From Thermoplasmata archaeon (GTDB lineage Archaea > Thermoplasmatota > Thermoplasmata > Lutacidiplasmatales > UBA184), in the NCBI GenBank assembly GCA_021817245.1, contig JAKAVQ010000002.1:78721-142720 (forward strand): DNA of 64,000 bases, written 5' to 3'. Shown here piece by piece: positions 1-64,000 of this stretch. Numbering within the stretch: position 1 is the first letter of the stretch; every line of letters starts with the position of its first letter. The notes below the pieces were generated by a model. That model ran no database searches and was not told the origin of the DNA. It saw nothing but the letters and a program-made list of their open reading frames with translations. The position numbers and the translations under genes are program-made.

Positions 1-462
1 CGGCGTGCCGACCGACCGGCCCACCTCCGCGGCGGTCCGCGAGAGCTCCGGACAGAACGGGTCCGCGAGCGAGACGTGGTAGACCCGTCCGCCGTCGAAG
101 AACGTCGTCGGGCGCTGCTTCGTGAAGTCGACGAACTGGTCGGGGAGGACGAACGTGCCCGGCGCGAGCGCCTCCTTCAGGGACCCGACCGAGCTCACGG
201 TGACGATCGCCTCGGCGCCGAGCGCGCGGAGGGCGTCGACGTTCGCGCGGTAGTTGACCCGATGCGGGGGGATCGTGTGGCCGGGCCCGTGTCGGGGAAG
301 GAACAGCACCCGGACCCCCCCGACCTCGCCTTCCTCGACGGGCCCGCTCGGCGCCCCCCACGGCGTGGCGACCCGGTGGGTACGCGTCGACGGGCCGTCA
401 AAGATCCCCGTCGTGCCCGAGCCGCCGATCACGCCGATCGTGCGGCGGGCCGGGGCGCTCAC
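1..462 (-). CDS. S-methyl-5'-thioadenosine/thioinosine phosphorylase-like (purine nucleoside phosphorylase family), 3' end outside window
   Basis: Reverse translation from a GTG start: VSAPARRTIGVIGGSGTTGIFDGPS...FLPRHGPGHTIPPHRVNYRANVDALRALGAEAIVTVSSVGSLKEALAPGTFVLPDQFVDFTKQRPTTFFDGG..., typical MTAP motifs. Confidence 0.88.
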   Translation of the reverse strand, partial: MSAPARRTIGVIGGSGTTGIFDGPSTRTHRVATPWGAPSGPVEEGEVGGVRVLFLPRHGPGHTIPPHRVNYRANVDALRALGAEAIVTVSSVGSLKEALAPGTFVLPDQFVDFTKQRPTTFFDGGRVYHVSLADPFCPELSRTAAEVGRSVGTP

Positions 463-1115
463 GCCCCTCCTCCCGGCGCGGGCGGGCGGGCCCGGGCGAG
501 GAACCGGGCCATCACGACCTCGCCGCGGGTCCGCTCGAGGAGCGCGCGGGCGGTGTCCTGCTTCGGTTTCAACTGCACGATCGCCCGGGTCGTATCGAAC
601 CGCAAGAGCGCGTGGGTGAGCTCGCCCATCAGCTCGAGGTCGGCTTCGGCGCCGGGAAGGTCGTCGCGGCCGAGGCGGTCGAGGACGAGGCGGCGGACCT
701 CGCCGACGACGTCGCCGAACCCGAGGAGGTACGGCTCGGGCTCGACGCCGAGCTCCGCGGGACCGGGGAGCGGCTGGCCCGCGACGATCGCACCGAGGAG
801 GCTCGCCTCGACGCCCTCCTGGAGCGCGTCGAGCGCGAGCGGCTCGTCGCCCCGCCCCTCGCGACGGAGCCAATCGGCGAGCTCGAAGAGCCCGCGTCGC
901 ACGTCGGCGAGCTCGACGGGAGCGGCGCGCTCGGCGTGGAGCCGGACCATCGTCCCCTGGGCGAGCCGGCGCAGGCGGCGCGCCCGCTGGTAGAGCTCCT
1001 CGCGCCGCAGCTCGCGCTGGCGCAGATGGACCTCGATCGTCGCGAGGACGCCGTCCGACACCCCGCGGCGGGCGGACGGGGTCCCGCTAGCGGAAGAGGG
1101 TGAACCGCTGGTCAT
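459..1115 (-). CDS. Translin-family protein (archaeal COG2178-like)
   Basis: GVLATIEVHLRQRELRREELYQRARRLRRLAQGTMVRLHAERAAPVELADVRRGLFELADWL...EPYLLGFGDVVGEVRRLVLDRL; stop overlaps the start of the downstream MTAP-like gene. Confidence 0.75.
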   Translation of the reverse strand: MTSGSPSSASGTPSARRGVSDGVLATIEVHLRQRELRREELYQRARRLRRLAQGTMVRLHAERAAPVELADVRRGLFELADWLRREGRGDEPLALDALQEGVEASLLGAIVAGQPLPGPAELGVEPEPYLLGFGDVVGEVRRLVLDRLGRDDLPGAEADLELMGELTHALLRFDTTRAIVQLKPKQDTARALLERTRGEVVMARFLARARPPAPGGGA

Positions 1116-1371
1116 CGTCCCCTCCGTCGAGGAGTCCCAGGCGCACGCCCGCGTCGAGCCAGCCGTGCGCGTAGCTCGCCGCGGCGAGCGCGCGGTCGGG
1201 GTCGCCGGACCGCGAAAAGTGCTCGGCGTCCGCGAGGTACGCTCGCGCCATCGCGAGGAAGTCGTCGGACGCCGTTCGCAGGAACGACCGCGTCGGCGGG
1301 GCCGCACGGACCCGTTCGAGCGCCTCCCGGGTGAGGCGGAGGTACTTCTCGAGGAGCGGCTCGTCCGTCAC
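1087..1371 (-). CDS. DUF357-family protein
   Basis: 94 aa; EKYLRLTREALERV...FLAMARAYLADAEHFSRSGDPDRALAAASYAHGWLDAGVRLGLL. Confidence 0.75.
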   Translation of the reverse strand: MTDEPLLEKYLRLTREALERVRAAPPTRSFLRTASDDFLAMARAYLADAEHFSRSGDPDRALAAASYAHGWLDAGVRLGLLDGGDDDQRFTLFR

Positions 1372-1430
1372 GGGCGGCGGCCGTAACGCGGGTCCCGATA
1401 TAATCCATCCAACGCCGTCCCCGCGGCGGC

Positions 1431-2078
1431 CTAGCCCTTCGGGACCTTCTCCCAGTCCTTGAGGAACCGGGCGAGGCCGAGGTCGGTGAGCGGGTGCTGC
1501 ACGAGCTTCTCCATCACCGCGTAGGGCATCGTCGCGATGTCGGCGCCGGCCTTCGCCGCCTCGAGCACGTGGACGGGGTGGCGGACGCTCGCGACCAGGA
1601 CGCGGGTCGGGAACCGGTAGTTGCGGTAGATCACCACGATGTCCCGGATGAGGTCCATGCCGACCTGCCCGTGGTCGTCGAGGCGGCCGATGAACGGGCT
1701 CACGTACGCGGCGCCGACCTTGGCGGCGAGGAGCGCCTGGTTCGCGCTGAAGACGAGCGTCATGTTGACCCGGGTCCCCTCGGTGGCGAGGGTCTTCGTC
1801 GCCCGGAGGCCCGCGGGGGTCATCGGGACCTTGACGTAGATCGCGGGATGGATCTCGCGCAGGCGGCGCCCTTCCTCGACCATCCCGTCCGCGTCGGTGG
1901 CGACCACTTCCGCCGAGACCGACGGGACGCCGATCGCGCAGACCTCCCGCAGGACGTCCTCGAACTTGCGGCCCTCCTTCGCCACGAGGGTCGGGTTCGT
2001 GGTGACCCCGTCAAGGATCCCGGTCGCCCACATCGTTCGGATCTCGGTCACGCTCGCCGTGTCGAGGAACAGCTGCAT
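1431..2078 (-). CDS. tal: Transaldolase / fructose-6-phosphate aldolase family
   Basis: [36 protein letters not shown]...[54 protein letters not shown]. Confidence 0.95.
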
Positions 2079-2107
2079 CGTCGTCGACCTCCCGGTACGC
2101 CGCGGCC

Positions 2108-3061
2108 CTACTGAACTTTCCCCCGCGCGCGCAGGAGCTCCCACGCCTCGTCCCGGATCCGTTCGGCGGACATGCCGTAGCGGTCGAGGAGCGCCCACGG
2201 CTCCCCCGACTCGCCGAAGACGTCGGGGACGCCGACCCGGCGCACGGGGACCGGATAGCTCTCCGATGTCGTCGACGCGACGAGCGCGCCGACCCCGGTC
2301 AGGACCGAGTGCTCCTCGAGGACGAGGATCGCGCCGGTCTCGCGGGCGGCCCGCAGGAGAGCCGCCTCGTCGAACGGCTTCACGGAGGCGAAGTCGAGGA
2401 CGCGGACCGACAGCCCGACGCGGGCGAGCTCGTCGGCGACGTCCAGCGCTCGGGCGAGGAGCGCGCCGACGGCGACGATCGTGAGGTCGCTGCCCGACCT
2501 CAGTTCGGGCGCGGTGCCGAGACGGAACGCGCCGTCGGTGACGGTCGGCAGGTTCTCGCGGGTGAGACGCACGTAAGCGGGGCCGTCGCGGTCGGCGACC
2601 GCCCGGACGGCGGCGCGGGTCGTCGGCGCGTCGGCCGGGACGATCACGGTCATCCCGGGGAGGCCCCGCATGAGGCCGATGTCCTCGACGATCTGATGCG
2701 TTCCCCCGTCCCCGCCGACCAGGAGGCCCCCGTGGGTGGCGACGATCTTCACGTTCGCGCGGTTGTAGCCGACCGACTGTCGGACCGCGTTGTACGCTTG
2801 GCCCGCCGCGAAGACCGCGAACGTGCTCGCGAAGACCGTGCGGCCCCCGAGCGCGAGCCCGGCGGCGATCGTCATCATCGTCGGTTCCATCACCCCGACG
2901 TTGAAGAACCGGTCCGGGAACTTCTTGCCGAAGACCACGGTCCGCGTCGATCCCGAGAGGTCGGCGTCGAGCACGACCAGCTTCGGGTCGTTCTCCCCGA
3001 GCTCGACGAGCGTCGCGCCGTAGGCGTCCCGCAGGCTCTCCTTCGGGCGGTCGGCCGTCAC
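2108..3061 (-). CDS. Transketolase, C-terminal subunit
   Basis: [75 protein letters not shown]...; GTG start overlaps the stop of the N-terminal subunit. Confidence 0.93.
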
Positions 3062-3912
3062 GGGGGGGTCCCCTCCGGCGGCACGCCGAGCTCCTCGAGG
3101 GCGCGCGCGGCCTCGGCCTTCGAGGGCGCCTTGCCGTGCCAGGAGTGCTGGCCTTCCATGAACGAGACGCCCTTCCCCTTCACGGTCCGGGCGACGATCG
3201 CCGTCGGGCCGTCGGTCGTGCGGCGCGCCTCGGCGAACGCTCCGAGGATCTGCCGGAAGTCGTGGCCGTCGATCTCGACCGTGTGGTAGCGGAACGCGCG
3301 GAACTTGTCGGCGATCGGCTCGATCCCCATGATCGCCTCGGTCGGACCGTCCGTCTCGAGGCCGTTGCGGTCGAGGATCACGACCAGATTCCCGAGGCGG
3401 TAGTGGCCCCCCGCCATCAGCGCCTCCCACGTCGGGCCGGCCTGGCACTCGCCGTCGCCGAGCACCGCGTACACGCGGTTCGCCCGACCGGCGAGACGGG
3501 CATCGAGTGCCATACCGACCGCCATGCCGATCCCCTGCCCGAGGCAGCCGGTCGACGCCTCGATGCACGGGAGCTTCCTGCGGTCGACGTGCCCCTGAAG
3601 GCGGCTCCCGAGCCGGCGCAGGGTCGCGAGCTCGGACCGCGGGAAGTATCCGCGCAGCGCGAGCGCCGCGTAGAGCGCCGGGGCCGCGTGGCCCTTCGAG
3701 AGGACGAGCCGGTCCCGCTCCGGTCGCGCCGGGTCGGCCGGGTCGATCCGGAGCTCGTGGAAGACGAGCGCGGTCAGGAGGTCGGTGACCGACAGGCTCC
3801 CGCCCGGGTGACCTCCGCCGGCGGCGCACGTCATCCGGATGACCTCCCGCCGGATCTCTCGGGCCGTCGCTTCGAGCGACGCGAGCCGATCGGCGGGAAC
3901 GTCCTCGACCAT
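3058..3912 (-). CDS. Transketolase, N-terminal subunit
   Basis: [62 protein letters not shown]...[15 protein letters not shown]. Confidence 0.93.
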
Positions 3913-3937
3913 TCGCGGCGCGGCGAGGAGGGGCGGT

Positions 3938-4855
3938 CTATTTGACTGTTGAGGCGCGGGGTCGCGCGCGTCGGCGTCCGGCGGGGGCCGAACGGTTCGT
4001 CGCGGGCGATTCGAGAAGTCCACGCAGCGTCGCGAGGTCCTCGGCGTAGCGGGCGTAGCCGTGGTCGTCGAGCGGGGTCTCGAGGTACGCGGGGGTCGCG
4101 TCCCAGCGCCGGTCGTTCACGAGGTGGCGGAACCCCTCGAGGCCGATCTCCCCGCGGCCGATGTTCTCGTGGCGGTCGAGGTGGGAACCGAGCGGGGCCT
4201 TCGCGTCGTTGAGGTGGAACGCGCCCACCGCGGCGCGCCCGACCGTCCGGTCGATCCGGTCGACCATCGCGCCGTAGCCCTCCTCCGCGCGGAAGTCGAC
4301 GCCCGACGCGAAGAGGTGGCACGTGTCGAGGGCGACGCCGACGCGGTCCGGTCGGTCGAGCGCCCGCAGCACGGTCGCGAGCTCCTCGAACGAGGAGCCC
4401 AGCGTCGTTCCCTGACCGGCCATGTGCTCGAGAAGGAGGCGGACCGTGCCGTCCGGCCGGGCGTCGATCGCTTCGGTAAGGCTCTCGACGATCGTCGCGA
4501 TCCCCGCGTCCGTGCCGCTCGAGAGGTGGGCGCCGGGGTGGAATATCAGGGCGTCCACGCCGAGGAGCTCCGCCCGCACCATCTCGTCCGCGAACGCCCG
4601 GCGCGAGCGTTCGAGCATCGGGCGCTTCGGGCTCGCGAGGTTCGCGAGGTAGCCGTGGTGGACGGCGGTCGCCCGCAGCCCCTGCGACCGGACCGCCTCG
4701 CGGAACTCCTCGGCGGCGACGGGAGCGATCGCCGGACCGGCCCACATCTGGGGGCTCTTCGAAAAGATCTGGATCGCGTCACAGCCGATCGCCCGCCCGG
4801 AACGGACCGCCTCGGCGAGACCGCCGGCGATCCCGAGGTGAGCGCCGAGGATCAT
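3938..4855 (-). CDS. nfo: Deoxyribonuclease IV (AP endonuclease IV family)
   Basis: MILGAHLGIAGGLAEAVRSGRAIGCDAIQIFSKSPQMW...LIFHPGAHL...LDTCHLFASGVDFR...FHLNDAKAPLGSHLDRHENIGRGEIG. Confidence 0.95.
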   Translation of the reverse strand: MILGAHLGIAGGLAEAVRSGRAIGCDAIQIFSKSPQMWAGPAIAPVAAEEFREAVRSQGLRATAVHHGYLANLASPKRPMLERSRRAFADEMVRAELLGVDALIFHPGAHLSSGTDAGIATIVESLTEAIDARPDGTVRLLLEHMAGQGTTLGSSFEELATVLRALDRPDRVGVALDTCHLFASGVDFRAEEGYGAMVDRIDRTVGRAAVGAFHLNDAKAPLGSHLDRHENIGRGEIGLEGFRHLVNDRRWDATPAYLETPLDDHGYARYAEDLATLRGLLESPATNRSAPAGRRRARPRASTVK

Positions 4856-4924
4856 CGCAGGGCCGTCCCCGCGCGGGAAGTAATTAGCCTATCTGGACGG
4901 CGCCCCGCGTCGTCGGAGGAAGGA

Positions 4925-5047
4925 GGCTGACAGCTTTCCGCGTCTCCCGTAGGCTCGCGCACTTCAGTACTGCGCGGAACGCCGGTGGGCTTAACTGCCG
5001 GGTTCGGAATGAGACCGGGTGTTTCCCCGCCGCTTTGGCCGTCAGCC
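4925..5047 (-). rRNA. 5S ribosomal RNA, stand-alone
   Basis: Reverse strand GGCTGACGGCCAAAGCGGCGGGGAAACACCCGGTCTCATTCCGAACCCGGCAGTTAAGCCCACCGGCG...AGTACTG...GCGAGCC...GCTGTCAGCC; terminal helix GGCTGAC/GTCAGCC and conserved CATTCCGAACCCGG...GTTAAG core. Confidence 0.93.
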
Positions 5048-5259
5048 AAGGGGTCCGACGTTCGGCCCGTATTTAACTCTAGGTCGTCGCCGAAGGCCGC
5101 CCGGCGCGGAGCGTCACCGCTCCGGGGCGCCCGCCGAATCGTCGGCTCCGTCCCGGCTGCGACGCGGCCGGTTCGCGCCCGGCGAGCGCAAACCTTCATC
5201 TCGGTGAGCGGCTGCCCAGTCGGCCGCGTCGGCCCCCGCCGGACGCCGGCGCGGAAGCG

Positions 5260-7692
5260 ATGGCATCGGACCCCTCTTCGGTACCGCAGATCGCCGAGTA
5301 CCGTCTGAAGCTCGACGTCGACTTCGTCGGTCTTGCGTGGACGGGCACCGTCGAGTTCGACCTCCCGGCCGGTGCGAGCGACCTGGTGCTCGACTCCGAC
5401 GGTCTCGAAGTGACCGCGGTTCGGCGGAACGGCGGGACGGCGCCGTTCCTCGTGCGGAGCGACGCGCACGAGCTCGTGCTGTCGGGCCCGCACCCCGCGC
5501 CGGGAACGATCGCCATCGACTTCTCGGGTCGGGCGGCGGAGGACGCCCTCATCGGGCTCTACCGGTCCCGCAACGGGTCCGCGCAGGTCCTCACCTCCCA
5601 GTGCGAGCCCGTCGGGGCACGGAAGATATTCCCCTGTCTCGACCGACCCGACCGCAAGGCCCGGATCCGGTTGACGGTTTCGGTCGACGCGGGCCTCGAG
5701 GTCGTCACGAACACGTCGGCCGAGGCCGTGACCGAAGGAGACGCGCGACGAGTCTGGACGTTCCCGGCGACCCCACCGATGGCGACGTACCTGTTCTACC
5801 TCGGTATCGGTCGCTTCGGACACTGGGAGGACCGCTCGGGACGGGTCCCGGTCCGGGTGTTCACGCCGGTCGGCCGCGATGCGGCCGGAGAGTTCGGGGC
5901 GAAAGCGGGATCCCAGATCCTCGCCGGCTACGAGCGGTACTACGGGATCCCCTACCCGCTTCCGAAGCTCGACCTGGTCGCGGTCGCCGAGCACGCGTTC
6001 GGGGCGATGGAGAACTGGGGGGCGATCAGCTTCAACGAGATCCGGCTCCTGATCGACCCGACCTCGGCGTCGTTCCAGCGTCGGGACGTCTTCGAGACGA
6101 TCTCGCACGAGATCGCGCACCAGTGGTTCGGGAACCTCGTCACGATGCGCTGGTGGGACGACGTCTGGCTCAACGAGAGCTTCGCGTCGTTCCTCGAGAC
6201 GAAGATCACCGACCAGATCGACCCCTCGCTCGACGCCCCGACGGACTTCGTCCTGCGCACCGCCGGGATGGCCGCGGCCCTCGACGGCGACTCCTTGGCC
6301 GTCACCCACGCGGTGCGCGCGAAGGTCGCTCGGCCCGAGGAGATCAGCCAGGTCTTCGACGAGATCAGCTACGGCAAGGGCTCGAGCGTACTGCGCATGC
6401 TCGAGGCGTACCTCGGGGACGAGACGTTCCGTCGGGGGGTCGGGGAGTACCTCGAGCGGTTCCGTTACGGGAACGCCCGCACCGAGGACCTCTGGGCCGC
6501 CCTCGAACGCGCGGCCGGGGCCCCCGTCTCGCCGATCGTGGGACCCTGGATCGACCGACCGGGACTCCCGGTCGTGCGCGCCCGTCTCGGACCCTCGGGC
6601 CTTGAGCTCGCGCAAGAGCGGTTCACCTACGCCGGGGCCGTCGAGGAACCCCCGTGGCCGATCCCGATGACGATCGAGCGCGACGGTCGACGCGACCGAC
6701 TCCTCTTCGACAGCCGGACGCGGACCCTGCCGTGCCCCCCGGGGGCGACGGTCCACCTTAACCCGGGCGCCGTCGGGTTCTACCGGACCCTCTACGAGGC
6801 CGACCTCTACGACCGCCTCCTGTCGGCGCTCCCCTTCCGGCCCCCGTCCGACCGGTGGATCGTCCTCAACGACCTCGCCGCGTTCGTCCTCTGCGGACTG
6901 GCGGACTGGCCGACCTACGCCCGGGCCGTGCGCGCCCTCGGCACCACCTCCGACCGTCTGGTCGTCGAGGAGATCGTCGGCTCGCTCTCGGGCTGGGCCC
7001 TCGCCTTCCCCTCGGTCGCCGCCGTGCAGGAGCTCGCGCGGACGTACCTGGCCGAGCTGGTCGAGCGGGTCGGGCTCGACCGGACCCCGGCCGAGTCGCC
7101 GACGACCGGGATCCTGCGCGAACGCGCCACCTACGCCCGCGCCCGGGTCGACGCCGGGTTCGCCCGCGATCTCTCCGAACGGTTCGTCGGCTGGCCGCGG
7201 CTCGACCCCGACCTTCGGTCGGCCGTCGCGATCGCCCGCTCGCGGACCGAGGGGGAGGTCGGTCGACGCGAGATCCTCCGCGCGCTCGACGCGCGCCCCC
7301 CCGAGGCCGACGCGCTGCAGCTCGAGCGCGCCCTCGCCTGGAGCGGCGAGCCGGCGCTCGTCGCCGAAACGCTCTCCTCCTCCCTTTCGAGGGGGTTCAA
7401 TCGCGGCCACATCACCTCGGTCGTGATCCAGGCGGCCGCCAACCCGGTCGGGCGTCCGCTCGTCCTCCCCTGGCTCGAGGAGCACCTGCCCGAACTCGCC
7501 GCGACGTTCCGCGGCTCGGGATTCCTCCCGCTCCTCCTCGAACACTCGCTCCCGCTCGCGGGCCTCGGCCGGGTCGACGAAGTGCGCCGCTTCTTCGCCG
7601 GCCACCCGTACCCCGAGGGCACGCGCGGTGTCGCGAAAGGACTCGAACACCTCGAACGGCTCGAGGCGCTCGGCCGGCGCCTCGCGCGGTAG
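5260..7692 (+). CDS. M1-family aminopeptidase (tricorn-interacting factor F2/F3-like)
   Basis: GAMENWGAISFNEIRLL and zinc motif HEIAHQWFGNLVTMRWWDDVWLNESFASF; 810 aa. Confidence 0.95.
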   Translation: MASDPSSVPQIAEYRLKLDVDFVGLAWTGTVEFDLPAGASDLVLDSDGLEVTAVRRNGGTAPFLVRSDAHELVLSGPHPAPGTIAIDFSGRAAEDALIGLYRSRNGSAQVLTSQCEPVGARKIFPCLDRPDRKARIRLTVSVDAGLEVVTNTSAEAVTEGDARRVWTFPATPPMATYLFYLGIGRFGHWEDRSGRVPVRVFTPVGRDAAGEFGAKAGSQILAGYERYYGIPYPLPKLDLVAVAEHAFGAMENWGAISFNEIRLLIDPTSASFQRRDVFETISHEIAHQWFGNLVTMRWWDDVWLNESFASFLETKITDQIDPSLDAPTDFVLRTAGMAAALDGDSLAVTHAVRAKVARPEEISQVFDEISYGKGSSVLRMLEAYLGDETFRRGVGEYLERFRYGNARTEDLWAALERAAGAPVSPIVGPWIDRPGLPVVRARLGPSGLELAQERFTYAGAVEEPPWPIPMTIERDGRRDRLLFDSRTRTLPCPPGATVHLNPGAVGFYRTLYEADLYDRLLSALPFRPPSDRWIVLNDLAAFVLCGLADWPTYARAVRALGTTSDRLVVEEIVGSLSGWALAFPSVAAVQELARTYLAELVERVGLDRTPAESPTTGILRERATYARARVDAGFARDLSERFVGWPRLDPDLRSAVAIARSRTEGEVGRREILRALDARPPEADALQLERALAWSGEPALVAETLSSSLSRGFNRGHITSVVIQAAANPVGRPLVLPWLEEHLPELAATFRGSGFLPLLLEHSLPLAGLGRVDEVRRFFAGHPYPEGTRGVAKGLEHLERLEALGRRLAR

Positions 7693-8187
7693 CTAACGGC
7701 GGCGCCGCGGTCGGGGAGCGGCGGGCTCCTCCGACCAGATGTACCAGGTCCCCCGCGCCTGGCTCAACCGCCGACCCCCCGCGTCGAAGAGGTTGCCCTC
7801 GGCGAAGGCGATGTGGCGCCCGCGTCGCAGGACCTCGCCGCGGGCGCTCAGGACGTCCCCCTCCCGCGCCGCCCGCAGGAACTCGACATAGAGCGAGGTC
7901 GTCGCGGTCGTCTCCCCCTCCCCGAGGAGCGACACCACCGCCGCCCCCATCGCCGTGTCGAGGATCGTCGCGTAGACCCCGCCGTGGACGACTTCGTTGA
8001 TGTTGAGGTGCCGGGGCTCGACCCGGCCGGTGACGGTGCAGCTCCCGCGGCCGCTGTGCGCCTCGTCGATGCGGAAGCCGACCTCGGTGTGAAAGCCGCC
8101 CCGGCGCGCCGCGCGCAAGAGGTCGGGCAGCGGGCGGACCGGGCGCGGCTCGGGGAGGAGCTCCCGCCGCGGCACGGCCGGCCCCAT
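7693..8187 (-). CDS. PaaI-type hotdog-fold thioesterase
   Basis: LNINEVVHGGVYATILDTAMGAAVVSLLGEGETTATTSLYVEFLRAAREGD...GRHIAFAEGNLFDAGGRRLSQARGTW. Confidence 0.85.
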   Translation of the reverse strand: MGPAVPRRELLPEPRPVRPLPDLLRAARRGGFHTEVGFRIDEAHSGRGSCTVTGRVEPRHLNINEVVHGGVYATILDTAMGAAVVSLLGEGETTATTSLYVEFLRAAREGDVLSARGEVLRRGRHIAFAEGNLFDAGGRRLSQARGTWYIWSEEPAAPRPRRRR

Positions 8188-8235
8188 CGGTCGTCGCGGA
8201 TAAGTACTGCGCGACCCCGTCCGTCCCCGGGCCGG

Positions 8236-9246
8236 ATGCGCGCGTTCTCCTCCCGCGGTGCGACGTACGAGGCCCCGCCGAACATCGCCCTCGTGAAGTA
8301 CTGGGGGGTCCGGGACCCGGAGCGCGCGCTCCCGTACAACTCCTCGCTCTCCGTCACGCTCGAACGCCTGCGCTCGCGCACGACGGTCCGCTTCGACCCC
8401 GACCGCGGGACGGACCGTGTCGTCCTGAACGGCGCCGAGGCGACCGGCCCTCCCCGGGAGGCGGTCGTCCGCTTCCTCGACCGGGTCCGCGCCGCCGCTT
8501 CGGTCCCGCTCGCCGCCGACGTGCGCTCGTCGAACAACTTCCCGACCGCGAGCGGCCTCGCGTCGAGCGCGAGCGGCTTTGCGGCGCTCGCCGGCGCGGC
8601 CACGATCGCCGCGGGCCTCGAGCTCTCGCCCCGCGCGCTCTCCCGCCTCGCGCGGCTCGGCTCGGGAAGCGCGTCCCGGTCGATCTTCGGCGGGTTCGTC
8701 GAGTGGCGGGCCGGGACCCGGGCGGACGGGAGCGACTGCTACGCGCGGCCCCTCTTCGGCCCGGACCACTGGCCCGAGCTCGTCGACCTCGTCCTCCTGG
8801 TCGAGGGGGCGCCGGTGAAATCGGTCCGCTCCGCGGAGGCGATGCAGCGCACGGTCCGCACGAGCCCCGCGTACCGCCGGCGCCTCGAGGAGGTCACCGG
8901 GCGCCTTCGGGCGGTCCGCGCGGCGATCTCGGCGCGCGACCCCGATCGGCTCTTCCCGGTGGTGATGGACGAGTGCGACAGCTTCCGGGAGGTCTGCGAG
9001 ACGACCCGGCCGCCCCTGGACTACTTGACCGCGACGTCGCGCGCGATCCTCGCGGAGGTCCGCTCGCTGAACCGGGCCGAGGGGCGCGCGGTCGCCGGCT
9101 ACACGCACGACGCGGGCGCCCACGTGCACGTCTTCACCCTCGCGCCGGACGCACGGCGGGTGCGCGGGCGCCTGGCCCGCCTACCGGGGGTACGACGGAC
9201 GCTCCTGCTGCGTCCGGGCCCCGGCGCCCGGACGGTCGACGCGTAG
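8236..9246 (+). CDS. Diphosphomevalonate decarboxylase family (MVD or archaeal phospho/bisphosphomevalonate decarboxylase)
   Basis: ATYEAPPNIALVKYWGVRDPERALPYNSSLSVTL...SSNNFPTASGLASSASGFAALAGAA...GSGSASRSIFGGFVEW. Confidence 0.9.
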   Translation: MRAFSSRGATYEAPPNIALVKYWGVRDPERALPYNSSLSVTLERLRSRTTVRFDPDRGTDRVVLNGAEATGPPREAVVRFLDRVRAAASVPLAADVRSSNNFPTASGLASSASGFAALAGAATIAAGLELSPRALSRLARLGSGSASRSIFGGFVEWRAGTRADGSDCYARPLFGPDHWPELVDLVLLVEGAPVKSVRSAEAMQRTVRTSPAYRRRLEEVTGRLRAVRAAISARDPDRLFPVVMDECDSFREVCETTRPPLDYLTATSRAILAEVRSLNRAEGRAVAGYTHDAGAHVHVFTLAPDARRVRGRLARLPGVRRTLLLRPGPGARTVDA

Positions 9247-9292
9247 GACGGAGCGCGGTCGTCGTCGGGAGCGCCCGCGGACGACCCGGGGG

Positions 9293-10123
9293 CTAAAGGA
9301 CCCTCCGGTCGAACTCGGGCGGCGGCAGCTCGAGGCCAAGGCTCGCGACGAGCTTCGTGACCTCGGCGATGTACCGGTCGCGCGCTTCCTCGTTCGTCCA
9401 GCGCTTCAACCCCCAGGCGATCGCCCGGCGGCTCGTCTCCGACTGGGAGTGGCCGAACATGTCGAGGGCGCGAGGATACCACTTCCTCACCGACGCCTGC
9501 GCCTCGTCCCGGTCGCCGAGGTACCGGGGGCCGTCCTGGACCATCCGGCGGAGGACGCTCGCGCCGAAGTTGAGGTGGAGCTGCTCCTCGCTCAGCATGA
9601 GGGGCATCGCCCGGGCGAGCGGGCCGTAGGAGCACTCCTGGAACGCCCGGAGCTGGTAGACGCCGACCCGGTCGACGAAGCAGGTGAACGCGCCGACGTC
9701 GCTCCAACGGTCGAACGGCAGGTTGAACGCGTCGAGCTTGTGCTCGCCCTCGCGCTTCGTCAGAAGCTCGTCGATGTACCGCTGCCCCTCCTCGCCGAAG
9801 TCGCGGAGGATCCGGCACGCCTGCAGGCCGTGGCGCGCCTCGTCGGCGATGATCCGCGACTCGATCCACCGGTCCTCGAGCGTCGGGGCCCGGTCGAGCC
9901 AGGGGCGGTGCTGCTGGATCGACGCGAACTCGGTGTCCGCCTGGACGACCATCAGCTTGACGATCAGCCGGCGCATGTCGGCCGGCAGCTCCTCGGCCGT
10001 CTCGTACTTGCGCACGCCGGCGTTCTCCCCCCAGAGGATCTCGCGGACCGGCTCGACGGTCCCGCCGTCCTTGAGGCTCCTCGCGGTCGGGGCGGGTCGC
10101 GGTCGGTCGTCCGGGTCCGGCAT
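9293..10123 (-). CDS. PaaA/BoxB-like di-iron oxygenase (phenylacetyl-/benzoyl-CoA epoxidase subunit-like)
   Basis: Ferritin-like di-iron ligands: ADTEFAS, DEARH (ExxH), QLRAFQE, SEEQLH (ExxH); PaaA/BoxB-like layout. Confidence 0.7.
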   Translation of the reverse strand: MPDPDDRPRPAPTARSLKDGGTVEPVREILWGENAGVRKYETAEELPADMRRLIVKLMVVQADTEFASIQQHRPWLDRAPTLEDRWIESRIIADEARHGLQACRILRDFGEEGQRYIDELLTKREGEHKLDAFNLPFDRWSDVGAFTCFVDRVGVYQLRAFQECSYGPLARAMPLMLSEEQLHLNFGASVLRRMVQDGPRYLGDRDEAQASVRKWYPRALDMFGHSQSETSRRAIAWGLKRWTNEEARDRYIAEVTKLVASLGLELPPPEFDRRVL

Positions 10124-10143
10124 GCGACGCGGGTCCTAGAACC

Positions 10144-10926
10144 TCAACGGCCCTTAAAGCTGGGCTTGCGCTTCTCCACGAACGCGCTCAGCCCCTCCTT
10201 CGCGTCCTCGGTGACGAAGAGCCGGTTCTGCAGCTCGCGCTCGAGCGCGAGACCCGCGGTGAGCGGCATCTCGATCCCCTCGACGACCGAACGCTTGATG
10301 AGGCTCACGGCGCGCACCGGCCCGTGGGCGAGCGCGGAGGCGTACGCGCGGACGTCCTTCTCGAACGTCTCCTTCGGGTAGACGTAGTTCACGAGGCCGA
10401 CCGCGAGCGCCTCGTCCGGCGTGAGGAGCTTTCCCGTGATCATCATGTCGAGGGCCCGGGACGTCCCGATGAGGCGGGGCAGCCGCTGGGTGCCGCCGGT
10501 CCCGGGAAGGACCCCGAGCGTCACCTCGGGGAGCCCGATGCGGCCCGACTCCCGTGCCATCATCCTAAGGTCGCACGCGAGCGCGATCTCGAGGCCGCCG
10601 CCCACGCAGTGGCCGTTGATCGCCGCCAGAACGATCTTCGGTGTCGTCGCGAACTTGTCGAGCGTCTCCTGACAGTGCAGGCAGAACATCGCCTTGAAGT
10701 CCGGCTGGCTCTTCTTGAGCATCTCGATGTCGGCGCCCGCGCTGAAGAACCCCGGGACCTGGCTCGCGAGAACGACCACGCGGGCGTGCTCGTCGAACCG
10801 CAGTTCCTCGACCGCCTCGTCGAGCTCGCGCATCATCGCGAGGTCGTAGGTGTTCGCCTTCGGCTTGCCGATCTCGATGTACCCGACCTCGTCGTCGATC
10901 CGGGTACGGAGGTACTTGCCCTGCAT
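10144..10926 (-). CDS. Enoyl-CoA hydratase/isomerase (crotonase family)
   Basis: GFFSAGADIEMLK...AAINGHCVGGGLEIALACDLRMMARESGRIGLPEVTLGVLPGTGGTQRLPRLIG. Confidence 0.94.
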   Translation of the reverse strand: MQGKYLRTRIDDEVGYIEIGKPKANTYDLAMMRELDEAVEELRFDEHARVVVLASQVPGFFSAGADIEMLKKSQPDFKAMFCLHCQETLDKFATTPKIVLAAINGHCVGGGLEIALACDLRMMARESGRIGLPEVTLGVLPGTGGTQRLPRLIGTSRALDMMITGKLLTPDEALAVGLVNYVYPKETFEKDVRAYASALAHGPVRAVSLIKRSVVEGIEMPLTAGLALERELQNRLFVTEDAKEGLSAFVEKRKPSFKGR

Positions 10927-10993
10927 CGCCCTCGCCTGCCCGCCCCGCCGGACACCCCGGGGGGGATAACGGCGACGCCCCCGCGGAACGGCA

Positions 10994-11704
10994 TCAATGC
11001 CGCCGGGGGCCGACCGCCCGCCGCTCGTCGACGTGGCCGTCCGGGTGGCCGATGACGAGCCGGTCGGCGAGCCCGACGAAGATGCCGGTCTCCACGACCC
11101 CGAGCAGGTCGCGCAGCGCCCGGTGCGCGTCGGCCGGGTCCGCGAGGGGCGCAGGGGGCACGAGGTCGAGGATCTCGTTGCCGTTGTCCGTGCGCCCGGA
11201 AGACCCGTGCGGTCCGTCGCGCGCCAGCACGCGGTAACCCAGCGCGGCGACGTGGCGTTCCACGACCGGCCGGGCGAACGGCACCACCTCGACCGGGATC
11301 GGGCTCTTCTCCCCCAGGCCCGTGACGAGCTTGGTCGGGTCGACGAGGATGACGACCTCGTCGGAGAGGTGCGCGAGGAACTTCTCCCGGAAGAGCGCCC
11401 CGCCGCCCCCCTTCGTGAGGTCGAGCGACGGCGTGACCTCGTCGGCGCCGTCGAGCATCAGCTCGAAGCGGTCGTCGGCGCGCAGCGGCCGTACCGGGAT
11501 CCCGAGCGAGCGGGCCAGCTCTTCTGTCGCCCGCGAGCTCGCGACGCAGTCGAACGACGCCCCGGGGAACCGCTCGGCGATCGCCCGGACCGCCTCGGCC
11601 GCGGTCGACCCCGTCCCGAGCGCGAGTCGCTGCCCCGGCCGGACCCACCGCTCGACCGCCGCGCGGGCGGCCGCGATCTTCGCCGGTCGCCACTCCCCCG
11701 CCAC
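10994..11704 (-). CDS. rpiA: Ribose-5-phosphate isomerase A
   Basis: RLALGTGSTAAEAVRAIAERFPG...LMLDGADEVTPSLDLTKGGGGALFREKFLAHLSDEVVILVDPTKLV...PHGSSGRTDNGNEILDL. Confidence 0.95.
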   Translation of the reverse strand: MAGEWRPAKIAAARAAVERWVRPGQRLALGTGSTAAEAVRAIAERFPGASFDCVASSRATEELARSLGIPVRPLRADDRFELMLDGADEVTPSLDLTKGGGGALFREKFLAHLSDEVVILVDPTKLVTGLGEKSPIPVEVVPFARPVVERHVAALGYRVLARDGPHGSSGRTDNGNEILDLVPPAPLADPADAHRALRDLLGVVETGIFVGLADRLVIGHPDGHVDERRAVGPRRH

Positions 11705-11790
11705 GACCCCCGGGAGGGCGCGGGCCTCTTCAACCCGGCGGGCCGGCCGGCCGACACCGATAAGCCCCCGGTGCCCTCCGGCGCGATCGG

Positions 11791-12501
11791 ATGCCGCGAT
11801 CCCGTCCGACGCCGCCCGCCCCGGTCGTGGTCTCGGTCGGTGGGTCGGTGCTGCTCACCGGCGCCGGGGACCGGGAGTACCTCGAGAACCTCGCCGAGCT
11901 CCTGCGCCGGTGCGGGCGCGGGCTCCCGCTGGTCGTCACCACCGGCGGCGGCCGCACCGCCCGCGAGTACATCCGCCTCGGGCGCGAGCTGGGCCTCACG
12001 GAGGTCGAGCTTGACGAGGTCGGGATCGACGTCACGCGCCTGCACGCGCGCCTGCTCGCCGCCCGGATCGGGCCCCCGTGCCCCGCCCGTCCCCCCACGA
12101 CCGTCGCCGACGCCGTCCACGAGCTCCGCCGAGCGTCCCCCGTCGTGCTGGGAGGGACCGAACCCGGCCACACGACGGACGGGGTGGCGGCCCTGCTCGC
12201 CGTCCGCCTTCGGGCCGCGCGCGTCGTCAACGCGACCGACGTGGACGCCGTCTACGACCGGGACCCGCGGACCCACCCGGACGCCCGGCGGATCGCCCGG
12301 CTCACGTGGGAGGAGTTCCGCTCCATGGTCGCAGCCGCCACGTCGGGCGAGGCGGGCCAGAACTTCCTGTTCGACCACCTCGGCGCGGAGAGCCTCGCCC
12401 GAGCCGCGATACCGCTGTGGGTCGTGTCGGGACGCGACCTGCCGAACCTCGAGGCGGCCCTCACCGGCCGGACCTTCCGCGGCAGCCGGATCGGTGGCTG
12501 A
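11791..12501 (+). CDS. pyrH: Uridylate kinase, archaeal type (amino-acid-kinase fold)
   Basis: VVVSVGGSVLLTG...VTTGGGRTAREYIRLGRELG...VLGGTEPGHTTDGVAALLAVRLRAARVVNATDVDAVYDRDPR...GQNFLFDHLGAESLARAAIPLWVVSG. Confidence 0.9.
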   Translation: MPRSRPTPPAPVVVSVGGSVLLTGAGDREYLENLAELLRRCGRGLPLVVTTGGGRTAREYIRLGRELGLTEVELDEVGIDVTRLHARLLAARIGPPCPARPPTTVADAVHELRRASPVVLGGTEPGHTTDGVAALLAVRLRAARVVNATDVDAVYDRDPRTHPDARRIARLTWEEFRSMVAAATSGEAGQNFLFDHLGAESLARAAIPLWVVSGRDLPNLEAALTGRTFRGSRIGG

Positions 12502-12555
12502 GCCCGCCGGGGGACCCGCCGAACGGCTAATACCCGGAGCACTGTCCGCCCGACC

Positions 12556-13185
12556 ATGCACCGCATCGCCTTCCTCGGGCCCCCCGGCGCCGGCAAGGGG
12601 ACCCAGGCCGCCGTCCTCGCGACGGAGCTCGCGATACCCCACCTCTCGACGGGCGACCTGTTGAGGGGGGAGGCGGCGGCGCGCACGCCGCTCGGCCTCG
12701 AGGCCGACGGCTACATGCGGTCCGGACGCCTCGTGCCCGACGCGGTCGTCCTCGGGGTCCTCCAAGAGCGGATCGGCCGGCCGGACGCCCGCAACGGCTT
12801 CCTCCTTGACGGCTTTCCCCGGACCGTCGCCCAGGCGACGACGCTCGAGTCGGTCGCCCCCCTCGACCGGGTGGTCTTCTTCGAGCTTCCGCACGACGTG
12901 CTGGTGGAGCGGCTGTCCAGCCGTCGGGTCTGCCCCGCGTGTCGGACGGTCTACAACCTCCTGAGCCACCCGCCACGGGTCGCGGGACGCTGCGACCGGG
13001 ACGGCGCCGAGCTCGTCCAGCGGCCGGACGACCGCCCGGAGGCGATCGCGACGCGGCTTACGGTCTACGCCGAGACCACCGCTCCGATCGTCGACTTCTA
13101 TCGGGCTCGCGGAAGGCTCCGGACGATCGACGCGAGGGGAACCCCCGAAGAGGTCGGCCGTCGGATCCGCGACGCGACCCGCTGA
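12556..13185 (+). CDS. adk: Adenylate kinase
   Basis: MHRIAFLGPPGAGKGTQAAVLATELAIPHLSTGDLLRGE...GFLLDGFPRTVAQA...CPACRTVYNLLSHPPRVAGRCDRDGAELVQRPDDRPEAIATRL. Confidence 0.96.
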   Translation: MHRIAFLGPPGAGKGTQAAVLATELAIPHLSTGDLLRGEAAARTPLGLEADGYMRSGRLVPDAVVLGVLQERIGRPDARNGFLLDGFPRTVAQATTLESVAPLDRVVFFELPHDVLVERLSSRRVCPACRTVYNLLSHPPRVAGRCDRDGAELVQRPDDRPEAIATRLTVYAETTAPIVDFYRARGRLRTIDARGTPEEVGRRIRDATR

Positions 13186-13728
13186 TCACGCCCGCGTCCA
13201 AGCCGGGTCGATCCTCAGGACCTCGCCTCCGACCCACCGGCCCCCCTCCCGAAAGAGGCGGACCCCCTCGAGGTAGCCGAGGAGGGAACCCCAGGAGCGA
13301 GCGGCGGCCGGAAGGGCCGCCGCCGTCCCGAGCTCGATGAGATGCCCATGGGAGACGAGGAGCAGGCGACCGCCGTCGCGCAGGCGTTCGACCTCCCCGG
13401 CCCAGAGCGCCGCCTGGTCGTTCGCGAACCGACCGACGATGCCTCCGAGCTCCACGATATCGACAAACCCGGCGAACGACGACCGCGAGGCCTCGGCGAG
13501 GCGGTCGCTCACGGCGTCCGGCACCGACCCGAGGCCCTCGAGCTCGGAGTCCACGCGGAATCCCATCGCTTCCGCCGTCTCGACGGCCCTCGGGCGGGGC
13601 GAGGTGACCACCCGGTCGAACCCCGGCGAACCCGAACCCACCCGACGGGCCAACGCGACGCCGGTCGGGCTGAGGTGGAGTCCGCCGGGCGAGCGGTGGC
13701 TGTGCCGTCGATGCTCCAGGAGCCGCAT
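13186..13728 (-). CDS. Histidine phosphatase family protein
   Basis: MRLLEHRRHSHR...GLHLSPTGVALARRVG...DRVVTSPRPRAVETAEAMGF...LLLVSHGHLIELG. Confidence 0.85.
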   Translation of the reverse strand: MRLLEHRRHSHRSPGGLHLSPTGVALARRVGSGSPGFDRVVTSPRPRAVETAEAMGFRVDSELEGLGSVPDAVSDRLAEASRSSFAGFVDIVELGGIVGRFANDQAALWAGEVERLRDGGRLLLVSHGHLIELGTAAALPAAARSWGSLLGYLEGVRLFREGGRWVGGEVLRIDPAWTRA

Positions 13729-13791
13729 GGCCGAGCCGACCGCGCCTACCCGACGCAGAGTTTATAGGCCGACCGCCGCTCTTCCGAGCGT

Positions 13792-13898
13792 CCCGGCTTA
13801 GCTCAGTGGTAGAGCGGGGGACTGTAGGCGTGACTGCCGGACCACCGGCGGCCCCCGTGGAGATCCTCAGGTCGCCTGTTCGAGTCAGGCAGCCGGGA
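13792..13898 (+). tRNA. tRNA-Tyr(GTA) with a 35-nt intron at 37/38
   Basis: Acceptor CCCGGCT/AGCCGGG+A; D arm GCTCAGTGGTAGAGC; anticodon stem GGGGA/TCCTC with loop CTGTAG|A, intron ~13828-13862; TTCGAGT T loop; C1-G72 as in archaeal Tyr; TTTATA box ~26 nt upstream. Confidence 0.92.
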
Positions 13899-13963
13899 CC
13901 TGAGGCGCCGCGGGGAGGGAGTCAACTTTTTTTGACCCACCGCTTAAGGAGGATATCGGAGGC

Positions 13964-15085
13964 GTGTCGACCGACATGGGCGAGACGAGCGGACCTCCCA
14001 CCGGCACGGGGGCACGTCGGTTCGACGTCTCCGGCCCCCGCGCGCTCGCCCTCGAATTCCTGCGGATCGCGGTCGGGCTCGTCTGGGCCCTCAACCTCGT
14101 GTTCATCGTCGCCCCCCAGAACCACTGGTTCGCGGACTTCTCGGCGACCGCGCTCTCCTACGCTCCGACGACGATCGGGGGCCCCGGTCTCGCCCAGTAC
14201 GTCGGTGCCCACGCCGCGGTCTTCTCGTGGCTCGTCGCGCTCGTCACGACCTATCTCGCCGCCGCGTTCCTTCTCGGGTTCACGACCCGTCTCGCCTGCC
14301 TCGTCGGCGGGGTCTTCTCGGCGATCCTGCTCGCCACGCAGGTCGGGAGCACGTTCGTCTTCCCGGGCGGCACCGACGTCGGGGAGCATCCCCTCTACCT
14401 CGTCATCTACATCGCGCTCGTCGTCGGCGGTGCGGGACGGACGCTCTCGGTCGACCGGTGGCTCTCCGACACGTTGGCTCGCCGTCGCGCGGAGCACGCC
14501 GCCCGGGGCCTCCCGGTCCCCCGGCGGGCGTGGACCGCCGGCCCGAGCTACCGGTTCTTCCTCGCCTACTTCACCGCGGGCATCCTCGTGTCGTTCGCCG
14601 TGACCCTCGGCCTCATGGTCGCGGTCCCGTCGAGCACGCCTTCGGGCGTCGGACCGACCCCGGTCTACTACGAGAACCTCACCGTCTCGTTGAACCCCGT
14701 CAACGGCTGGCCGCAGTACACGCCCGCGAACTTCACCGTGCCGACGGGCCGGGTCGTCTTCACGATCACCGACCACGATTCTCCGATGAACTGGTCGCAA
14801 TGTCCGTGCGTCGTGAGCGGCACGGACAAATCGGTCGAGATGGTCAACGGGTCGCCCGACCACATCGTCCCCTCCTCGAACGTCGCCCACTCGTTCAACA
14901 TTCCCCAGCTCGGCCTGGACGTGTACTCCCCCGGTCAGAGCGTGGTCGTGTTCACGATCGACCTCATCAACACCGGCACGTTCGTCTGGTTCTGCATTGC
15001 CCCGTGCGGCGCGGGGGCGAATCCGTACACCACGCCCCCGATGGGAACGCCGGGGTTCATGACCGGAACGATGACCGTCAGCTGA
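13964..15085 (+). CDS. DoxX/DoxD-like membrane domain fused to a C-terminal cupredoxin-like domain
   Basis: N-terminal four-helix DoxX-like region (ALEFLRIAVGLVWALNLVFIV...AAFLLGFTTRLACLVGGVFSAILLATQ...), one more TM, then VAHSFNIPQLGLDVYSPGQSVVVFTIDLINTGTFVWFCIAPCGAG...MGTPGFMTGTMTVS (His...CxxxC...Met). Confidence 0.65.
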   Translation: MSTDMGETSGPPTGTGARRFDVSGPRALALEFLRIAVGLVWALNLVFIVAPQNHWFADFSATALSYAPTTIGGPGLAQYVGAHAAVFSWLVALVTTYLAAAFLLGFTTRLACLVGGVFSAILLATQVGSTFVFPGGTDVGEHPLYLVIYIALVVGGAGRTLSVDRWLSDTLARRRAEHAARGLPVPRRAWTAGPSYRFFLAYFTAGILVSFAVTLGLMVAVPSSTPSGVGPTPVYYENLTVSLNPVNGWPQYTPANFTVPTGRVVFTITDHDSPMNWSQCPCVVSGTDKSVEMVNGSPDHIVPSSNVAHSFNIPQLGLDVYSPGQSVVVFTIDLINTGTFVWFCIAPCGAGANPYTTPPMGTPGFMTGTMTVS

Positions 15086-15177
15086 CCGGTCGGCTCGGGG
15101 CCGGGCGTCCCGCCCGGGGGCGACCCGCCGGCGGGCGTCAAAGGGGCTAAGGGGAGTGCCGGACTGACCGACGATCG

Positions 15178-15594
15178 ATGATGCCCCGGGGCCGTGCGCT
15201 CGGTCGCGACGACCGCGCGCTCGTTCGCGCCGCCGAGGGGGCCTTGCGCGCCGGCTGGGTGGAGGGACGTCACACGGTCGCCGCGGCCGTCCGCACGCGC
15301 GGCGGCGCGGTTTACCTCGGGCTCAACCTCAACGGGACGAACTCGCCGTGCGCGGAACCGGTCGCCCTCGGCGCCGCGGTCACGCAAGGCGATCGCGCGT
15401 TCGAGACGATGGTCGCGGTGCGTCGTCGTGGGGACCGCTATCCGGTCCTCTCCCCGTGCGGGACCTGCCGCCAGCTCCTCTACGATTACGCGCCCCGGGC
15501 CCGGGTCATCGTGAGGTTCCGGGACGGCCGGGTCGCGCGACTCACGATCGAGGAGAGCCTCCCGGCCCCGTTCGGTTCGTTCGACGAGGGGTAG
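15178..15594 (+). CDS. Cytidine/blasticidin-S deaminase-like protein
   Basis: NSPCAEPVALGAAVTQG...LSPCGTCRQLLYDYAP zinc motifs (CAE, PCGxC). Confidence 0.85.
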   Translation: MMPRGRALGRDDRALVRAAEGALRAGWVEGRHTVAAAVRTRGGAVYLGLNLNGTNSPCAEPVALGAAVTQGDRAFETMVAVRRRGDRYPVLSPCGTCRQLLYDYAPRARVIVRFRDGRVARLTIEESLPAPFGSFDEG

Positions 15595-15656
15595 GACGCG
15601 TCGGGGGTCGCCCCCACCTCCGGCTCGGACGGCGGCGGACGGACCGCGGGCGCCGG

Positions 15657-17624
15657 TCAACGGACCCGGAGCGCATTGAAGATGACGACGACGTCGAGGA
15701 CCTCCTGGATCACAGCCCCGACCGCGGGGGCGATGAAACCGAAGCTGGCGATGCCCATCAGCACCAGGCTCGTCCCGAGGCCGAAGAGGATCCCCTGGCG
15801 GGCGATCCGGAGCATCCCCTGGCCGAGCGAGATCCCGTCCGCGACGCGGCCCACGTCGTCGACGAGAAGGACGACATCGGCCGCCTCCGCCGAGATGCCC
15901 GAGCCGTGGGCGCCCATCGCGACGCCGACCGACGCGCTCGCGAGGGCCGCGGCGTCGTTGATCCCGTCGCCCACCATGACCGTCGAGCCGAACCGGCGGC
16001 GGACCTCTCCGACCCGCTCGACCTTCGCTTCGGGGAGGAGCTCCGCGTCGACGTTGGGGATACCGGCTTGACGCGCCACGTCCTCGGCGTTCTCCCGCGA
16101 ATCCCCCGTCAGCAGTCCGAGATGCTGGACGCCGAGCGCCGTGAGGCGACCGGCGAGGCCGACCACCTCGGGTCGGAGCGGGTCCGCGAAGAGGAGGGCG
16201 CCCGCGGGAGACCCGTCGACGAGGAGGTACGATACGAGCCGGCCCGAGACCGCCCCCGATCTTTGGACCGCCTCCCGCTCCGCGTCGAGCGTGCGTCCGG
16301 CGACCGAGACGCAGAGCGTGCGCGAGCCGACGACCACCCGGCGGCCCTCGATCGTGCCCGCGACGCCGGCGCCCGGAAACTCGTGCACGTTCGCGACCGC
16401 CGGCAGGCGAATGCCCTGGGCGCAGCGGGCGATCGCCGCCGAGAGGGGGTGCGAGGAGTACCGCTCCAGGGCGGCGGCCAGACGGACGACCTCGGCCGGG
16501 TCGTTCGGGCCGAACGGGACCACGCGGTCGACCTCGGGCTGGCCCGAGGTGAGGGTGCCGGTCTTGTCGAAGAGGACGGCCTTTGCCCGCCCGAGCTCCT
16601 CCATCGCCGAGCCGCTCTTCGCGACGACGCCCCGGTCGGAGGCCCGGTTGATCGCTCGAACCACGGCGATCGGGGTCGCCAGGATCAACGGGCAGGGAGT
16701 GGCAACGACCAGCACGGCGAGACCGGTGAGCGGGCTGTGCGTCGCGAGGGAGGCGATCGCGGCGAGGACGACGGTCGTCGGCGTGAACCAGACCGCGTAA
16801 CGGTCGGCGAGACGCTGGATGTTCGGCTTGCGGGTCTGCGCGGTGCGAACGAGCTCGACGATCCGCGAGTACTGGCTCTCCCGGCTCGGTCGGACCGCGA
16901 GGAGGTCGAACGGCGGCCCGACGTTCGCGCTGCCGCTCAGCACCGACGCCCCCGACCGCAGGGTCTTCGGCAACGGTTCCCCCGTCACGGCCGAGTCGTC
17001 CACGACGGCGGTCGCGCTCGCGATCGTCCCGTCGACGGGAAGGATGTCTCCGGCGCGCACGGCCAACCGGTCCCCGGGGGCGACCGCGTCGACCGGGACA
17101 CGCGTCACCTCGTCGCCGTCGTACCGGTAGGCCCATCGGGGGGCCCGCCGCGTCAATCGTTCGAGCGAGGCGGACGCGCGGTGAAAGGCGTAGTCCTCGA
17201 TCGCCTCGCCGCCGGATTGCATCAGCACGATGATCACCCCGGCGAACGCCTGGTCGAGGCCGATCGCCGCCAGAATCGCGAGGGTCGCGATCACGTCGGA
17301 GGCGAACTGGCGGTGCCAGAGACGACGGGCGGTGGCGAAGACCAGCGGGGACCCGCCGACGACCAGCGTCCCGAGCCAGACGTAGGCCGCCGGCTGGGGC
17401 CGATGGAGCCCGAACGACAGGTACGCGCCGACGATCAGACCCGCGAGCGCGAGGAACGGCAACGGGTACCGGACGGCCCACCGTCCCCACCGTCGCGCGG
17501 CGGAGAGGTCCGGGACGGCGGGGAGATCGCCCTCTCCACCGCTCCCGTCCGATCGGGGGTCCGTCGGGACGACGACGACCCTCGGTCGACCTTCGTCGCC
17601 GCGCATCGTCCCACCGCCGACCAC
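15657..17624 (-). CDS. Heavy-metal P1B-type ATPase (TPC membrane motif, no N-terminal CxxC HMA domain)
   Basis: VVATPCPLILATPIAVV, DKTGTLTSGQPEVDRV, HPLSAAIARC, GDGINDAAALASASVGVAMG. Confidence 0.92.
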   Translation of the reverse strand: MVGGGTMRGDEGRPRVVVVPTDPRSDGSGGEGDLPAVPDLSAARRWGRWAVRYPLPFLALAGLIVGAYLSFGLHRPQPAAYVWLGTLVVGGSPLVFATARRLWHRQFASDVIATLAILAAIGLDQAFAGVIIVLMQSGGEAIEDYAFHRASASLERLTRRAPRWAYRYDGDEVTRVPVDAVAPGDRLAVRAGDILPVDGTIASATAVVDDSAVTGEPLPKTLRSGASVLSGSANVGPPFDLLAVRPSRESQYSRIVELVRTAQTRKPNIQRLADRYAVWFTPTTVVLAAIASLATHSPLTGLAVLVVATPCPLILATPIAVVRAINRASDRGVVAKSGSAMEELGRAKAVLFDKTGTLTSGQPEVDRVVPFGPNDPAEVVRLAAALERYSSHPLSAAIARCAQGIRLPAVANVHEFPGAGVAGTIEGRRVVVGSRTLCVSVAGRTLDAEREAVQRSGAVSGRLVSYLLVDGSPAGALLFADPLRPEVVGLAGRLTALGVQHLGLLTGDSRENAEDVARQAGIPNVDAELLPEAKVERVGEVRRRFGSTVMVGDGINDAAALASASVGVAMGAHGSGISAEAADVVLLVDDVGRVADGISLGQGMLRIARQGILFGLGTSLVLMGIASFGFIAPAVGAVIQEVLDVVVIFNALRVR

Positions 17625-18138
17625 GCCGGGGTGGGTCGGTCGTCCGGCGAGAGGAGCGAGGGCACCTTAGAGGTTCCCTCCCTCCGACCCGAGACGGGGT
17701 CGGCTCACCCCCCTCTGCAGGTCTCCTCGCGGTCGGCCGCGCGACCCGAGGGTCCGCCGTGCGGCGTCGTCCGCCGACCGGCACCCGATCCTCTCGGGCG
17801 CCTCCGCGCACCCAAAACGGGAGCTCGGATCACGGGTGGGACTGTGTACTACGCTTGTTGATATCGGTTAACATTGTGTTATCTCCTCCGTACGGCAGCC
17901 CGTGGGCGGGATCCCCCGTACGACGCACCGACTCGAGACCCGCACCCACCGTTTCTTCCCCCGTCCTCCGGTTGGGGGCGGGCCGATGAGATCGATCGCT
18001 CGGCGATACGGCGACGGAACGCCGTTCGAGCGCTCTCCTGCGACCGAGGGGGATCACCCCCGTTTCGTAGCCCGGCCCCCTACTTGAGACGGAACGCCCG
18101 ACTGCGGGTCCTGCGGCCCCGGCGCACCCTCGCCGGGC

Positions 18139-18699
18139 TCAAAGGGGCGCGGGCGTCCGCGCCGATGCGGGGCGTAGGGACATCTCCTCGGCGACCGCCC
18201 CCGGAGTGTGCGCGAGCGGCTCGACCTTGCCGGTGCGACGGAACCCCCGGTCGAGGTAGAGCCGGACCGCGGCCACCTGGGTCGGGTTGACCGATAGGCG
18301 CACCTCGGCGGTGGGGTGGTCGAGCGAGGTCCAGCGCAGCACCTCGTCGAGAAGTCGTCCCCCGACCCCGGTTCCCCGGTAGTCCGGGTCGACCCACATC
18401 CCCCAGACCACGTACGAGGGCTCTTCCCAGAAGACACCGGCCGTGCCCACCAGGTCGCCGCCGGCGTTCTCCGCGAGCCACGAGGCCGCTTCGGAGGAGG
18501 AGGCCGCCCGATGGGTCCGCTCCCTCCAGAGGGACTCGGTGAACGTCGATTCGCGCGCCCAGGTGCTCCCGAAGGCGAGGGGGTCCGATCGCAGCGCCCG
18601 CAGTCGGAGCGTGCGGTACCGGTCCCAGTCCGCATCGACGATGCGCCGTACCGTCACGACCGGTAGCGACGGCGGCGGTGGACCCGAACGGGGGACCAT
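18139..18699 (-). CDS. GNAT-family N-acetyltransferase
   Basis: TVRRIVDADWDRYRTLRLRALRSDPLAFGSTWARE...GMWVDPDYRGTGVGGRLLDEVLRW...VNPTQVAAVRLYLDRGFRRTGK. Confidence 0.9.
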   Translation of the reverse strand: MVPRSGPPPPSLPVVTVRRIVDADWDRYRTLRLRALRSDPLAFGSTWARESTFTESLWRERTHRAASSSEAASWLAENAGGDLVGTAGVFWEEPSYVVWGMWVDPDYRGTGVGGRLLDEVLRWTSLDHPTAEVRLSVNPTQVAAVRLYLDRGFRRTGKVEPLAHTPGAVAEEMSLRPASARTPAPL

Positions 18700-18895
18700 G
18701 GGCCGAACCTGGCGGCGACCGTTGCCCCGGTCGCCTAAAGGCTTACCCGGGCGCCCGTCGACCCTCGGGATCTCCGCCCCTCGAACCGTCGGCGCACGGC
18801 CTCGTCCCGGTCCGTCGAACGACCGAGAGGATCGTAGCCTTCGCGCTCCCCGGAGGGCCGAGCGGCGCCGGGGGAGGGGGGGCCCTCCGCTCCGC

Positions 18896-19564
18896 TTACG
18901 TGGCGAGCACCGTCGTCGAGCCTTCGGAGCTCGCCGGGGGACCCGGTAGACGCGTGGACGAACGCCGAGCCTTCCGGGAGTCCCGGTCCGCTCCCGCGGG
19001 AGCCCGGTCGCGTCCCCGACGCAGCAATCCCTCGTCCTGGAGCTGCTTCGTGATCTTTTCGACGGCCAGTGCGACGTCCGCGGGTCGGCGGGCGCCGGTG
19101 CAGACGAGCTTGCCGCTACCGAAGAGGAGCAGCACCACCCGGGGATTCTCGAGGCGGCAGACAAGCCCGGGGAACTGCTCGGGCTCGTACTCCACGCGGT
19201 CGAGGCCGAGAGTTATCGCGATCGTGTTCAGGTTGATCTCGCTCTCGAGGTCGGCCGTCGCGACGATGTTCTGCACCTGGGTCTTCGGGTTCTTGAAGAT
19301 CTTCTGGCCGCCCTTGCGGATCATCTCCGAGACGATGCGGATCGATTCGTCGACCTGCCGCATGCTCTTTCCGCCCGTGCAGACGACCTTGCCCGAGCGG
19401 AACAGGAGGATGGCGGTCTTGGGCTGCTTCAGCCGGTAGATAACGCCCGGGAACTGTTCGGGCTCGTACTCGGCCCCGTCCAGGGTGAGGGCGACCGACT
19501 GCAGGTCGAGTTCGTCGCTCAGGCTGGTCGAGGCCACCACGTTCTCGATTCGGATTCGCGTCAC
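18896..19564 (-). CDS. tbp: TATA-box-binding protein, with an extra C-terminal tail
   Basis: RIENVVASTSLSDELDLQSVALTLDGAEYEPEQFPGVIYRLKQPKTAILLFRSGKVVCTGGKS... direct repeat ...VQNIVATADLESEINLNTIAITLGLDRVEYEPEQFPGLVCRLENPRVVLLLFGSGKLVCTGAR; start taken as GTG. Confidence 0.96.
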   Translation of the reverse strand: MTRIRIENVVASTSLSDELDLQSVALTLDGAEYEPEQFPGVIYRLKQPKTAILLFRSGKVVCTGGKSMRQVDESIRIVSEMIRKGGQKIFKNPKTQVQNIVATADLESEINLNTIAITLGLDRVEYEPEQFPGLVCRLENPRVVLLLFGSGKLVCTGARRPADVALAVEKITKQLQDEGLLRRGRDRAPAGADRDSRKARRSSTRLPGPPASSEGSTTVLAT

Positions 19565-19570
19565 GGTCGT

Positions 19571-19600
19571 ATAAATAGTATTTATATAGCTATTTAAAGG
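19571..19600 (-). promoter_or_regulatory. AT-rich archaeal promoter (TATA box region) upstream of tbp
   Basis: Reverse complement CCTTTAAATAGCTATATAAATACTATTTAT directly upstream of the tbp start, in otherwise GC-rich DNA. Confidence 0.65.
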
Positions 19601-19942
19601 CACCGACCCGCTCGCGCGGCCCGACATTCGCGGCGGGGCGCTCGGAAGGGAGCCGTCGAGGCCGACCTCCCCCGGCGCCCGAGGGCTTCGCCGCCCGAAA
19701 GCCCGCCAGAGTCGAGCGACTCCGACGTCGTGCGGAGCCGGAGGGAACCTCGGCATGTTCGGGCCGTGTCGATCGCACCCGCACCGACCTCAGGGCGCAC
19801 CGGGTGCCTAGAGGCGACGGAGAGCCTCCCGTTCGAGAAGCGTGGCTCGCGGGGATCTCCCCGGGCGCGCTCCACCCCCGGATCGGCGTCCGGGCGGCAA
19901 CGCGACTCCGGTCGGTCCACCGACCTTCGGGGTTGGGACGGA

Positions 19943-20014
19943 TGCGGTTGTCGGGATTCGAACCCGAGTAGGTAGCTTGGGAAGCTACCGTCCTAACCAC
20001 TAGACCACAACCGC
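19943..20014 (-). tRNA. tRNA-Gly(CCC)
   Basis: Reverse strand GCGGTTGTGGTCTAGTGGTTAGGACGGTAGCTTCCCAAGCTACCTACTCGGGTTCGAATCCCGACAACCGCA; anticodon loop TTCCCAA. Confidence 0.96.
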
Positions 20015-20073
20015 GCGAGCTCACCCGGAGGTCGGACGGCTCTTACGGTTTGTGCCGTTCCTCGGCGTCGGTC

Positions 20074-20562
20074 CTAGAGGAGCAGCCCGACCGACTCGGA
20101 GGGCACCGACGGCGCGCTCGCGAGCAACTCGTCGTTCGAGACGACGGGCTCGCCGCCCGAGGGCGTGAACCCGGCCCTCTGGAGGAGCTTGCGCGTCCGG
20201 GGCAGGTCGTTGGTCGATAGGGCGACCACCGGTTGGTTCCCTTCGCGGGCGACGAGGATGGCGACGCTCTGGATGTTCACCTTCTCGCGCGAGAGCGCGT
20301 CCAGGACCCGAAGGAAGCTCCCCGCGCGGTCCTCGAGGCGGACCGCGATCATCTCGCGGACCTCGACCTCGTACCCGGCGTCGGCGAGCAGCCGTTCTGC
20401 GCGGTCGGGGTCGCTCACGATGAGGCGGACCCGACCCTTGGCCGCGGCGGAGTCGACACCGATCGCGGCGACGTTGATCCGTTCTTTCGCGAGGATGCGG
20501 GCCACTCCACCCAGGGTCCCCGGCCGGTTCGGTAGGGTCAGGGAGATCTCGCGAAGGGCCAT
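20074..20562 (-). CDS. Tandem ACT-domain regulatory protein
   Basis: REISLTLPNRPGTLGGVARILAKERINVAAIGVDS...MIAVRLEDRAGSFLRVLDALSREKVNIQSVAILV. Confidence 0.85.
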   Translation of the reverse strand: MALREISLTLPNRPGTLGGVARILAKERINVAAIGVDSAAAKGRVRLIVSDPDRAERLLADAGYEVEVREMIAVRLEDRAGSFLRVLDALSREKVNIQSVAILVAREGNQPVVALSTNDLPRTRKLLQRAGFTPSGGEPVVSNDELLASAPSVPSESVGLLL

Positions 20563-20667
20563 CGCTGGGGGCCGACAGGTCCGGCGGGCCTAAAGGCTCG
20601 ACGTTCGGAAGGTCGCGGAGCGGTTCGGCCGCGCAGATATTTATACCTGAATCGGGCCTAATTCTCG

Positions 20668-21786
20668 GTGCGCGGGGTCGCGGACCCCGCGTCGGTCCGT
20701 CCGATGGGGGGGAATCACACCGCGAGTGCCGGCCGACGGTACCGCCGGGCACGACGGCTCACGCGGAGTCCTCGAGGGGTCGTGGCGGTCGTCGGGACGC
20801 TCCTCGCCCTGCTGGTCTTCTTCGCGCTCTTCGGGATATTCATCACGCAGTACCTCCCGCTCTGGATGATCGACAACGAGTCCCAGCTCACGAGCCAGGC
20901 GGAGTCGTCGTTCGCCCAGTTCAAATCGAGCGTGGACCAACAGTACGTGCTCGGGGGTCCGGCGTCGTACGGCACCGCGTTCACCATCAGCTCGCAGGGG
21001 ATCCCGCTCCTGGCGCAGCCGACCCAGGCCACCCTCGTGTTCCTCCCGACCACCTGCCCGGGGGGCTTTTACGCGCCCGGGGTCGCGGGCGCGAAGGCGG
21101 GCAACTACGGCCAGCCGGTGGTCCCGGGCTACTGCATCTTCGAGAACGTGACCCTCACCACCGGACCCGGCGGCTCCGGCCTCTATTCCCAGCACCTCGC
21201 GAGCGGGGTCCTCCAGATGGTCCTGCCGAACCGGTACTACACACCCCAGACGTTCTACTTCGAGGACGACGCGGTCCTTCAGGGGCAGGCGGGCGGCTAC
21301 CAGATCATGGACTTCCCCCCTCCGCTCAACCTGACGACGGTCGCGGGCAACACGAGCATCACCTCGAGCCTCCTGCAGCTCTACGGGAACGCCTCGACCG
21401 TGCTCGGACAGGGGTCGCAGCAGGTGTTCAGCCACTTGCGCTACGCGCAGGTCGTCGCGTCGAACGGCCACAACGGACGGACGTTCAACTACACCTTCGA
21501 GATCGGAACCCAGTATCCGTGCGCCTGGGGCCACTACCTCGGCGCTCAGATGAACCTGAGCGGGCTTCCGCTCTGGACGAAGGCGTCCGGGTCCCGGCCG
21601 CTGACGGCCTATTACAACTTCACGAACCCGATCGGCGGAGCGTCAACGCTCCCGGTCCCGGGGTCGGCTTGCACCAACCCGGCCGCCGGCGGAACCACGG
21701 TCATCGCCCTCAACATCGGGAACCTCAACTACGCGACCGTGTTCTACGCCGGTGTCCAGGTCTCCCTCGGGATCGGAGGAACCTGA
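20668..21786 (+). CDS. Pilin-like/secreted protein with N-terminal hydrophobic helix, first gene of the secretion locus
   Basis: RRARRLTRSPRGVVAVVGTLLALLVFFALFGIFITQYLPLWMIDNESQL then Gly/Ser/Thr/Asn-rich ectodomain; TATA-like ATATTTATA about 30 nt upstream. Confidence 0.6.
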   Translation: MRGVADPASVRPMGGNHTASAGRRYRRARRLTRSPRGVVAVVGTLLALLVFFALFGIFITQYLPLWMIDNESQLTSQAESSFAQFKSSVDQQYVLGGPASYGTAFTISSQGIPLLAQPTQATLVFLPTTCPGGFYAPGVAGAKAGNYGQPVVPGYCIFENVTLTTGPGGSGLYSQHLASGVLQMVLPNRYYTPQTFYFEDDAVLQGQAGGYQIMDFPPPLNLTTVAGNTSITSSLLQLYGNASTVLGQGSQQVFSHLRYAQVVASNGHNGRTFNYTFEIGTQYPCAWGHYLGAQMNLSGLPLWTKASGSRPLTAYYNFTNPIGGASTLPVPGSACTNPAAGGTTVIALNIGNLNYATVFYAGVQVSLGIGGT

Positions 21787-21789
21787 GCG

Positions 21790-23430
21790 ATGGCGTCGGG
21801 CGGCTTCCGCGTCAAGATCCCGCGCGCCACCCCGTCGGGGGTGGGGACCCCGCTCGCCCCGTCCGAGCCGACCGGGGCCTCGACCGACGTCCCCGGTACG
21901 TTCATCACCGCGATGCCGGCGCTCGCCGAGCCGGCGATGAAGGAGGTCGAGGTCCGGGCGGTCAATCCGCCGTACTCGTACTCGCGCGTCACCTACAACG
22001 ACCGGACCAAGGAGTACCTCTACGAGGTCATCGAGCCCCAGCTCTCGGCCCACGAGAAGCAGCTGGTGGAGCACCTCAAATCGACCCTCGCGCGGATCCT
22101 CGGAAGCGACGTCGGCAACCTCTCCCTGGTCGACAAACGCTCGTACCTGCGCGGCGAGGCCGAGGAGTACTTCCGCAGCCGGGGGATCACGCTCGGGCCG
22201 CTCTCGATGGAGCGGGTGATCTACTACGTCCTGCGCGACTTTGTCGGGTACGGCCCGATCGACGCGCTGATCTTCGACCCGGAGGTCGAGGACATCTCGT
22301 GCGACGGGGTCGAGGTCCCGCTCTTCATCTTCCACGGGAAGTACGAGTCGGTGAAGACGAACGTCGTCTTTCCCGACGAGGATTCGCTGAACTCGTTCAT
22401 CGTCATGCTCGGCCAGCGGTGCGCGAAGGCCGTCAGCGTCTCCTCACCGATCCTGGACGGAACCACGCCCGAGGGCCATCGCGTCCAGGCGACGTACGCC
22501 CGGGAGGTCACGACGCGGGGCGCCAGCTTCACGATCCGACGGTTCAAGGAGCGGCCGTTCACGCCCGTTGACCTCGTGATGATGGGCACGGCCAACGAGG
22601 AGATGGTCGCCTACTTCTGGCTCGCGGCCGAGCAGGGCGAATCTGTGATCGTCTGCGGCGGCCCGGCCGCGGGCAAGACGAGCACGCTCAACGCGATCGC
22701 GCTGTTCATCCCGCCGACCGCGAAGGTCGTGTCGATCGAGGACACCCGCGAGGTGAACCTTCCCCACGAGAACTGGATCCCGGGCGCGACGCGCAGCGGC
22801 ACGGGCGACCGGGGCCCCGACGGCAAGGCCGCCGGCGAGGTCGACATGTTCGACCTGGTCCGCGCCGCGCTCCGGCAGCGCCCGAACTACATCATCGTCG
22901 GCGAGGTGCGCGGCCGCGAGACGTACACGATGTTCCAGGCGATGGCGACCGGCCACACGACCTACTCGACGATGCACGCCGACAGCGTGAAATCGATGGT
23001 CAACCGCCTCGAGAACCCGCCGATCAACACGCCGCGCATCCTCCTCTCGGCCCTCAACAACGTGATCATCCAGATCCAGGCCCGGACCGAGAAAGGTGTG
23101 GTCCGCCGACTGAAGCAGGTCCTCGAGATCGTCGGGTTCGAGCCCGAGACGAACGAGCTGATCACCAACACGGTCTACGAGTGGGACCCGGGGACCGACA
23201 AGTTCGTCTTCAAGGGCCACTCGTTCCTCTTTGACAAGATCATGGACCTGCGGAACTACGGTCCGGACGACATGGACGCGGAGTTCCAGCGTCGGACCGA
23301 GGTGATCCGCTACCTCGTCCGGAACGCGATCACCGACTACCGCCAGCTCTGGGGGACGATCGCGCAGTACTACAAGGACCCGAACGAGGTCATGGCCCGC
23401 GTCCGGGCGAGCGCCGGCAAGGAGGGCTAG
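21790..23430 (+). CDS. Type II/IV secretion (archaellum/T4P-type) ATPase, copy 1
   Basis: DISCDGVEVPLFIFHGKY, CGGPAAGKTSTLNAIALFIPPTAKVVSIEDTREVNLPHENWIPG, RQRPNYIIVGEVRGRETYTMFQAMATGHTTYSTMHADS. Confidence 0.93.
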   Translation: MASGGFRVKIPRATPSGVGTPLAPSEPTGASTDVPGTFITAMPALAEPAMKEVEVRAVNPPYSYSRVTYNDRTKEYLYEVIEPQLSAHEKQLVEHLKSTLARILGSDVGNLSLVDKRSYLRGEAEEYFRSRGITLGPLSMERVIYYVLRDFVGYGPIDALIFDPEVEDISCDGVEVPLFIFHGKYESVKTNVVFPDEDSLNSFIVMLGQRCAKAVSVSSPILDGTTPEGHRVQATYAREVTTRGASFTIRRFKERPFTPVDLVMMGTANEEMVAYFWLAAEQGESVIVCGGPAAGKTSTLNAIALFIPPTAKVVSIEDTREVNLPHENWIPGATRSGTGDRGPDGKAAGEVDMFDLVRAALRQRPNYIIVGEVRGRETYTMFQAMATGHTTYSTMHADSVKSMVNRLENPPINTPRILLSALNNVIIQIQARTEKGVVRRLKQVLEIVGFEPETNELITNTVYEWDPGTDKFVFKGHSFLFDKIMDLRNYGPDDMDAEFQRRTEVIRYLVRNAITDYRQLWGTIAQYYKDPNEVMARVRASAGKEG

Positions 23431-23435
23431 TCCCC

Positions 23436-24410
23436 GTGCCGGCGACCTCCACCGTCCGCGTCGGGGCGGTCCCTCCCGCCGAGTCCTCCTCCCGGCCGAT
23501 CCGGCTGAAGCGCGGCGAGCACCCGACGCACACCGGGCTCACCGCGTTCCAGCGGTGGGCCTGGAAGACGTTCCGCGCCCGGGTCCTCGCCCGGGCGCCC
23601 GACCCGTCCCTCGAGGAGAACCTCGTCAAGGCCCACATGCGGGTCCGGGCCGACGAGTACCTCGCGACGGTCTACGCGACCACGGTCGTCGTCGGTCTCG
23701 CGACCCTCGCGGCCGGTGTCGTGGTCGGGCTCCTGTTCGTCCTCTCGGGCGTTCTCCTCCTCGGCCTGGTCATCGGGGTCCTCCTCCCCGTCTTCGGCAC
23801 GCTCGGGACGTTCTTCGTCCTCCAGAGCACGCCGGGGTCGCGAGCGAAGGACCGCGGCCGCAAGATCGACCGGAAGATCAGCCCGGCGATGAGCTTCGTC
23901 TCGGCGATGAGCTCGGCGGACGTGAACATCGACCAGATCTTCAAGGAGCTCGGCCGCCAGAAGATCTACGGGCAGGTGGCGGAGGAAGCGGCGTGGATCA
24001 CGCGCGACACCGAACTGCTCGGCGTCGACATCCTGACGGCGATCCGCAACGGCTCCCAGCGCAGCCCGTCAAAGCGGTTCCAGGACTTCCTCCAGGGCGT
24101 CGTCACCACGGCGACGAGCGGAGGGCAGCTGAAGCCGTACTTCCTGCTCAAGGCGGAGCAGTACGAGCGCGAGAACAAGCTCGAGATGCTCCAGCGCGTC
24201 GAGACGATGGGGCTGCTCGCGGAGACGTTCGTCACGGTCGTCGTCGCGTTCCCCCTCTTCCTCGTGATCATCATCGCGATCTTCGCGGTCATCGGGGGCG
24301 GCGGGTCGTTCATGATCGACGTGCTCTGGGGGATCGTCGGCGCGATGATTCCGCTCGCCCAGTTCGGATTCATCTTCTTCATGTACACGCTCGCGCAGGA
24401 GATGGCCTGA
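23436..24410 (+). CDS. Type II secretion F/TadC/ArlJ-like membrane protein, copy 1
   Basis: Several hydrophobic helices flanking a cytoplasmic loop: SFVSAMSSADVNIDQIFKELGRQKIYGQVAEEAAWITRDTELLGVDILTAIRNGSQRSPSKRFQDFLQGVVTTATSGGQLKPYF. Confidence 0.85.
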   Translation: MPATSTVRVGAVPPAESSSRPIRLKRGEHPTHTGLTAFQRWAWKTFRARVLARAPDPSLEENLVKAHMRVRADEYLATVYATTVVVGLATLAAGVVVGLLFVLSGVLLLGLVIGVLLPVFGTLGTFFVLQSTPGSRAKDRGRKIDRKISPAMSFVSAMSSADVNIDQIFKELGRQKIYGQVAEEAAWITRDTELLGVDILTAIRNGSQRSPSKRFQDFLQGVVTTATSGGQLKPYFLLKAEQYERENKLEMLQRVETMGLLAETFVTVVVAFPLFLVIIIAIFAVIGGGGSFMIDVLWGIVGAMIPLAQFGFIFFMYTLAQEMA

Positions 24411-24411
24411 G

Positions 24412-25386
24412 ATGGCGAGCGCCACCGCCCCCGCGTCCGTCCGCAAGGTCCGCGCCCTCGGGACGACCGTGACCGCGAAGGAGGAGGGGCTCGAGCGGGA
24501 GACGGTCATACTGATCGCGGGCGCCCTCGTCGCGGTTGCCTTCTGGGTGTTCGCGGTCCTGAGCTACCTCGAGGTGGTCACGGTCGTCCTCCGGCCCGGG
24601 GAGACGGCCGGAGCGAACCCGGCGATCGACTTCTTCGTCCTGGGCCTGCTCTGCTTCATCGCGCCGTACGGGTTTGCGATGACCGCGAAGCTGCGGCGCA
24701 TCGCCCGGATCGAGGAGCGCCTCCCGGACTTCCTTCGGGACGTTGCGGAGGCCGGACGGTTCGGAATGACGCTCCCGGACGCGATCATCGTCGCGAGCAC
24801 AGGACGCTACGGCCTCCTGACGGAGGAGATCAAGAAGATGGCGAGCCAGCTCGAGTGGGGCGTCCCGGTCGCGACCGCCCTCCGACTGTTCGAGGAGCGC
24901 GTCCCGACCCCCCTTACCCAGCGCGTCGTCTCGATCGTCACCCGGGCGAACGAGGCCGGCGGGAACGTGGCCGACGTGCTCACGATGGTCGCGCACGACA
25001 CCCGCGAGAGCCAGCTCGCCCAGCAGAGCCGCCAGATCTCGATGCTGACCTACGTGACGGTCATCTACATCTCGTTCTTCGTCTTCCTCGTCACGATCTA
25101 CATCATGGCGGCGGTCTTCCTGCCGCAGATGATCACCGCCGGCCAGGGCGTGGCGTCGTCGTCCCTGTCGGGAACGGCCGGTGTCGCCCTCCAGTTCGGG
25201 TTCGTGCCGGTCCTCTTCCTCGCCTTCATGGTCGCGGTCATCGTCCACGCCGTCGGGGACGGCATCATGGCGGGCGTCCTGTTCAACGGCCGTGTCGCCG
25301 AGGGGCTCCAGCACGCCACGATCATGCTCGCGGTCGGCTGGCTCATCATGCGGTTCGTGGTCCCTCCGCTCGTCGTGGGGGGCTAG
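24412..25386 (+). CDS. Type II secretion F/TadC/ArlJ-like membrane protein, copy 2
   Basis: LPDFLRDVAEAGRFGMTLPDAIIVASTGRYGLLTEEIKKMASQLEWGVPVATALRLFEERVPTPLTQRVVSIVTRANEAGGNVADVLTMVAHD. Confidence 0.88.
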   Translation: MASATAPASVRKVRALGTTVTAKEEGLERETVILIAGALVAVAFWVFAVLSYLEVVTVVLRPGETAGANPAIDFFVLGLLCFIAPYGFAMTAKLRRIARIEERLPDFLRDVAEAGRFGMTLPDAIIVASTGRYGLLTEEIKKMASQLEWGVPVATALRLFEERVPTPLTQRVVSIVTRANEAGGNVADVLTMVAHDTRESQLAQQSRQISMLTYVTVIYISFFVFLVTIYIMAAVFLPQMITAGQGVASSSLSGTAGVALQFGFVPVLFLAFMVAVIVHAVGDGIMAGVLFNGRVAEGLQHATIMLAVGWLIMRFVVPPLVVGG

Positions 25387-25397
25387 CGAGGTTTCCG

Positions 25398-27164
25398 ATG
25401 GCGGGCGAGGCGACGACCCACGATACGACCGGTGACGGCGACGCGATCCCGACCCGACGGGCGGCCCGGACCCCGTTCTTCTCGCCGTGGCTGCGCATGG
25501 GCGCCGCGCTCCGCAAGAACCGCGCCGATCCGCGGCCGGTCAAGCTCGCTCGCCTCGGCGTGTCGGGCCAGGGCAGCGAAGGCGAGGTCACGCCGGTGCC
25601 GCCCCTCCGCGACCCCGCGCTCAAGGAGCTCGACCTCGCGCCGATCCGGCCGGGGGTCTCGTTCGTCCGCATCACCTACCACAACGTGCGCAACGAGCAC
25701 CTCTACGAGGTGATCGAGCCGCCGCTCTCGAAGATCGAGCGGGAGCTCACCGACCGGCTGCGCGTCCGCCTCGTCGACGACTTCGAGGCCCTCCCGGAGC
25801 ACGACCACGACCCCGAGGCGAAACGGCGCGAGCTCCGCCGCATGGTCGACGGGCTCCTCCAGGACTGGGAGCTCGCCCCGGGACCGACCACGAAGGGCCG
25901 GATCCTCTACTACCTCGAGCGGGACTTCATCGGCTACGGCTTGGTCGAGGTCCCGATGACCGACGTCGAGGTCGAGGACATCTCGTGCGACGGGGTCGGG
26001 ATCCCGCTCTACATCTACCACCGCAAGTACGGCTCGATCCGCTCGAACCTCAAGTTCTCGAGCGCCCACGAGCTCGACGACTACGTGGTCTGGATCGCCC
26101 AGCGCTCGGGCAAGCACATCTCGGTCGCGAGCCCGATCCTCGACGCGACGGTGCCGGACGGTTCCCGTCTCCAGGCGACGCTCGGCACGCACGTGACAAA
26201 GCGCGGGAGCTCGTTCACGATCCGGCGCTTCCGGGACAACCCGTTCACGCCGGTCGACCTCCTCAAGTTCAAGACGATGAGCTCGGAGATGATGGCGTAC
26301 CTCTGGATCGCCATCGAGAACGGCCAGTCGATGATGGTCTGCGGGGGAACGGCGAGCGGGAAGACGACCACGCTCAACGCCACGCTCCTGTTCATCCCGC
26401 CCCAGATGAAGATCGTCTCGATCGAGGACACGCGCGAGCTCAACCTTCCGCACGAGAACTGGGTCCCGTCCCTGACCCGCGCCGGGTTCGGGGCGAAGAA
26501 CGTCGTGAGCGGCAAGGCCCCCGGGGAGATCGACATGTTCGACCTCCTGGCCGCCGCGCTCCGCCAGCGCCCGCAGTACCTCATGGTCGGAGAGGTCCGC
26601 GGTGCGGAGGCGTTCATCGTCTTCCAGGCGATGGCGACCGGCAAGACCTGCTACACGACCTTCCACGCGGAGAGCGTGAGCGCGATGGTCCACCGGATGG
26701 AGAACCCTCCGATCTCGCTGCCCCGCTCGCTGGTCTCCGCGCTGAACCTCGTCCTCCTCCAGCGCCAGGTCAAGGTCGGGACGAAGATGACCCGACGCGT
26801 TCAGTCGCTGACCGAGATCGTCGGGCTCGACCCCGAGACGAACGAGCTGATCACGAACTCGGTCTACTCGTGGAACCCTTCGGACGACATGTTCCTCTAC
26901 TCGGGGCACTCGTACGTCTACGAGCGCGTCGCGATGATGAAGAACCTCTCGATGAAGGAGATGGAGCGCGAGGTCCGCAACCGGGTCGAGATGCTCGACT
27001 TCATGGTCGCGAAGGACGCGCGGGCGACGCGCACGAAGCCGTTCACGCACCGCGACGTCGGGCGCCTGGTCGCCTACTACTACAAGGACCCCCAGAAGGC
27101 GGTCGCCGAGGCGCACGCGGAGCTCCAGAAGATCCGGGAGCCGTCCCCGGGCGCGACGCGGTAG
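25398..27164 (+). CDS. Type II/IV secretion (archaellum/T4P-type) ATPase, copy 2
   Basis: DISCDGVGIPLYIYHRKYGSIRSNL, CGGTASGKTTTLNATLLFIPPQMKIVSIEDTRELNLPHENWVPS, RQRPQYLMVGEVRGAEAFIVFQAMATGKTCYTTFHAES. Confidence 0.94.
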   Translation: MAGEATTHDTTGDGDAIPTRRAARTPFFSPWLRMGAALRKNRADPRPVKLARLGVSGQGSEGEVTPVPPLRDPALKELDLAPIRPGVSFVRITYHNVRNEHLYEVIEPPLSKIERELTDRLRVRLVDDFEALPEHDHDPEAKRRELRRMVDGLLQDWELAPGPTTKGRILYYLERDFIGYGLVEVPMTDVEVEDISCDGVGIPLYIYHRKYGSIRSNLKFSSAHELDDYVVWIAQRSGKHISVASPILDATVPDGSRLQATLGTHVTKRGSSFTIRRFRDNPFTPVDLLKFKTMSSEMMAYLWIAIENGQSMMVCGGTASGKTTTLNATLLFIPPQMKIVSIEDTRELNLPHENWVPSLTRAGFGAKNVVSGKAPGEIDMFDLLAAALRQRPQYLMVGEVRGAEAFIVFQAMATGKTCYTTFHAESVSAMVHRMENPPISLPRSLVSALNLVLLQRQVKVGTKMTRRVQSLTEIVGLDPETNELITNSVYSWNPSDDMFLYSGHSYVYERVAMMKNLSMKEMEREVRNRVEMLDFMVAKDARATRTKPFTHRDVGRLVAYYYKDPQKAVAEAHAELQKIREPSPGATR

Positions 27165-27197
27165 GCCTATCGGCTGGGGCGCCTCGCTATCGCCGGC

Positions 27198-28109
27198 ATG
27201 CTCCCGGGCGATCGTCACCGGAGGGTTCCTCTCCCACGGGGCCGCGCGATCGACCTCTTCGCCGAGGACTGCCGGACCGGCCTCGACCGCCGGCTCCGGC
27301 CGGGCTCGGCCGACGTCGTCGTCACGAGTCCCCCCTACAACCGCGGGGTCGCCTACCGCAGCTACGCGGACGACCGGCCCCGCGCCGAATACCTCGCGTT
27401 CGTCGCTTCGGTGCGCGACGCGCTCGCGCGGGCGCTCGCGCCGGACGGCTCGTTCTTCCTCAATGTCGGCTCCGCCCCGAAGGACCCGTGGCTCGCGTGG
27501 GACGTCGCCCGGGAGGTGGGGCGCGCCTTCGTCCTCCAGAACGTGATCCACTGGGTGAAATCGATCGCGATCGACCGTCGGGCCGCGGGACGCGCCGTCG
27601 GCCTCTCGCGCGACCTCGCGCTCGGCCACTATAAACCGGTCGTCTCGGACCGGTACCTGCACGGCGCCCAGGAGTACGTCTTCCACTTCACGCGGCGGGG
27701 GGACGTGCCGCTCGACCGGCTCGCGATCGGGGTCCCGTACCAGGACAAGACGAACGTCGCGCGCTGGCGCGCCGCGCGCGGCGACCGGCGCTGCCGCGGG
27801 AACACCTGGTTCCTGCCGTACCCGACGATCCGCGTGCGCGACCGCGACCGGCCCCACCCGGCGACGTTCCCGCCCGAGCTTCCCGAATGGTGCATTCGCC
27901 TCCACGGGCTTGCGCGGACCCGGCTCGTCGTCGACCCGTTCGTCGGGATCGGTTCGAGCGCGGTCGCGGCGGCGCGTCTCGGGGTCGGGTTCGTGGGGTT
28001 CGACGTCGACCCCGAGTACCTCCGGGTCGCCGCCGAGAGGGCGGCGGAGGAGCGCGCACGGCGCGTGGCGGGGCCCCGAAGGCCCTCTCGGTCCGGCGCG
28101 TCGCTTTAG
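27198..28109 (+). CDS. DNA methyltransferase, SPPY-type amino-methyltransferase
   Basis: ADVVVTSPPYNRGVAYRSY (motif IV) and VVDPFVGIGSSAVAAARLGVGFVGFDVDPEYLRVA (motif I). Confidence 0.88.
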   Translation: MLPGDRHRRVPLPRGRAIDLFAEDCRTGLDRRLRPGSADVVVTSPPYNRGVAYRSYADDRPRAEYLAFVASVRDALARALAPDGSFFLNVGSAPKDPWLAWDVAREVGRAFVLQNVIHWVKSIAIDRRAAGRAVGLSRDLALGHYKPVVSDRYLHGAQEYVFHFTRRGDVPLDRLAIGVPYQDKTNVARWRAARGDRRCRGNTWFLPYPTIRVRDRDRPHPATFPPELPEWCIRLHGLARTRLVVDPFVGIGSSAVAAARLGVGFVGFDVDPEYLRVAAERAAEERARRVAGPRRPSRSGASL

Positions 28110-28558
28110 GATGGCTCGTCGGCCGGCGGGGCGCGTCGCGGGGCCTCGTCGTCGGTCGAAGGCGGGGTCCACTCGCGCATCGGCGTCCGACGGACCCCGG
28201 CGGCCGCTGCGAAAGCGTTCCGGGTCCCTTCCTTCGCCTTCTTGCCGACCACGACCATCGCGTCGCGGGCCGCGCCCGCGGCCCGGGCCGTTCCCGAGCC
28301 GATCGCGACCCCCGCGTCGCTCAGGCGCTGGGGGATCTTGCGCACCTCGGCGTCGACCGTCTTCCCGAGGTGGGAGAGTTCGTCCTGGATCTCGAGGCCC
28401 AGGTACTTCGCATCCTTCGCGGTCGCCTGCCCGAAGCGCTCGATCTTCCGGTCGAGGTCGGAAAACTCGTGCGCGAAGTCCCGGCCGAGGCCGCCGGCGG
28501 CCCGTCGCATCTCGGTGAGGTGCTGGCGGAACTGCGCCTGCTCGCGGTTGTCGCTCAT
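28106..28558 (-). CDS. Small alpha-helical protein of unknown function
   Basis: MSDNREQAQFRQHLTEMRRAAGGLGRDFAHEFSDLDRKIERFGQATAKDAKYLGLEIQDELSHLGKTVDAEVRKIPQRL...; compact, abuts the methyltransferase stop. Confidence 0.6.
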   Translation of the reverse strand: MSDNREQAQFRQHLTEMRRAAGGLGRDFAHEFSDLDRKIERFGQATAKDAKYLGLEIQDELSHLGKTVDAEVRKIPQRLSDAGVAIGSGTARAAGAARDAMVVVGKKAKEGTRNAFAAAAGVRRTPMREWTPPSTDDEAPRRAPPADEPS

Positions 28559-28624
28559 CGTCTCGCCTCTCGAGAAGGACCCGGGAGCCGGGAGATAAAG
28601 GTTGACGGCCATCGGCAACGGCCG

Positions 28625-30520
28625 CTAGCCGCCCATGCGACGGTCGGCGCGGCGTCGCCGTCCGCGGCCGGAGGCGGTCGGCGCCGGCGGGGCCGCGGCT
28701 GGGGCCCGGGCGTCGGGCGAGATCCGGCGCTCGGTCTCGGTTCCGTGGGCCCACCGCACGAGCAGCTCGACCCCGAGACGGGCGGGGTCGGTCACCACGA
28801 GGTCGCCGCCCAGCGTCCGGGCGATCGCCCGCGCGGCGGTCTCGTACTCGGGGTGCTCGGAGCGGAGGAGGACGAGCGTGCTGCGGAGCGGCGTCACCGT
28901 CGCGAGCTCGCGCGCCCGCTCGAGGGCGCGCTCCATCGCGACGTCGAGCTGGCCCGATCGGACCTGGCCGGCCGCGTCGGTGTAGGCCTCGGGCAGTCCG
29001 TCCGTGACGAGGTAGAGCTCCCGACGGGTGGCCCGGGAGCCCGCGAGCAGGAGGTGGGCGGCGCGCAGGACCTCCGCCGTGTTCGTGAAGGCCCCGGCCG
29101 AGCACTCCCAGAGCTCGACGAGGTCGAGGACCGCGACGTCGTTCGCGAAGGCGAGGACGTCGATCGTCGCGTCGGGGTGGCGGCGGCGGACCGCGACGTA
29201 CAGCGCGAGGAGCGCCTTCTTCGCGGCCTCGAGCTTGTGGTTCTCGGTCATGCTGCCCGAGCGGTCGAAGGCGAGCACGACGTGCACGCGTTCGGACGTG
29301 ACCTCCCGGTAGACGAGGCTCGTCGACTCGTCGATGTGCCGAAGGCCGGCGAGCCGCGCGGCGAGCAGCGAACCGACGACGTCGAGGTGGGCGACCTCCT
29401 CGGGCCGGCGCAGGCGGGCCTTCTCGTACGTCCCCGTCGAGCCTCCGCCGCGCAGCGAGAGCCGAACGTCGCTCGGGAGCGCGCGGCTCTCCTCCTCGAG
29501 GAGCAGGCGGGCGAACCGTTCCACGAGCCCGTAGGTGACGACGAGCTCGCCGGCGCGCTCGGCAACGAACCCGCGCTCCTTGAGCTCGCGCTCGAGCCGG
29601 CGCTCCTCGCCCTCGCGGACCCGGGCCTCGGTCTGGGCGGCGGCCCGCCGTTCGGCCTCCGCCCGCTCCTCCTCGAGCCGCCGCCGCTGGGCCTCGGCCG
29701 CCTTTCGCTTCTCCTCGGCCTCGCGACGCAGGTCGCTCTCGCGGGCCCGGATCGACCCCGTGACGGAGTCGGAGAGCTCCCGCCGCTCCGAGGGCGAGAG
29801 CCGGGCGAGCGCCTCCCCGATCTCCGACGGCCCGAGCGCGCGGCCGTTGGCCGAGGGCACGGCGACGGTCAGGGTCCGGCCCTCGCGGCGGGGCGTCGGA
29901 GCCGGGCGGCCTCTTCCGAAAAGGCGGCGCAACCAGGCGAGGAGCCGGGCGAGCGCGGCGCGAAGCCGCGCCCCGAGGCCAAGCGGAGGAGGCGGACGGT
30001 TCCAGGAGGCCGTCGGGAGGAGGAGCCCGGCCCGGACCTCGTCGAGCAGCTCACCGGACGGCAGCTTCGACCAGTCCGCCGAGCGGGCGGCGCGTAGCCG
30101 CTCCTCGAGGGCGGCGAGCTCCCGGGCGACCGCCTCGTCGCTCTTCCGCGACACGCTCGAGAGCTCCTCGATCCGCCGGTCGTACTCGCCGACGAGCCGT
30201 CCGACCTGCCGCTCGGCCTGGCGGCGGAGGCGGGCCCTCAGCCGGTCGAGGCGGTCCTTGAGCTCCCGGTCGCGCGACGCCGTCTCGCGGAGGAGTCGAC
30301 GCGCCCCCTCGACGCCCTCTTCGGCGAGGGCCCGGACGAGGGCGGTCGTGTCGACCGGGTCGAGGAGGTCGTCCGACGGGACGTCGTCGGGGAACTCCTC
30401 GCAGCTCGGCAGCGTGACCGACGGGCTAGAGGGGGGTGTCGTCGTCGTCCTCCCCGCAGGAGAAGAGCGAGAACTCCTCGAGGAGCCGGAAAACGTTCGC
30501 GGCGGTCTCGAGGGTTCCAC
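28625..30520 (-). CDS. VWA-domain protein (CoxE/TerY-like) with long coiled-coil N-terminus; true start may be internal
   Basis: VLAFDRSGSMTENHKLEAAKKALLALYVAVRRRHPDATIDVLAFANDV...NTAEVLRAAHLLLAG...YLVTDGLPEAY; MIDAS DxSxS. Confidence 0.85.
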   Translation of the reverse strand: MEPSRPPRTFSGSSRSSRSSPAGRTTTTPPSSPSVTLPSCEEFPDDVPSDDLLDPVDTTALVRALAEEGVEGARRLLRETASRDRELKDRLDRLRARLRRQAERQVGRLVGEYDRRIEELSSVSRKSDEAVARELAALEERLRAARSADWSKLPSGELLDEVRAGLLLPTASWNRPPPPLGLGARLRAALARLLAWLRRLFGRGRPAPTPRREGRTLTVAVPSANGRALGPSEIGEALARLSPSERRELSDSVTGSIRARESDLRREAEEKRKAAEAQRRRLEEERAEAERRAAAQTEARVREGEERRLERELKERGFVAERAGELVVTYGLVERFARLLLEEESRALPSDVRLSLRGGGSTGTYEKARLRRPEEVAHLDVVGSLLAARLAGLRHIDESTSLVYREVTSERVHVVLAFDRSGSMTENHKLEAAKKALLALYVAVRRRHPDATIDVLAFANDVAVLDLVELWECSAGAFTNTAEVLRAAHLLLAGSRATRRELYLVTDGLPEAYTDAAGQVRSGQLDVAMERALERARELATVTPLRSTLVLLRSEHPEYETAARAIARTLGGDLVVTDPARLGVELLVRWAHGTETERRISPDARAPAAAPPAPTASGRGRRRRADRRMGG

Positions 30521-31958
30521 CGTCCGGGTCCGCGCGCTCCCGGTCGGCCACGTACCGGGCGAACCCGCGGAACTTCGGGAAAAGCGCGACCTCGGAGGCC
30601 GCCCGGCCGCGCAGCTCGGCGTCGTCCTTGAGGCGCCGACCCTCGCCGATGAGCGCTTCGGCCTCCCCCGCGTTCTCCTTCAGGACGCCGCGGAAGTACC
30701 GACACCAGTAGACGCCCGCGCTGCGCTTCAGGGCGGGCGGGAGGTACTGGTCGATGAACTCCGTCACGCGGCGTTCGTTCTGCCGGAACGAGTCGCCGCT
30801 GCGCGCGCGGATGCGGCCGCGCATCGCGTGGAGAAGCCCCGCCTTGAGGTCCGCGCTGCCGGGGACCCCGTGGAGGGAGAGCGCCGCGACCGCCGCCGTG
30901 CGGGAGGCGACATCGAGCAGCGTCCGGTTCGACCCGACCTCGCCGATGTCGGGGTTCTCCTCGCTCATCCGCTGGCGCCACGCCTCGACGACGCGGACGC
31001 CCGCGTCGACCAGTATCTCGGGAACGTACGCCCGTTCGCCCGCGCGTCCGACCGTGACGATACGGCGGTTGTCGGCGTGGCGCTCGTTGTAGCCGATGTG
31101 CAGGCTCGTGAGCCGGTCGGAGAGGGGGTCGTTGATGTTGTCGAGGTCCGAGAGGTTCGACGTCCCGACGGCGACGAACGAGCCGGGGAAGGTTTCGCGC
31201 GACTTCGACGGGGTGACGGTCCCCTCCTGGAGCGCCTGGAGGAGCACGTTCTGGGTGCCGACCGGGAGCTTCCCGATCTCGTCGACGAGGAGGAACCCCC
31301 GGTTCGCCTGGAGCAGCTTCCCGGGCTCGAGGACGAGGGGGCTCATCGGGTCGCCGACCTCCTCGAGCTTCCTCAGGTTGATGTTCCCCGTCAGGTGGTC
31401 GGGAAAGACCTCGCTGCTCCCCTGGAGCCGCGCGAATCCATACCCCTCCCGCAGTACGACGAACTCCGCCGGGACCCGGGCCGCATCGGTCGAAGCGGGG
31501 TCGAACCGGGACGCCTCCCCCTCCGGGGAGAACCGGCGGCGGCAGATCGGGCACGGAGGGAACCGGGCCGCGGTGTCCGGGTCGACGAGGCTCAGCGGGT
31601 GGTCGAGCACGGGGCAACCTTCGACGACCCAGACCCCCTTCGGAAAGAGGTCCCAGAGGTCCTTGGCGAGGCTCGTCTTGCCGGCCCCGGACGGCCCGAA
31701 GAACAAGAGGTGGGCCCCGGAGAGGATCCCGGTGACGAGGTCCTCGTAGGTCCCGTCCGGAAGGATCGTGCGAGGGAACAGGGCGCGGAGCGCCTCGGTC
31801 CGGTCGAGGCCCTTCTCGCGCAGGCCCGCCAGCGTCCGCAGGATCTCGGCCGAGAACCTCTCCCCGGGGGACCGGAGGGTGACGCGGGCCGCCCGGAGGT
31901 CGGCCGCGGTCGCCCGGGAACCGGGGCGCATCGCATCGGAGGCGATCGTCCCCGCCAC
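30426..31958 (-). CDS. MoxR/Mg-chelatase-like AAA+ ATPase with a cysteine-bearing insertion
   Basis: LLFFGPSGAGKTSLAKDLWDLFPKGVWVVEGCPVLDHPLSL...FPPCPICRRRFSPEG...GFLLVDEIGKLPVGTQNVLLQALQEGTVTPSKSRETFPGSFVAVGTSN. Confidence 0.88.
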   Translation of the reverse strand: MAGTIASDAMRPGSRATAADLRAARVTLRSPGERFSAEILRTLAGLREKGLDRTEALRALFPRTILPDGTYEDLVTGILSGAHLLFFGPSGAGKTSLAKDLWDLFPKGVWVVEGCPVLDHPLSLVDPDTAARFPPCPICRRRFSPEGEASRFDPASTDAARVPAEFVVLREGYGFARLQGSSEVFPDHLTGNINLRKLEEVGDPMSPLVLEPGKLLQANRGFLLVDEIGKLPVGTQNVLLQALQEGTVTPSKSRETFPGSFVAVGTSNLSDLDNINDPLSDRLTSLHIGYNERHADNRRIVTVGRAGERAYVPEILVDAGVRVVEAWRQRMSEENPDIGEVGSNRTLLDVASRTAAVAALSLHGVPGSADLKAGLLHAMRGRIRARSGDSFRQNERRVTEFIDQYLPPALKRSAGVYWCRYFRGVLKENAGEAEALIGEGRRLKDDAELRGRAASEVALFPKFRGFARYVADRERADPDGGTLETAANVFRLLEEFSLFSCGEDDDDTPL

Positions 31959-32115
31959 GCCGCGCGCAGTTGGGTTCGGGTTATGTAGTTTGCCGAGGCC
32001 GGCGGGGCGGGGGTCCGGCGCGACGGAGGCGGGCCGCGTCCCGACCGGCCCGCGCCGTAGGGGATTCGCGCGACACGGTTAAGTAGCCCCCCTCGGTCGG
32101 CGTCCCCCGCGAGCG

Positions 32116-32832
32116 ATGGCCGAGAAGCAGACGACCCCGAAGAAGACCGCCTTGGCCCGGACGGTCAAGGACAAGTGGCGCTCCAAGCGCTGGTTCAAGG
32201 TCCGGGCCCCGGGGCTCTTCCAGCACGTCGAGCTCGGCGAGACGGTCGCGACCGAGCCCGAGCAGGTCGTCGGGCGCACCCTCGAGACCACGCTGCCCGA
32301 GCTCTCGGGAGCGGGGGACACGGGCAAGGCCCACGTGAAGCTGCGCTTCCGCATCGAGCGGATCTCGGGGGACGGCATCGCCGAGGCCCGGTTCATCGGC
32401 CACGACCTCACGAGCGACTACGTGCGGCGTCTCGCGCGCCGGAAGCGCTCGAAGATCGACACCGCGCTCACCGTCACGACGAAGGACGGGGTGCGGATCG
32501 TCCTCAAACCGGTCGCGGTCGGCGAGCAGCGCCTCCAGACCCGGCTCCGGGCCGAGCTCCGCCACAAGATGGTCTCGATCCTCAACGAGGAGGCCGAGGC
32601 GCGGGCCTCCCCCGAGTTCGTTCGCGGGATGCTCCAAGGCGACCTCTCGAAGGCCCTCCAGCACGGCCTCAAGTCGCTCTACCCGCTCAAGAAGATCGAG
32701 ATCCGCCGGTCGGTCGTGCTGGGCACGATCGCCGACGAGCTCCCCACGCCCGAGACGTCGGCCGTCGCAGAGGGCCCGGCGCCAGCCGAGGCGGCGCCGC
32801 TCGCCGCGACGGGCGACGGCACCGCGGCGTAG
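32116..32832 (+). CDS. rps3ae: 30S ribosomal protein S3Ae (eS1)
   Basis: VKDKWRSKRWFKVRAPGLFQHVELGETVATEPEQVVGRTLETTLPELSG...HVKLRFRIERISGDGIAEARFIGHDLTSDYVRRLARRKRSKID. Confidence 0.95.
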   Translation: MAEKQTTPKKTALARTVKDKWRSKRWFKVRAPGLFQHVELGETVATEPEQVVGRTLETTLPELSGAGDTGKAHVKLRFRIERISGDGIAEARFIGHDLTSDYVRRLARRKRSKIDTALTVTTKDGVRIVLKPVAVGEQRLQTRLRAELRHKMVSILNEEAEARASPEFVRGMLQGDLSKALQHGLKSLYPLKKIEIRRSVVLGTIADELPTPETSAVAEGPAPAEAAPLAATGDGTAA

Positions 32833-32865
32833 GCCCGGAGGACGCCGGTGGCGCGTCCCCTCCCT

Positions 32866-32968
32866 GTCGGAGTGGCTCAGCCCGGTAGAGCACGGGACTC
32901 ATAGCGGGACGCCGCGCGGCGTCGCGGGAGAGATCCTGGGGCCGGGGGTTCAAATCCCCCCTCCGACA
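32866..32968 (+). tRNA. tRNA-Met(CAT) with a 29-nt intron at 37/38
   Basis: Acceptor GTCGGAG/CTCCGAC+A; D arm GCTCAGCCCGGTAGAGC; stem CGGGA/TCCTG with CTCATA|A, intron ~32904-32932; T arm GGGGGTTCAAATCCCCC. Confidence 0.92.
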
Positions 32969-33137
32969 TTTTCGGTCGGTTTCTTGCCGTGGATTCACGT
33001 CTCTTTCTAGCTCCTTCGGAAGCTCTGAACCCTCGGGGGGTTCGAGTCTGCCCTTCGGTAAGGAGTGCCTTGGCTGCATGCCCCATCGTCGAACGGGAGA
33101 GCGTTCGCTTAACACCCGGACCTGTCGTGGAGGAGCT

Positions 33138-33587
33138 ATGACAAGTCGGCCACGGACTACACGACTCCCGAGAGAGATGGCTCGAGTGTTTCGAACCGGC
33201 TCCCGTGACGCCATCGATATACGTCGAGCTCCCACGGGGGACGTGGGTCTCCTCTATTCCGGAGAAGGGATCGAGGCGGTCTGGGTCTCCAAAGACGCAG
33301 AGAAGATCGACCGCGGCTGGTTTCAGTACCCCCGGGTCGATATCCTCGCGGTCCTGAAGGGGCGGCTCAAGGTGGAGTTCCGGGAGAAGTCAGCTCCACC
33401 CCGTGTCCTCCGGCCGGGCGATGTCCTCGTGCTGCTTCCCCGCACGGCCTGCCGGGCGTACCGGTGGCCCAGGAACGCCTCCCGACCCACGGTTTTCCTC
33501 GCAGTCTATCGAAAGACCGGAGCAAGGAGAGTTCCGAGGGAAGGAGAAGGAGGGCCCGCGGGACGGTCTCGGGGCCACGGCGGCTAA
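33138..33587 (+). CDS. Cupin-like small protein
   Basis: GWFQYPRVDILAVLKGRLKVEFREKSAPPRVLRPGDVLVLLPRTACRAYRWPRNASRPTVFLAVY; start may be 33177. Confidence 0.6.
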   Translation: MTSRPRTTRLPREMARVFRTGSRDAIDIRRAPTGDVGLLYSGEGIEAVWVSKDAEKIDRGWFQYPRVDILAVLKGRLKVEFREKSAPPRVLRPGDVLVLLPRTACRAYRWPRNASRPTVFLAVYRKTGARRVPREGEGGPAGRSRGHGG

Positions 33588-33647
33588 TCCGCCGTTTCGA
33601 AGGCCCGCAGGACGAGCCTGCTATCGGCTGGCCTTCCTTTGGAGACG

Positions 33648-33992
33648 TCAGGCACGGCCCGACGTCCTGCGCACTTTTCGCTGCTTTCGTTCCGAGAGCA
33701 ACTCGCCGAAGCTCGATCCTTGGAAGTGAACAACGACCCCCTCCGAAGGCCCGGCTTTTCGGGCGTAGGGCTCCAGCTCTGGTCGCTGCACGCTCACGTC
33801 CGTGAAACCGCCGATCTTCCCAAGGTCGGCAAGATCCGCGTCCTTGTAGAGGCGGCTCGCCGCGTCAAACTCGGCACCGTGCCGCGGCAGCTGCGTGGGG
33901 CGGGTTTGGAGCGTGGTCTCGAGCTCGAACCGATGGAGCTCGTCCCTGACAAGCCGGCTCGACTTGTCGCAGGCGCGGCCGCACTCTTTCAC
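33648..33992 (-). CDS. Hypothetical protein or gene remnant
   Basis: Open frame with host-like GC-rich codon usage (RLVRDELHRFELETTLQTRPTQLPRHGAEFDAASRLYKDADLADLGKIGGFTDVSVQRPELEPYARKAGPSEGVVVHFQGS); start unclear. Confidence 0.4.
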   Translation of the reverse strand: MKECGRACDKSSRLVRDELHRFELETTLQTRPTQLPRHGAEFDAASRLYKDADLADLGKIGGFTDVSVQRPELEPYARKAGPSEGVVVHFQGSSFGELLSERKQRKVRRTSGRA

Positions 33993-34058
33993 GAGCTCGG
34001 TAGCGCGGTCTACCTCGAACGGGAGCGCGGCCCTTCGTACGACAATGATTGGACCGGC

Positions 34059-35138
34059 TCAATCGGGGGAGGGCGGCGCCGGGTCGGCAATCTTCAGCAG
34101 TTGTTTCCCGACATTGGCCCCGGAATACAGGCGTGCGAGGGCGGAGGGAGCGTTCTCCAACCCGACCACGACATCCTCCTTCGACTTGAGTCTCCCGGCG
34201 TCGATCCACGCGCGCAGAGCGGCGATCGCCTCCGGAAACCGGTCGAAGTAGTCACGGCCAAGAAGCCCCTCCATGCGACCGTTCACCATGATGAGCTGCG
34301 GGTAGTTCATCGGACCCGGTACGCTGGGCGCCTGCTGGTACCGGGACGTCATGCCGCAGAGCACGATCCGCCCATGGGGACGAAGCCGCTCGAGGGCGAG
34401 GTCCAGGACCGGTCCGCCCACATTGTCGAAAAAGATGTCGATCCCCGTGGGGCAGAGGGCATCGAGCCGGGCGGCCACGTTCTCGCTTCGGTGGTCGATC
34501 ACGCCGTCGAGGTGGGCGTCCTCGCGCAGCCAATCGCACTTCTCCCTCCCGCCCGCGATCCCGATAACACGGAGTCCCAGGACCTTGGCAACCTGGACCG
34601 CGACCGATCCCACACCTCCCGCCGCAGCGGAGACGACGAGCACCTCGCCCGGGCGGGGCTTCGCAATCTCCGTCACCCCGAAGTAGGCGACTATCCCGGT
34701 GATGCCCAAGGTCCCGGCCGCCAGGTTCGGTGGGACCCCCGGCGGCACTTTGGTCGTGTCCCAGTATCCCTTGCCGTCGCTCACGGAGAAATCTTCCCAC
34801 CCCGAGAACCCGTACACGAGGTCGCCGGGTTGGAACGAGGGGATCCGCGACGCAAGGACCTGGGACGTCGCCAACCCTCGCATGGGCGCCCCGAGAGGAT
34901 ACCCCCCTTCCTCCGGCGGCGCCGACATGTTCAACACCTGCGTGGGTTCGAACGAGAGCCACAGGTTCCGGACCAGCATCTGTCCCTCCCCGGGCGAGGG
35001 AATGTCGGAACGGGCCCAACGGAAGTTGTGGGAACCCACCGGCCCCTCCGGCCGTTTCTCGAACAGCCATTGCCGATTGGTGCCATCGACCATGAAGCGC
35101 CTTGGGGGCCCACCTGCTACATGGCCCGGACCGACCAT
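34059..35138 (-). CDS. NADP-dependent oxidoreductase (zinc-independent MDR, leukotriene B4 12-hydroxydehydrogenase/CurA-like)
   Basis: TNRQWLFEKRPEGPVGSHNFRW...YPLGAPMRGLATSQVLASRIPSFQPGDLVYGFSGWEDFSV...VVSAAAGGVGSVAVQVAKVLGLRVIGIAGG. Confidence 0.93.
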   Translation of the reverse strand: MVGPGHVAGGPPRRFMVDGTNRQWLFEKRPEGPVGSHNFRWARSDIPSPGEGQMLVRNLWLSFEPTQVLNMSAPPEEGGYPLGAPMRGLATSQVLASRIPSFQPGDLVYGFSGWEDFSVSDGKGYWDTTKVPPGVPPNLAAGTLGITGIVAYFGVTEIAKPRPGEVLVVSAAAGGVGSVAVQVAKVLGLRVIGIAGGREKCDWLREDAHLDGVIDHRSENVAARLDALCPTGIDIFFDNVGGPVLDLALERLRPHGRIVLCGMTSRYQQAPSVPGPMNYPQLIMVNGRMEGLLGRDYFDRFPEAIAALRAWIDAGRLKSKEDVVVGLENAPSALARLYSGANVGKQLLKIADPAPPSPD

Positions 35139-35485
35139 CGGAGAGGGAGTATATCTACGTCCGAGGAGGCGTGCGACGGTCGCGAAAGGGAACCGGCTGC
35201 GGGTCGCGTGGGGCCCACGTGTTGCCGCCCCGGGTCATTCGCGTGAGAGGGCGACCCAGACGACGGCGAGCCCCATAGAGGGCAGCCCTACGCCATCAGG
35301 GTACCTCGTACGGCTGCCCTGGGCCCGGGGATCACCGCAAGCCGGCCATCAGACACACAGCCCGCCGTCCGGTCTGTCGGCTTCGCCGACACGGCCACGT
35401 ACGGTCTTCGCCGTCAGTTCATCGAGCACTTGCCGACCCAGCCAAAGGACTCGTTCTCAGAGGAGGCGCTAACCGATTCCCGAAA

Positions 35486-35720
35486 TTGCGCTTGCGCAAC
35501 GGGGACGCGTCTTGCGCCTTATCGCGAAGCCCACCGTCCGCGTTCTACCCGTCAGGCGCTGCCATCCCGGTCTTCTTCGCCCCCTCCGGTACGTCGGCGG
35601 CCCAGTTTCTCGGTATCGTTGTCGCCATCGTAGGGGTTCTCGCGGGCGTCGCGATCGCGGTTGTGCACAACGTTGCTCGCCGTCGACGTGGCCGGGCCAA
35701 GGTCAACAAACCGACCGGTC
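35486..35720 (+). pseudogene. Possible remnant of a surface-protein C-terminal membrane anchor
   Basis: FFAPSGTSAAQFLGIVVAIVGVLAGVAIAVVHNVARRRRGRAKVNKP: one TM helix followed by a basic stop-transfer; no credible N-terminal domain upstream. Confidence 0.3.
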
Positions 35721-36240
35721 CGAGTACGACTCCCGGTGACCACGATCGAGATCGACCGACCAGACTACTTGGGGGGCCTGCCATTCACGCTCTTTCTCGA
35801 GCAACTCTGGTACTGCACGCAACTGGAGCTGCGAGTTCGGGAGGGAGCGTCCTCAAGCGAGGGGGAACCCCCGATCGCGAGCCCGCGGAAGTGGAAGGTT
35901 TGGTTCGCCGTAGGCAAGATACCCGTTGACAGAGTGCGGTTGACTGTAAGCAGATTTCGTGCACTGCGAGCCCGGTCTGATGGCCGGCAGTCGACGAGCG
36001 GCACGAAGTGGGCCGGACCCGCATTGCGAAGGCACGACTGCTCGGCTCTCGCGACCGGAAGCAGTGCCGAGCCCGAGACGCAGAGTTTGCGGGTCGCCAC
36101 GCTTTCCTCGCCGAGCGCGACGAGGAGCCACCGACAACCAATGCGACCGCCACCCTCCACGGCGGAGCAAACGACTCCGCCGTCGCTCGACCCATCGGTT
36201 GAAGTACCACCGTCCGAGTCGGACTCCCCGAGGTGGGACA

Positions 36241-37047
36241 ATGTCGACCGGACCAGATTCTACTCTTTCCGTTCGCGATCTGACCGTTCGATACCCCGGC
36301 TCCGATACCGACGCGGTGGTCGCGGCCTCGCTCGAGCTGGGCCGCGAGAAGATCGCCATCGTCGGTCCGAACGGGAGCGGAAAGACGACTCTCTTGAAGG
36401 CCGCCCTAGGTCTCGCGCCGGTGAGCGGAGGATCGGTACACGTTCTGGGCCACGATGTGCGAACCATCCGACGGCAGCTCGGGGTCGGAACGAATCTCGA
36501 GGAAGTCTACCGGCTGATGACCGTCCCGGTGGGCGGACTGATCTCGATCTGGGCCGACCTCACCGGTCGGTCGGACGAGGAGCTGCGGCGATGGATCGAC
36601 GACTTTGGACTGAAGGGGGTCCTCGAACGCCCTCTCTTTCGTCTCTCCACGGGGCAATCCAAGTTGGTCGGGGACCTGCTGGCCATGGCCTTCTCCCCTC
36701 GCTTGCTGCTTCTCGATGAGCCTTTTGACAACGTCGACTTCGGACGTCGGCGGAGGTACATCGACTTGCTCAACCGGTCTTCGGCGTCAGTTGCGCTGAG
36801 CACCCACGAACTCGACCTGCTCCTGTCACTTCCGGAGTGGGGTCTCTACTTCATGTTCGAGGGCCAACTCATCGGTCGCTTCCGCGCCGGGGATATCGAT
36901 CGGCTCCACGTGAGCCGTGGCCACCAGCCCGACGCGCTCGCCGGGTTCCACTCGAGCATCGGAGAGGTGTCAGTCACCCTCGATCACGGAGATCTACCCC
37001 TGAAAGGAGTGAGCAATCTCGGCTACTTGCTCGACCGAATCGCATGA
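36241..37047 (+). CDS. ABC transporter ATP-binding protein
   Basis: LSVRDLTVRYPGSDTDAVVAASLELGREKIAIVGPNGSGKTTLLKAALGL...FRLSTGQSKLVGDLLAMAFSPRLLLLDEPFDNVDFGRRRRYIDLL. Confidence 0.92.
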   Translation: MSTGPDSTLSVRDLTVRYPGSDTDAVVAASLELGREKIAIVGPNGSGKTTLLKAALGLAPVSGGSVHVLGHDVRTIRRQLGVGTNLEEVYRLMTVPVGGLISIWADLTGRSDEELRRWIDDFGLKGVLERPLFRLSTGQSKLVGDLLAMAFSPRLLLLDEPFDNVDFGRRRRYIDLLNRSSASVALSTHELDLLLSLPEWGLYFMFEGQLIGRFRAGDIDRLHVSRGHQPDALAGFHSSIGEVSVTLDHGDLPLKGVSNLGYLLDRIA

Positions 37048-37850
37048 CACTCGCGTGGCGGTACACTCGAGCCGTTCTCACAAACCCTGCGCTCTGGTTC
37101 TGGGGCGTGGTGTTCATGGCGTTCTGGTTCGTACTGGGCGCCTACGTGTTTTCGGGCGGTCTCGCTCCGGGTCACTCCGCCGAGTCCGCGTACACCTCGG
37201 CCTGGTTCGCCGTGATTACCCTTTTCTCGCTCACCACGCTCGCGATGAGCGTCGCCTCCAGTATCACGTACGGCACATCGGCGCTTGCCTTCGGGTTTCG
37301 CTACACTCGGCTATCTCCGGTTCGCTACACGTCCGCGTTGATCGTCGCGGCGGCCGCGATGGCCGTGTTGCTCAGCCTCGTGATGGTGGCCGTCGTAAGC
37401 GGGCTCTTCAGCACTCATTTCGGAAGCACGATGCTTCCCGCGAATCTGCCCGCCATGATCGGCGTCGCGGTGCTTTCGGGAGCGTTCATGATGGGCCTTG
37501 CCACGACTCTCGTTCTGGTGGTGATCAACTTTCTCGGGCTCCGGCACATGAACTTCATCGAATTCTTCCCGCTCATCCTCTCGTACATCTTTGGTTTCAC
37601 CCAGCTATTCTTGTCCGTGCCAGCATGGGTGTTGTACCTGTCGCCCTGGAATGATATGGAGAGCCTCCTCTACCAGGCGTTCAGCGGCACCCCGGCCCGA
37701 GTCGTACTCGGGACTACCACTTCTCCGGTGCTGTCGTGGCCCATCTCCGTCGGCGCGTTGGCACTCTGGGTGGCCGTCCTCGTCGGACTGGCGACCGTTC
37801 TTCTGGGTCGTATCCGCTCCGTCTCGATCCAAGAGGGCCGGCAAATCTGA
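37044..37850 (+). CDS. ABC-2-like membrane permease
   Basis: Six predicted hydrophobic segments; start overlaps the ATPase stop (ATGA). Confidence 0.75.
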   Translation: MTLAWRYTRAVLTNPALWFWGVVFMAFWFVLGAYVFSGGLAPGHSAESAYTSAWFAVITLFSLTTLAMSVASSITYGTSALAFGFRYTRLSPVRYTSALIVAAAAMAVLLSLVMVAVVSGLFSTHFGSTMLPANLPAMIGVAVLSGAFMMGLATTLVLVVINFLGLRHMNFIEFFPLILSYIFGFTQLFLSVPAWVLYLSPWNDMESLLYQAFSGTPARVVLGTTTSPVLSWPISVGALALWVAVLVGLATVLLGRIRSVSIQEGRQI

Positions 37851-38097
37851 TCTCATCGGGGGCGCATACACGACGCCGCTCTGCGGCGGGAACGCTGGGC
37901 TCCGGTCCGTCACGCTCCGGGTCGTCTCGCGCGCCTTGCGACGGGCTCGCCGAGGCGCGGACTGCGACACGCCCGCGATGTAGTATGCTTGCTGGCAAAG
38001 TGCGAAGCTCAGATCAGGGCCTCAAGGGAGCCTCCGCCCGCTCCCCTTTTTGGGGGTCGTCGTTGGCGATCCTGTGGCCCTCGGAAATCCACCCGAG

Positions 38098-41019
38098 TTA
38101 CGTCCCGAACTGGAGGAAGAACTCGGACGGACCCGTCACGTCGATCGAGCTCAACGTGGGGCTGTTAGGCCCGGATATGGAGATAAGCGAATACCCCGCC
38201 GTCTCGCTCACTGCGAACGTCTGAACTCCCGCCGGCGCAAACAGGAGCACGATCGGCGAGTTCGAGCCGAACCAGAGACCCGAACCGATGCTCGCCTCCC
38301 AGGCGGAGTGAGCGGGTAGGCCGCTCTCGATGAACGCGACCGGGATCAGGCCCGTGGGGGCGCGAAGGAGCGGGTGGTAGTCGCCCCCGACTAGGATGCT
38401 TCGGTGCACCGTGTCCGTCCCGGGCGGGAGGACGTCCGAGCCGACGTAGTCGGAGTAGTTGAACGTGTTCACGTACGGGAGCTTGCCGATCGGGTTCAGC
38501 ATGTTCCCATAGTTGCTCCAATAGTTACCTCCCTGCCAGTGGTAGGAAGGACCGAGGATGTTACCGGAGAGGGCGAAGCCGTTCACGATGTCGGAGACGT
38601 GGCTCGCCGGCTGTATCCGAACGTCCCAGGTATCGTGGTAGGCGGGGGGAACGAGCGGCCCGCACTGGGCCGCATAGGCATCCGGACAGGCGTCCCGGTA
38701 CATGTCGAAGGGAAGCCAAACGACCGGGTTGTCGATCGTGAAGTTGTTGTTGTAGAGCAGGTCGCCGCTCTCGGACTCAGCAAGACCGGTCCAGCTCGCG
38801 AACGCGTCGCCGGTCGCGGGAACGGTAGGGTCGTGGAACGTGTTCCCCCAGACCGTGTTGTGCGACCCACCGTAGAAGAGGAGCGCGTCCGGGGAGATGC
38901 AGGAGAAGAAGCAGGTCACCGGCGTACCGTACCCCGGGAAGGGCGGATTGATCGTCGGAACGAACGTGCTCGACATCACGAGGTTGTTCGAGGAGTTCCA
39001 GAACATCACGTTCCCCTGCGGGAAGAAGTTCTGGGTCGGGTCGACGGCCCCAAGGTCCGTCTCGACCTCGAACATCGCTGGCCAGCCCCCTGCGACGTCC
39101 GCGTGAGCCAGCGTTACGTGCTTCGCGGACACGAACTCGAGCTGCAGGTCGAAGCAGACGTTGGTCGAACCGGACCCGCTGCCCCATGCGAACCAGAACG
39201 TGCAAAAGCTCGGGGGGTTGAGCACCTCGGTGTAGGCATTCGTCCCATCCATGAGGATGCCGGCGAACGTCGGGTAGAAGAAGTCGTTCGCCGAGAAGAA
39301 GTAGCTCGAGAGGTTGTTATCGACGGCCCCGCCGCACTTCGTGCATGACGAGGTCGGGTTGTTGAAGAGGAGGTACGGGTGCGCGATCGTCCCCGTGCCC
39401 GCGCTCGAGATGCCGGCCAGCTGATCGTTCGAAAACGCCCAGAGCGGCGTGTACACGCCGCTCGCCGGGTGGTAGTGGAGGGTGACCGCGAGGGTCATCG
39501 GAGCGGTCCCGACCGTGAAGTGCCCCGTCGTTTCGGCGTAGTCGGAGAGCATGATGACGTACTGATAGGTCCCCGGAGCCAAGTGCCAGACCGGCGCGTC
39601 GGGGGCCCACTCGAAGGAGCTATCGTAGTAGCTCGAGGTCGAGAGGAAGACGAAGAAGTACGGCGGCGCTTTGAGTTTGAGCGGCGAGCCCGAGACCTTG
39701 ATGTCGTTTGTAACGGGCGTCGACCCGGCCGAGGAACCCGCGACCCCCTGGAAGCCCCAGAGTCCCCGGAGCACGAGCGGCCCGGCGGAGGCGCTCTCGG
39801 TCGTGCCGCTGTAGGTGAAAGCGATGCCTGTCGAAGTCTCCCCGGTTTCGCTCCCGAAGTCGACCGCGGCCGGGACGGATTCATACTCGGCGGGCGTGCA
39901 GAGAGCCACGGACTGCGGGCAGTACTTCAGCGTTGCCTGGACGTTCGCGGCGAGGACGTTGTTCGAGGCGCCGTTGTAGGACCCGATTCCGTAGACGAGC
40001 TCGAAGTCGTTCGTGCTACCCACGGGGTCGACCTGGGTGCCATCGGCCACGAACGGCGCGATCTGACCCGGGAGGACGTGCCCTCCGGAGGCGAAGACGA
40101 GCCAGTCGTAGTTCCCGGCTTTGTGGATGCCGTGGGCGGCGGTGATGCTGTAATTGTACCAGAGTTCCTGGTTTCCGTCCGAGGTCACGGAGGAGTTGAG
40201 GTAGAGCGTGATCGTGAACGGCCGCGGAGCGTAGATCCAGGGTCCCTCGCTGATGTAGAGCCCGGTGACGAACGAGCCGTTCGCGTTGTGGCGGAGGACG
40301 TCCCTCGGGGAAAGGAAGGCCCCGGGACCTGAGAAGTTCCAAGTGTCCTGTCCCAGATTGAGCGTCTGGTTGTGCTGATAGTAATCGACCGCGTTCTGGC
40401 ACCAGAACTCGTTGCCCGAACCGCCGCCCAGAGTCACGTTCCCGAGGACCGAGTTCTCCTGAATCCCCCAGTCGTCGGGCGTGTCGACGTCGAGGTAGAG
40501 AGCCGACAGCTGGTTCACCGTGAGCGTGCCCGCGACGCTCGAAGCGTTGACGATGGTCGCATCGAGGACGCCGCCAGTGTCGCTCTCTCCGTAATAGGCG
40601 ATACCGGCGGGGGCCGGTGCCGCGGGATAGAAGGGACTCACCTGGGCCGCCGCGACGGCGGGGCCCGGCTCGACCGCTCCGTCGACGACCCGGGCGGGGG
40701 CTCCGACGTAGGGAAGCCGGATGTCGGTCGTGGCTACGCCCGCGGCTCCGAGGTCGGCCGCGGTGGTCCGGACGCGCTGATCGAACTGTTGAACGTTAGA
40801 AGAAATGCCGCTGGCGGGGGTGTCCCAAGATGCCGGAAGACTCCCCGGTTGAGGTGAGGAAGCGACCGAACTGCCTGCGGCCGGAGTGGCGCCGTAGGCG
40901 AGGCCCCCTGGCGACGCCCCCGCTCCCGGCGCGAGCGCGGCGGGAAGGACGCCGATCAGGGCAAAGGTAGCGATGAACGACAGCACGATCACCGAGACCC
41001 GGGTTAGCCTCTCGGACAT
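38098..41019 (-). CDS. Thermopsin-family secreted peptidase-like protein
   Basis: Signal-like N-terminus MSERLTRVSVIVLSFIATFALIGVLPAALAPGAGA; APAPAGIAYYGESDTGGVLDATIVNASSVAGTLTVNQLSALYLDVDTPDDWGIQENSVLGNVTLGGGSGNEFWCQNAVDYYQHNQTLNLGQDTWNFSG. Confidence 0.85.
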   Translation of the reverse strand: MSERLTRVSVIVLSFIATFALIGVLPAALAPGAGASPGGLAYGATPAAGSSVASSPQPGSLPASWDTPASGISSNVQQFDQRVRTTAADLGAAGVATTDIRLPYVGAPARVVDGAVEPGPAVAAAQVSPFYPAAPAPAGIAYYGESDTGGVLDATIVNASSVAGTLTVNQLSALYLDVDTPDDWGIQENSVLGNVTLGGGSGNEFWCQNAVDYYQHNQTLNLGQDTWNFSGPGAFLSPRDVLRHNANGSFVTGLYISEGPWIYAPRPFTITLYLNSSVTSDGNQELWYNYSITAAHGIHKAGNYDWLVFASGGHVLPGQIAPFVADGTQVDPVGSTNDFELVYGIGSYNGASNNVLAANVQATLKYCPQSVALCTPAEYESVPAAVDFGSETGETSTGIAFTYSGTTESASAGPLVLRGLWGFQGVAGSSAGSTPVTNDIKVSGSPLKLKAPPYFFVFLSTSSYYDSSFEWAPDAPVWHLAPGTYQYVIMLSDYAETTGHFTVGTAPMTLAVTLHYHPASGVYTPLWAFSNDQLAGISSAGTGTIAHPYLLFNNPTSSCTKCGGAVDNNLSSYFFSANDFFYPTFAGILMDGTNAYTEVLNPPSFCTFWFAWGSGSGSTNVCFDLQLEFVSAKHVTLAHADVAGGWPAMFEVETDLGAVDPTQNFFPQGNVMFWNSSNNLVMSSTFVPTINPPFPGYGTPVTCFFSCISPDALLFYGGSHNTVWGNTFHDPTVPATGDAFASWTGLAESESGDLLYNNNFTIDNPVVWLPFDMYRDACPDAYAAQCGPLVPPAYHDTWDVRIQPASHVSDIVNGFALSGNILGPSYHWQGGNYWSNYGNMLNPIGKLPYVNTFNYSDYVGSDVLPPGTDTVHRSILVGGDYHPLLRAPTGLIPVAFIESGLPAHSAWEASIGSGLWFGSNSPIVLLFAPAGVQTFAVSETAGYSLISISGPNSPTLSSIDVTGPSEFFLQFGT

Positions 41020-41655
41020 CGGTGGCGGATTCCCACGTGTTATACATACTGTTTGGTGACCCCTTGGTTCCATAGGAGCCCTCGTGCCACGATCGGACCT
41101 GACCGGGTCTCGTGACCAGCGCAACGGTCCGCGCGGCGGGCGAAACGAGACGAGTTCGGCCCGCACCCATGCGAGATTAACCCGGTGTGCGGGATAGGGT
41201 CCGCCACGGGCTGAAGGAGCTTCTCTGACCCCCCTATATTCGAACTGTCCCCAATGGTGACTAGATTCCTGCTTCCATAGTCGTTGTTCTTATCTTGGTG
41301 GGGTCCCAACCGGGCCCGGGAATGCCGTAGAGTTCCCGTAGCCGGCCGATCTTCCTCAGGATCTCATCGGCTGTCGCGGTCCACGGGTGCAGGTGGGGAT
41401 GGGCGTTGGAGCCGTTGGAAGACGGGGTCAGATGGAGGCGCACGGACCCGGATGGACCCACGGTTCGCGATTGGAATCCAGCTCTTTCGGCACGCCCCCG
41501 GGGGGGGGCACACGCTCGGAGAGGTCGACGCGGGAAAGCTGCGGACGGCCGTGTGACCTGGGATTGAGCCGCCCAGTCGCTAAATAGCCCCTACGCCAAG
41601 TCGCCCGTGGTGACGAATGTGCCGAGGGCGCTTGCCCTAGGATGGTAACGGGCTC

Positions 41656-42747
41656 GTGTTGGTGGAGCGACCTATGACGGTCGGCGCCGGGAACCCTCGG
41701 ACTTCCGCCGAGGGAGGGCACGACGTAGTCATCGATGTCGACAACCTACGGATGATCTATCCTGCCCCGAAGCCCGGCGCCCTGCCGACCGTTGCGGTGG
41801 ATGGGGTGAGCTTCCAAGTGGGCCGGGGCGAGATCTTCGGCTTCCTCGGTCCCAACGGCGCCGGGAAGACGACGACGATCTCCATTCTCACGACTCTCCT
41901 CCAACCTACCGCCGGCCACGCCCGCGTGGAGGGGATCGACGTCGGCACCCGACCGAACGACGTGCGTAGAAAGCTCGGCCTCGTTTTCCAGCGGTCCACG
42001 GCGGACGAGGAGCTCACCGGCCGGGAGAACATGGCGATCCAAGCAGGCCTCTACGGCCACTCGGGCACTTCCGTCGACCGGCGCGTCACCGAGCTGCTGG
42101 TGCAAATGGACCTCGGCTCGGTCGGCGACCGCCTCGTCAAGACCTACTCTGGTGGCATGCGGCGGCGGCTCGAACTCGCCGTCGGGATGGTCCACGACCC
42201 GAAGCTCCTCTTCTTGGACGAGCCGACCCTCGGACTGGACCCCCAAGGCCGGGCCGGGTTCTGGCGCTACATCCGAACTCTGCGGGGGTCGGAGGGGGTC
42301 ACGGTGTTCATGACGACCCATTACCTGGACGAGGCTGACCAGTTGTGCGACCGGATCGCCGTGATCGACCGCGGGAAGATCGTCGCCACGGGAACCCCGA
42401 AGGAGCTGAAGGACGGGATCGGGGGCGATACCCTCGAGGTCGCCGTGGCGCCGGGGGCCGCCGACCTTTCTCCCCTCCTGACCCCGATGCCCGGCGTGAA
42501 GGCGGTCTCCCGCCGGGAGGACAGCTACCGCGTCAAGTGCACGAACGGTGAGCAGCTTATCCCGAAAGTGGTGCTCGCTGCGGAGCAAGCGGGAATCTCG
42601 GTGCGAGGGGTCACGGTGGCGAAGCCGACGCTCGATGAGGTCTTCCTAGAGCTCACGGGACACGCCTATCGGGAGGAAGGCGAGTCGCCGAAGGAGGATA
42701 GGTCCGGGGGAAACGGGGGCGGCAGCGACCAGGGAAGACGCCCATGA
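41656..42747 (+). CDS. ABC transporter ATP-binding protein (drug-resistance/DrrA-like)
   Basis: FGFLGPNGAGKTTTISILTTLLQPTAGHARVEGIDV...VFQRSTADEELTGRENMAIQAGLYG...YSGGMRRRLELAVGMVHDPKLLFLDEPTLGLDPQGRAGFWRYI. Confidence 0.95.
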   Translation: MLVERPMTVGAGNPRTSAEGGHDVVIDVDNLRMIYPAPKPGALPTVAVDGVSFQVGRGEIFGFLGPNGAGKTTTISILTTLLQPTAGHARVEGIDVGTRPNDVRRKLGLVFQRSTADEELTGRENMAIQAGLYGHSGTSVDRRVTELLVQMDLGSVGDRLVKTYSGGMRRRLELAVGMVHDPKLLFLDEPTLGLDPQGRAGFWRYIRTLRGSEGVTVFMTTHYLDEADQLCDRIAVIDRGKIVATGTPKELKDGIGGDTLEVAVAPGAADLSPLLTPMPGVKAVSRREDSYRVKCTNGEQLIPKVVLAAEQAGISVRGVTVAKPTLDEVFLELTGHAYREEGESPKEDRSGGNGGGSDQGRRP

Positions 42748-43622
42748 TGCTACCGATGGCCTCCCTGATCCGCAGGGAGTACCTCCGCTGGATCCGCGCC
42801 CCGACCTGGGTGATCTCGGGCCTGATGAGCCCAATCCTTTACCTGCTGCTCTTCGGCCAAGCGTTCAACCTCGGCAAGCTCCTTCCCCCGGGCACGCCGG
42901 CCTCGGCCCTCTCGCAGGTGCTCTCGGGGGCTCCCAATTACTTCTCCTACTTCGCCGTGGGCATGGTGGCGTTCGCCAGTGTCACCGCCGCCATGTTCTC
43001 GGGGACCGGGATCATCTTTGACAAGCAGCTCGGGATCCTGCAGCGGATTCTCTCCACGCCGATCTCGCGCCGGTCGGTGTTCCTCTCGTCGCTGGTGTTC
43101 CGAGGGATGCTGACCCTCATACCGGCGTTCCTCGTGGTCGGCTTCGCACTCCTGCTCGCCGACGTCCCCGGCGTGGCGGGGCTCACGGTGAGTTCCGGGG
43201 TCACGGTGCTGGACAGCGTCCAGTTCTTGGCGGCCGCGCTCGTTCTCTCGGTCGCTTTTACGGCCCTCTTCCTCTCCTTCGGGTTCGCGGCACAGCGGAT
43301 CGAGAGCTACTTCGGCGTGGTGACAATCCTCCAGCTGCCGATCCTCCTCACGTCCAACGCGATGTACCCTACGAGCATCATGCCGACGTGGCTTCAGTAC
43401 CTCGTCGGCTTCAATCCGATATCACTGGCTGTGAACATCATGCGAATGAGCCTCTTCGGGACCGCCGGGTATCCCTATTCGGCGGGAATCTACTTCGCGG
43501 GCCTTCTGGCCTGGGCCGTCCTCTTTGTTGGTCTCGCTCTCCTCCTCGCCTCCCGTGCCCTTCGAACGAATCCCGCGGCGTCTCCCACGGGGTCGGCGCT
43601 TTCCCAGGCGATCGCGGAGTAG
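42744..43622 (+). CDS. ABC-2 type permease
   Basis: MASLIRREYLRWIRAPTWVISGLMSPILYLLLFGQAF...FDKQLGILQRILSTPISRRSVFLSSLVFRGMLT; overlaps the ATPase stop. Confidence 0.92.
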   Translation: MMLPMASLIRREYLRWIRAPTWVISGLMSPILYLLLFGQAFNLGKLLPPGTPASALSQVLSGAPNYFSYFAVGMVAFASVTAAMFSGTGIIFDKQLGILQRILSTPISRRSVFLSSLVFRGMLTLIPAFLVVGFALLLADVPGVAGLTVSSGVTVLDSVQFLAAALVLSVAFTALFLSFGFAAQRIESYFGVVTILQLPILLTSNAMYPTSIMPTWLQYLVGFNPISLAVNIMRMSLFGTAGYPYSAGIYFAGLLAWAVLFVGLALLLASRALRTNPAASPTGSALSQAIAE

Positions 43623-44399
43623 CCGGCCTTTTTACACACCGACCGACTCGGCAGTCTGGGTCCAGTCTTAGCCGTTCGACCACGCGGATCCTCCACCGCT
43701 GGACTCGCCCTGGGAGCGTCGGGAGGGGGAGTTGGTTCACCGCGGGTGCGTAGTAGGGCCGCCCGATTTGTTAAGCCCTCCTGGATTCACGGCATTCCCC
43801 ACGCGAAACGTGCCCGGTTATGTGGGTTCCGCCGAACCCCGACGCCTGTAGGAGAGTTTTCCCGCGCTCGGTGATCTAGCTGAGCGTGGGGTACATGTTT
43901 GCCCTCGCCGCACCCCGTTATTCGCGCTCTACGGCGCAGGAAGACCCTTCGCGGTCGAGGGCCCCAAGACCGCTCGAAGCACCCGTTTTCCAGCGGTCAC
44001 CCGGCGGTGCCGCAGGGCACTTTCCGCATTCGTCGGCCTTGGGACATCATCACGGAAGGGTTCTCGGTCTTTCGACACTGCGACGACGATCTTCAGGAGC
44101 GCGTGGGCTCCATCCACCGCCCCTTTGCCCTTGTCCCGGCGACGGCTCACCCGTCGAGCGACCTTAGTTGCCGTTCCGCGCCCCACTCGGTGTCGGTGCA
44201 GCCGGGAGACCTCGATCCGGAGCCAACGATTCGTTGCGACGCTGTCCTGCTTGAGGTGTCCGTGACACTCGGACTCGCCGGACTGGTGGGTCGTCGGCGC
44301 GAGGCCCACGGTCGAAATCGGCTTGTCGACGCTCCCGAATCGTTCGATCGGGCAGAAGTACGCGGCGAGAGCGAGGGAGATGATCTCACCGGCCCCGGG

Positions 44400-44710
44400 A
44401 ATCGTGCTGAGCGGCTGGGCCTCCTCCGAGTTGCTCCAGACGAGGTGGGTGCGTACGGTCTCTTCTCGGCCGTTCCCGACACTGTCGTCGGTCTAGTCGA
44501 ACCGATGCGAACCGAAGACGCCTACCAGAGCGTGGGCCTCGCGCGCCACTTGCTCGCGGTGGGTCTCGGTCGGTTGCCTGGGGCGGGTCGTTCGCGATTG
44601 AAGGTGAGCTTCGATCCGCTTGACGAACTGGCGCGTCGCCTCTGTCTCGGGGCAGGCTTCCGGACCGTATCGCCCACTCGCACGTACATTCGCGGCCTTT
44701 CCTCACCCTC
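44400..44710 (+). pseudogene. GNAT acetyltransferase C-terminal fragment (probable pseudogene)
   Basis: LRVAPDEVGAYGLFSAVPDTVVGLVEPMRTEDAYQSVGLARHLLAVGLGRLPGAGRSRLKVSFDPLDELARRLCLGAGFRTVSPTRTYI; no credible N-terminal half and no nearby stop. Confidence 0.5.
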
Positions 44711-44997
44711 TGGAAAGATAGTCGCGAGCAGCTCCCCCGTCCTCGGCGGTCCGGGTCTCTCTGACCGGTGCGTTCACAAACCACGGATGAACAAAGCCCG
44801 CAGCCAGTCCCAAGCCTTTCCCCGAGACGGAATCGCGGTCGTTGACCGTTTGGCCTTCAAGACCGGCGGCCCGCCCACCGGGGACCATGGCCGCGGGGGC
44901 CTCCGTGGTCCTAAATAGTCGTGGATTCGCAAAACGACTATCGACCAGTCGGGCCCAAGTCGTGTACTTGAAATGACCGGAGAATGTTCCCGGTTGA

Positions 44998-45453
44998 ATG
45001 GCGACAAAGGGTCACACCCGGGACGGCGCGAAGAAGTCCTCGGGCCGATTCACGGACGAGGAACGGGCCGCGGTGAAGGACCGGGCTCTAGAACAGAAGA
45101 TTGTATGGGGCAAAAACCGGGCCGACGACGAACGCATCGTGGTCGCGAAGATCTCCCAGATGCCGGAGCCCGACCGTTCCATCGGGAAGCGGCTCCACGA
45201 GCTCATCCAGAACAGCGCACCGCTCCTCTCACCGAGGCTCTGGTACGGGATGCCCGCTTACACCATGGAGGGGGAGGTCCTTTGCTTCTTCCAGCCGGCG
45301 CACAAGTTCAAGGCGAGATACGGAACGCTCGGATTCAGCGACAAGGCAAGGCTCGATGATGGGGCCATGTGGCCGACGGTCTTCGCGCTGAAGGAGTTGA
45401 ACGCAACGGCGTTGGCCAGGATCGTCGCGCTCCTGAATAAGGCGCTGAGCTGA
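44998..45453 (+). CDS. DUF1801-like protein
   Basis: [66 protein letters not shown]. Confidence 0.75.
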
Positions 45454-45639
45454 ATCCGGGATGGGGGAACCTGATACACAAGGGACCCCTTTGGAGGGCT
45501 CCGTTTCAAGGCGCGTCTTAGTCGCTCAGAAGCTGCGAGGGTTTCGCGATCAACTACGGACCGGCACCTGGGAGACGCACCCATGCGAACTCTATCGGTG
45601 CGACGATTGCCTTGCCAGGAAGGCAAGTCGGGACGTCAC

Positions 45640-45921
45640 TCAGGCCGCCTTGATCTGCTCTCGTGCCGCCGTGTGAGATCGCCAGGCCAAGTACAGAAGC
45701 GACAAGCCCACCAGAATGAACACGACCGACACAAATGCCGAGACACCCTCGTCCACCCAGTAATGTGAGCCTGCGCCGGGCGCAGGGCCCGGCACGAAGG
45801 TATCATAGAGGGAAAGTAAGACGCTGACGAGTGCTTCAAACCCAAGAAGGCCAATCACCAGGCCACCTACGAGGTAAATCGCCCGTTCGACACGAACCGA
45901 GCTCAGATTCCCGTCCGTCAT
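45640..45921 (-). CDS. Small two/three-TM membrane protein
   Basis: MTDGNLSSVRVERAIYLVGGLVIGLLGFEALVSVLLSLYDTFVPGPAPGAGSHYWVDEGVSAFVSVVFILVGLSLLYLAWRSHTAAREQIKAA. Confidence 0.65.
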   Translation of the reverse strand: MTDGNLSSVRVERAIYLVGGLVIGLLGFEALVSVLLSLYDTFVPGPAPGAGSHYWVDEGVSAFVSVVFILVGLSLLYLAWRSHTAAREQIKAA

Positions 45922-46197
45922 GCCGGCGGGAACCTGACGGGGAGGATTAGGACTGTGGTGCGCCACTGATCGGTCATGAGCCGGTGAGGCGTCCGGGTGG
46001 AGGGGGGTCTCGCACCTCCTTCCAGCCACCCCCCTTCGATTCGTTCGCGAACCGAGGCCGGAGAACTTCTGCTCGGCACCCCGACCTGGGTGCAACAACA
46101 GTTGCACCCCCGGCACGTTCATGGGAGTGGACATAGGGCTGGGCGTCTCGTTAGTGAGTGTTGCGATAGTCTGATCTCTTCTCGCCTACCGGACATA

Positions 46198-46244
46198 CCC
46201 CTACAATTCATTACAAAACGCCAAGTATAATGCGATTGTAGGGG
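46198..46244. promoter_or_regulatory. 10-bp perfect inverted repeat flanking the putative fic promoter
   Basis: CCCCTACAAT (46198-46207) ... ATTGTAGGGG (46235-46244), with AAGTATAATG between the arms, 8 nt before the Fic ATG. Confidence 0.6.
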
Positions 46245-46252
46245 CAAGTACT

Positions 46253-47194
46253 ATGGAGGTTCAGGCACGTCGTCGGGGCCAGAGGACCTACTACTACCTG
46301 GTGCACTCGTATCGCCAAAACGGGAACGTCCGCAAGATCGAAAGGTATCTCGGGGCGACCAAACCGCAGGAGGTCGAGTCGCTCAAAGCGGAGCTTCGGG
46401 GCGAGGTCTTCTCGGAACAGTTCGAACCCGCCCTGGCGCACTCGCGCAAGATCTACCGGGCGAACCTCGCCAAGATGCCCAGGACGATCCGTGAGAAAGA
46501 ACTGGAAACGTTCTCGACGCAGTTCACTTACGACAGTAACCGCATCGAGGGATCGAGCCTCACACTACGAGAGACCGCCCTGCTCCTCAACGACGGCGTG
46601 ACTCCCAGCAACCGTCCACTGTCAGATGTTCAGGAAGCAGTGGCGCACCAGAGAGTCTTCTTGGATGCTATCCGTCGAACGCCGGAGCTCAGCCTCGAAT
46701 CGCTCCGAGGATGGCACGGGGAGTTGTTCCGAACCACGAAGCCTTGGCTTGCGGGAAAAATCAGAAACTACAACGTCAAGATCGCAGGAAGCCGATTCGA
46801 ACCACCGACTCCCATCGAGTTGGACTCCCTGCTACAGGAATTCGTCGCTTGGCTGAAAGTGGCTTGGAAGAACCTGCACCCCGTGCTTCTTGCGGGCTTG
46901 GTCCACCTCAAGCTTGTGACAATCCACCCGTTCGGTGATGGGAACGGGCGAGTTGCTCGAATCGCGATGAACTACGTCCTCTATCGTAAGCGCTACCCTA
47001 TGATCGATATACGTTACACTCGCCGAGCGAGTTACTACAGGGCTCTCGAGCGGTCGCAGCTCCGAAAAGATGACACGGCGTTCGTACGGTGGTTCCTTCG
47101 ACGATATCTCGAGCAGAACGGCCGAACGGTACCGAAGCTGAGGCGTAGCAGCCGGGACAGCCCAGTCGCCCACAAGTTGAGCTGGGTGCATTAG
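46253..47194 (+). CDS. Fic-domain protein (class II-like)
   Basis: FTYDSNRIEGSSLTLRETALLL (SxxxEG) and catalytic HPFGDGNGRVARIAMNYVLYRK. Confidence 0.93.
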   Translation: MEVQARRRGQRTYYYLVHSYRQNGNVRKIERYLGATKPQEVESLKAELRGEVFSEQFEPALAHSRKIYRANLAKMPRTIREKELETFSTQFTYDSNRIEGSSLTLRETALLLNDGVTPSNRPLSDVQEAVAHQRVFLDAIRRTPELSLESLRGWHGELFRTTKPWLAGKIRNYNVKIAGSRFEPPTPIELDSLLQEFVAWLKVAWKNLHPVLLAGLVHLKLVTIHPFGDGNGRVARIAMNYVLYRKRYPMIDIRYTRRASYYRALERSQLRKDDTAFVRWFLRRYLEQNGRTVPKLRRSSRDSPVAHKLSWVH

Positions 47195-47312
47195 TCATTA
47201 CACTTACACGCTCTGAGGGGACATGTGCCTCAAGTCGACGCATCGCGGACGGTAAGTTCCGGGTAAACGCTGCCTCTGAGGAAGCTGCCGGGTGGGAACT
47301 CTTCAAGTCATG

Positions 47313-47700
47313 TCACGAGGACCCCCGGGGCCGCAGGAACCAATTTGAACCTGGCTGCTTCAAGCTCTCCATGAACTTGACCGTAAGGTCGTAGACATTC
47401 CTCGCTTGATGCTCTCCCGGTCTTAAATGCAGATCTCGAGGATGTACGGCGGTGTTCCTATAGTCGTTGATGGCAGCAACCAGTCGCTTGAGGCCCTGAC
47501 TCGCTTCGGGGAATGATTGACCAAACTTCGCGAGCAGGTCGCCCAAGGGCGGGATTGTATCCGATTGCATGACCTTTTCATGAACGATGAGAATCTCGCC
47601 CAGTGTAAACTCGACCGCCACCGCGCAATATTGAATCACTCCGCCCCATGCCGATACAAGTCCGCATAATCGAGCGAGTCGAAGCTGTGCCTCTACGAAT
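47313..47700 (-). CDS. HEPN-like small protein or C-terminal fragment
   Basis: VEAQLRLARLCGLVSAWGGVIQYCAVAVEFTLGEILIVHEKVMQSDTIPPLGDLLAKFGQSFPEASQGLKRLVAAINDYRNTAVHPRDLHL...; RNTAVH fits Rx4H of HEPN domains; start uncertain. Confidence 0.4.
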
Positions 47701-48069
47701 CCCAGTCAAGCGGACACCAGTCGCCACGTCATCAACGTAGAAAGTTCTCGGAGAGGGTGGTGAGATGTATGAAGTGAAATCCCCGAGAGGACGAAGACAA
47801 GCTGGGGCTGTCTTGAAGCGGTAGATACAGGCGTGAACTACCTTCTTGGAGAACGAATCGACTGATGAGAAAATGCCGGAAAACGGGCCACGGAATGGAA
47901 GGCGGTAATGTATGCCTAGCCAGAAGCATTTTGGACCGAATCCCGGAAGCGAGATTCCCCCGAGATTCTTGGCAGATATGCGCCGCCCTACAGCTTTCGG
48001 CTTGAACGGCGTGTTCATTTGACCCGGCTCTGAGAGTGTGAGAATGCCATCAAGCTCCCGCAAGGGCAA
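47700..48069 (-). pseudogene. N-terminal fragment resembling PD-(D/E)XK/RecB-like nuclease-family proteins, probably truncated or frameshifted
   Basis: ISAKNLGGISLPGFGPKCFWLGIHYRLPFRGPFSGIFSSVDSFSKKVVHACIYRFKTAPACLRPLGDFTSYISPPSPRTFYVDDVATGVRLTG; frame closes without a nuclease core. Confidence 0.35.
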
Positions 48070-48392
48070 GCGACGCCAACTGGAGAATCATGAGGTGCGC
48101 CTCGTTAACGAATCGGAAAAGAGGTCGAATGCGACCGACTTTCGGCTATTGGTCGTTTTCCGAGTCTATTCTCCGTTCAAATGATCGGAACGGCTGCATG
48201 AGCGAAAGAGGCGCTGCACAGACCAACACCTGAATCCAGCTTGCAGGGGGGTTTGTACACAGGACTGGACTGAGTACTATCGAGTCGATTCACAGGAAAT
48301 GTCGGTCGCGGTAGCCTAAGAAGGGGGGTCCAAGGGAGTCGCTCGGCGAGTGTGCTTTAATCTGCCTTTCCTTTTCCCTAAGCAGACGGGCA

Positions 48393-50096
48393 ATGCACCT
48401 GAATCGGTCCACAGACATTCCAGCATTCCTTGACTTTCCAAAGTACTACCTTATTGAGGGGCCGGGGGTTGCTATGCCCCCTTCCTCGGCGACTTCTCTT
48501 GCACGTCACGCGATCGAGGTCCCGCCGTTCCAGAGGGGCATCGAGTGGGGTGGGCCGGAGGTTGAAGAGCTCCTCGACACGAAATCTGCGACACTCGGGA
48601 CTGTCATCCTCGCAAATCTCGCTGGCCGTGCCCAACCGCTTCTCGTTGACGGCTTGCAGCGGTTTGCCGTCGGGACGGCCCTGCTTGTTGAACTGTACCC
48701 AGAAGTGCTTGCAGCCTCACCTCGCAATCGGATAGCTGCTGCTCACTTTGTTCGACTTCAGGCCGAGGCCGGCAACTTCCAGCCAGTCTTCCAGACCAAT
48801 TCCGATGTCTTGACGAAGCATCCCCGTCTAGCGATTAGCAGTTCGTATGGAACTCTCCTGCAGGAGGTGCGAGAACTCGTCAACCGAGAGCTTCGCACCG
48901 ACGCCAGCGACTTTGCGGGCAGGGTGCAGCGGCTCTTCCTCGATCGCCAGGTGGGGATAGATCTTTACTCGGGATTCAGCGTGTACAGTGAGCTAACCAG
49001 CACGTTCATTGACATCAACACCCAGGGTCTTGATCTTTCCCCCACCGATCTCCTTCGCGCCCAGCTGGTTGATCAAGGTTTGCAGCTGAACTGGACCGCG
49101 GCAGATATCCAAGACATGGAGAACGACTTCACGGAAACGTTCGGGCGTTCTCCTCAAACTCACATGAGAACGCTTGGCAAGTTTCTCAATAGTGCAGTCG
49201 AAGACACCACTCGGCGGACCACTATTCTATCAAATTGGCCGGGCTTGACAAAGGCAGATGTGTCCGATTTGCTCGCCTTCATCGATTCAACGATAGATGC
49301 GGCACAGTCGGGGACATACCCGTATCTCGGACAGTCGTACGCCTGCGGTCCGCAGGCATTTTCACTCGTCCTGATCCTCTACTGGTTACTCTACAAACGT
49401 GGTCGCGGGAAGGCCGACTTCGCAGGCGGAGGATTCGCGACACAGAATGATCTTCATCTTCTCCTCAGAGCATTGTACCGGCGTCTAATTGACGGGACGA
49501 TTTTCCGGATCGAGAGTGCCATCGACTGGCTTCTCGCAAACGCGGCCCGAGCGACGCCGGGAACCCTCGCAGATCAGATTGGCCAAGGAACCACGTCGGG
49601 AAGCCTCTCCGGAAGTCCTGACAGAGGCTGGCTGGAGCAGAGTCTTCGCCGAGCGGACTTAAAACGGAGCCGTCAGATCTTCAACGCTTGCCTTCTTCCG
49701 GTTCGTACGAGCGTCGGCGGACCCTTTCCAACGATGGGGTTCGGTCGTAAGGCAGGTGACTGGACTATTGATCACCTGGTGCCCCAGGCTAAGATCGCGC
49801 CGGCAAGAGCTGGCGAAGTAGAGGCGTTCCTACTACCCAATCTTGCACCACTTCCCGCGAGCGTAAACAAGTCCATTCGGGATCTGGACTGCGCAATAAA
49901 ACTCGGTCCCACAGGTCCATACATCCACTACAAGGACAAGCACCCGTACATCGAGTGGTTGGTGACTACCCAGTACCCTGCGGTTTCCCCTACCTCCGCG
50001 TTCGACGACCAATCTCATCTAGCATCTGGTTCAACCCCCGCAATCGGCGATGATCGGATCGAGGCCTTGGCGGATATCTTGGAGGATCGACTGTAG
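48393..50096 (+). CDS. DUF262-HNH protein (GmrSD-like, putative nuclease)
   Basis: VPPFQRGIEWGGPEVEELLDTKSATLGTVIL, LLVDGLQRFAVGTALL, STFIDINTQGLDLSPTDLLRAQLV, and C-terminal WTIDHLVPQAKIAPARAGEVEAFLLPNLAPLPASVNKSIRD. Confidence 0.82.
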   Translation: MHLNRSTDIPAFLDFPKYYLIEGPGVAMPPSSATSLARHAIEVPPFQRGIEWGGPEVEELLDTKSATLGTVILANLAGRAQPLLVDGLQRFAVGTALLVELYPEVLAASPRNRIAAAHFVRLQAEAGNFQPVFQTNSDVLTKHPRLAISSSYGTLLQEVRELVNRELRTDASDFAGRVQRLFLDRQVGIDLYSGFSVYSELTSTFIDINTQGLDLSPTDLLRAQLVDQGLQLNWTAADIQDMENDFTETFGRSPQTHMRTLGKFLNSAVEDTTRRTTILSNWPGLTKADVSDLLAFIDSTIDAAQSGTYPYLGQSYACGPQAFSLVLILYWLLYKRGRGKADFAGGGFATQNDLHLLLRALYRRLIDGTIFRIESAIDWLLANAARATPGTLADQIGQGTTSGSLSGSPDRGWLEQSLRRADLKRSRQIFNACLLPVRTSVGGPFPTMGFGRKAGDWTIDHLVPQAKIAPARAGEVEAFLLPNLAPLPASVNKSIRDLDCAIKLGPTGPYIHYKDKHPYIEWLVTTQYPAVSPTSAFDDQSHLASGSTPAIGDDRIEALADILEDRL

Positions 50097-50180
50097 TCGC
50101 ATGCCCAACTCAGGGCTCCGGGTGACAATGGAATCCAGGGGACACCTCTATTGTCAGGTTTCACCATTCATTGGTAGGGA

Positions 50181-51086
50181 ATGGTAGAAAACGGAAATGT
50201 AAAATCAGTTAGCGTGTCGTCCGCCGAAGGGCCCCGGACTACCAGGGGAACAGGCCCCCGACCGTTCCTGAAGTGGGCTGGCGGGAAGTCGCAAGCCTTC
50301 CAGGAACTTAGGCAGTTCTTTCCAAATCTGAAGGACGGCCAGACTTACTTCGAGCCATTTCTTGGAGGAGGGGCAGTTTACTTCGGCCTCTCCCCGAAGT
50401 CAGCCGTACTCTCGGACTTGAACAAGTCCCTCGTGTTCACTTACCAAGCGGTCAAGGATCATGTCGAGGGGCTGATTGCTGCCCTGGGAAGACTGCCACC
50501 CCCGGCTTCGGAGAAGGACTATTACACAGCACGGACTCGATTTAATCGTCTCGCCGCTCGATTGTCGACTCTAGACAGCAGCCAAATTGTCACCTTTTCC
50601 GCGCTGTTCATCTGGCTGAACCATTTGTGCTACAACGGACTCTATCGAGTGAACAAGAAGGGTGGCTTCAACGTTCCTTATGGATTCTATCGGAATCCGA
50701 CCATCTACTCGGCTGATTCGCTCAGAGTCGCCAGCGAGGCACTGCGATCTGCACGGGTTATGGCGTCTGATTACGAATCCGCGCTAGAGGGCGCCGGCCG
50801 CGGAGATCTTGCCTACCTCGATCCGCCGTATGACCCCGTGAGCGAAACGGCAAAATTCACCTCTTACACATCGAGCGGCTTCGACCTCACACAGCAGGAG
50901 CGGCTCTCCCGAGTAGTCCACGAGCTCGTAGACAGGGGATGCAAGGTTGTGCTGAGTAATTCGCCCTCAGACAGGATCAAGGAATTGTATCGTGGATACC
51001 GCTTCGAGCGGGTGGCCGTACCCCGGGCGATAAACTGCGTGGGCTCAAGGCGGTCCGCTGTCGAGGAACTCGTGGTAATTGCCTGA
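50181..51086 (+). CDS. D12-class N6-adenine DNA methyltransferase (Dam family)
   Basis: PFLKWAGGKSQAFQELRQFFP, YFEPFLGGGAVYFGL, GDLAYLDPPYDPVSETAKFTSYTSSGF. Confidence 0.94.
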   Translation: MVENGNVKSVSVSSAEGPRTTRGTGPRPFLKWAGGKSQAFQELRQFFPNLKDGQTYFEPFLGGGAVYFGLSPKSAVLSDLNKSLVFTYQAVKDHVEGLIAALGRLPPPASEKDYYTARTRFNRLAARLSTLDSSQIVTFSALFIWLNHLCYNGLYRVNKKGGFNVPYGFYRNPTIYSADSLRVASEALRSARVMASDYESALEGAGRGDLAYLDPPYDPVSETAKFTSYTSSGFDLTQQERLSRVVHELVDRGCKVVLSNSPSDRIKELYRGYRFERVAVPRAINCVGSRRSAVEELVVIA

Positions 51087-51109
51087 GCAATCAATCCTTG
51101 AGCGGCAAG

Positions 51110-51661
51110 CTATTCTTCACTTGATCCGCGTAGCGTTCTGCAAACGCGGCACCAAGACTGCCGCACTGGCTTCCTGTCAATCGTGCGCAGCCCGAACCAC
51201 CCCTGGAGTTCGCCGACAAGCGCGCAATGGGGGCACTGACACGGGTTGCACCAGTCCAGCTGTTCGACGCTATGCCGAATCTGGTCGAGCAAACCGACGG
51301 CCCTTCCATATGTGGGGTCGGCGTCGAAGTCCTCGTCCTCTCTGAATTCAACGTCGGATCTTACTGACACAAGGATCTTCCTTAGGGCTGCGCCCGCCTC
51401 GAGGAGAGCGTCCTGCACTATAGCAGCGCCTTCCGCGTCGGAATCCTTGGATCCCGTGCCTGAAGCCGGCAGCAAACCCGCGAGGCGTCGCACGTAGTCC
51501 GGCGCAATCCTCTCAGGGAAGACCTTCACAACCAGGCCCTCGAGTTTCTTGGCGCTAAGTTCGTCGTCAGAAGCGAGCAGCCAGCAAGCACCTGCGGCCA
51601 ACAGCGGCTGAAATGCGCCGCGGTCCAGGCCTGACAGAAACTTGGGATCTAGTCCTGGCAT
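51110..51661 (-). CDS. Hypothetical protein with C-terminal Cys clusters (putative zinc ribbon)
   Basis: CNPCQCPHCALVGELQGWFGLRTIDRKPVRQSWCRVCRTL; alpha-helical N-terminus. Confidence 0.6.
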   Translation of the reverse strand: MPGLDPKFLSGLDRGAFQPLLAAGACWLLASDDELSAKKLEGLVVKVFPERIAPDYVRRLAGLLPASGTGSKDSDAEGAAIVQDALLEAGAALRKILVSVRSDVEFREDEDFDADPTYGRAVGLLDQIRHSVEQLDWCNPCQCPHCALVGELQGWFGLRTIDRKPVRQSWCRVCRTLRGSSEE

Positions 51662-51909
51662 CCACCCTTCAGATCGTGGGCCACTCCATGAAGCCTTGGA
51701 TCAGCGCTCAACGCGCCCGATTCGGGGCGTGGGTGCCGGGAAGTTCTAGAAGCGGCGTTTCTCATTGTCGAACCTAGTAGTGCGCAAGCGGTACTGCGCC
51801 CTGGCACAGCCAACGGGCCGCGGGGGGTGTAAGGTTGATTGCGCTCACTTTGTCGTTCTCAGCCACGTTAACGCCACTTGTGACGGTTGTTTCAATCTAG
51901 AATTGCAGG

Positions 51910-52692
51910 CTAAACGGTCCCGACAGACTCAACAAATGAGTCAAGGCCAGCGCTCGCATCACGCACCCGAGCAACCTCTTCGAGGATGGATCGTACCGCA
52001 ATGGACTGATCAGTCTCGTCGGGGGGGGGATAAACGAATGCAGTTACGTCGAGGTTGCTTAGGCGACGCTCTGAGAGTGCCCTCGCGTGATCAGTTATGT
52101 CCCGGAAGCTATAGACCAAGACCTTCGCGTCGTCAACGGTCTCCATCTGGTTCAGCCCGAAAGAAAAGCATTGGAATGCGCGCATGTTATCTTGGTCCAG
52201 TACGAAGTCAAACGTGTAGTAACTCTTGTTACCCGCGAATCTTCTCTGAGATATGACCGGGACATGATACCTCTCAAAAGCGCGCCTGACGCGGGCGACC
52301 ACGCTCCTCCTGCGGACAACCTTCGACTCTCGCTTTCCTCTTTGATCTATTGAAACAAATCTCTGGTACAGGCTAGCCAATTCGTGATCTATGTCGCTTG
52401 CGGTCGTAGAAGCTGGCTCGCTCACCTGAATCGTTTGAGATTGTGACTTGGAAAGGGTGTCGAGAAATCCACGGTCGCGATTAGGGGTACCCGAATACTC
52501 TTCGAACCCATCGACTATTCTTTGGACTGAGTCAACATCAAGGGTCTCGTCTGAATAGGTCTTTAGGCGGGGAATGCCCTCGGTGAATCTGACCCGGAGC
52601 TTGCCGGATTCGGGATCGTGAAGCATCACACCAATATTCACTGGTTCGTAACGGACAAGGTCGGGGACGACCTTTACCACCACGTACCTCAT
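51910..52692 (-). CDS. DUF3037-family protein
   Basis: MRYVVVKVVPDLVRYEPVNIGVMLHDPESGKLRVRFTEGIPRLK... located directly downstream of a HipA-like kinase. Confidence 0.75.
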   Translation of the reverse strand: MRYVVVKVVPDLVRYEPVNIGVMLHDPESGKLRVRFTEGIPRLKTYSDETLDVDSVQRIVDGFEEYSGTPNRDRGFLDTLSKSQSQTIQVSEPASTTASDIDHELASLYQRFVSIDQRGKRESKVVRRRSVVARVRRAFERYHVPVISQRRFAGNKSYYTFDFVLDQDNMRAFQCFSFGLNQMETVDDAKVLVYSFRDITDHARALSERRLSNLDVTAFVYPPPDETDQSIAVRSILEEVARVRDASAGLDSFVESVGTV

Positions 52693-52705
52693 CGGACTTC
52701 TCTCT

Positions 52706-53500
52706 TCAGGGAGGGGGCCTTTCGGGGTTAAGCGCAAACGCCTGAAGAGCACTTCGTACTAGTGCCTTCCTGTCCTCAAGAAACCTGACCGCTGCGGCTC
52801 TCTCGACTTGGTCTTCGAGCCATGCAATCGGAATGTCGTCCACTATTCCTCCCGGAGCCTCCGCAGGCATGGCTTCCAAGCTGTCGCAAAAGGGCCCGAA
52901 TTCCTCCAACGACCAGACACACCGATTCAAGAAGTCGAAACGTGGCACCAAGTCTTTGGATGCTGCGACAGCTGCTAGATTGGCAGAGTGCCACGACGGT
53001 CCAGTCAGGATGAATCCGTTGTCTATCATGAGCATTCGATACCTTGGTCCCTCTGCGGTCTCGACTTTGCTGATTAGAAGATTGCCGCCGCCACGATCCA
53101 TGTTCCTGACCCAATTGTCGAACCCGAGGATCTTCGCGACCTCCTCACGATTCGCAATATCCCAGGGCTTGATTCCGACTGAAGCGGGTTCAGTAAAGTC
53201 GAAGGCAGACGTAACCTGCCTAGTGCCAAAGTAACTCCCGGGCTGGATACCACGACTGGTCAACCCGGCCGAATCTCGAATGAACAGCTCAGTGAGCGTT
53301 ACTATCGCAGCCTCAGCAGTCGGCAAGTTCAGGCGGTTGCAAATTTCCGCTCCCAGCCCTTCGTTAAAGAGGGCTCGAGATCCATGTTCTGGAAACTTCA
53401 CCCAATACTCGCTCCGGTCGTCGCAAAGCATTCTGTGGGGCCGGGATCCGCCCTTCCCCGGAGTGAAGCCATAGTCGCGGACTGCTGTAACGGTCCTCAA
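52706..53500 (-). CDS. HipA-like kinase-domain protein (HipA_2 type)
   Basis: EYWVKFPEHGSRALFNEGLGAEICNRLNLPTAEAAIVTL...FDNWVRNMDRGGGNLLISKVETAEGPRYRMLMIDNGFILTG (catalytic N...D...GNLL...IDNG layout). Confidence 0.82.
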   Translation of the reverse strand: MRTVTAVRDYGFTPGKGGSRPHRMLCDDRSEYWVKFPEHGSRALFNEGLGAEICNRLNLPTAEAAIVTLTELFIRDSAGLTSRGIQPGSYFGTRQVTSAFDFTEPASVGIKPWDIANREEVAKILGFDNWVRNMDRGGGNLLISKVETAEGPRYRMLMIDNGFILTGPSWHSANLAAVAASKDLVPRFDFLNRCVWSLEEFGPFCDSLEAMPAEAPGGIVDDIPIAWLEDQVERAAAVRFLEDRKALVRSALQAFALNPERPPP

Positions 53501-53720
53501 ACGTCACGACCACCCTCTCCGGATGACGACCTGGGCTTGAACGTCGCGGCCGGACACTGATAGAAGAAACTCCAAGGCGATGAGCGAAGTCCTAAGTCAC
53601 CATTGAAGGGTTGTTGTAACGGTCCCTTCACCGATATCGGCCGAGGAGCGAGGGCCCGAACTCCGGCCACGGCCCCCGCTCTGGCGCTGGCCGAATTTCG
53701 GAATGGGATTCGAACCCCCG

Positions 53721-53745
53721 GGGGGTACAAATACTCCCTCCGACA
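53721..53745 (+). repeat. Degenerate copy of the tRNA-Met T-arm/acceptor 3' end (possible att remnant)
   Basis: GGGGGTACAAATACTCCCTCCGACA aligns to tRNA-Met 32944-32968 GGGGGTTCAAATCCCCCCTCCGACA at 22/25 positions. Confidence 0.5.
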
Positions 53746-53868
53746 CTCGGTACGAACGCCCGAGGACATCCCGGCCCGCGAGTGGTGGGTGCAAACAGGA
53801 TTAGGCATTCTGCCGCTCATTGTGGCTCACCTTCGGGCATATGACCCCGCTTCGGCTCGCGACTACGT

Positions 53869-54939
53869 CTAGGAAAAGCGTCGACTGTAGACGTCAGCTA
53901 GGAAGCGGGATCTCAAGCGGTAGCGTCGACCCCGCCTCTCTCCGATTTGCTCCAAGACACCGGCTTTGCTAAGCTCATCCAGCGCCGACCAAAGCGCCGG
54001 TTGGCTGTACCCCTTTGGATTCGGATAGTCGCTCCTTGAGAACCAAGCGCCGGTTCCCTGCAGCACCCAACGAAGCAGAGTGCGTGTGCTTTCCCGGGAG
54101 AACTTGGAGACAAAAGGTCCGAGGTTTGCCTGCCTTGCGGCCGCCTTGTAGGCTGCCTGCGCCTCACCAGCGTAATATCGTGCCCAATGGCCGTAATCAG
54201 TCCCCGCGTTCGTGGTGCCGAGGTACTCGTAATAGTGATCGCTAGTCCGGAAGAAACGGGTGTCGAGCGGGATTAGGGCAGCCTTCCGAAGACCGAGCTT
54301 CACTAACACGGCGATGTTCAGTAGACGGCCTAGTCTTCCGTTTCCGTCCATGAAGGGATGAATCGCTTCGAACTCAGCGAAGAATAGAGAGGCAGTGATT
54401 GGGGCGGGTAGCGCGAACCTTGCCTGGTCCAACCACTCGAGCAACCTCTCGAGCTCTCTCTCAGTTCGTTCTGGTGGGGTGGGTGTGAATCTGAGGGATC
54501 CGCTTCCGACATTGACAATGTAGTTCTGTTCAGGTTTCAGAACCCCCACCCAATCGGGGCGTATCACATCCTTGAACAACGCTCTGTGAGTGTCGAGAAG
54601 CCCCTGGACCGTTAAGGGTGGACCCTTCCCTCGTGAGAGGTCGCCATAAGCATTCGCTAGCCTGAGAACCCCTGTTTCCGACGGGGACTCAGGTTTTCTG
54701 CCCTCCAGTACCTGACGCGCTTTGTCAAGTTCGACTGTCTCCCCTTCGAGTCTGAAGCTACTTACTGCGTTCCTGAGTCTGGCCATCCCGAGCAATATCT
54801 GGTGGAGTTGCGGTGAGAGCAGGCGGGTTTCTAGTATCCCATCTAATCGGATGCATTCCACCGCAGGTGCCCCGATATCGTCCCCCACGTGAATGCTCGG
54901 AGAGAAACCGCCAGTCGTGTCCCTCTTCTCAAGCGGCAC
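53869..54939 (-). CDS. Fic-domain protein with C-terminal winged-helix-like region (class II-like)
   Basis: SSFRLEGETVELDKARQVL (SxxxEG) and HPFMDGNGRLGRLLNIAVLV; C-terminus YSQPALWSALDELSKAGVLEQIGERRGRRYRL. Confidence 0.93.
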   Translation of the reverse strand: MPLEKRDTTGGFSPSIHVGDDIGAPAVECIRLDGILETRLLSPQLHQILLGMARLRNAVSSFRLEGETVELDKARQVLEGRKPESPSETGVLRLANAYGDLSRGKGPPLTVQGLLDTHRALFKDVIRPDWVGVLKPEQNYIVNVGSGSLRFTPTPPERTERELERLLEWLDQARFALPAPITASLFFAEFEAIHPFMDGNGRLGRLLNIAVLVKLGLRKAALIPLDTRFFRTSDHYYEYLGTTNAGTDYGHWARYYAGEAQAAYKAAARQANLGPFVSKFSRESTRTLLRWVLQGTGAWFSRSDYPNPKGYSQPALWSALDELSKAGVLEQIGERRGRRYRLRSRFLADVYSRRFS

Positions 54940-55075
54940 AGCTACTTATCAAGAATTAGACATATTTGGAGTTTTCATAAGAAGAATAAGAAGAGTGGAA
55001 TCTGTGGGATTACCCCGATCTGGCAGTGGAGGGACCCGGGGAATCGTAAGCTTGCCATAGCAGGAGTAGCGCGCC

Positions 55076-56275
55076 TTGCAACTAACGAGTGACATCGACG
55101 AAGGTGAGGTGCAACGGGATTGCGGACAACTCGCGAAGACGCACCCGATCGCATCTGATTTCATCGTCCGCCGACCCGGATACGACTATCCATCCTGTGG
55201 GGGGATGGCCCGAGGCGGAATGCCGAACGCTCCCTCGGGTCGCCCCCTATCCTGGGATGGACCCCCTCGAAGAAGCCCGATTCACCCTTCGGCTCGAGCC
55301 TCCGCCCTACCTGAAAAGGGGTCGTCTGCGGGGGCACGAGCTGGTACGGTACACCAGTGGGAAGCTCAAGTTGCCGCCTTTCTGAACGACAAGCGTTCCA
55401 CGGATGACGTGGGAGAGGCGTGGCTTTCGCGAATGCGCTGGGAACTCTGCAGGCTCCCCAGTCTGCTGCGTCGAGTGGGGCAGCCGGGCAGCGTGCGTTC
55501 TCCAAAGGACGTGACCGAAGACAGTCTCCGCGCGCTTCGGGCGGGGCTCCCGTGGGAGACGCCGACCTTTGCCGTTCACTTTCAGGCGCTGAGGCAGTTC
55601 CTTCGATGGGGAGGAAATCCGATAGCCGGTGAGCGTCCTTTGTGGGCGCTTCCAAGGAGCATCCCGGTCCACCGGCGGTGGGTAACCAAGGCGCAACTTG
55701 TATCGTTGTACCGTGCCGCACGTGGGGTGGAGCGTGTGATCGTCGCTCTCGAGGGCCTGAGCGGACTTAGGAGGGTCGAAGTCCTGAGACTTCGTGTCAA
55801 GGATGTCCTCGTCAAGGAGGAGTGCCTCCGCATTCTCGGAAAAGGGCGACGCGGGGGGAAGTGGCGGATCATCCCCTTGCGCGGAGAGGTGTTCCGTGTG
55901 CTGACGACATGGATCCGAAACAAACGAGACGATGACAAGGTGGTGTCACTGTCCAAATCCGGAGCCGACGCGGCTCTCCAGCGGGCGGTTCGCCGGGCCG
56001 GACTTACCCGTGACGGCGTCAAGGTATCGCACCATGATCTTCGGAGGACGTTCGGCCGTCTCGCCAACGCGTCGGGGATGAGCCTGGTTTCCCTTCAAGG
56101 GCTCTACGGCCATGCGTCGCCGACACTCTCATCTCACTACATCGGACTCGACTTTGACGAGCTCAAGGCCGCCCTCGCAAGGTTAGATTCCTTTCTGGGG
56201 CCGGTCGCTGAATCCCGCCCTCCGGAACGGGCCGTGTCCCGCCCCAGGACGCGCCTCGGCCCGCCGCGGCGGTGA
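55076..56275 (+). CDS. Tyrosine recombinase/integrase
   Basis: ALEGLSGLRRVEVLRLRVKDV...VSHHDLRRTFGRLANASGMSLVSLQGLYGHASPTLSSHYIG (R...HxxR...Y); true start may be downstream of 55076. Confidence 0.88.
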   Translation: MQLTSDIDEGEVQRDCGQLAKTHPIASDFIVRRPGYDYPSCGGMARGGMPNAPSGRPLSWDGPPRRSPIHPSARASALPEKGSSAGARAGTVHQWEAQVAAFLNDKRSTDDVGEAWLSRMRWELCRLPSLLRRVGQPGSVRSPKDVTEDSLRALRAGLPWETPTFAVHFQALRQFLRWGGNPIAGERPLWALPRSIPVHRRWVTKAQLVSLYRAARGVERVIVALEGLSGLRRVEVLRLRVKDVLVKEECLRILGKGRRGGKWRIIPLRGEVFRVLTTWIRNKRDDDKVVSLSKSGADAALQRAVRRAGLTRDGVKVSHHDLRRTFGRLANASGMSLVSLQGLYGHASPTLSSHYIGLDFDELKAALARLDSFLGPVAESRPPERAVSRPRTRLGPPRR

Positions 56276-56500
56276 CGATAGCGCAAACATGTGTACATGT
56301 GAACATACACCCTCATGAGTGGTTCCCGTCAGGCGCCGACTCTTGAGTTCGCCCGCCCCGGAGCAAACCCGACCCTTGAGTCGATCGAGTACGTTAGGGC
56401 CATTCTCCGCTCCGCCGAGAAGCCGGCTCTCCGCGCCCGTCCGAACTCGCTACGTGCAGCACCCGCTGGCATCCCCGCCAGGTGAACCCGCCGGGGGCGG

Positions 56501-56899
56501 CTACTTGACCGGTGTCGGGGGCGAGCGGAGCACGAACTCGTTGCCGTCGGGGTCGGCGATCACCGATAACGTGGCGGTGAATCCGGGAGGATGGATCGTG
56601 TGCGGAGCATCCGTGATCGTTCCTCCTCGTCGGGCGATCTCCGCGCAAGCAACGGCGGGGTCATGGTGGGAGAACACGACCCCAGAGACGGTCCCGGGTT
56701 CGCGTCCCCCCTCCTCGGGGTCGTACACGTGCATTCGAAGGGTGGTGCTGCTGCCCGGGATCGCGAACACCGCCCGGCCCGCGGTCCCGTCGAACTGGAG
56801 TTCCTTCAATCCGAGCACATCGCCATAGAACTTTCGCGCCTTGTGGATGTCGCGAACGTGTACGGTCACCGCTTCGAGGCCTTCGACCGCTGCGACCAT
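56501..56899 (-). CDS. VOC/glyoxalase-family protein
   Basis: AVTVHVRDIHKARKFYGDVLGLKELQFDG...FVLRSPP with IADPDGNEF. Confidence 0.9.
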   Translation of the reverse strand: MVAAVEGLEAVTVHVRDIHKARKFYGDVLGLKELQFDGTAGRAVFAIPGSSTTLRMHVYDPEEGGREPGTVSGVVFSHHDPAVACAEIARRGGTITDAPHTIHPPGFTATLSVIADPDGNEFVLRSPPTPVK

Positions 56900-57072
56900 G
56901 TGCGATGTGGGAGCGCACAGGGTCTTATCAGGGCTGCGAGCCCGGCGGCGTCTGGGCCTCAGAGGGCCAGACTGGCCCTGGGTGCGTCACGGCGCCCCGA
57001 CTCGCTCCTCACCTTCCGGCCGACCGGACACTTCGATGTCACGGGAGCCCCTGCGGCGGCTCGGAGACGCTC

Positions 57073-57504
57073 CTAGAGTTCGGACACGCACCGGTAGAGG
57101 TCTCCGGAGACGCCCCAACTTGTCCCGATCGCGCGACCGACGGTCTCCGCGACGAGATACGTGTCGTTCCAGGAACGGAATCTGGGGTCCGAGGACCAGA
57201 GCGTGATACCGGTCGTCACGACCCGGCGCGGCGGGCTCGCCGTCGGGTCCTTGATGGAGATCCCGTCCATGGTGAAGAACAGCTTGCTACCCTCCGGCGT
57301 CGAAAGGATCCCTCGCAACGTTGGGGTGAACCCCCCGTCCGGCCGCTGACGCGCGAGGTTCGTGGCATGGATCGTCCCACGAAGGCCATCGGCCTCCAAC
57401 CGGCCGTTCAGGATCCCGTACACATGGCCCCCTTCCGGGAAGGCCCACTCCTCGTCCACGTCGGTGTAGACAAGCTCCAAGGATCCGATCCGCTCCAGTC
57501 TCAT
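57073..57504 (-). CDS. DUF3237-like beta-barrel protein
   Basis: EGGHVYGILNGRLEADGLRGTIHATNLARQRPDGGFTPTLRGILSTPEGSKLFFTMDGI; layout resembles DUF3237. Confidence 0.5.
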   Translation of the reverse strand: MRLERIGSLELVYTDVDEEWAFPEGGHVYGILNGRLEADGLRGTIHATNLARQRPDGGFTPTLRGILSTPEGSKLFFTMDGISIKDPTASPPRRVVTTGITLWSSDPRFRSWNDTYLVAETVGRAIGTSWGVSGDLYRCVSEL

Positions 57505-57944
57505 AGCCCCCGCCGTATCGTCACCACGGAGTAGATGGTTTCGGTCCTACCCCCAGAGCTGCCGACGTTCGGAAGGAGCAGGTTCGACAATCCTGCAGAG
57601 GTCTCCTCTAGAGGTGCGCCGGCTTCGCTCGGAGAAGGGAGCGTCGGTGACTCGGCCCGGTCTTCCGCGCAGGATCCGAACTCGTGGGGTGTGCAGATAC
57701 AGACCGACCCTCGTTGTCGGTCCGTCAACGGGAACGGTCGCGTAGGGCCGTTGAAAGGTCGGGGGATAGGGACCATTCACCCGTTTCTGCTTCGCGACGA
57801 GGCGTGGGCGGGTCGGACGGGAGCCACCGCTCGAGCGGTGAGCCCAACCCCGTGGCCGGGGCCCGCGCACGGCGATCGAGGTGGCACACCCGCTCGATGC
57901 TGGAGGTCCGGCGGCCGCGCGGAGCCGGTTGACGCCCCGGGCGT

Positions 57945-58256
57945 TCAGCTGGGGAAAGTCTCCTGGGTCAGCGCGGAATAGGCGTCGCGCCGCGCGACGA
58001 TCTCGTCCGGATGGGCATGATACGTCGGATCGTTGGTCGCGATCAACCGCATCGCGTTCAGGGCCGCCTGCTGGGCCCAGTTCCGGAGGTGTTCCATGGA
58101 ATGGAAGTAGAACCCCCGCAGATTCTCGGGCAGGGCCGCCGGGTAGCCCACCACGCGAACCGCATGGCTACCCTTCGCGACCGGTCCGCTGCACCAGGGG
58201 CACACGAGACCATCTTCCGTGACCGTGACCGTTTCGAGGGTGAACGGGGACTTCAT
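57945..58256 (-). CDS. Small hypothetical protein with CxxC
   Basis: LVCPWCSGPVAKGSHAVRVVGYPAALPENLRGFYFHSMEHLRNWAQQAALNAMRLI. Confidence 0.5.
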   Translation of the reverse strand: MKSPFTLETVTVTEDGLVCPWCSGPVAKGSHAVRVVGYPAALPENLRGFYFHSMEHLRNWAQQAALNAMRLIATNDPTYHAHPDEIVARRDAYSALTQETFPS

Positions 58257-58743
58257 GGCGGTGGCAAGGGGTCGCCCATGCTTCAGATTTGCCCTGGGCA
58301 GCTCGAAACCACCGACCGGCCCCAAGGGCTTGCTTCGGTGCGGTGGTCGGGTCCGGTTCGGCGGATGCCGCCCACTGGTTCAGCGTCCGTTGCTCCCGTC
58401 GGCGCGAGCGTGCTCCTGCCTCAGCCGGCGGGACGGGCGGCGCGGCGAGCCGGACGAAGCGGAAGAACCACCGACTGCGTGGAGCGCGAGGGTTTTCCGA
58501 AGGGCCGCTCGAAATGGGGGACGGGGCAGGAGAGGGTTTACCGCATTCGTCGGCTGTCCGGCGGGGGCCGGATCCCGCCCCAGCGCGAAGAGGTCCGCCC
58601 GGGGCGAGCCGGACGCGCTTCGACGGAAGGTCGGTGTTCCTGCGGGGTGGCGGGAGAGCATCCGGTTTGAAGCGCCCTCGGTCCGTGGTGGCACCTCCAA
58701 CGGAGGCAGGGGCGATGCGTTCGTAGCACCGACTTGGGGAGCC

Positions 58744-59739
58744 ATGATAAGAGCGAGCCGTTTCCGGTGGCCGATGCGGGTCCCTCTCCGAGTGCGGAAG
58801 TGGCTCACGGGACCGAACTCCGACCCGAGCGTCCGGGCCCGGTTCTTGCTCGAAGTCGAGGGGCGGCCCCCGCAGGATCCCCGCGTGCGTGCTGCCGTCC
58901 GAGCGATCGGCCGGAAAGGGTGGGCCGCCTCGCTCCTCGACTTCCAGTGGCCGGACGGACACTGGGTCACTCCCGGCACTTCGGACGGGGAACTGTACCG
59001 CCCGAAGTACATCGTCACCAACTGGCTCGCGATCGTCCTGGCCGACCTGGGGATGACGCGGAAGGACCCCCGCATCCGCCGGACGGCCCGGCTCATTCTC
59101 GACCGATGGAGTCGGAAGGGGAGGGACCTCAGCGGAGCGACCGGGGAGGTCTGCGTCACCGGGAACGCCGTGCGGACCCTGATCCGGTTCGGGTATCTCG
59201 ACCACCCGGCGGTGCAGCGCTCGATCGCTTGGATCGTTCGGACCCAGAAACCGGACGGGGGATGGCACTGCTTTCGTTCGCGCACCGGGACCCTCGACGG
59301 CTGGGAGGGGCTGGCCGCGCTCGCGGAGATTCCCGAGGGATCTCGAAACGACTCGATCCGCCGGTCGATCGAACGAGGCGCGGAATTCTACCTCAGTCGC
59401 CACCTGATGGACGAAGGCGCGGTCCGCTACCCGCCATGGTTCCGGATCCACTACCCGAACCACTACTTTTACGACGTGCTCGTCGGCCTGCGGATCCTGA
59501 CACGGTTGGGCTACGGCTCGGACCCCCGTCTCGCCCCGGCGATCCGCTGGCTCCGAAGCAAGCGAGGCCGGGATGGGACCTGGTCGCTCGACGCCGCGCT
59601 TCCGGATCTCGATCCCAAGCTCGCGGGATACCAGTACAACGCCGTCATGTTTCCCCTGATGCTCGAGCCCCTGCACGAACCCAGCCAGTGGGCGACCGTG
59701 GAGGCGCTGAGCGTCCTCGCGCGGGTCGACGACGCCTGA
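58744..59739 (+). CDS. Terpenoid cyclase/prenyltransferase alpha-alpha toroid protein
   Basis: SLLDFQWPDGHWVTPG...IAWIVRTQKPDGGWHCFRSRTGTLDGWEGLAAL...IRWLRSKRGRDGTWSLDA (QW-like repeats). Confidence 0.75.
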   Translation: MIRASRFRWPMRVPLRVRKWLTGPNSDPSVRARFLLEVEGRPPQDPRVRAAVRAIGRKGWAASLLDFQWPDGHWVTPGTSDGELYRPKYIVTNWLAIVLADLGMTRKDPRIRRTARLILDRWSRKGRDLSGATGEVCVTGNAVRTLIRFGYLDHPAVQRSIAWIVRTQKPDGGWHCFRSRTGTLDGWEGLAALAEIPEGSRNDSIRRSIERGAEFYLSRHLMDEGAVRYPPWFRIHYPNHYFYDVLVGLRILTRLGYGSDPRLAPAIRWLRSKRGRDGTWSLDAALPDLDPKLAGYQYNAVMFPLMLEPLHEPSQWATVEALSVLARVDDA

Positions 59740-59886
59740 ACCGGGGGAAGGAGCCCGGGGTCCAGAGGGATAGGGATTGGCCGTTCGCACCCTCGTAGGG
59801 ACGCGAGGACCGGACACCGCGCATCCCGGCTCGGCGCGGACTCGGTTCCGGGCCAGCCTTCGATCGGGGGCCGGGGAGCGGGAGTT

Positions 59887-60180
59887 CTACCGGGACCGCC
59901 GCTCGGTCACGGATTTCGCCTGCGCGACGGCGGCGTCGACCTCGTCGGCGCTCACGCCCGGCTCGAGCGGGTGGTCCGCTTCGTACGCTCTCGCGACGGA
60001 GGCGGCCGTTCCTCCGGCTTCCGCCAGGGCGGCCAGCTCCGCGCGCCGGCGGCGGAGCGATCGGGAGAGCGACGCGTAGGCGACGCCCGCCGGGCTCTGG
60101 TCGTCGACCGCTCGACGGCCGGCCTCGGGGCCGGGCCTCGGCAGGTCGCGGGTTCCCTCCCGTGGACCGTTCTCGCTCAT
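59887..60180 (-). CDS. Small hypothetical protein
   Basis: MSENGPREGTRDLPRPGPEAGRRAVDDQSPAGVAYASLSRSLRRRRAELAALAEAGGTAASVARAYEADHPLEPGVSADEVDAAVAQAKSV. Confidence 0.5.
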   Translation of the reverse strand: MSENGPREGTRDLPRPGPEAGRRAVDDQSPAGVAYASLSRSLRRRRAELAALAEAGGTAASVARAYEADHPLEPGVSADEVDAAVAQAKSVTERRSR

Positions 60181-60479
60181 GCACTCACAATGAGGGCGCG
60201 CTCGGAGATTACGTTCTCGGCGACCCCCCCCCCGCTTGGCCGATCTCGCGGGGAAGTCCGTCCGTGGGGGCTCCTGCGGGCGAGCCACGAGAGTGCGGTC
60301 CCCACTCGGTTCATGAACGGCTCGGGCGGCCGACCGCGACCGTGACCCGCGCGGTGACCGGTGCACGGGATGGCCGCACCACGGAGCCGACCCAACGAGC
60401 GGCCCATCCCCGGGTCTTCCGTTCGTTTCGTAAACCCACAATCTGATGTCGAGCGCCGCGGTGCGACGAGCGAAGACCG

Positions 60480-61442
60480 ATGGTACGCATCCTTCTCGAT
60501 CGGGAGCTCCGAGAGCTGGTCGACCTCCCCGCGGTCGTCTCGCGCCTGGAGCAGGGATACGTCGCGGACGCGCGGGGAGACGTGGTGCCGTTCCCCCGGA
60601 GCCGGATCGACGCTCGCGGTACAACGCTCGCCTGGATGGGAGCGGCGATCCCGACCGAGAACCGGCTCGCGTTCCGCTCCTACCTCTACCGGTCCGACGG
60701 GTACGATCGCGGGGAGCAGGTGGTGGACCTGTACGGTCATTCGGAGATGGAGCTGCGAGCGCTTTTCGTCGGTCGGCTCGTCGGGAACCTACGGACGGGG
60801 GCGGCCATCGCCGCGGCGTTCCATCTTGCGGATCCGGGCCTCGAGAAGTTCGGTCTGATCGGCACCGGCCATCAGGCTCGCAATGCCCTGGCCTGCATCG
60901 CGGCGACGTTTCGATCTCCCCGCGTTACGGCGTGGAGTCCTCGTCCGGACCACCGGAGGTCGTTCCGCGACTGGGGCCGGGCGACGCTCGGGATCGAGAT
61001 CGACCTGGCGGAGGACGTACCGGGCCTCCTGCGGGCGGCGTCGGCCGTGGCTCTGGTCACCTCGTCCGAAACGCCGGTGCTCACGACCGCCATGATGCCC
61101 GGCCCCAAGCTTTTGCTCAGCATCAACGCGTACCGGCGGCCGGAGATCGACCTTCCGCTTGTGGACGCCGTCCCGTGGATCGGGACGGACAGCGTCGCGC
61201 AAGCCAGCGGCCCGGGAACGCTCTTCGAAGGAGCGGCGCGACGGTCCAAGCTTCGTCCGCTCGGCACGGGACTCGCGGACGGAACGCTCCGGGACGGCCG
61301 GACGACGAGGCTCATCCTCAACACCGGTGCGGCGTGGGAAGAGCTCGCGGTCGCGCAGACGTTGTTCGAACGGGCGGAATCCCGTGGGGCAGGAACGGAG
61401 CTGGCCCTTCCACCCGAGACCACGGAAGGGACGGGCTTCTGA
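60480..61442 (+). CDS. Ornithine cyclodeaminase / mu-crystallin family protein
   Basis: MVRILLDRELRELVDLPAVVSRLEQGYVADARGDVVPFPRS...LRTGAAIAAAFHLADPGLEKFGLIGTGHQARNALACIAATF. Confidence 0.88.
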   Translation: MVRILLDRELRELVDLPAVVSRLEQGYVADARGDVVPFPRSRIDARGTTLAWMGAAIPTENRLAFRSYLYRSDGYDRGEQVVDLYGHSEMELRALFVGRLVGNLRTGAAIAAAFHLADPGLEKFGLIGTGHQARNALACIAATFRSPRVTAWSPRPDHRRSFRDWGRATLGIEIDLAEDVPGLLRAASAVALVTSSETPVLTTAMMPGPKLLLSINAYRRPEIDLPLVDAVPWIGTDSVAQASGPGTLFEGAARRSKLRPLGTGLADGTLRDGRTTRLILNTGAAWEELAVAQTLFERAESRGAGTELALPPETTEGTGF

Positions 61443-61584
61443 GCCCTCGTTCACGCGCGGCGACCGCGAGGAGCGCGCCGCCCGGTTCCCGGGCACGCTA
61501 CCGATCCCCGCGGGGAACCGGCCCGCGCTCGTCCCCTTCCCTGAACCCCGACGACACTTTAACCGGCCGCGACTTCCGTGCGGT

Positions 61585-61824
61585 ATGGGACGAGCGGAGA
61601 AGCGAGCAAAGAGGCGAGACGACGCCGAACGGGCGCAAGGCTCCCCGGCCCCGGCGCGCGAACCCGCTGCGCGGACCCTCCTCGGCATCGCGGAAGAGCA
61701 CCCCGAGACGCAAGTCGAGACCGCACGCCGCATCTACCGGACGGGCGGGAAGCCCGTGCGCCGTGCAAAGACGGCGCGCCGCGCGAGCGACAAGCCGCGC
61801 AAGTGGCGCGAAGGGCACCAGTAG
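61585..61824 (+). CDS. Small basic hypothetical protein
   Basis: MGRAEKRAKRRDDAERAQGSPAPAREPAARTLLGIAEEHPETQVETARRIYRTGGKPVRRAKTARRASDKPRKWREGHQ. Confidence 0.45.
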   Translation: MGRAEKRAKRRDDAERAQGSPAPAREPAARTLLGIAEEHPETQVETARRIYRTGGKPVRRAKTARRASDKPRKWREGHQ

Positions 61825-62155
61825 TCACCGAGCGACCCGGCGCCGAACCCCGTCGCGCGGACGAGAGGGTCCGGTCATCGGCCGACCCGGTGCGGCTCCC
61901 CGAAGAGAAACAACCTCGGGATCCAGGGCCTGGACCGACACACGGAAGAGCGCGGCCGACGGCTGTTTAGAACGAGGGCGGGAACCCTCCCTCAGGACGG
62001 GGAGCCCGGGCCGGTCACGAGGCCCCGCCGAGCCGTGCCGTTCACCCAGCGACCGCCTCCGGAGGAGCGACATCGCATCTGGCCGCCATCGCACCCCTGC
62101 CGGCGAGCGCGGAGGACCGCCCGGGCCGATGCCTCGGAACCCCAGAGGTCGGACG

Positions 62156-63997
62156 CTAGTCGGTGGGTCGGTACGCCTGCATGGGCCGGCCGGCCTGGAT
62201 GACGAGCATGACGAACCGCGGGTCCCGGCGGGCCGCCGCGAAGAGGGGGGAAAGACGGACCCGGACCGCCTGCATGGTGTGGTTCTTCGCCGCGGCGAAC
62301 ATGTACTCGAAGAACCGGTCCAGGTCGCCCAGGGCGTAGTAGATGAAGCCGATCGACGACTGACGGCTGGTGCCCTTCTTGAACAGTTCGTCGATCTTGG
62401 CGATCATGCGGACCGCGGTGTCCCGGTCCCCCGTCCGAGCGGCGAGATAGCCCCGGCACAGCACGGCCGGATCGCTGTTCGGAGCGACGCGCTCCAGCTC
62501 CCGAACCATCAACTCGGCCCGCTCGAAGTCGCCCGTGAGCATGTAGTGCTCGGCCAGGCCGCGGTAGGCGTCGATCGGGTCCGACTCGATATGCTTCTTC
62601 CAGTGCGCCAGCGCCTCCTCGTGCCGACCCGAATTGAAGTAGGCCTCGCCCTGACGCCGGATCATCGGCGGGGAGAGAGGGTCGAGACGGTAGGCCTCCT
62701 CTGCTTCGAGGATGTACGACTCCATGATCCCGAACGAGCCCGCTAGGGAGCTCAGGATGCTGTGGGCCGGCGCCAGGTTCGGGTTGAGCGCGAGAGCACG
62801 TCGGAGCTCCCGGTCGAGGATCTCCGCCGGTGCGTCGGCCATGAACGCGAGCTCCCCTAGGAGAGCGTGCGCTTCGGCCAGATCCGGATCGAGCTTGCTC
62901 GCTCGCTCGGCGGCCGCCTGCCCCATCTCGATCGATCCGGTCCAGGTCAGGTAGCCTTCGTTGCCCAGGTTGATGTACGCCCGGGCCAGCCCGGCGTAGG
63001 CGCGGGCGAACGTGGGATCGCTCTCGATGGCCTTCTGGAAGTGTTCGACCGATTTCCGCAGGGAGGGTTGGTCCGTCCTCCAGATCAATGCCTGTCCTTG
63101 GAGATACGAGAAGTACGCCAGGGTCTCCTTGGGCCGCTCCAGTTCCGGCACCGACATCTGCGGCTTGGTCAGGCTTCCCGGCAGCGAGGACGCCACCTTC
63201 GTCGCGATCTCGCTCTGCACCGCGAAGATGTCGTCGAGGTCGTCGTCGTACTTCGCGGTCCACAGGTGCTCTTGCGTGGCGACGTCGATCACCTGGACGG
63301 TCACCCGGATCTTGTTCGCGGCGCGGCGGACGCTCCCCTCGACGACCGTCCCGACACCGAGCTCCTTGCCGATCGTGGCGACCTTCTTCTCGCCTTTCTT
63401 GTATCCGAGAACGGAGGTACGGGCGATCACCTTGAGCCCGGGAACCAGCGAGAGGTTCGAGATCAGCTCCTCGGTCAGCCCGTCGGCAAAGTACTCGTCG
63501 TTCGGGTCCGGGCTGATGTTGGCGAAGGGCAGCACGGCGATCCGTGTCCGGTCGGGGGGGTGCGAAGCCTCCTCCGCGCGGTCCGCGTCGCGGCCTTCCC
63601 AGGCGGGCACGATACGGTAGACGTCCATCGGGAGTTCCACGCCTTTCAGCGCCTTGGGCTCGAGTCGGTCAAACCGTTCCGCGACCTTGGTGCGCACCTG
63701 CTCGTAGACCGCGCCGGACACGCACACGCCTCCGGGCTCGGCGAGAGGCTCGATGCGGGCCGCGATGTTGACGGCGTCCCCGAGGATGTCGGCCCCGGTC
63801 TGGACCACGTCCCCGAGATGGACGCCGATACGGATCCGGATCGGTGCCTGTCCGCCCTCGGCGTTCCGCTCGAAGATGCGGCGCTGGACGTTCACGGCGC
63901 ACTGCACGGCCTTGAGCGCGCTGTCGAACTCGACCAGGAATCCGTCGCCCGTGGACTTGATCTCCCGTCCCTGGTGGAGGGCCAGGAGCGGACGCAA
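62156..63997 (-). CDS. Class III nucleotide cyclase domain + TolB-like N-terminal domain + TPR protein, 5' end beyond window
   Basis: EIKSTGDGFLVEFDSALKAVQCAVNVQRRI...IGVHLGDVVQTGADILGDAVNIAARIEPLAEPGGVCVSGAVYEQV; IAVLPFANISPDPNDEYFADGLTEELISNLS; TPR-like repeats. Confidence 0.9.
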   Translation of the reverse strand: MRPLLALHQGREIKSTGDGFLVEFDSALKAVQCAVNVQRRIFERNAEGGQAPIRIRIGVHLGDVVQTGADILGDAVNIAARIEPLAEPGGVCVSGAVYEQVRTKVAERFDRLEPKALKGVELPMDVYRIVPAWEGRDADRAEEASHPPDRTRIAVLPFANISPDPNDEYFADGLTEELISNLSLVPGLKVIARTSVLGYKKGEKKVATIGKELGVGTVVEGSVRRAANKIRVTVQVIDVATQEHLWTAKYDDDLDDIFAVQSEIATKVASSLPGSLTKPQMSVPELERPKETLAYFSYLQGQALIWRTDQPSLRKSVEHFQKAIESDPTFARAYAGLARAYINLGNEGYLTWTGSIEMGQAAAERASKLDPDLAEAHALLGELAFMADAPAEILDRELRRALALNPNLAPAHSILSSLAGSFGIMESYILEAEEAYRLDPLSPPMIRRQGEAYFNSGRHEEALAHWKKHIESDPIDAYRGLAEHYMLTGDFERAELMVRELERVAPNSDPAVLCRGYLAARTGDRDTAVRMIAKIDELFKKGTSRQSSIGFIYYALGDLDRFFEYMFAAAKNHTMQAVRVRLSPLFAAARRDPRFVMLVIQAGRPMQAYRPTD

Positions 63998-64000
63998 TAG

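Follow-up and report, generated by a model that had tools for sequence, protein, structure and literature searches.

We begin by considering two genes that stand side by side in an archaeal genome, one for a DUF262-HNH nuclease and the other for a Dam-type adenine methyltransferase (MTase), in a window of 64,000 nucleotides (the whole stretch of DNA analysed here). A sequence-only reading of this stretch saw in the pairing a different logic, either self-protection or the sensing of m6A, and a strong candidate for an undescribed defence module. The question that the locus raises is "do the two genes form a dedicated pair, or do they belong to separate histories?"

The locus and its neighbours

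The two genes lie on the same strand (Table 1) and exactly 84 nt separate the stop of the nuclease from the start of the MTase; the coordinates, strands and gap of the sequence-only reading are exact. With this gap and the shared direction, co-transcription of the two genes is possible. The island that holds them, described earlier as low in GC, is indeed so: its GC content is about 56% against 64-75% in the flanks and 65-75% in the genome, and GC3 is 0.60-0.72 for the island genes, most of them at 0.60-0.67, against 0.78-0.86 for the flanking genes. The GATC count of the island shows no depletion. According to Pfam and PADLOC, the neighbours of the pair are defence-like, comprising two Fic genes, a HipA_2/DUF3037 pair and a tyrosine integrase. 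The Fic genes bracket the unique part of the island and both have relatives in the genus, while the HipA_2 kinase-like gene overlaps the DUF3037 gene, the two matching the PADLOC candidate PDC-M66A/B. Convergent with the MTase is a gene for a 183-aa protein with a zinc-ribbon-like Cys pattern in its C-terminal part and no Pfam match.

We find no direct (att-like) repeats bounding the island, and the element boundaries are not located. A sequence at 53.7 kb that is shared with relatives is rejected as an element end, as it resembles a dispersed palindrome and no tRNA is found there. This short, palindromic, GC-rich sequence is GAACCCCCGGGGGGTTC-like; many genomes in the genus carry copies of it at 80-90% identity, and it looks like a dispersed repeat. 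Elsewhere in the window, two tRNA genes are matched by Rfam and missed by ARAGORN; their length suggests introns.

Table 1. Positions of the features discussed, in window coordinates unless another locus is named.
Feature	Position	Strand	Evidence or remark
DUF262 (GmrSD_N)-HNH protein, 567 aa	48393..50096	+	PF03235 40.6 bits; Foldseek DndI 9jfl, BrxU 7p9m, SspE 7drs
VDGLQRF, NTPase signature (DGQQR canonical; Q to L here)	48645..48665	+	motif from PMC4619093
HNH active-site segment D460 H461 ... N483 ... N492	49770..49874	+	alignments, model; GmrD D113 H114 N169 N178 equivalent
Dam/DpnM-type D12 adenine-N6 MTase, 301 aa, predicted GATC	50181..51086	+	PF02086, TIGR00571, M.DpnII 2dpm
Fic-family gene	46253-47194	+	
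183-aa protein, zinc-ribbon-like Cys pattern	51110-51661	-	
HipA_2 kinase-like and DUF3037 genes	51910-53500	-	PADLOC PDC-M66A/B
Palindromic GC-rich sequence	53690-53773		
Fic-family gene	53869-54939	-	
Tyrosine integrase	55076-56275		Pfam
506-aa protein with squalene-hopene cyclase C-terminal domain	58219-59739	+	
tRNA gene	13792-13898	+	Rfam
tRNA gene	32866-32968	+	Rfam
DUF262-HNH, Dam MTase, DUF6997 REase, consecutive	L032 8430-12720 (G044)		
HNH_2/Dam/N6_N4 MTase/DpnII locus, same genus	L079 3225-11369 and L193 5274-13079		
Second Dam MTase with DUF6996/6997 type II REase, same genome	L039, G000:C6 near 120.2 kb		
DndB-like gene (PF14072), gene with HNH-like segment, closest DUF262 relative (Metabacillus prophage)	L058 5100-9788		
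DUF262 then PIN_8-like gene, Rhizobium and Rhodococcus plasmids	L041 4995-7524, L185 4001-6526		

The DUF262-HNH nuclease

The DUF262-like motifs reported for the first protein are present, with PPFQRG at residues 44-49, VDGLQRF at 85-91 and FIDINTQG at 205-212, and the GmrSD_N profile (PF03235) matches with 40.6 bits, above the curated Pfam cutoff of 33.2. The NTPase signature departs from the strict DGQQR form: it reads DGLQR, in which D, G, the second Q and R are retained. The same change from Q to L is present in the nearest relative, a protein of Metabacillus, and Q is usual at this position in the other DUF262 proteins of the phylum, three of which have DGRQR or DGKQR. We file the nuclease as a diverged DUF262-HNH member and, because of the altered motif, as no more than a putative GmrSD protein in the strict sense.

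The C-terminal part contains DHLVPQ at 460-465 and NLAPLPASVNKS at 483-494. Among the profiles proposed for the two proteins in the sequence-only reading, PF03235 and PF02086 are matched and PF07510 (DUF1524/GmrSD_C) is not, though the motifs of the nuclease align and the model has a strand-strand-helix arrangement there. The D/E-H-N-N residues of an HNH active site are intact as D460, H461, N483 and N492, and their GmrD counterparts, D113, H114, N169 and N178, were predicted to be essential by Machnicka et al. (PMC4619093). Across an alignment of nine DUF262 proteins H461, P464, N483, N492 and K503 are invariant; in an alignment of 32 proteins N492 and K503 are invariant and H461 and N483 are conserved in at least 90%. 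The first AlphaFold2 model is poor (pLDDT 53) and the use of the 32-sequence alignment brings the mean to 66, with the HNH region (strand 457-461, strand 484-488, helix 489-495) at a pLDDT of about 73-82. From these alignments and the model, a C-terminal HNH domain, as the segment had been read before, is credible despite the missing PF07510 match.

The top solved structures found by Foldseek are DndI (9jfl; first model, E 2e-5, probability 1.00), SspE (7drs; 1.00) and BrxU (7p9m; 0.99). The TM-scores of the nuclease model against the three are low, 0.2-0.34, so that these matches back the domain assembly and not the details. The PADLOC profile HEC-06 gives a weak 15 bits (226 for the Rhizobium DUF262 protein). 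The best reading of the protein is a diverged, BrxU/DndI/SspE-like HNH nuclease with a predicted NTP gate. Such a protein would probably act as a stand-alone effector of the GmrSD/BrxU/DndI/SspE kind, whose N-terminal ParB-like domain may bind and hydrolyse NTP and inspect DNA for a chemical modification; this step would gate the C-terminal HNH domain, which would then nick or cut invading, wrongly marked DNA.

The relatives of the nuclease are few. Queries with the protein alone return none from plasmids, phages, viral contigs or genome contigs, and there are none within the genus or among 389 further genomes of the phylum to which the window belongs. The scans of genome contigs use short peptide patterns, which are limited in sensitivity and not exhaustive, so that pairs may be missed. 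The sole full-length relative that a motif- and alignment-based scan locates is a prophage protein of Metabacillus fastidiosus (L044/L058) with 33% identity over residues 1-560 (E 3e-91), and a profile built from this protein and the nuclease finds no further member in 398 other Bacillota genomes. Like the nuclease in the window, the Metabacillus protein has DGLQRF and DHL(V/I)P motifs; unlike it, the protein is in a prophage, has a DndB-like gene nearby and lacks a D12 MTase within +/-8 kb. Around it Pfam identifies NOV_C, RelA/SpoT-like and DndB-like genes, and a reading of the sequences adds MazG-like and terminase genes and a gene with an HNH-like segment. The DndB-like gene, the gene with the HNH-like segment and the DUF262 gene cluster right before the terminase genes.

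The Dam-type methyltransferase

The second gene, which had been called a complete D12 MTase, matches MethyltransfD12 (PF02086) with 188.8 bits and Dam (TIGR00571) with 253 bits, and its top PDB match is M.DpnII (2dpm, E 1.9e-55). The motifs FEPFLGGGAV (57-66), NGLYRVN (152-158) and DPPY (214-217) are all intact. Also intact is the NGLYR/FNVPYG segment, which by comparison with EcoDam we take to be the hairpin that contacts GATC, and the enzyme is predicted to methylate the adenine in GATC.

Where does this MTase come from? Its nearest kin, at 54-58% identity, come from G842 (58%) and G024 (55%), both genomes of its own genus, and it clusters with them at a clade support of 1.00. The two genomes share a layout of HNH_2 nuclease (-), Dam MTase (+), N6_N4 MTase (-) and DpnII REase (+), and between them the HNH_2 proteins are 60% and the second MTases 70% identical. 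Downstream of this locus there is an SduA_C (Shedu) gene in G024 and a gene for an HSP90-like ATPase in G842. The partners are absent from the window: the second MTase and HNH_2 proteins of the two genomes have no convincing match in it, and four REase queries (tblastn), run against the window, have no significant match near the MTase. The single R-query match in the window, at 61471 (E 0.001), lies 10 kb away from the MTase and does not fall in the REase core; a decayed REase at the locus is rejected, as tblastn reveals no remnant beside the MTase. Since the MTase belongs to a clade of DpnII-linked enzymes and these partners are missing, it is best read, on phylogeny and gene content, as an orphan DpnII-type MTase separated from its R-M locus. 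It would stem from an R-M lineage that circulates within the genus, with the REase and the second MTase since gone, and would probably shield GATC from GATC-cutting enzymes, possibly including a type II system elsewhere in the genome.

That a type II system is present elsewhere brings in an anti-restriction explanation, in which the MTase of a mobile element methylates GATC in advance and the element evades a resident Dam and type II REase. On contig C6 of the same genome a second Dam MTase, 47% identical, adjoins a DUF6996/6997 type II REase, PADLOC lists strong matches to orphan-MTase profiles, and the island carries the tyrosine integrase. The explanation is nevertheless quite improbable, since no element boundaries or att-like repeats are found, the cutting of GATC by the C6 DUF6997 REase is presumed, and the DUF262 gene is left unexplained.

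Is the pairing recurrent?

A dedicated pair is expected to be met again in other genomes, and three samples bear on this. Among 243 genomes of the window's phylum, two of the 37 DUF262 matches adjoin a D12 gene, namely that in the window and that in G044, which are not closely related pairs. An intersection made by eye over 150 Bacillota genomes, with 63 DUF262 and about 100 D12 matches, finds none of the two families less than 10 kb apart on one contig. In viral DUF262 loci, D12 is a co-directional neighbour in 0 of 89 and present in two; the proximity count of MTase motifs in viral loci is approximate. With adjacency rare or absent in all three samples, and the Metabacillus relative without D12, a conserved DUF262-D12 module is rejected, and the undescribed module of the sequence-only reading finds no homologous pair to stand on.

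The locus in G044, another genome of the class, deserves attention of its own. A DUF262-HNH gene is followed after 48 nt by a Dam MTase and then directly by a gene for a DUF6996/6997/7226 protein, a type II REase by its PADLOC score, and the order and orientation of the pair are like those in the window. The nucleases have only short, weak matches (E 9e-5 and 6e-3) and the MTases, 37% identical, fall in separate clades; common descent of the two pairs is rejected on these grounds. If the resemblance is meaningful, the comparison of the proteins suggests convergence rather than inheritance. Neighbourhoods of DUF262 and R-M-like genes are also found on plasmids of Paracoccus, Halobaculum, Rhodococcus and Rhizobium. 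The Rhizobium order is D12, DpnII family REase, DUF262 and PIN; as a homologous precedent this operon is rejected, because its D12 is of another subfamily and DUF262-PIN is kept in a relative of 50% identity. A DUF262 gene followed by a PIN_8-like gene recurs on the Rhizobium and Rhodococcus plasmids.

Could the window hold a remnant or variant R-M system, in which the DpnII-type REase of the MTase is gone and the DUF262-HNH protein has taken over the restriction of unmethylated GATC, or works as an accessory nuclease? The gene orders in G044 and on the Rhizobium plasmid are in its favour, as is the HNH_2 nuclease next to the MTase in both G842 and G024. Against it, the pairs in the window and in G044 do not descend from a common pair, no REase remnant lies beside the MTase, and we know of no sequence-specific DUF262 restriction enzyme; we give this explanation little credence.

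The main rival is a functional pair, where the MTase places m6A on host GATC, the DUF262 domain reads the mark and the HNH domain attacks unmarked DNA. The mark would either license the nuclease, as phosphorothioate does for SspE, or release it from self DNA, as in DndI. DndI and SspE, which are among the top fold matches, read a host-made phosphorothioate mark to tell self from foreign DNA (PMC11662687, PMC13251355). DndC (TIGR03183), a phosphorothioation gene, has no match in this genome, which is 92.9% complete; from this DndC search a sulfur mark is unlikely and the sensing of phosphorothioate by the nuclease is rejected, and any self-mark in use would most obviously be m6A. The close, co-directional arrangement and the identical order in G044 add to this rival. 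On the other side are the Metabacillus protein, the one full-length relative found, which has no D12 neighbour, the rarity of the adjacency, and the clade of the MTase, which operates in DpnII-type R-M loci without DUF262; we consider the functional pair unlikely. A more specific form of it, drawn by analogy, is a system of two genes whose DndI/SspE-like effector reads the GATC m6A of the neighbouring MTase in place of the phosphorothioate self-mark, with G044 as an independent second assembly, and this we hold to be rather doubtful.

The reading that we favour, with moderate confidence, is that the two defence genes were acquired separately and ended up as neighbours in a defence island gained by horizontal transfer. 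The MTase has its kin in a genus-level DpnII-type clade and no relative of the DUF262 gene is found in the genus, which indicates different histories for the two. There are points against this reading as well: the genes are close and co-directional, G044 has a similar arrangement, DndI and SspE act together with a DNA-modification module of the host (PMC11662687, PMC13251355), and a pattern scan of limited sensitivity may overlook pairs. If the two genes are independent, the locus is an example of how defence islands juxtapose unrelated restriction genes, and it adds to the GmrSD/BrxU/DndI/SspE set a very diverged DUF262-HNH subfamily, with the DGLQR variant and one other full-length member found. 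In the coupled case, DUF262 effectors would be able to read m6A, besides phosphorothioate, as a mark of self.

Comparison with known systems

With the type IV BrxU/GmrSD enzymes (DUF262 and DUF1524), the nuclease shares the domain order, a similar length (567 aa against 557-580), FxxxN and the D-H-N-N residues of the HNH domain, and the Foldseek match to 7p9m; it differs in having DGLQR for DGQQR, in not reaching PF07510 and in its MTase neighbour. With DndI (DndBCDE-DndI) and SspE (SspBCD-SspE) it shares the make-up of a DUF262-HNH effector and the matches to 9jfl and 7drs. Those effectors partner a DNA-modification module, whereas the adjacent modifier here is an adenine MTase. The MTase resembles that of DpnII-type R-M (M.DpnII/DpnM) in its match to 2dpm and in its same-genus kin, which adjoin a DpnII REase, but the window locus has neither the REase nor the second MTase.

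That GmrSD-type proteins usually stand alone, as the sequence-only reading stated, holds for many of them. Yet DUF262 genes have also been described next to R-M loci, such as RloF in Campylobacter, and type I R-M domains are enriched around GmrSD (PMC4619093). Like the gene in the window, the RloF-type genes have an adenine MTase gene adjacent (PMC4619093); those cases are mainly type I (N6_Mtase) loci, whereas the window has a D12 MTase without an REase. DUF262 next to R-M is already known, and a neighbouring MTase alone does not amount to a new logic.
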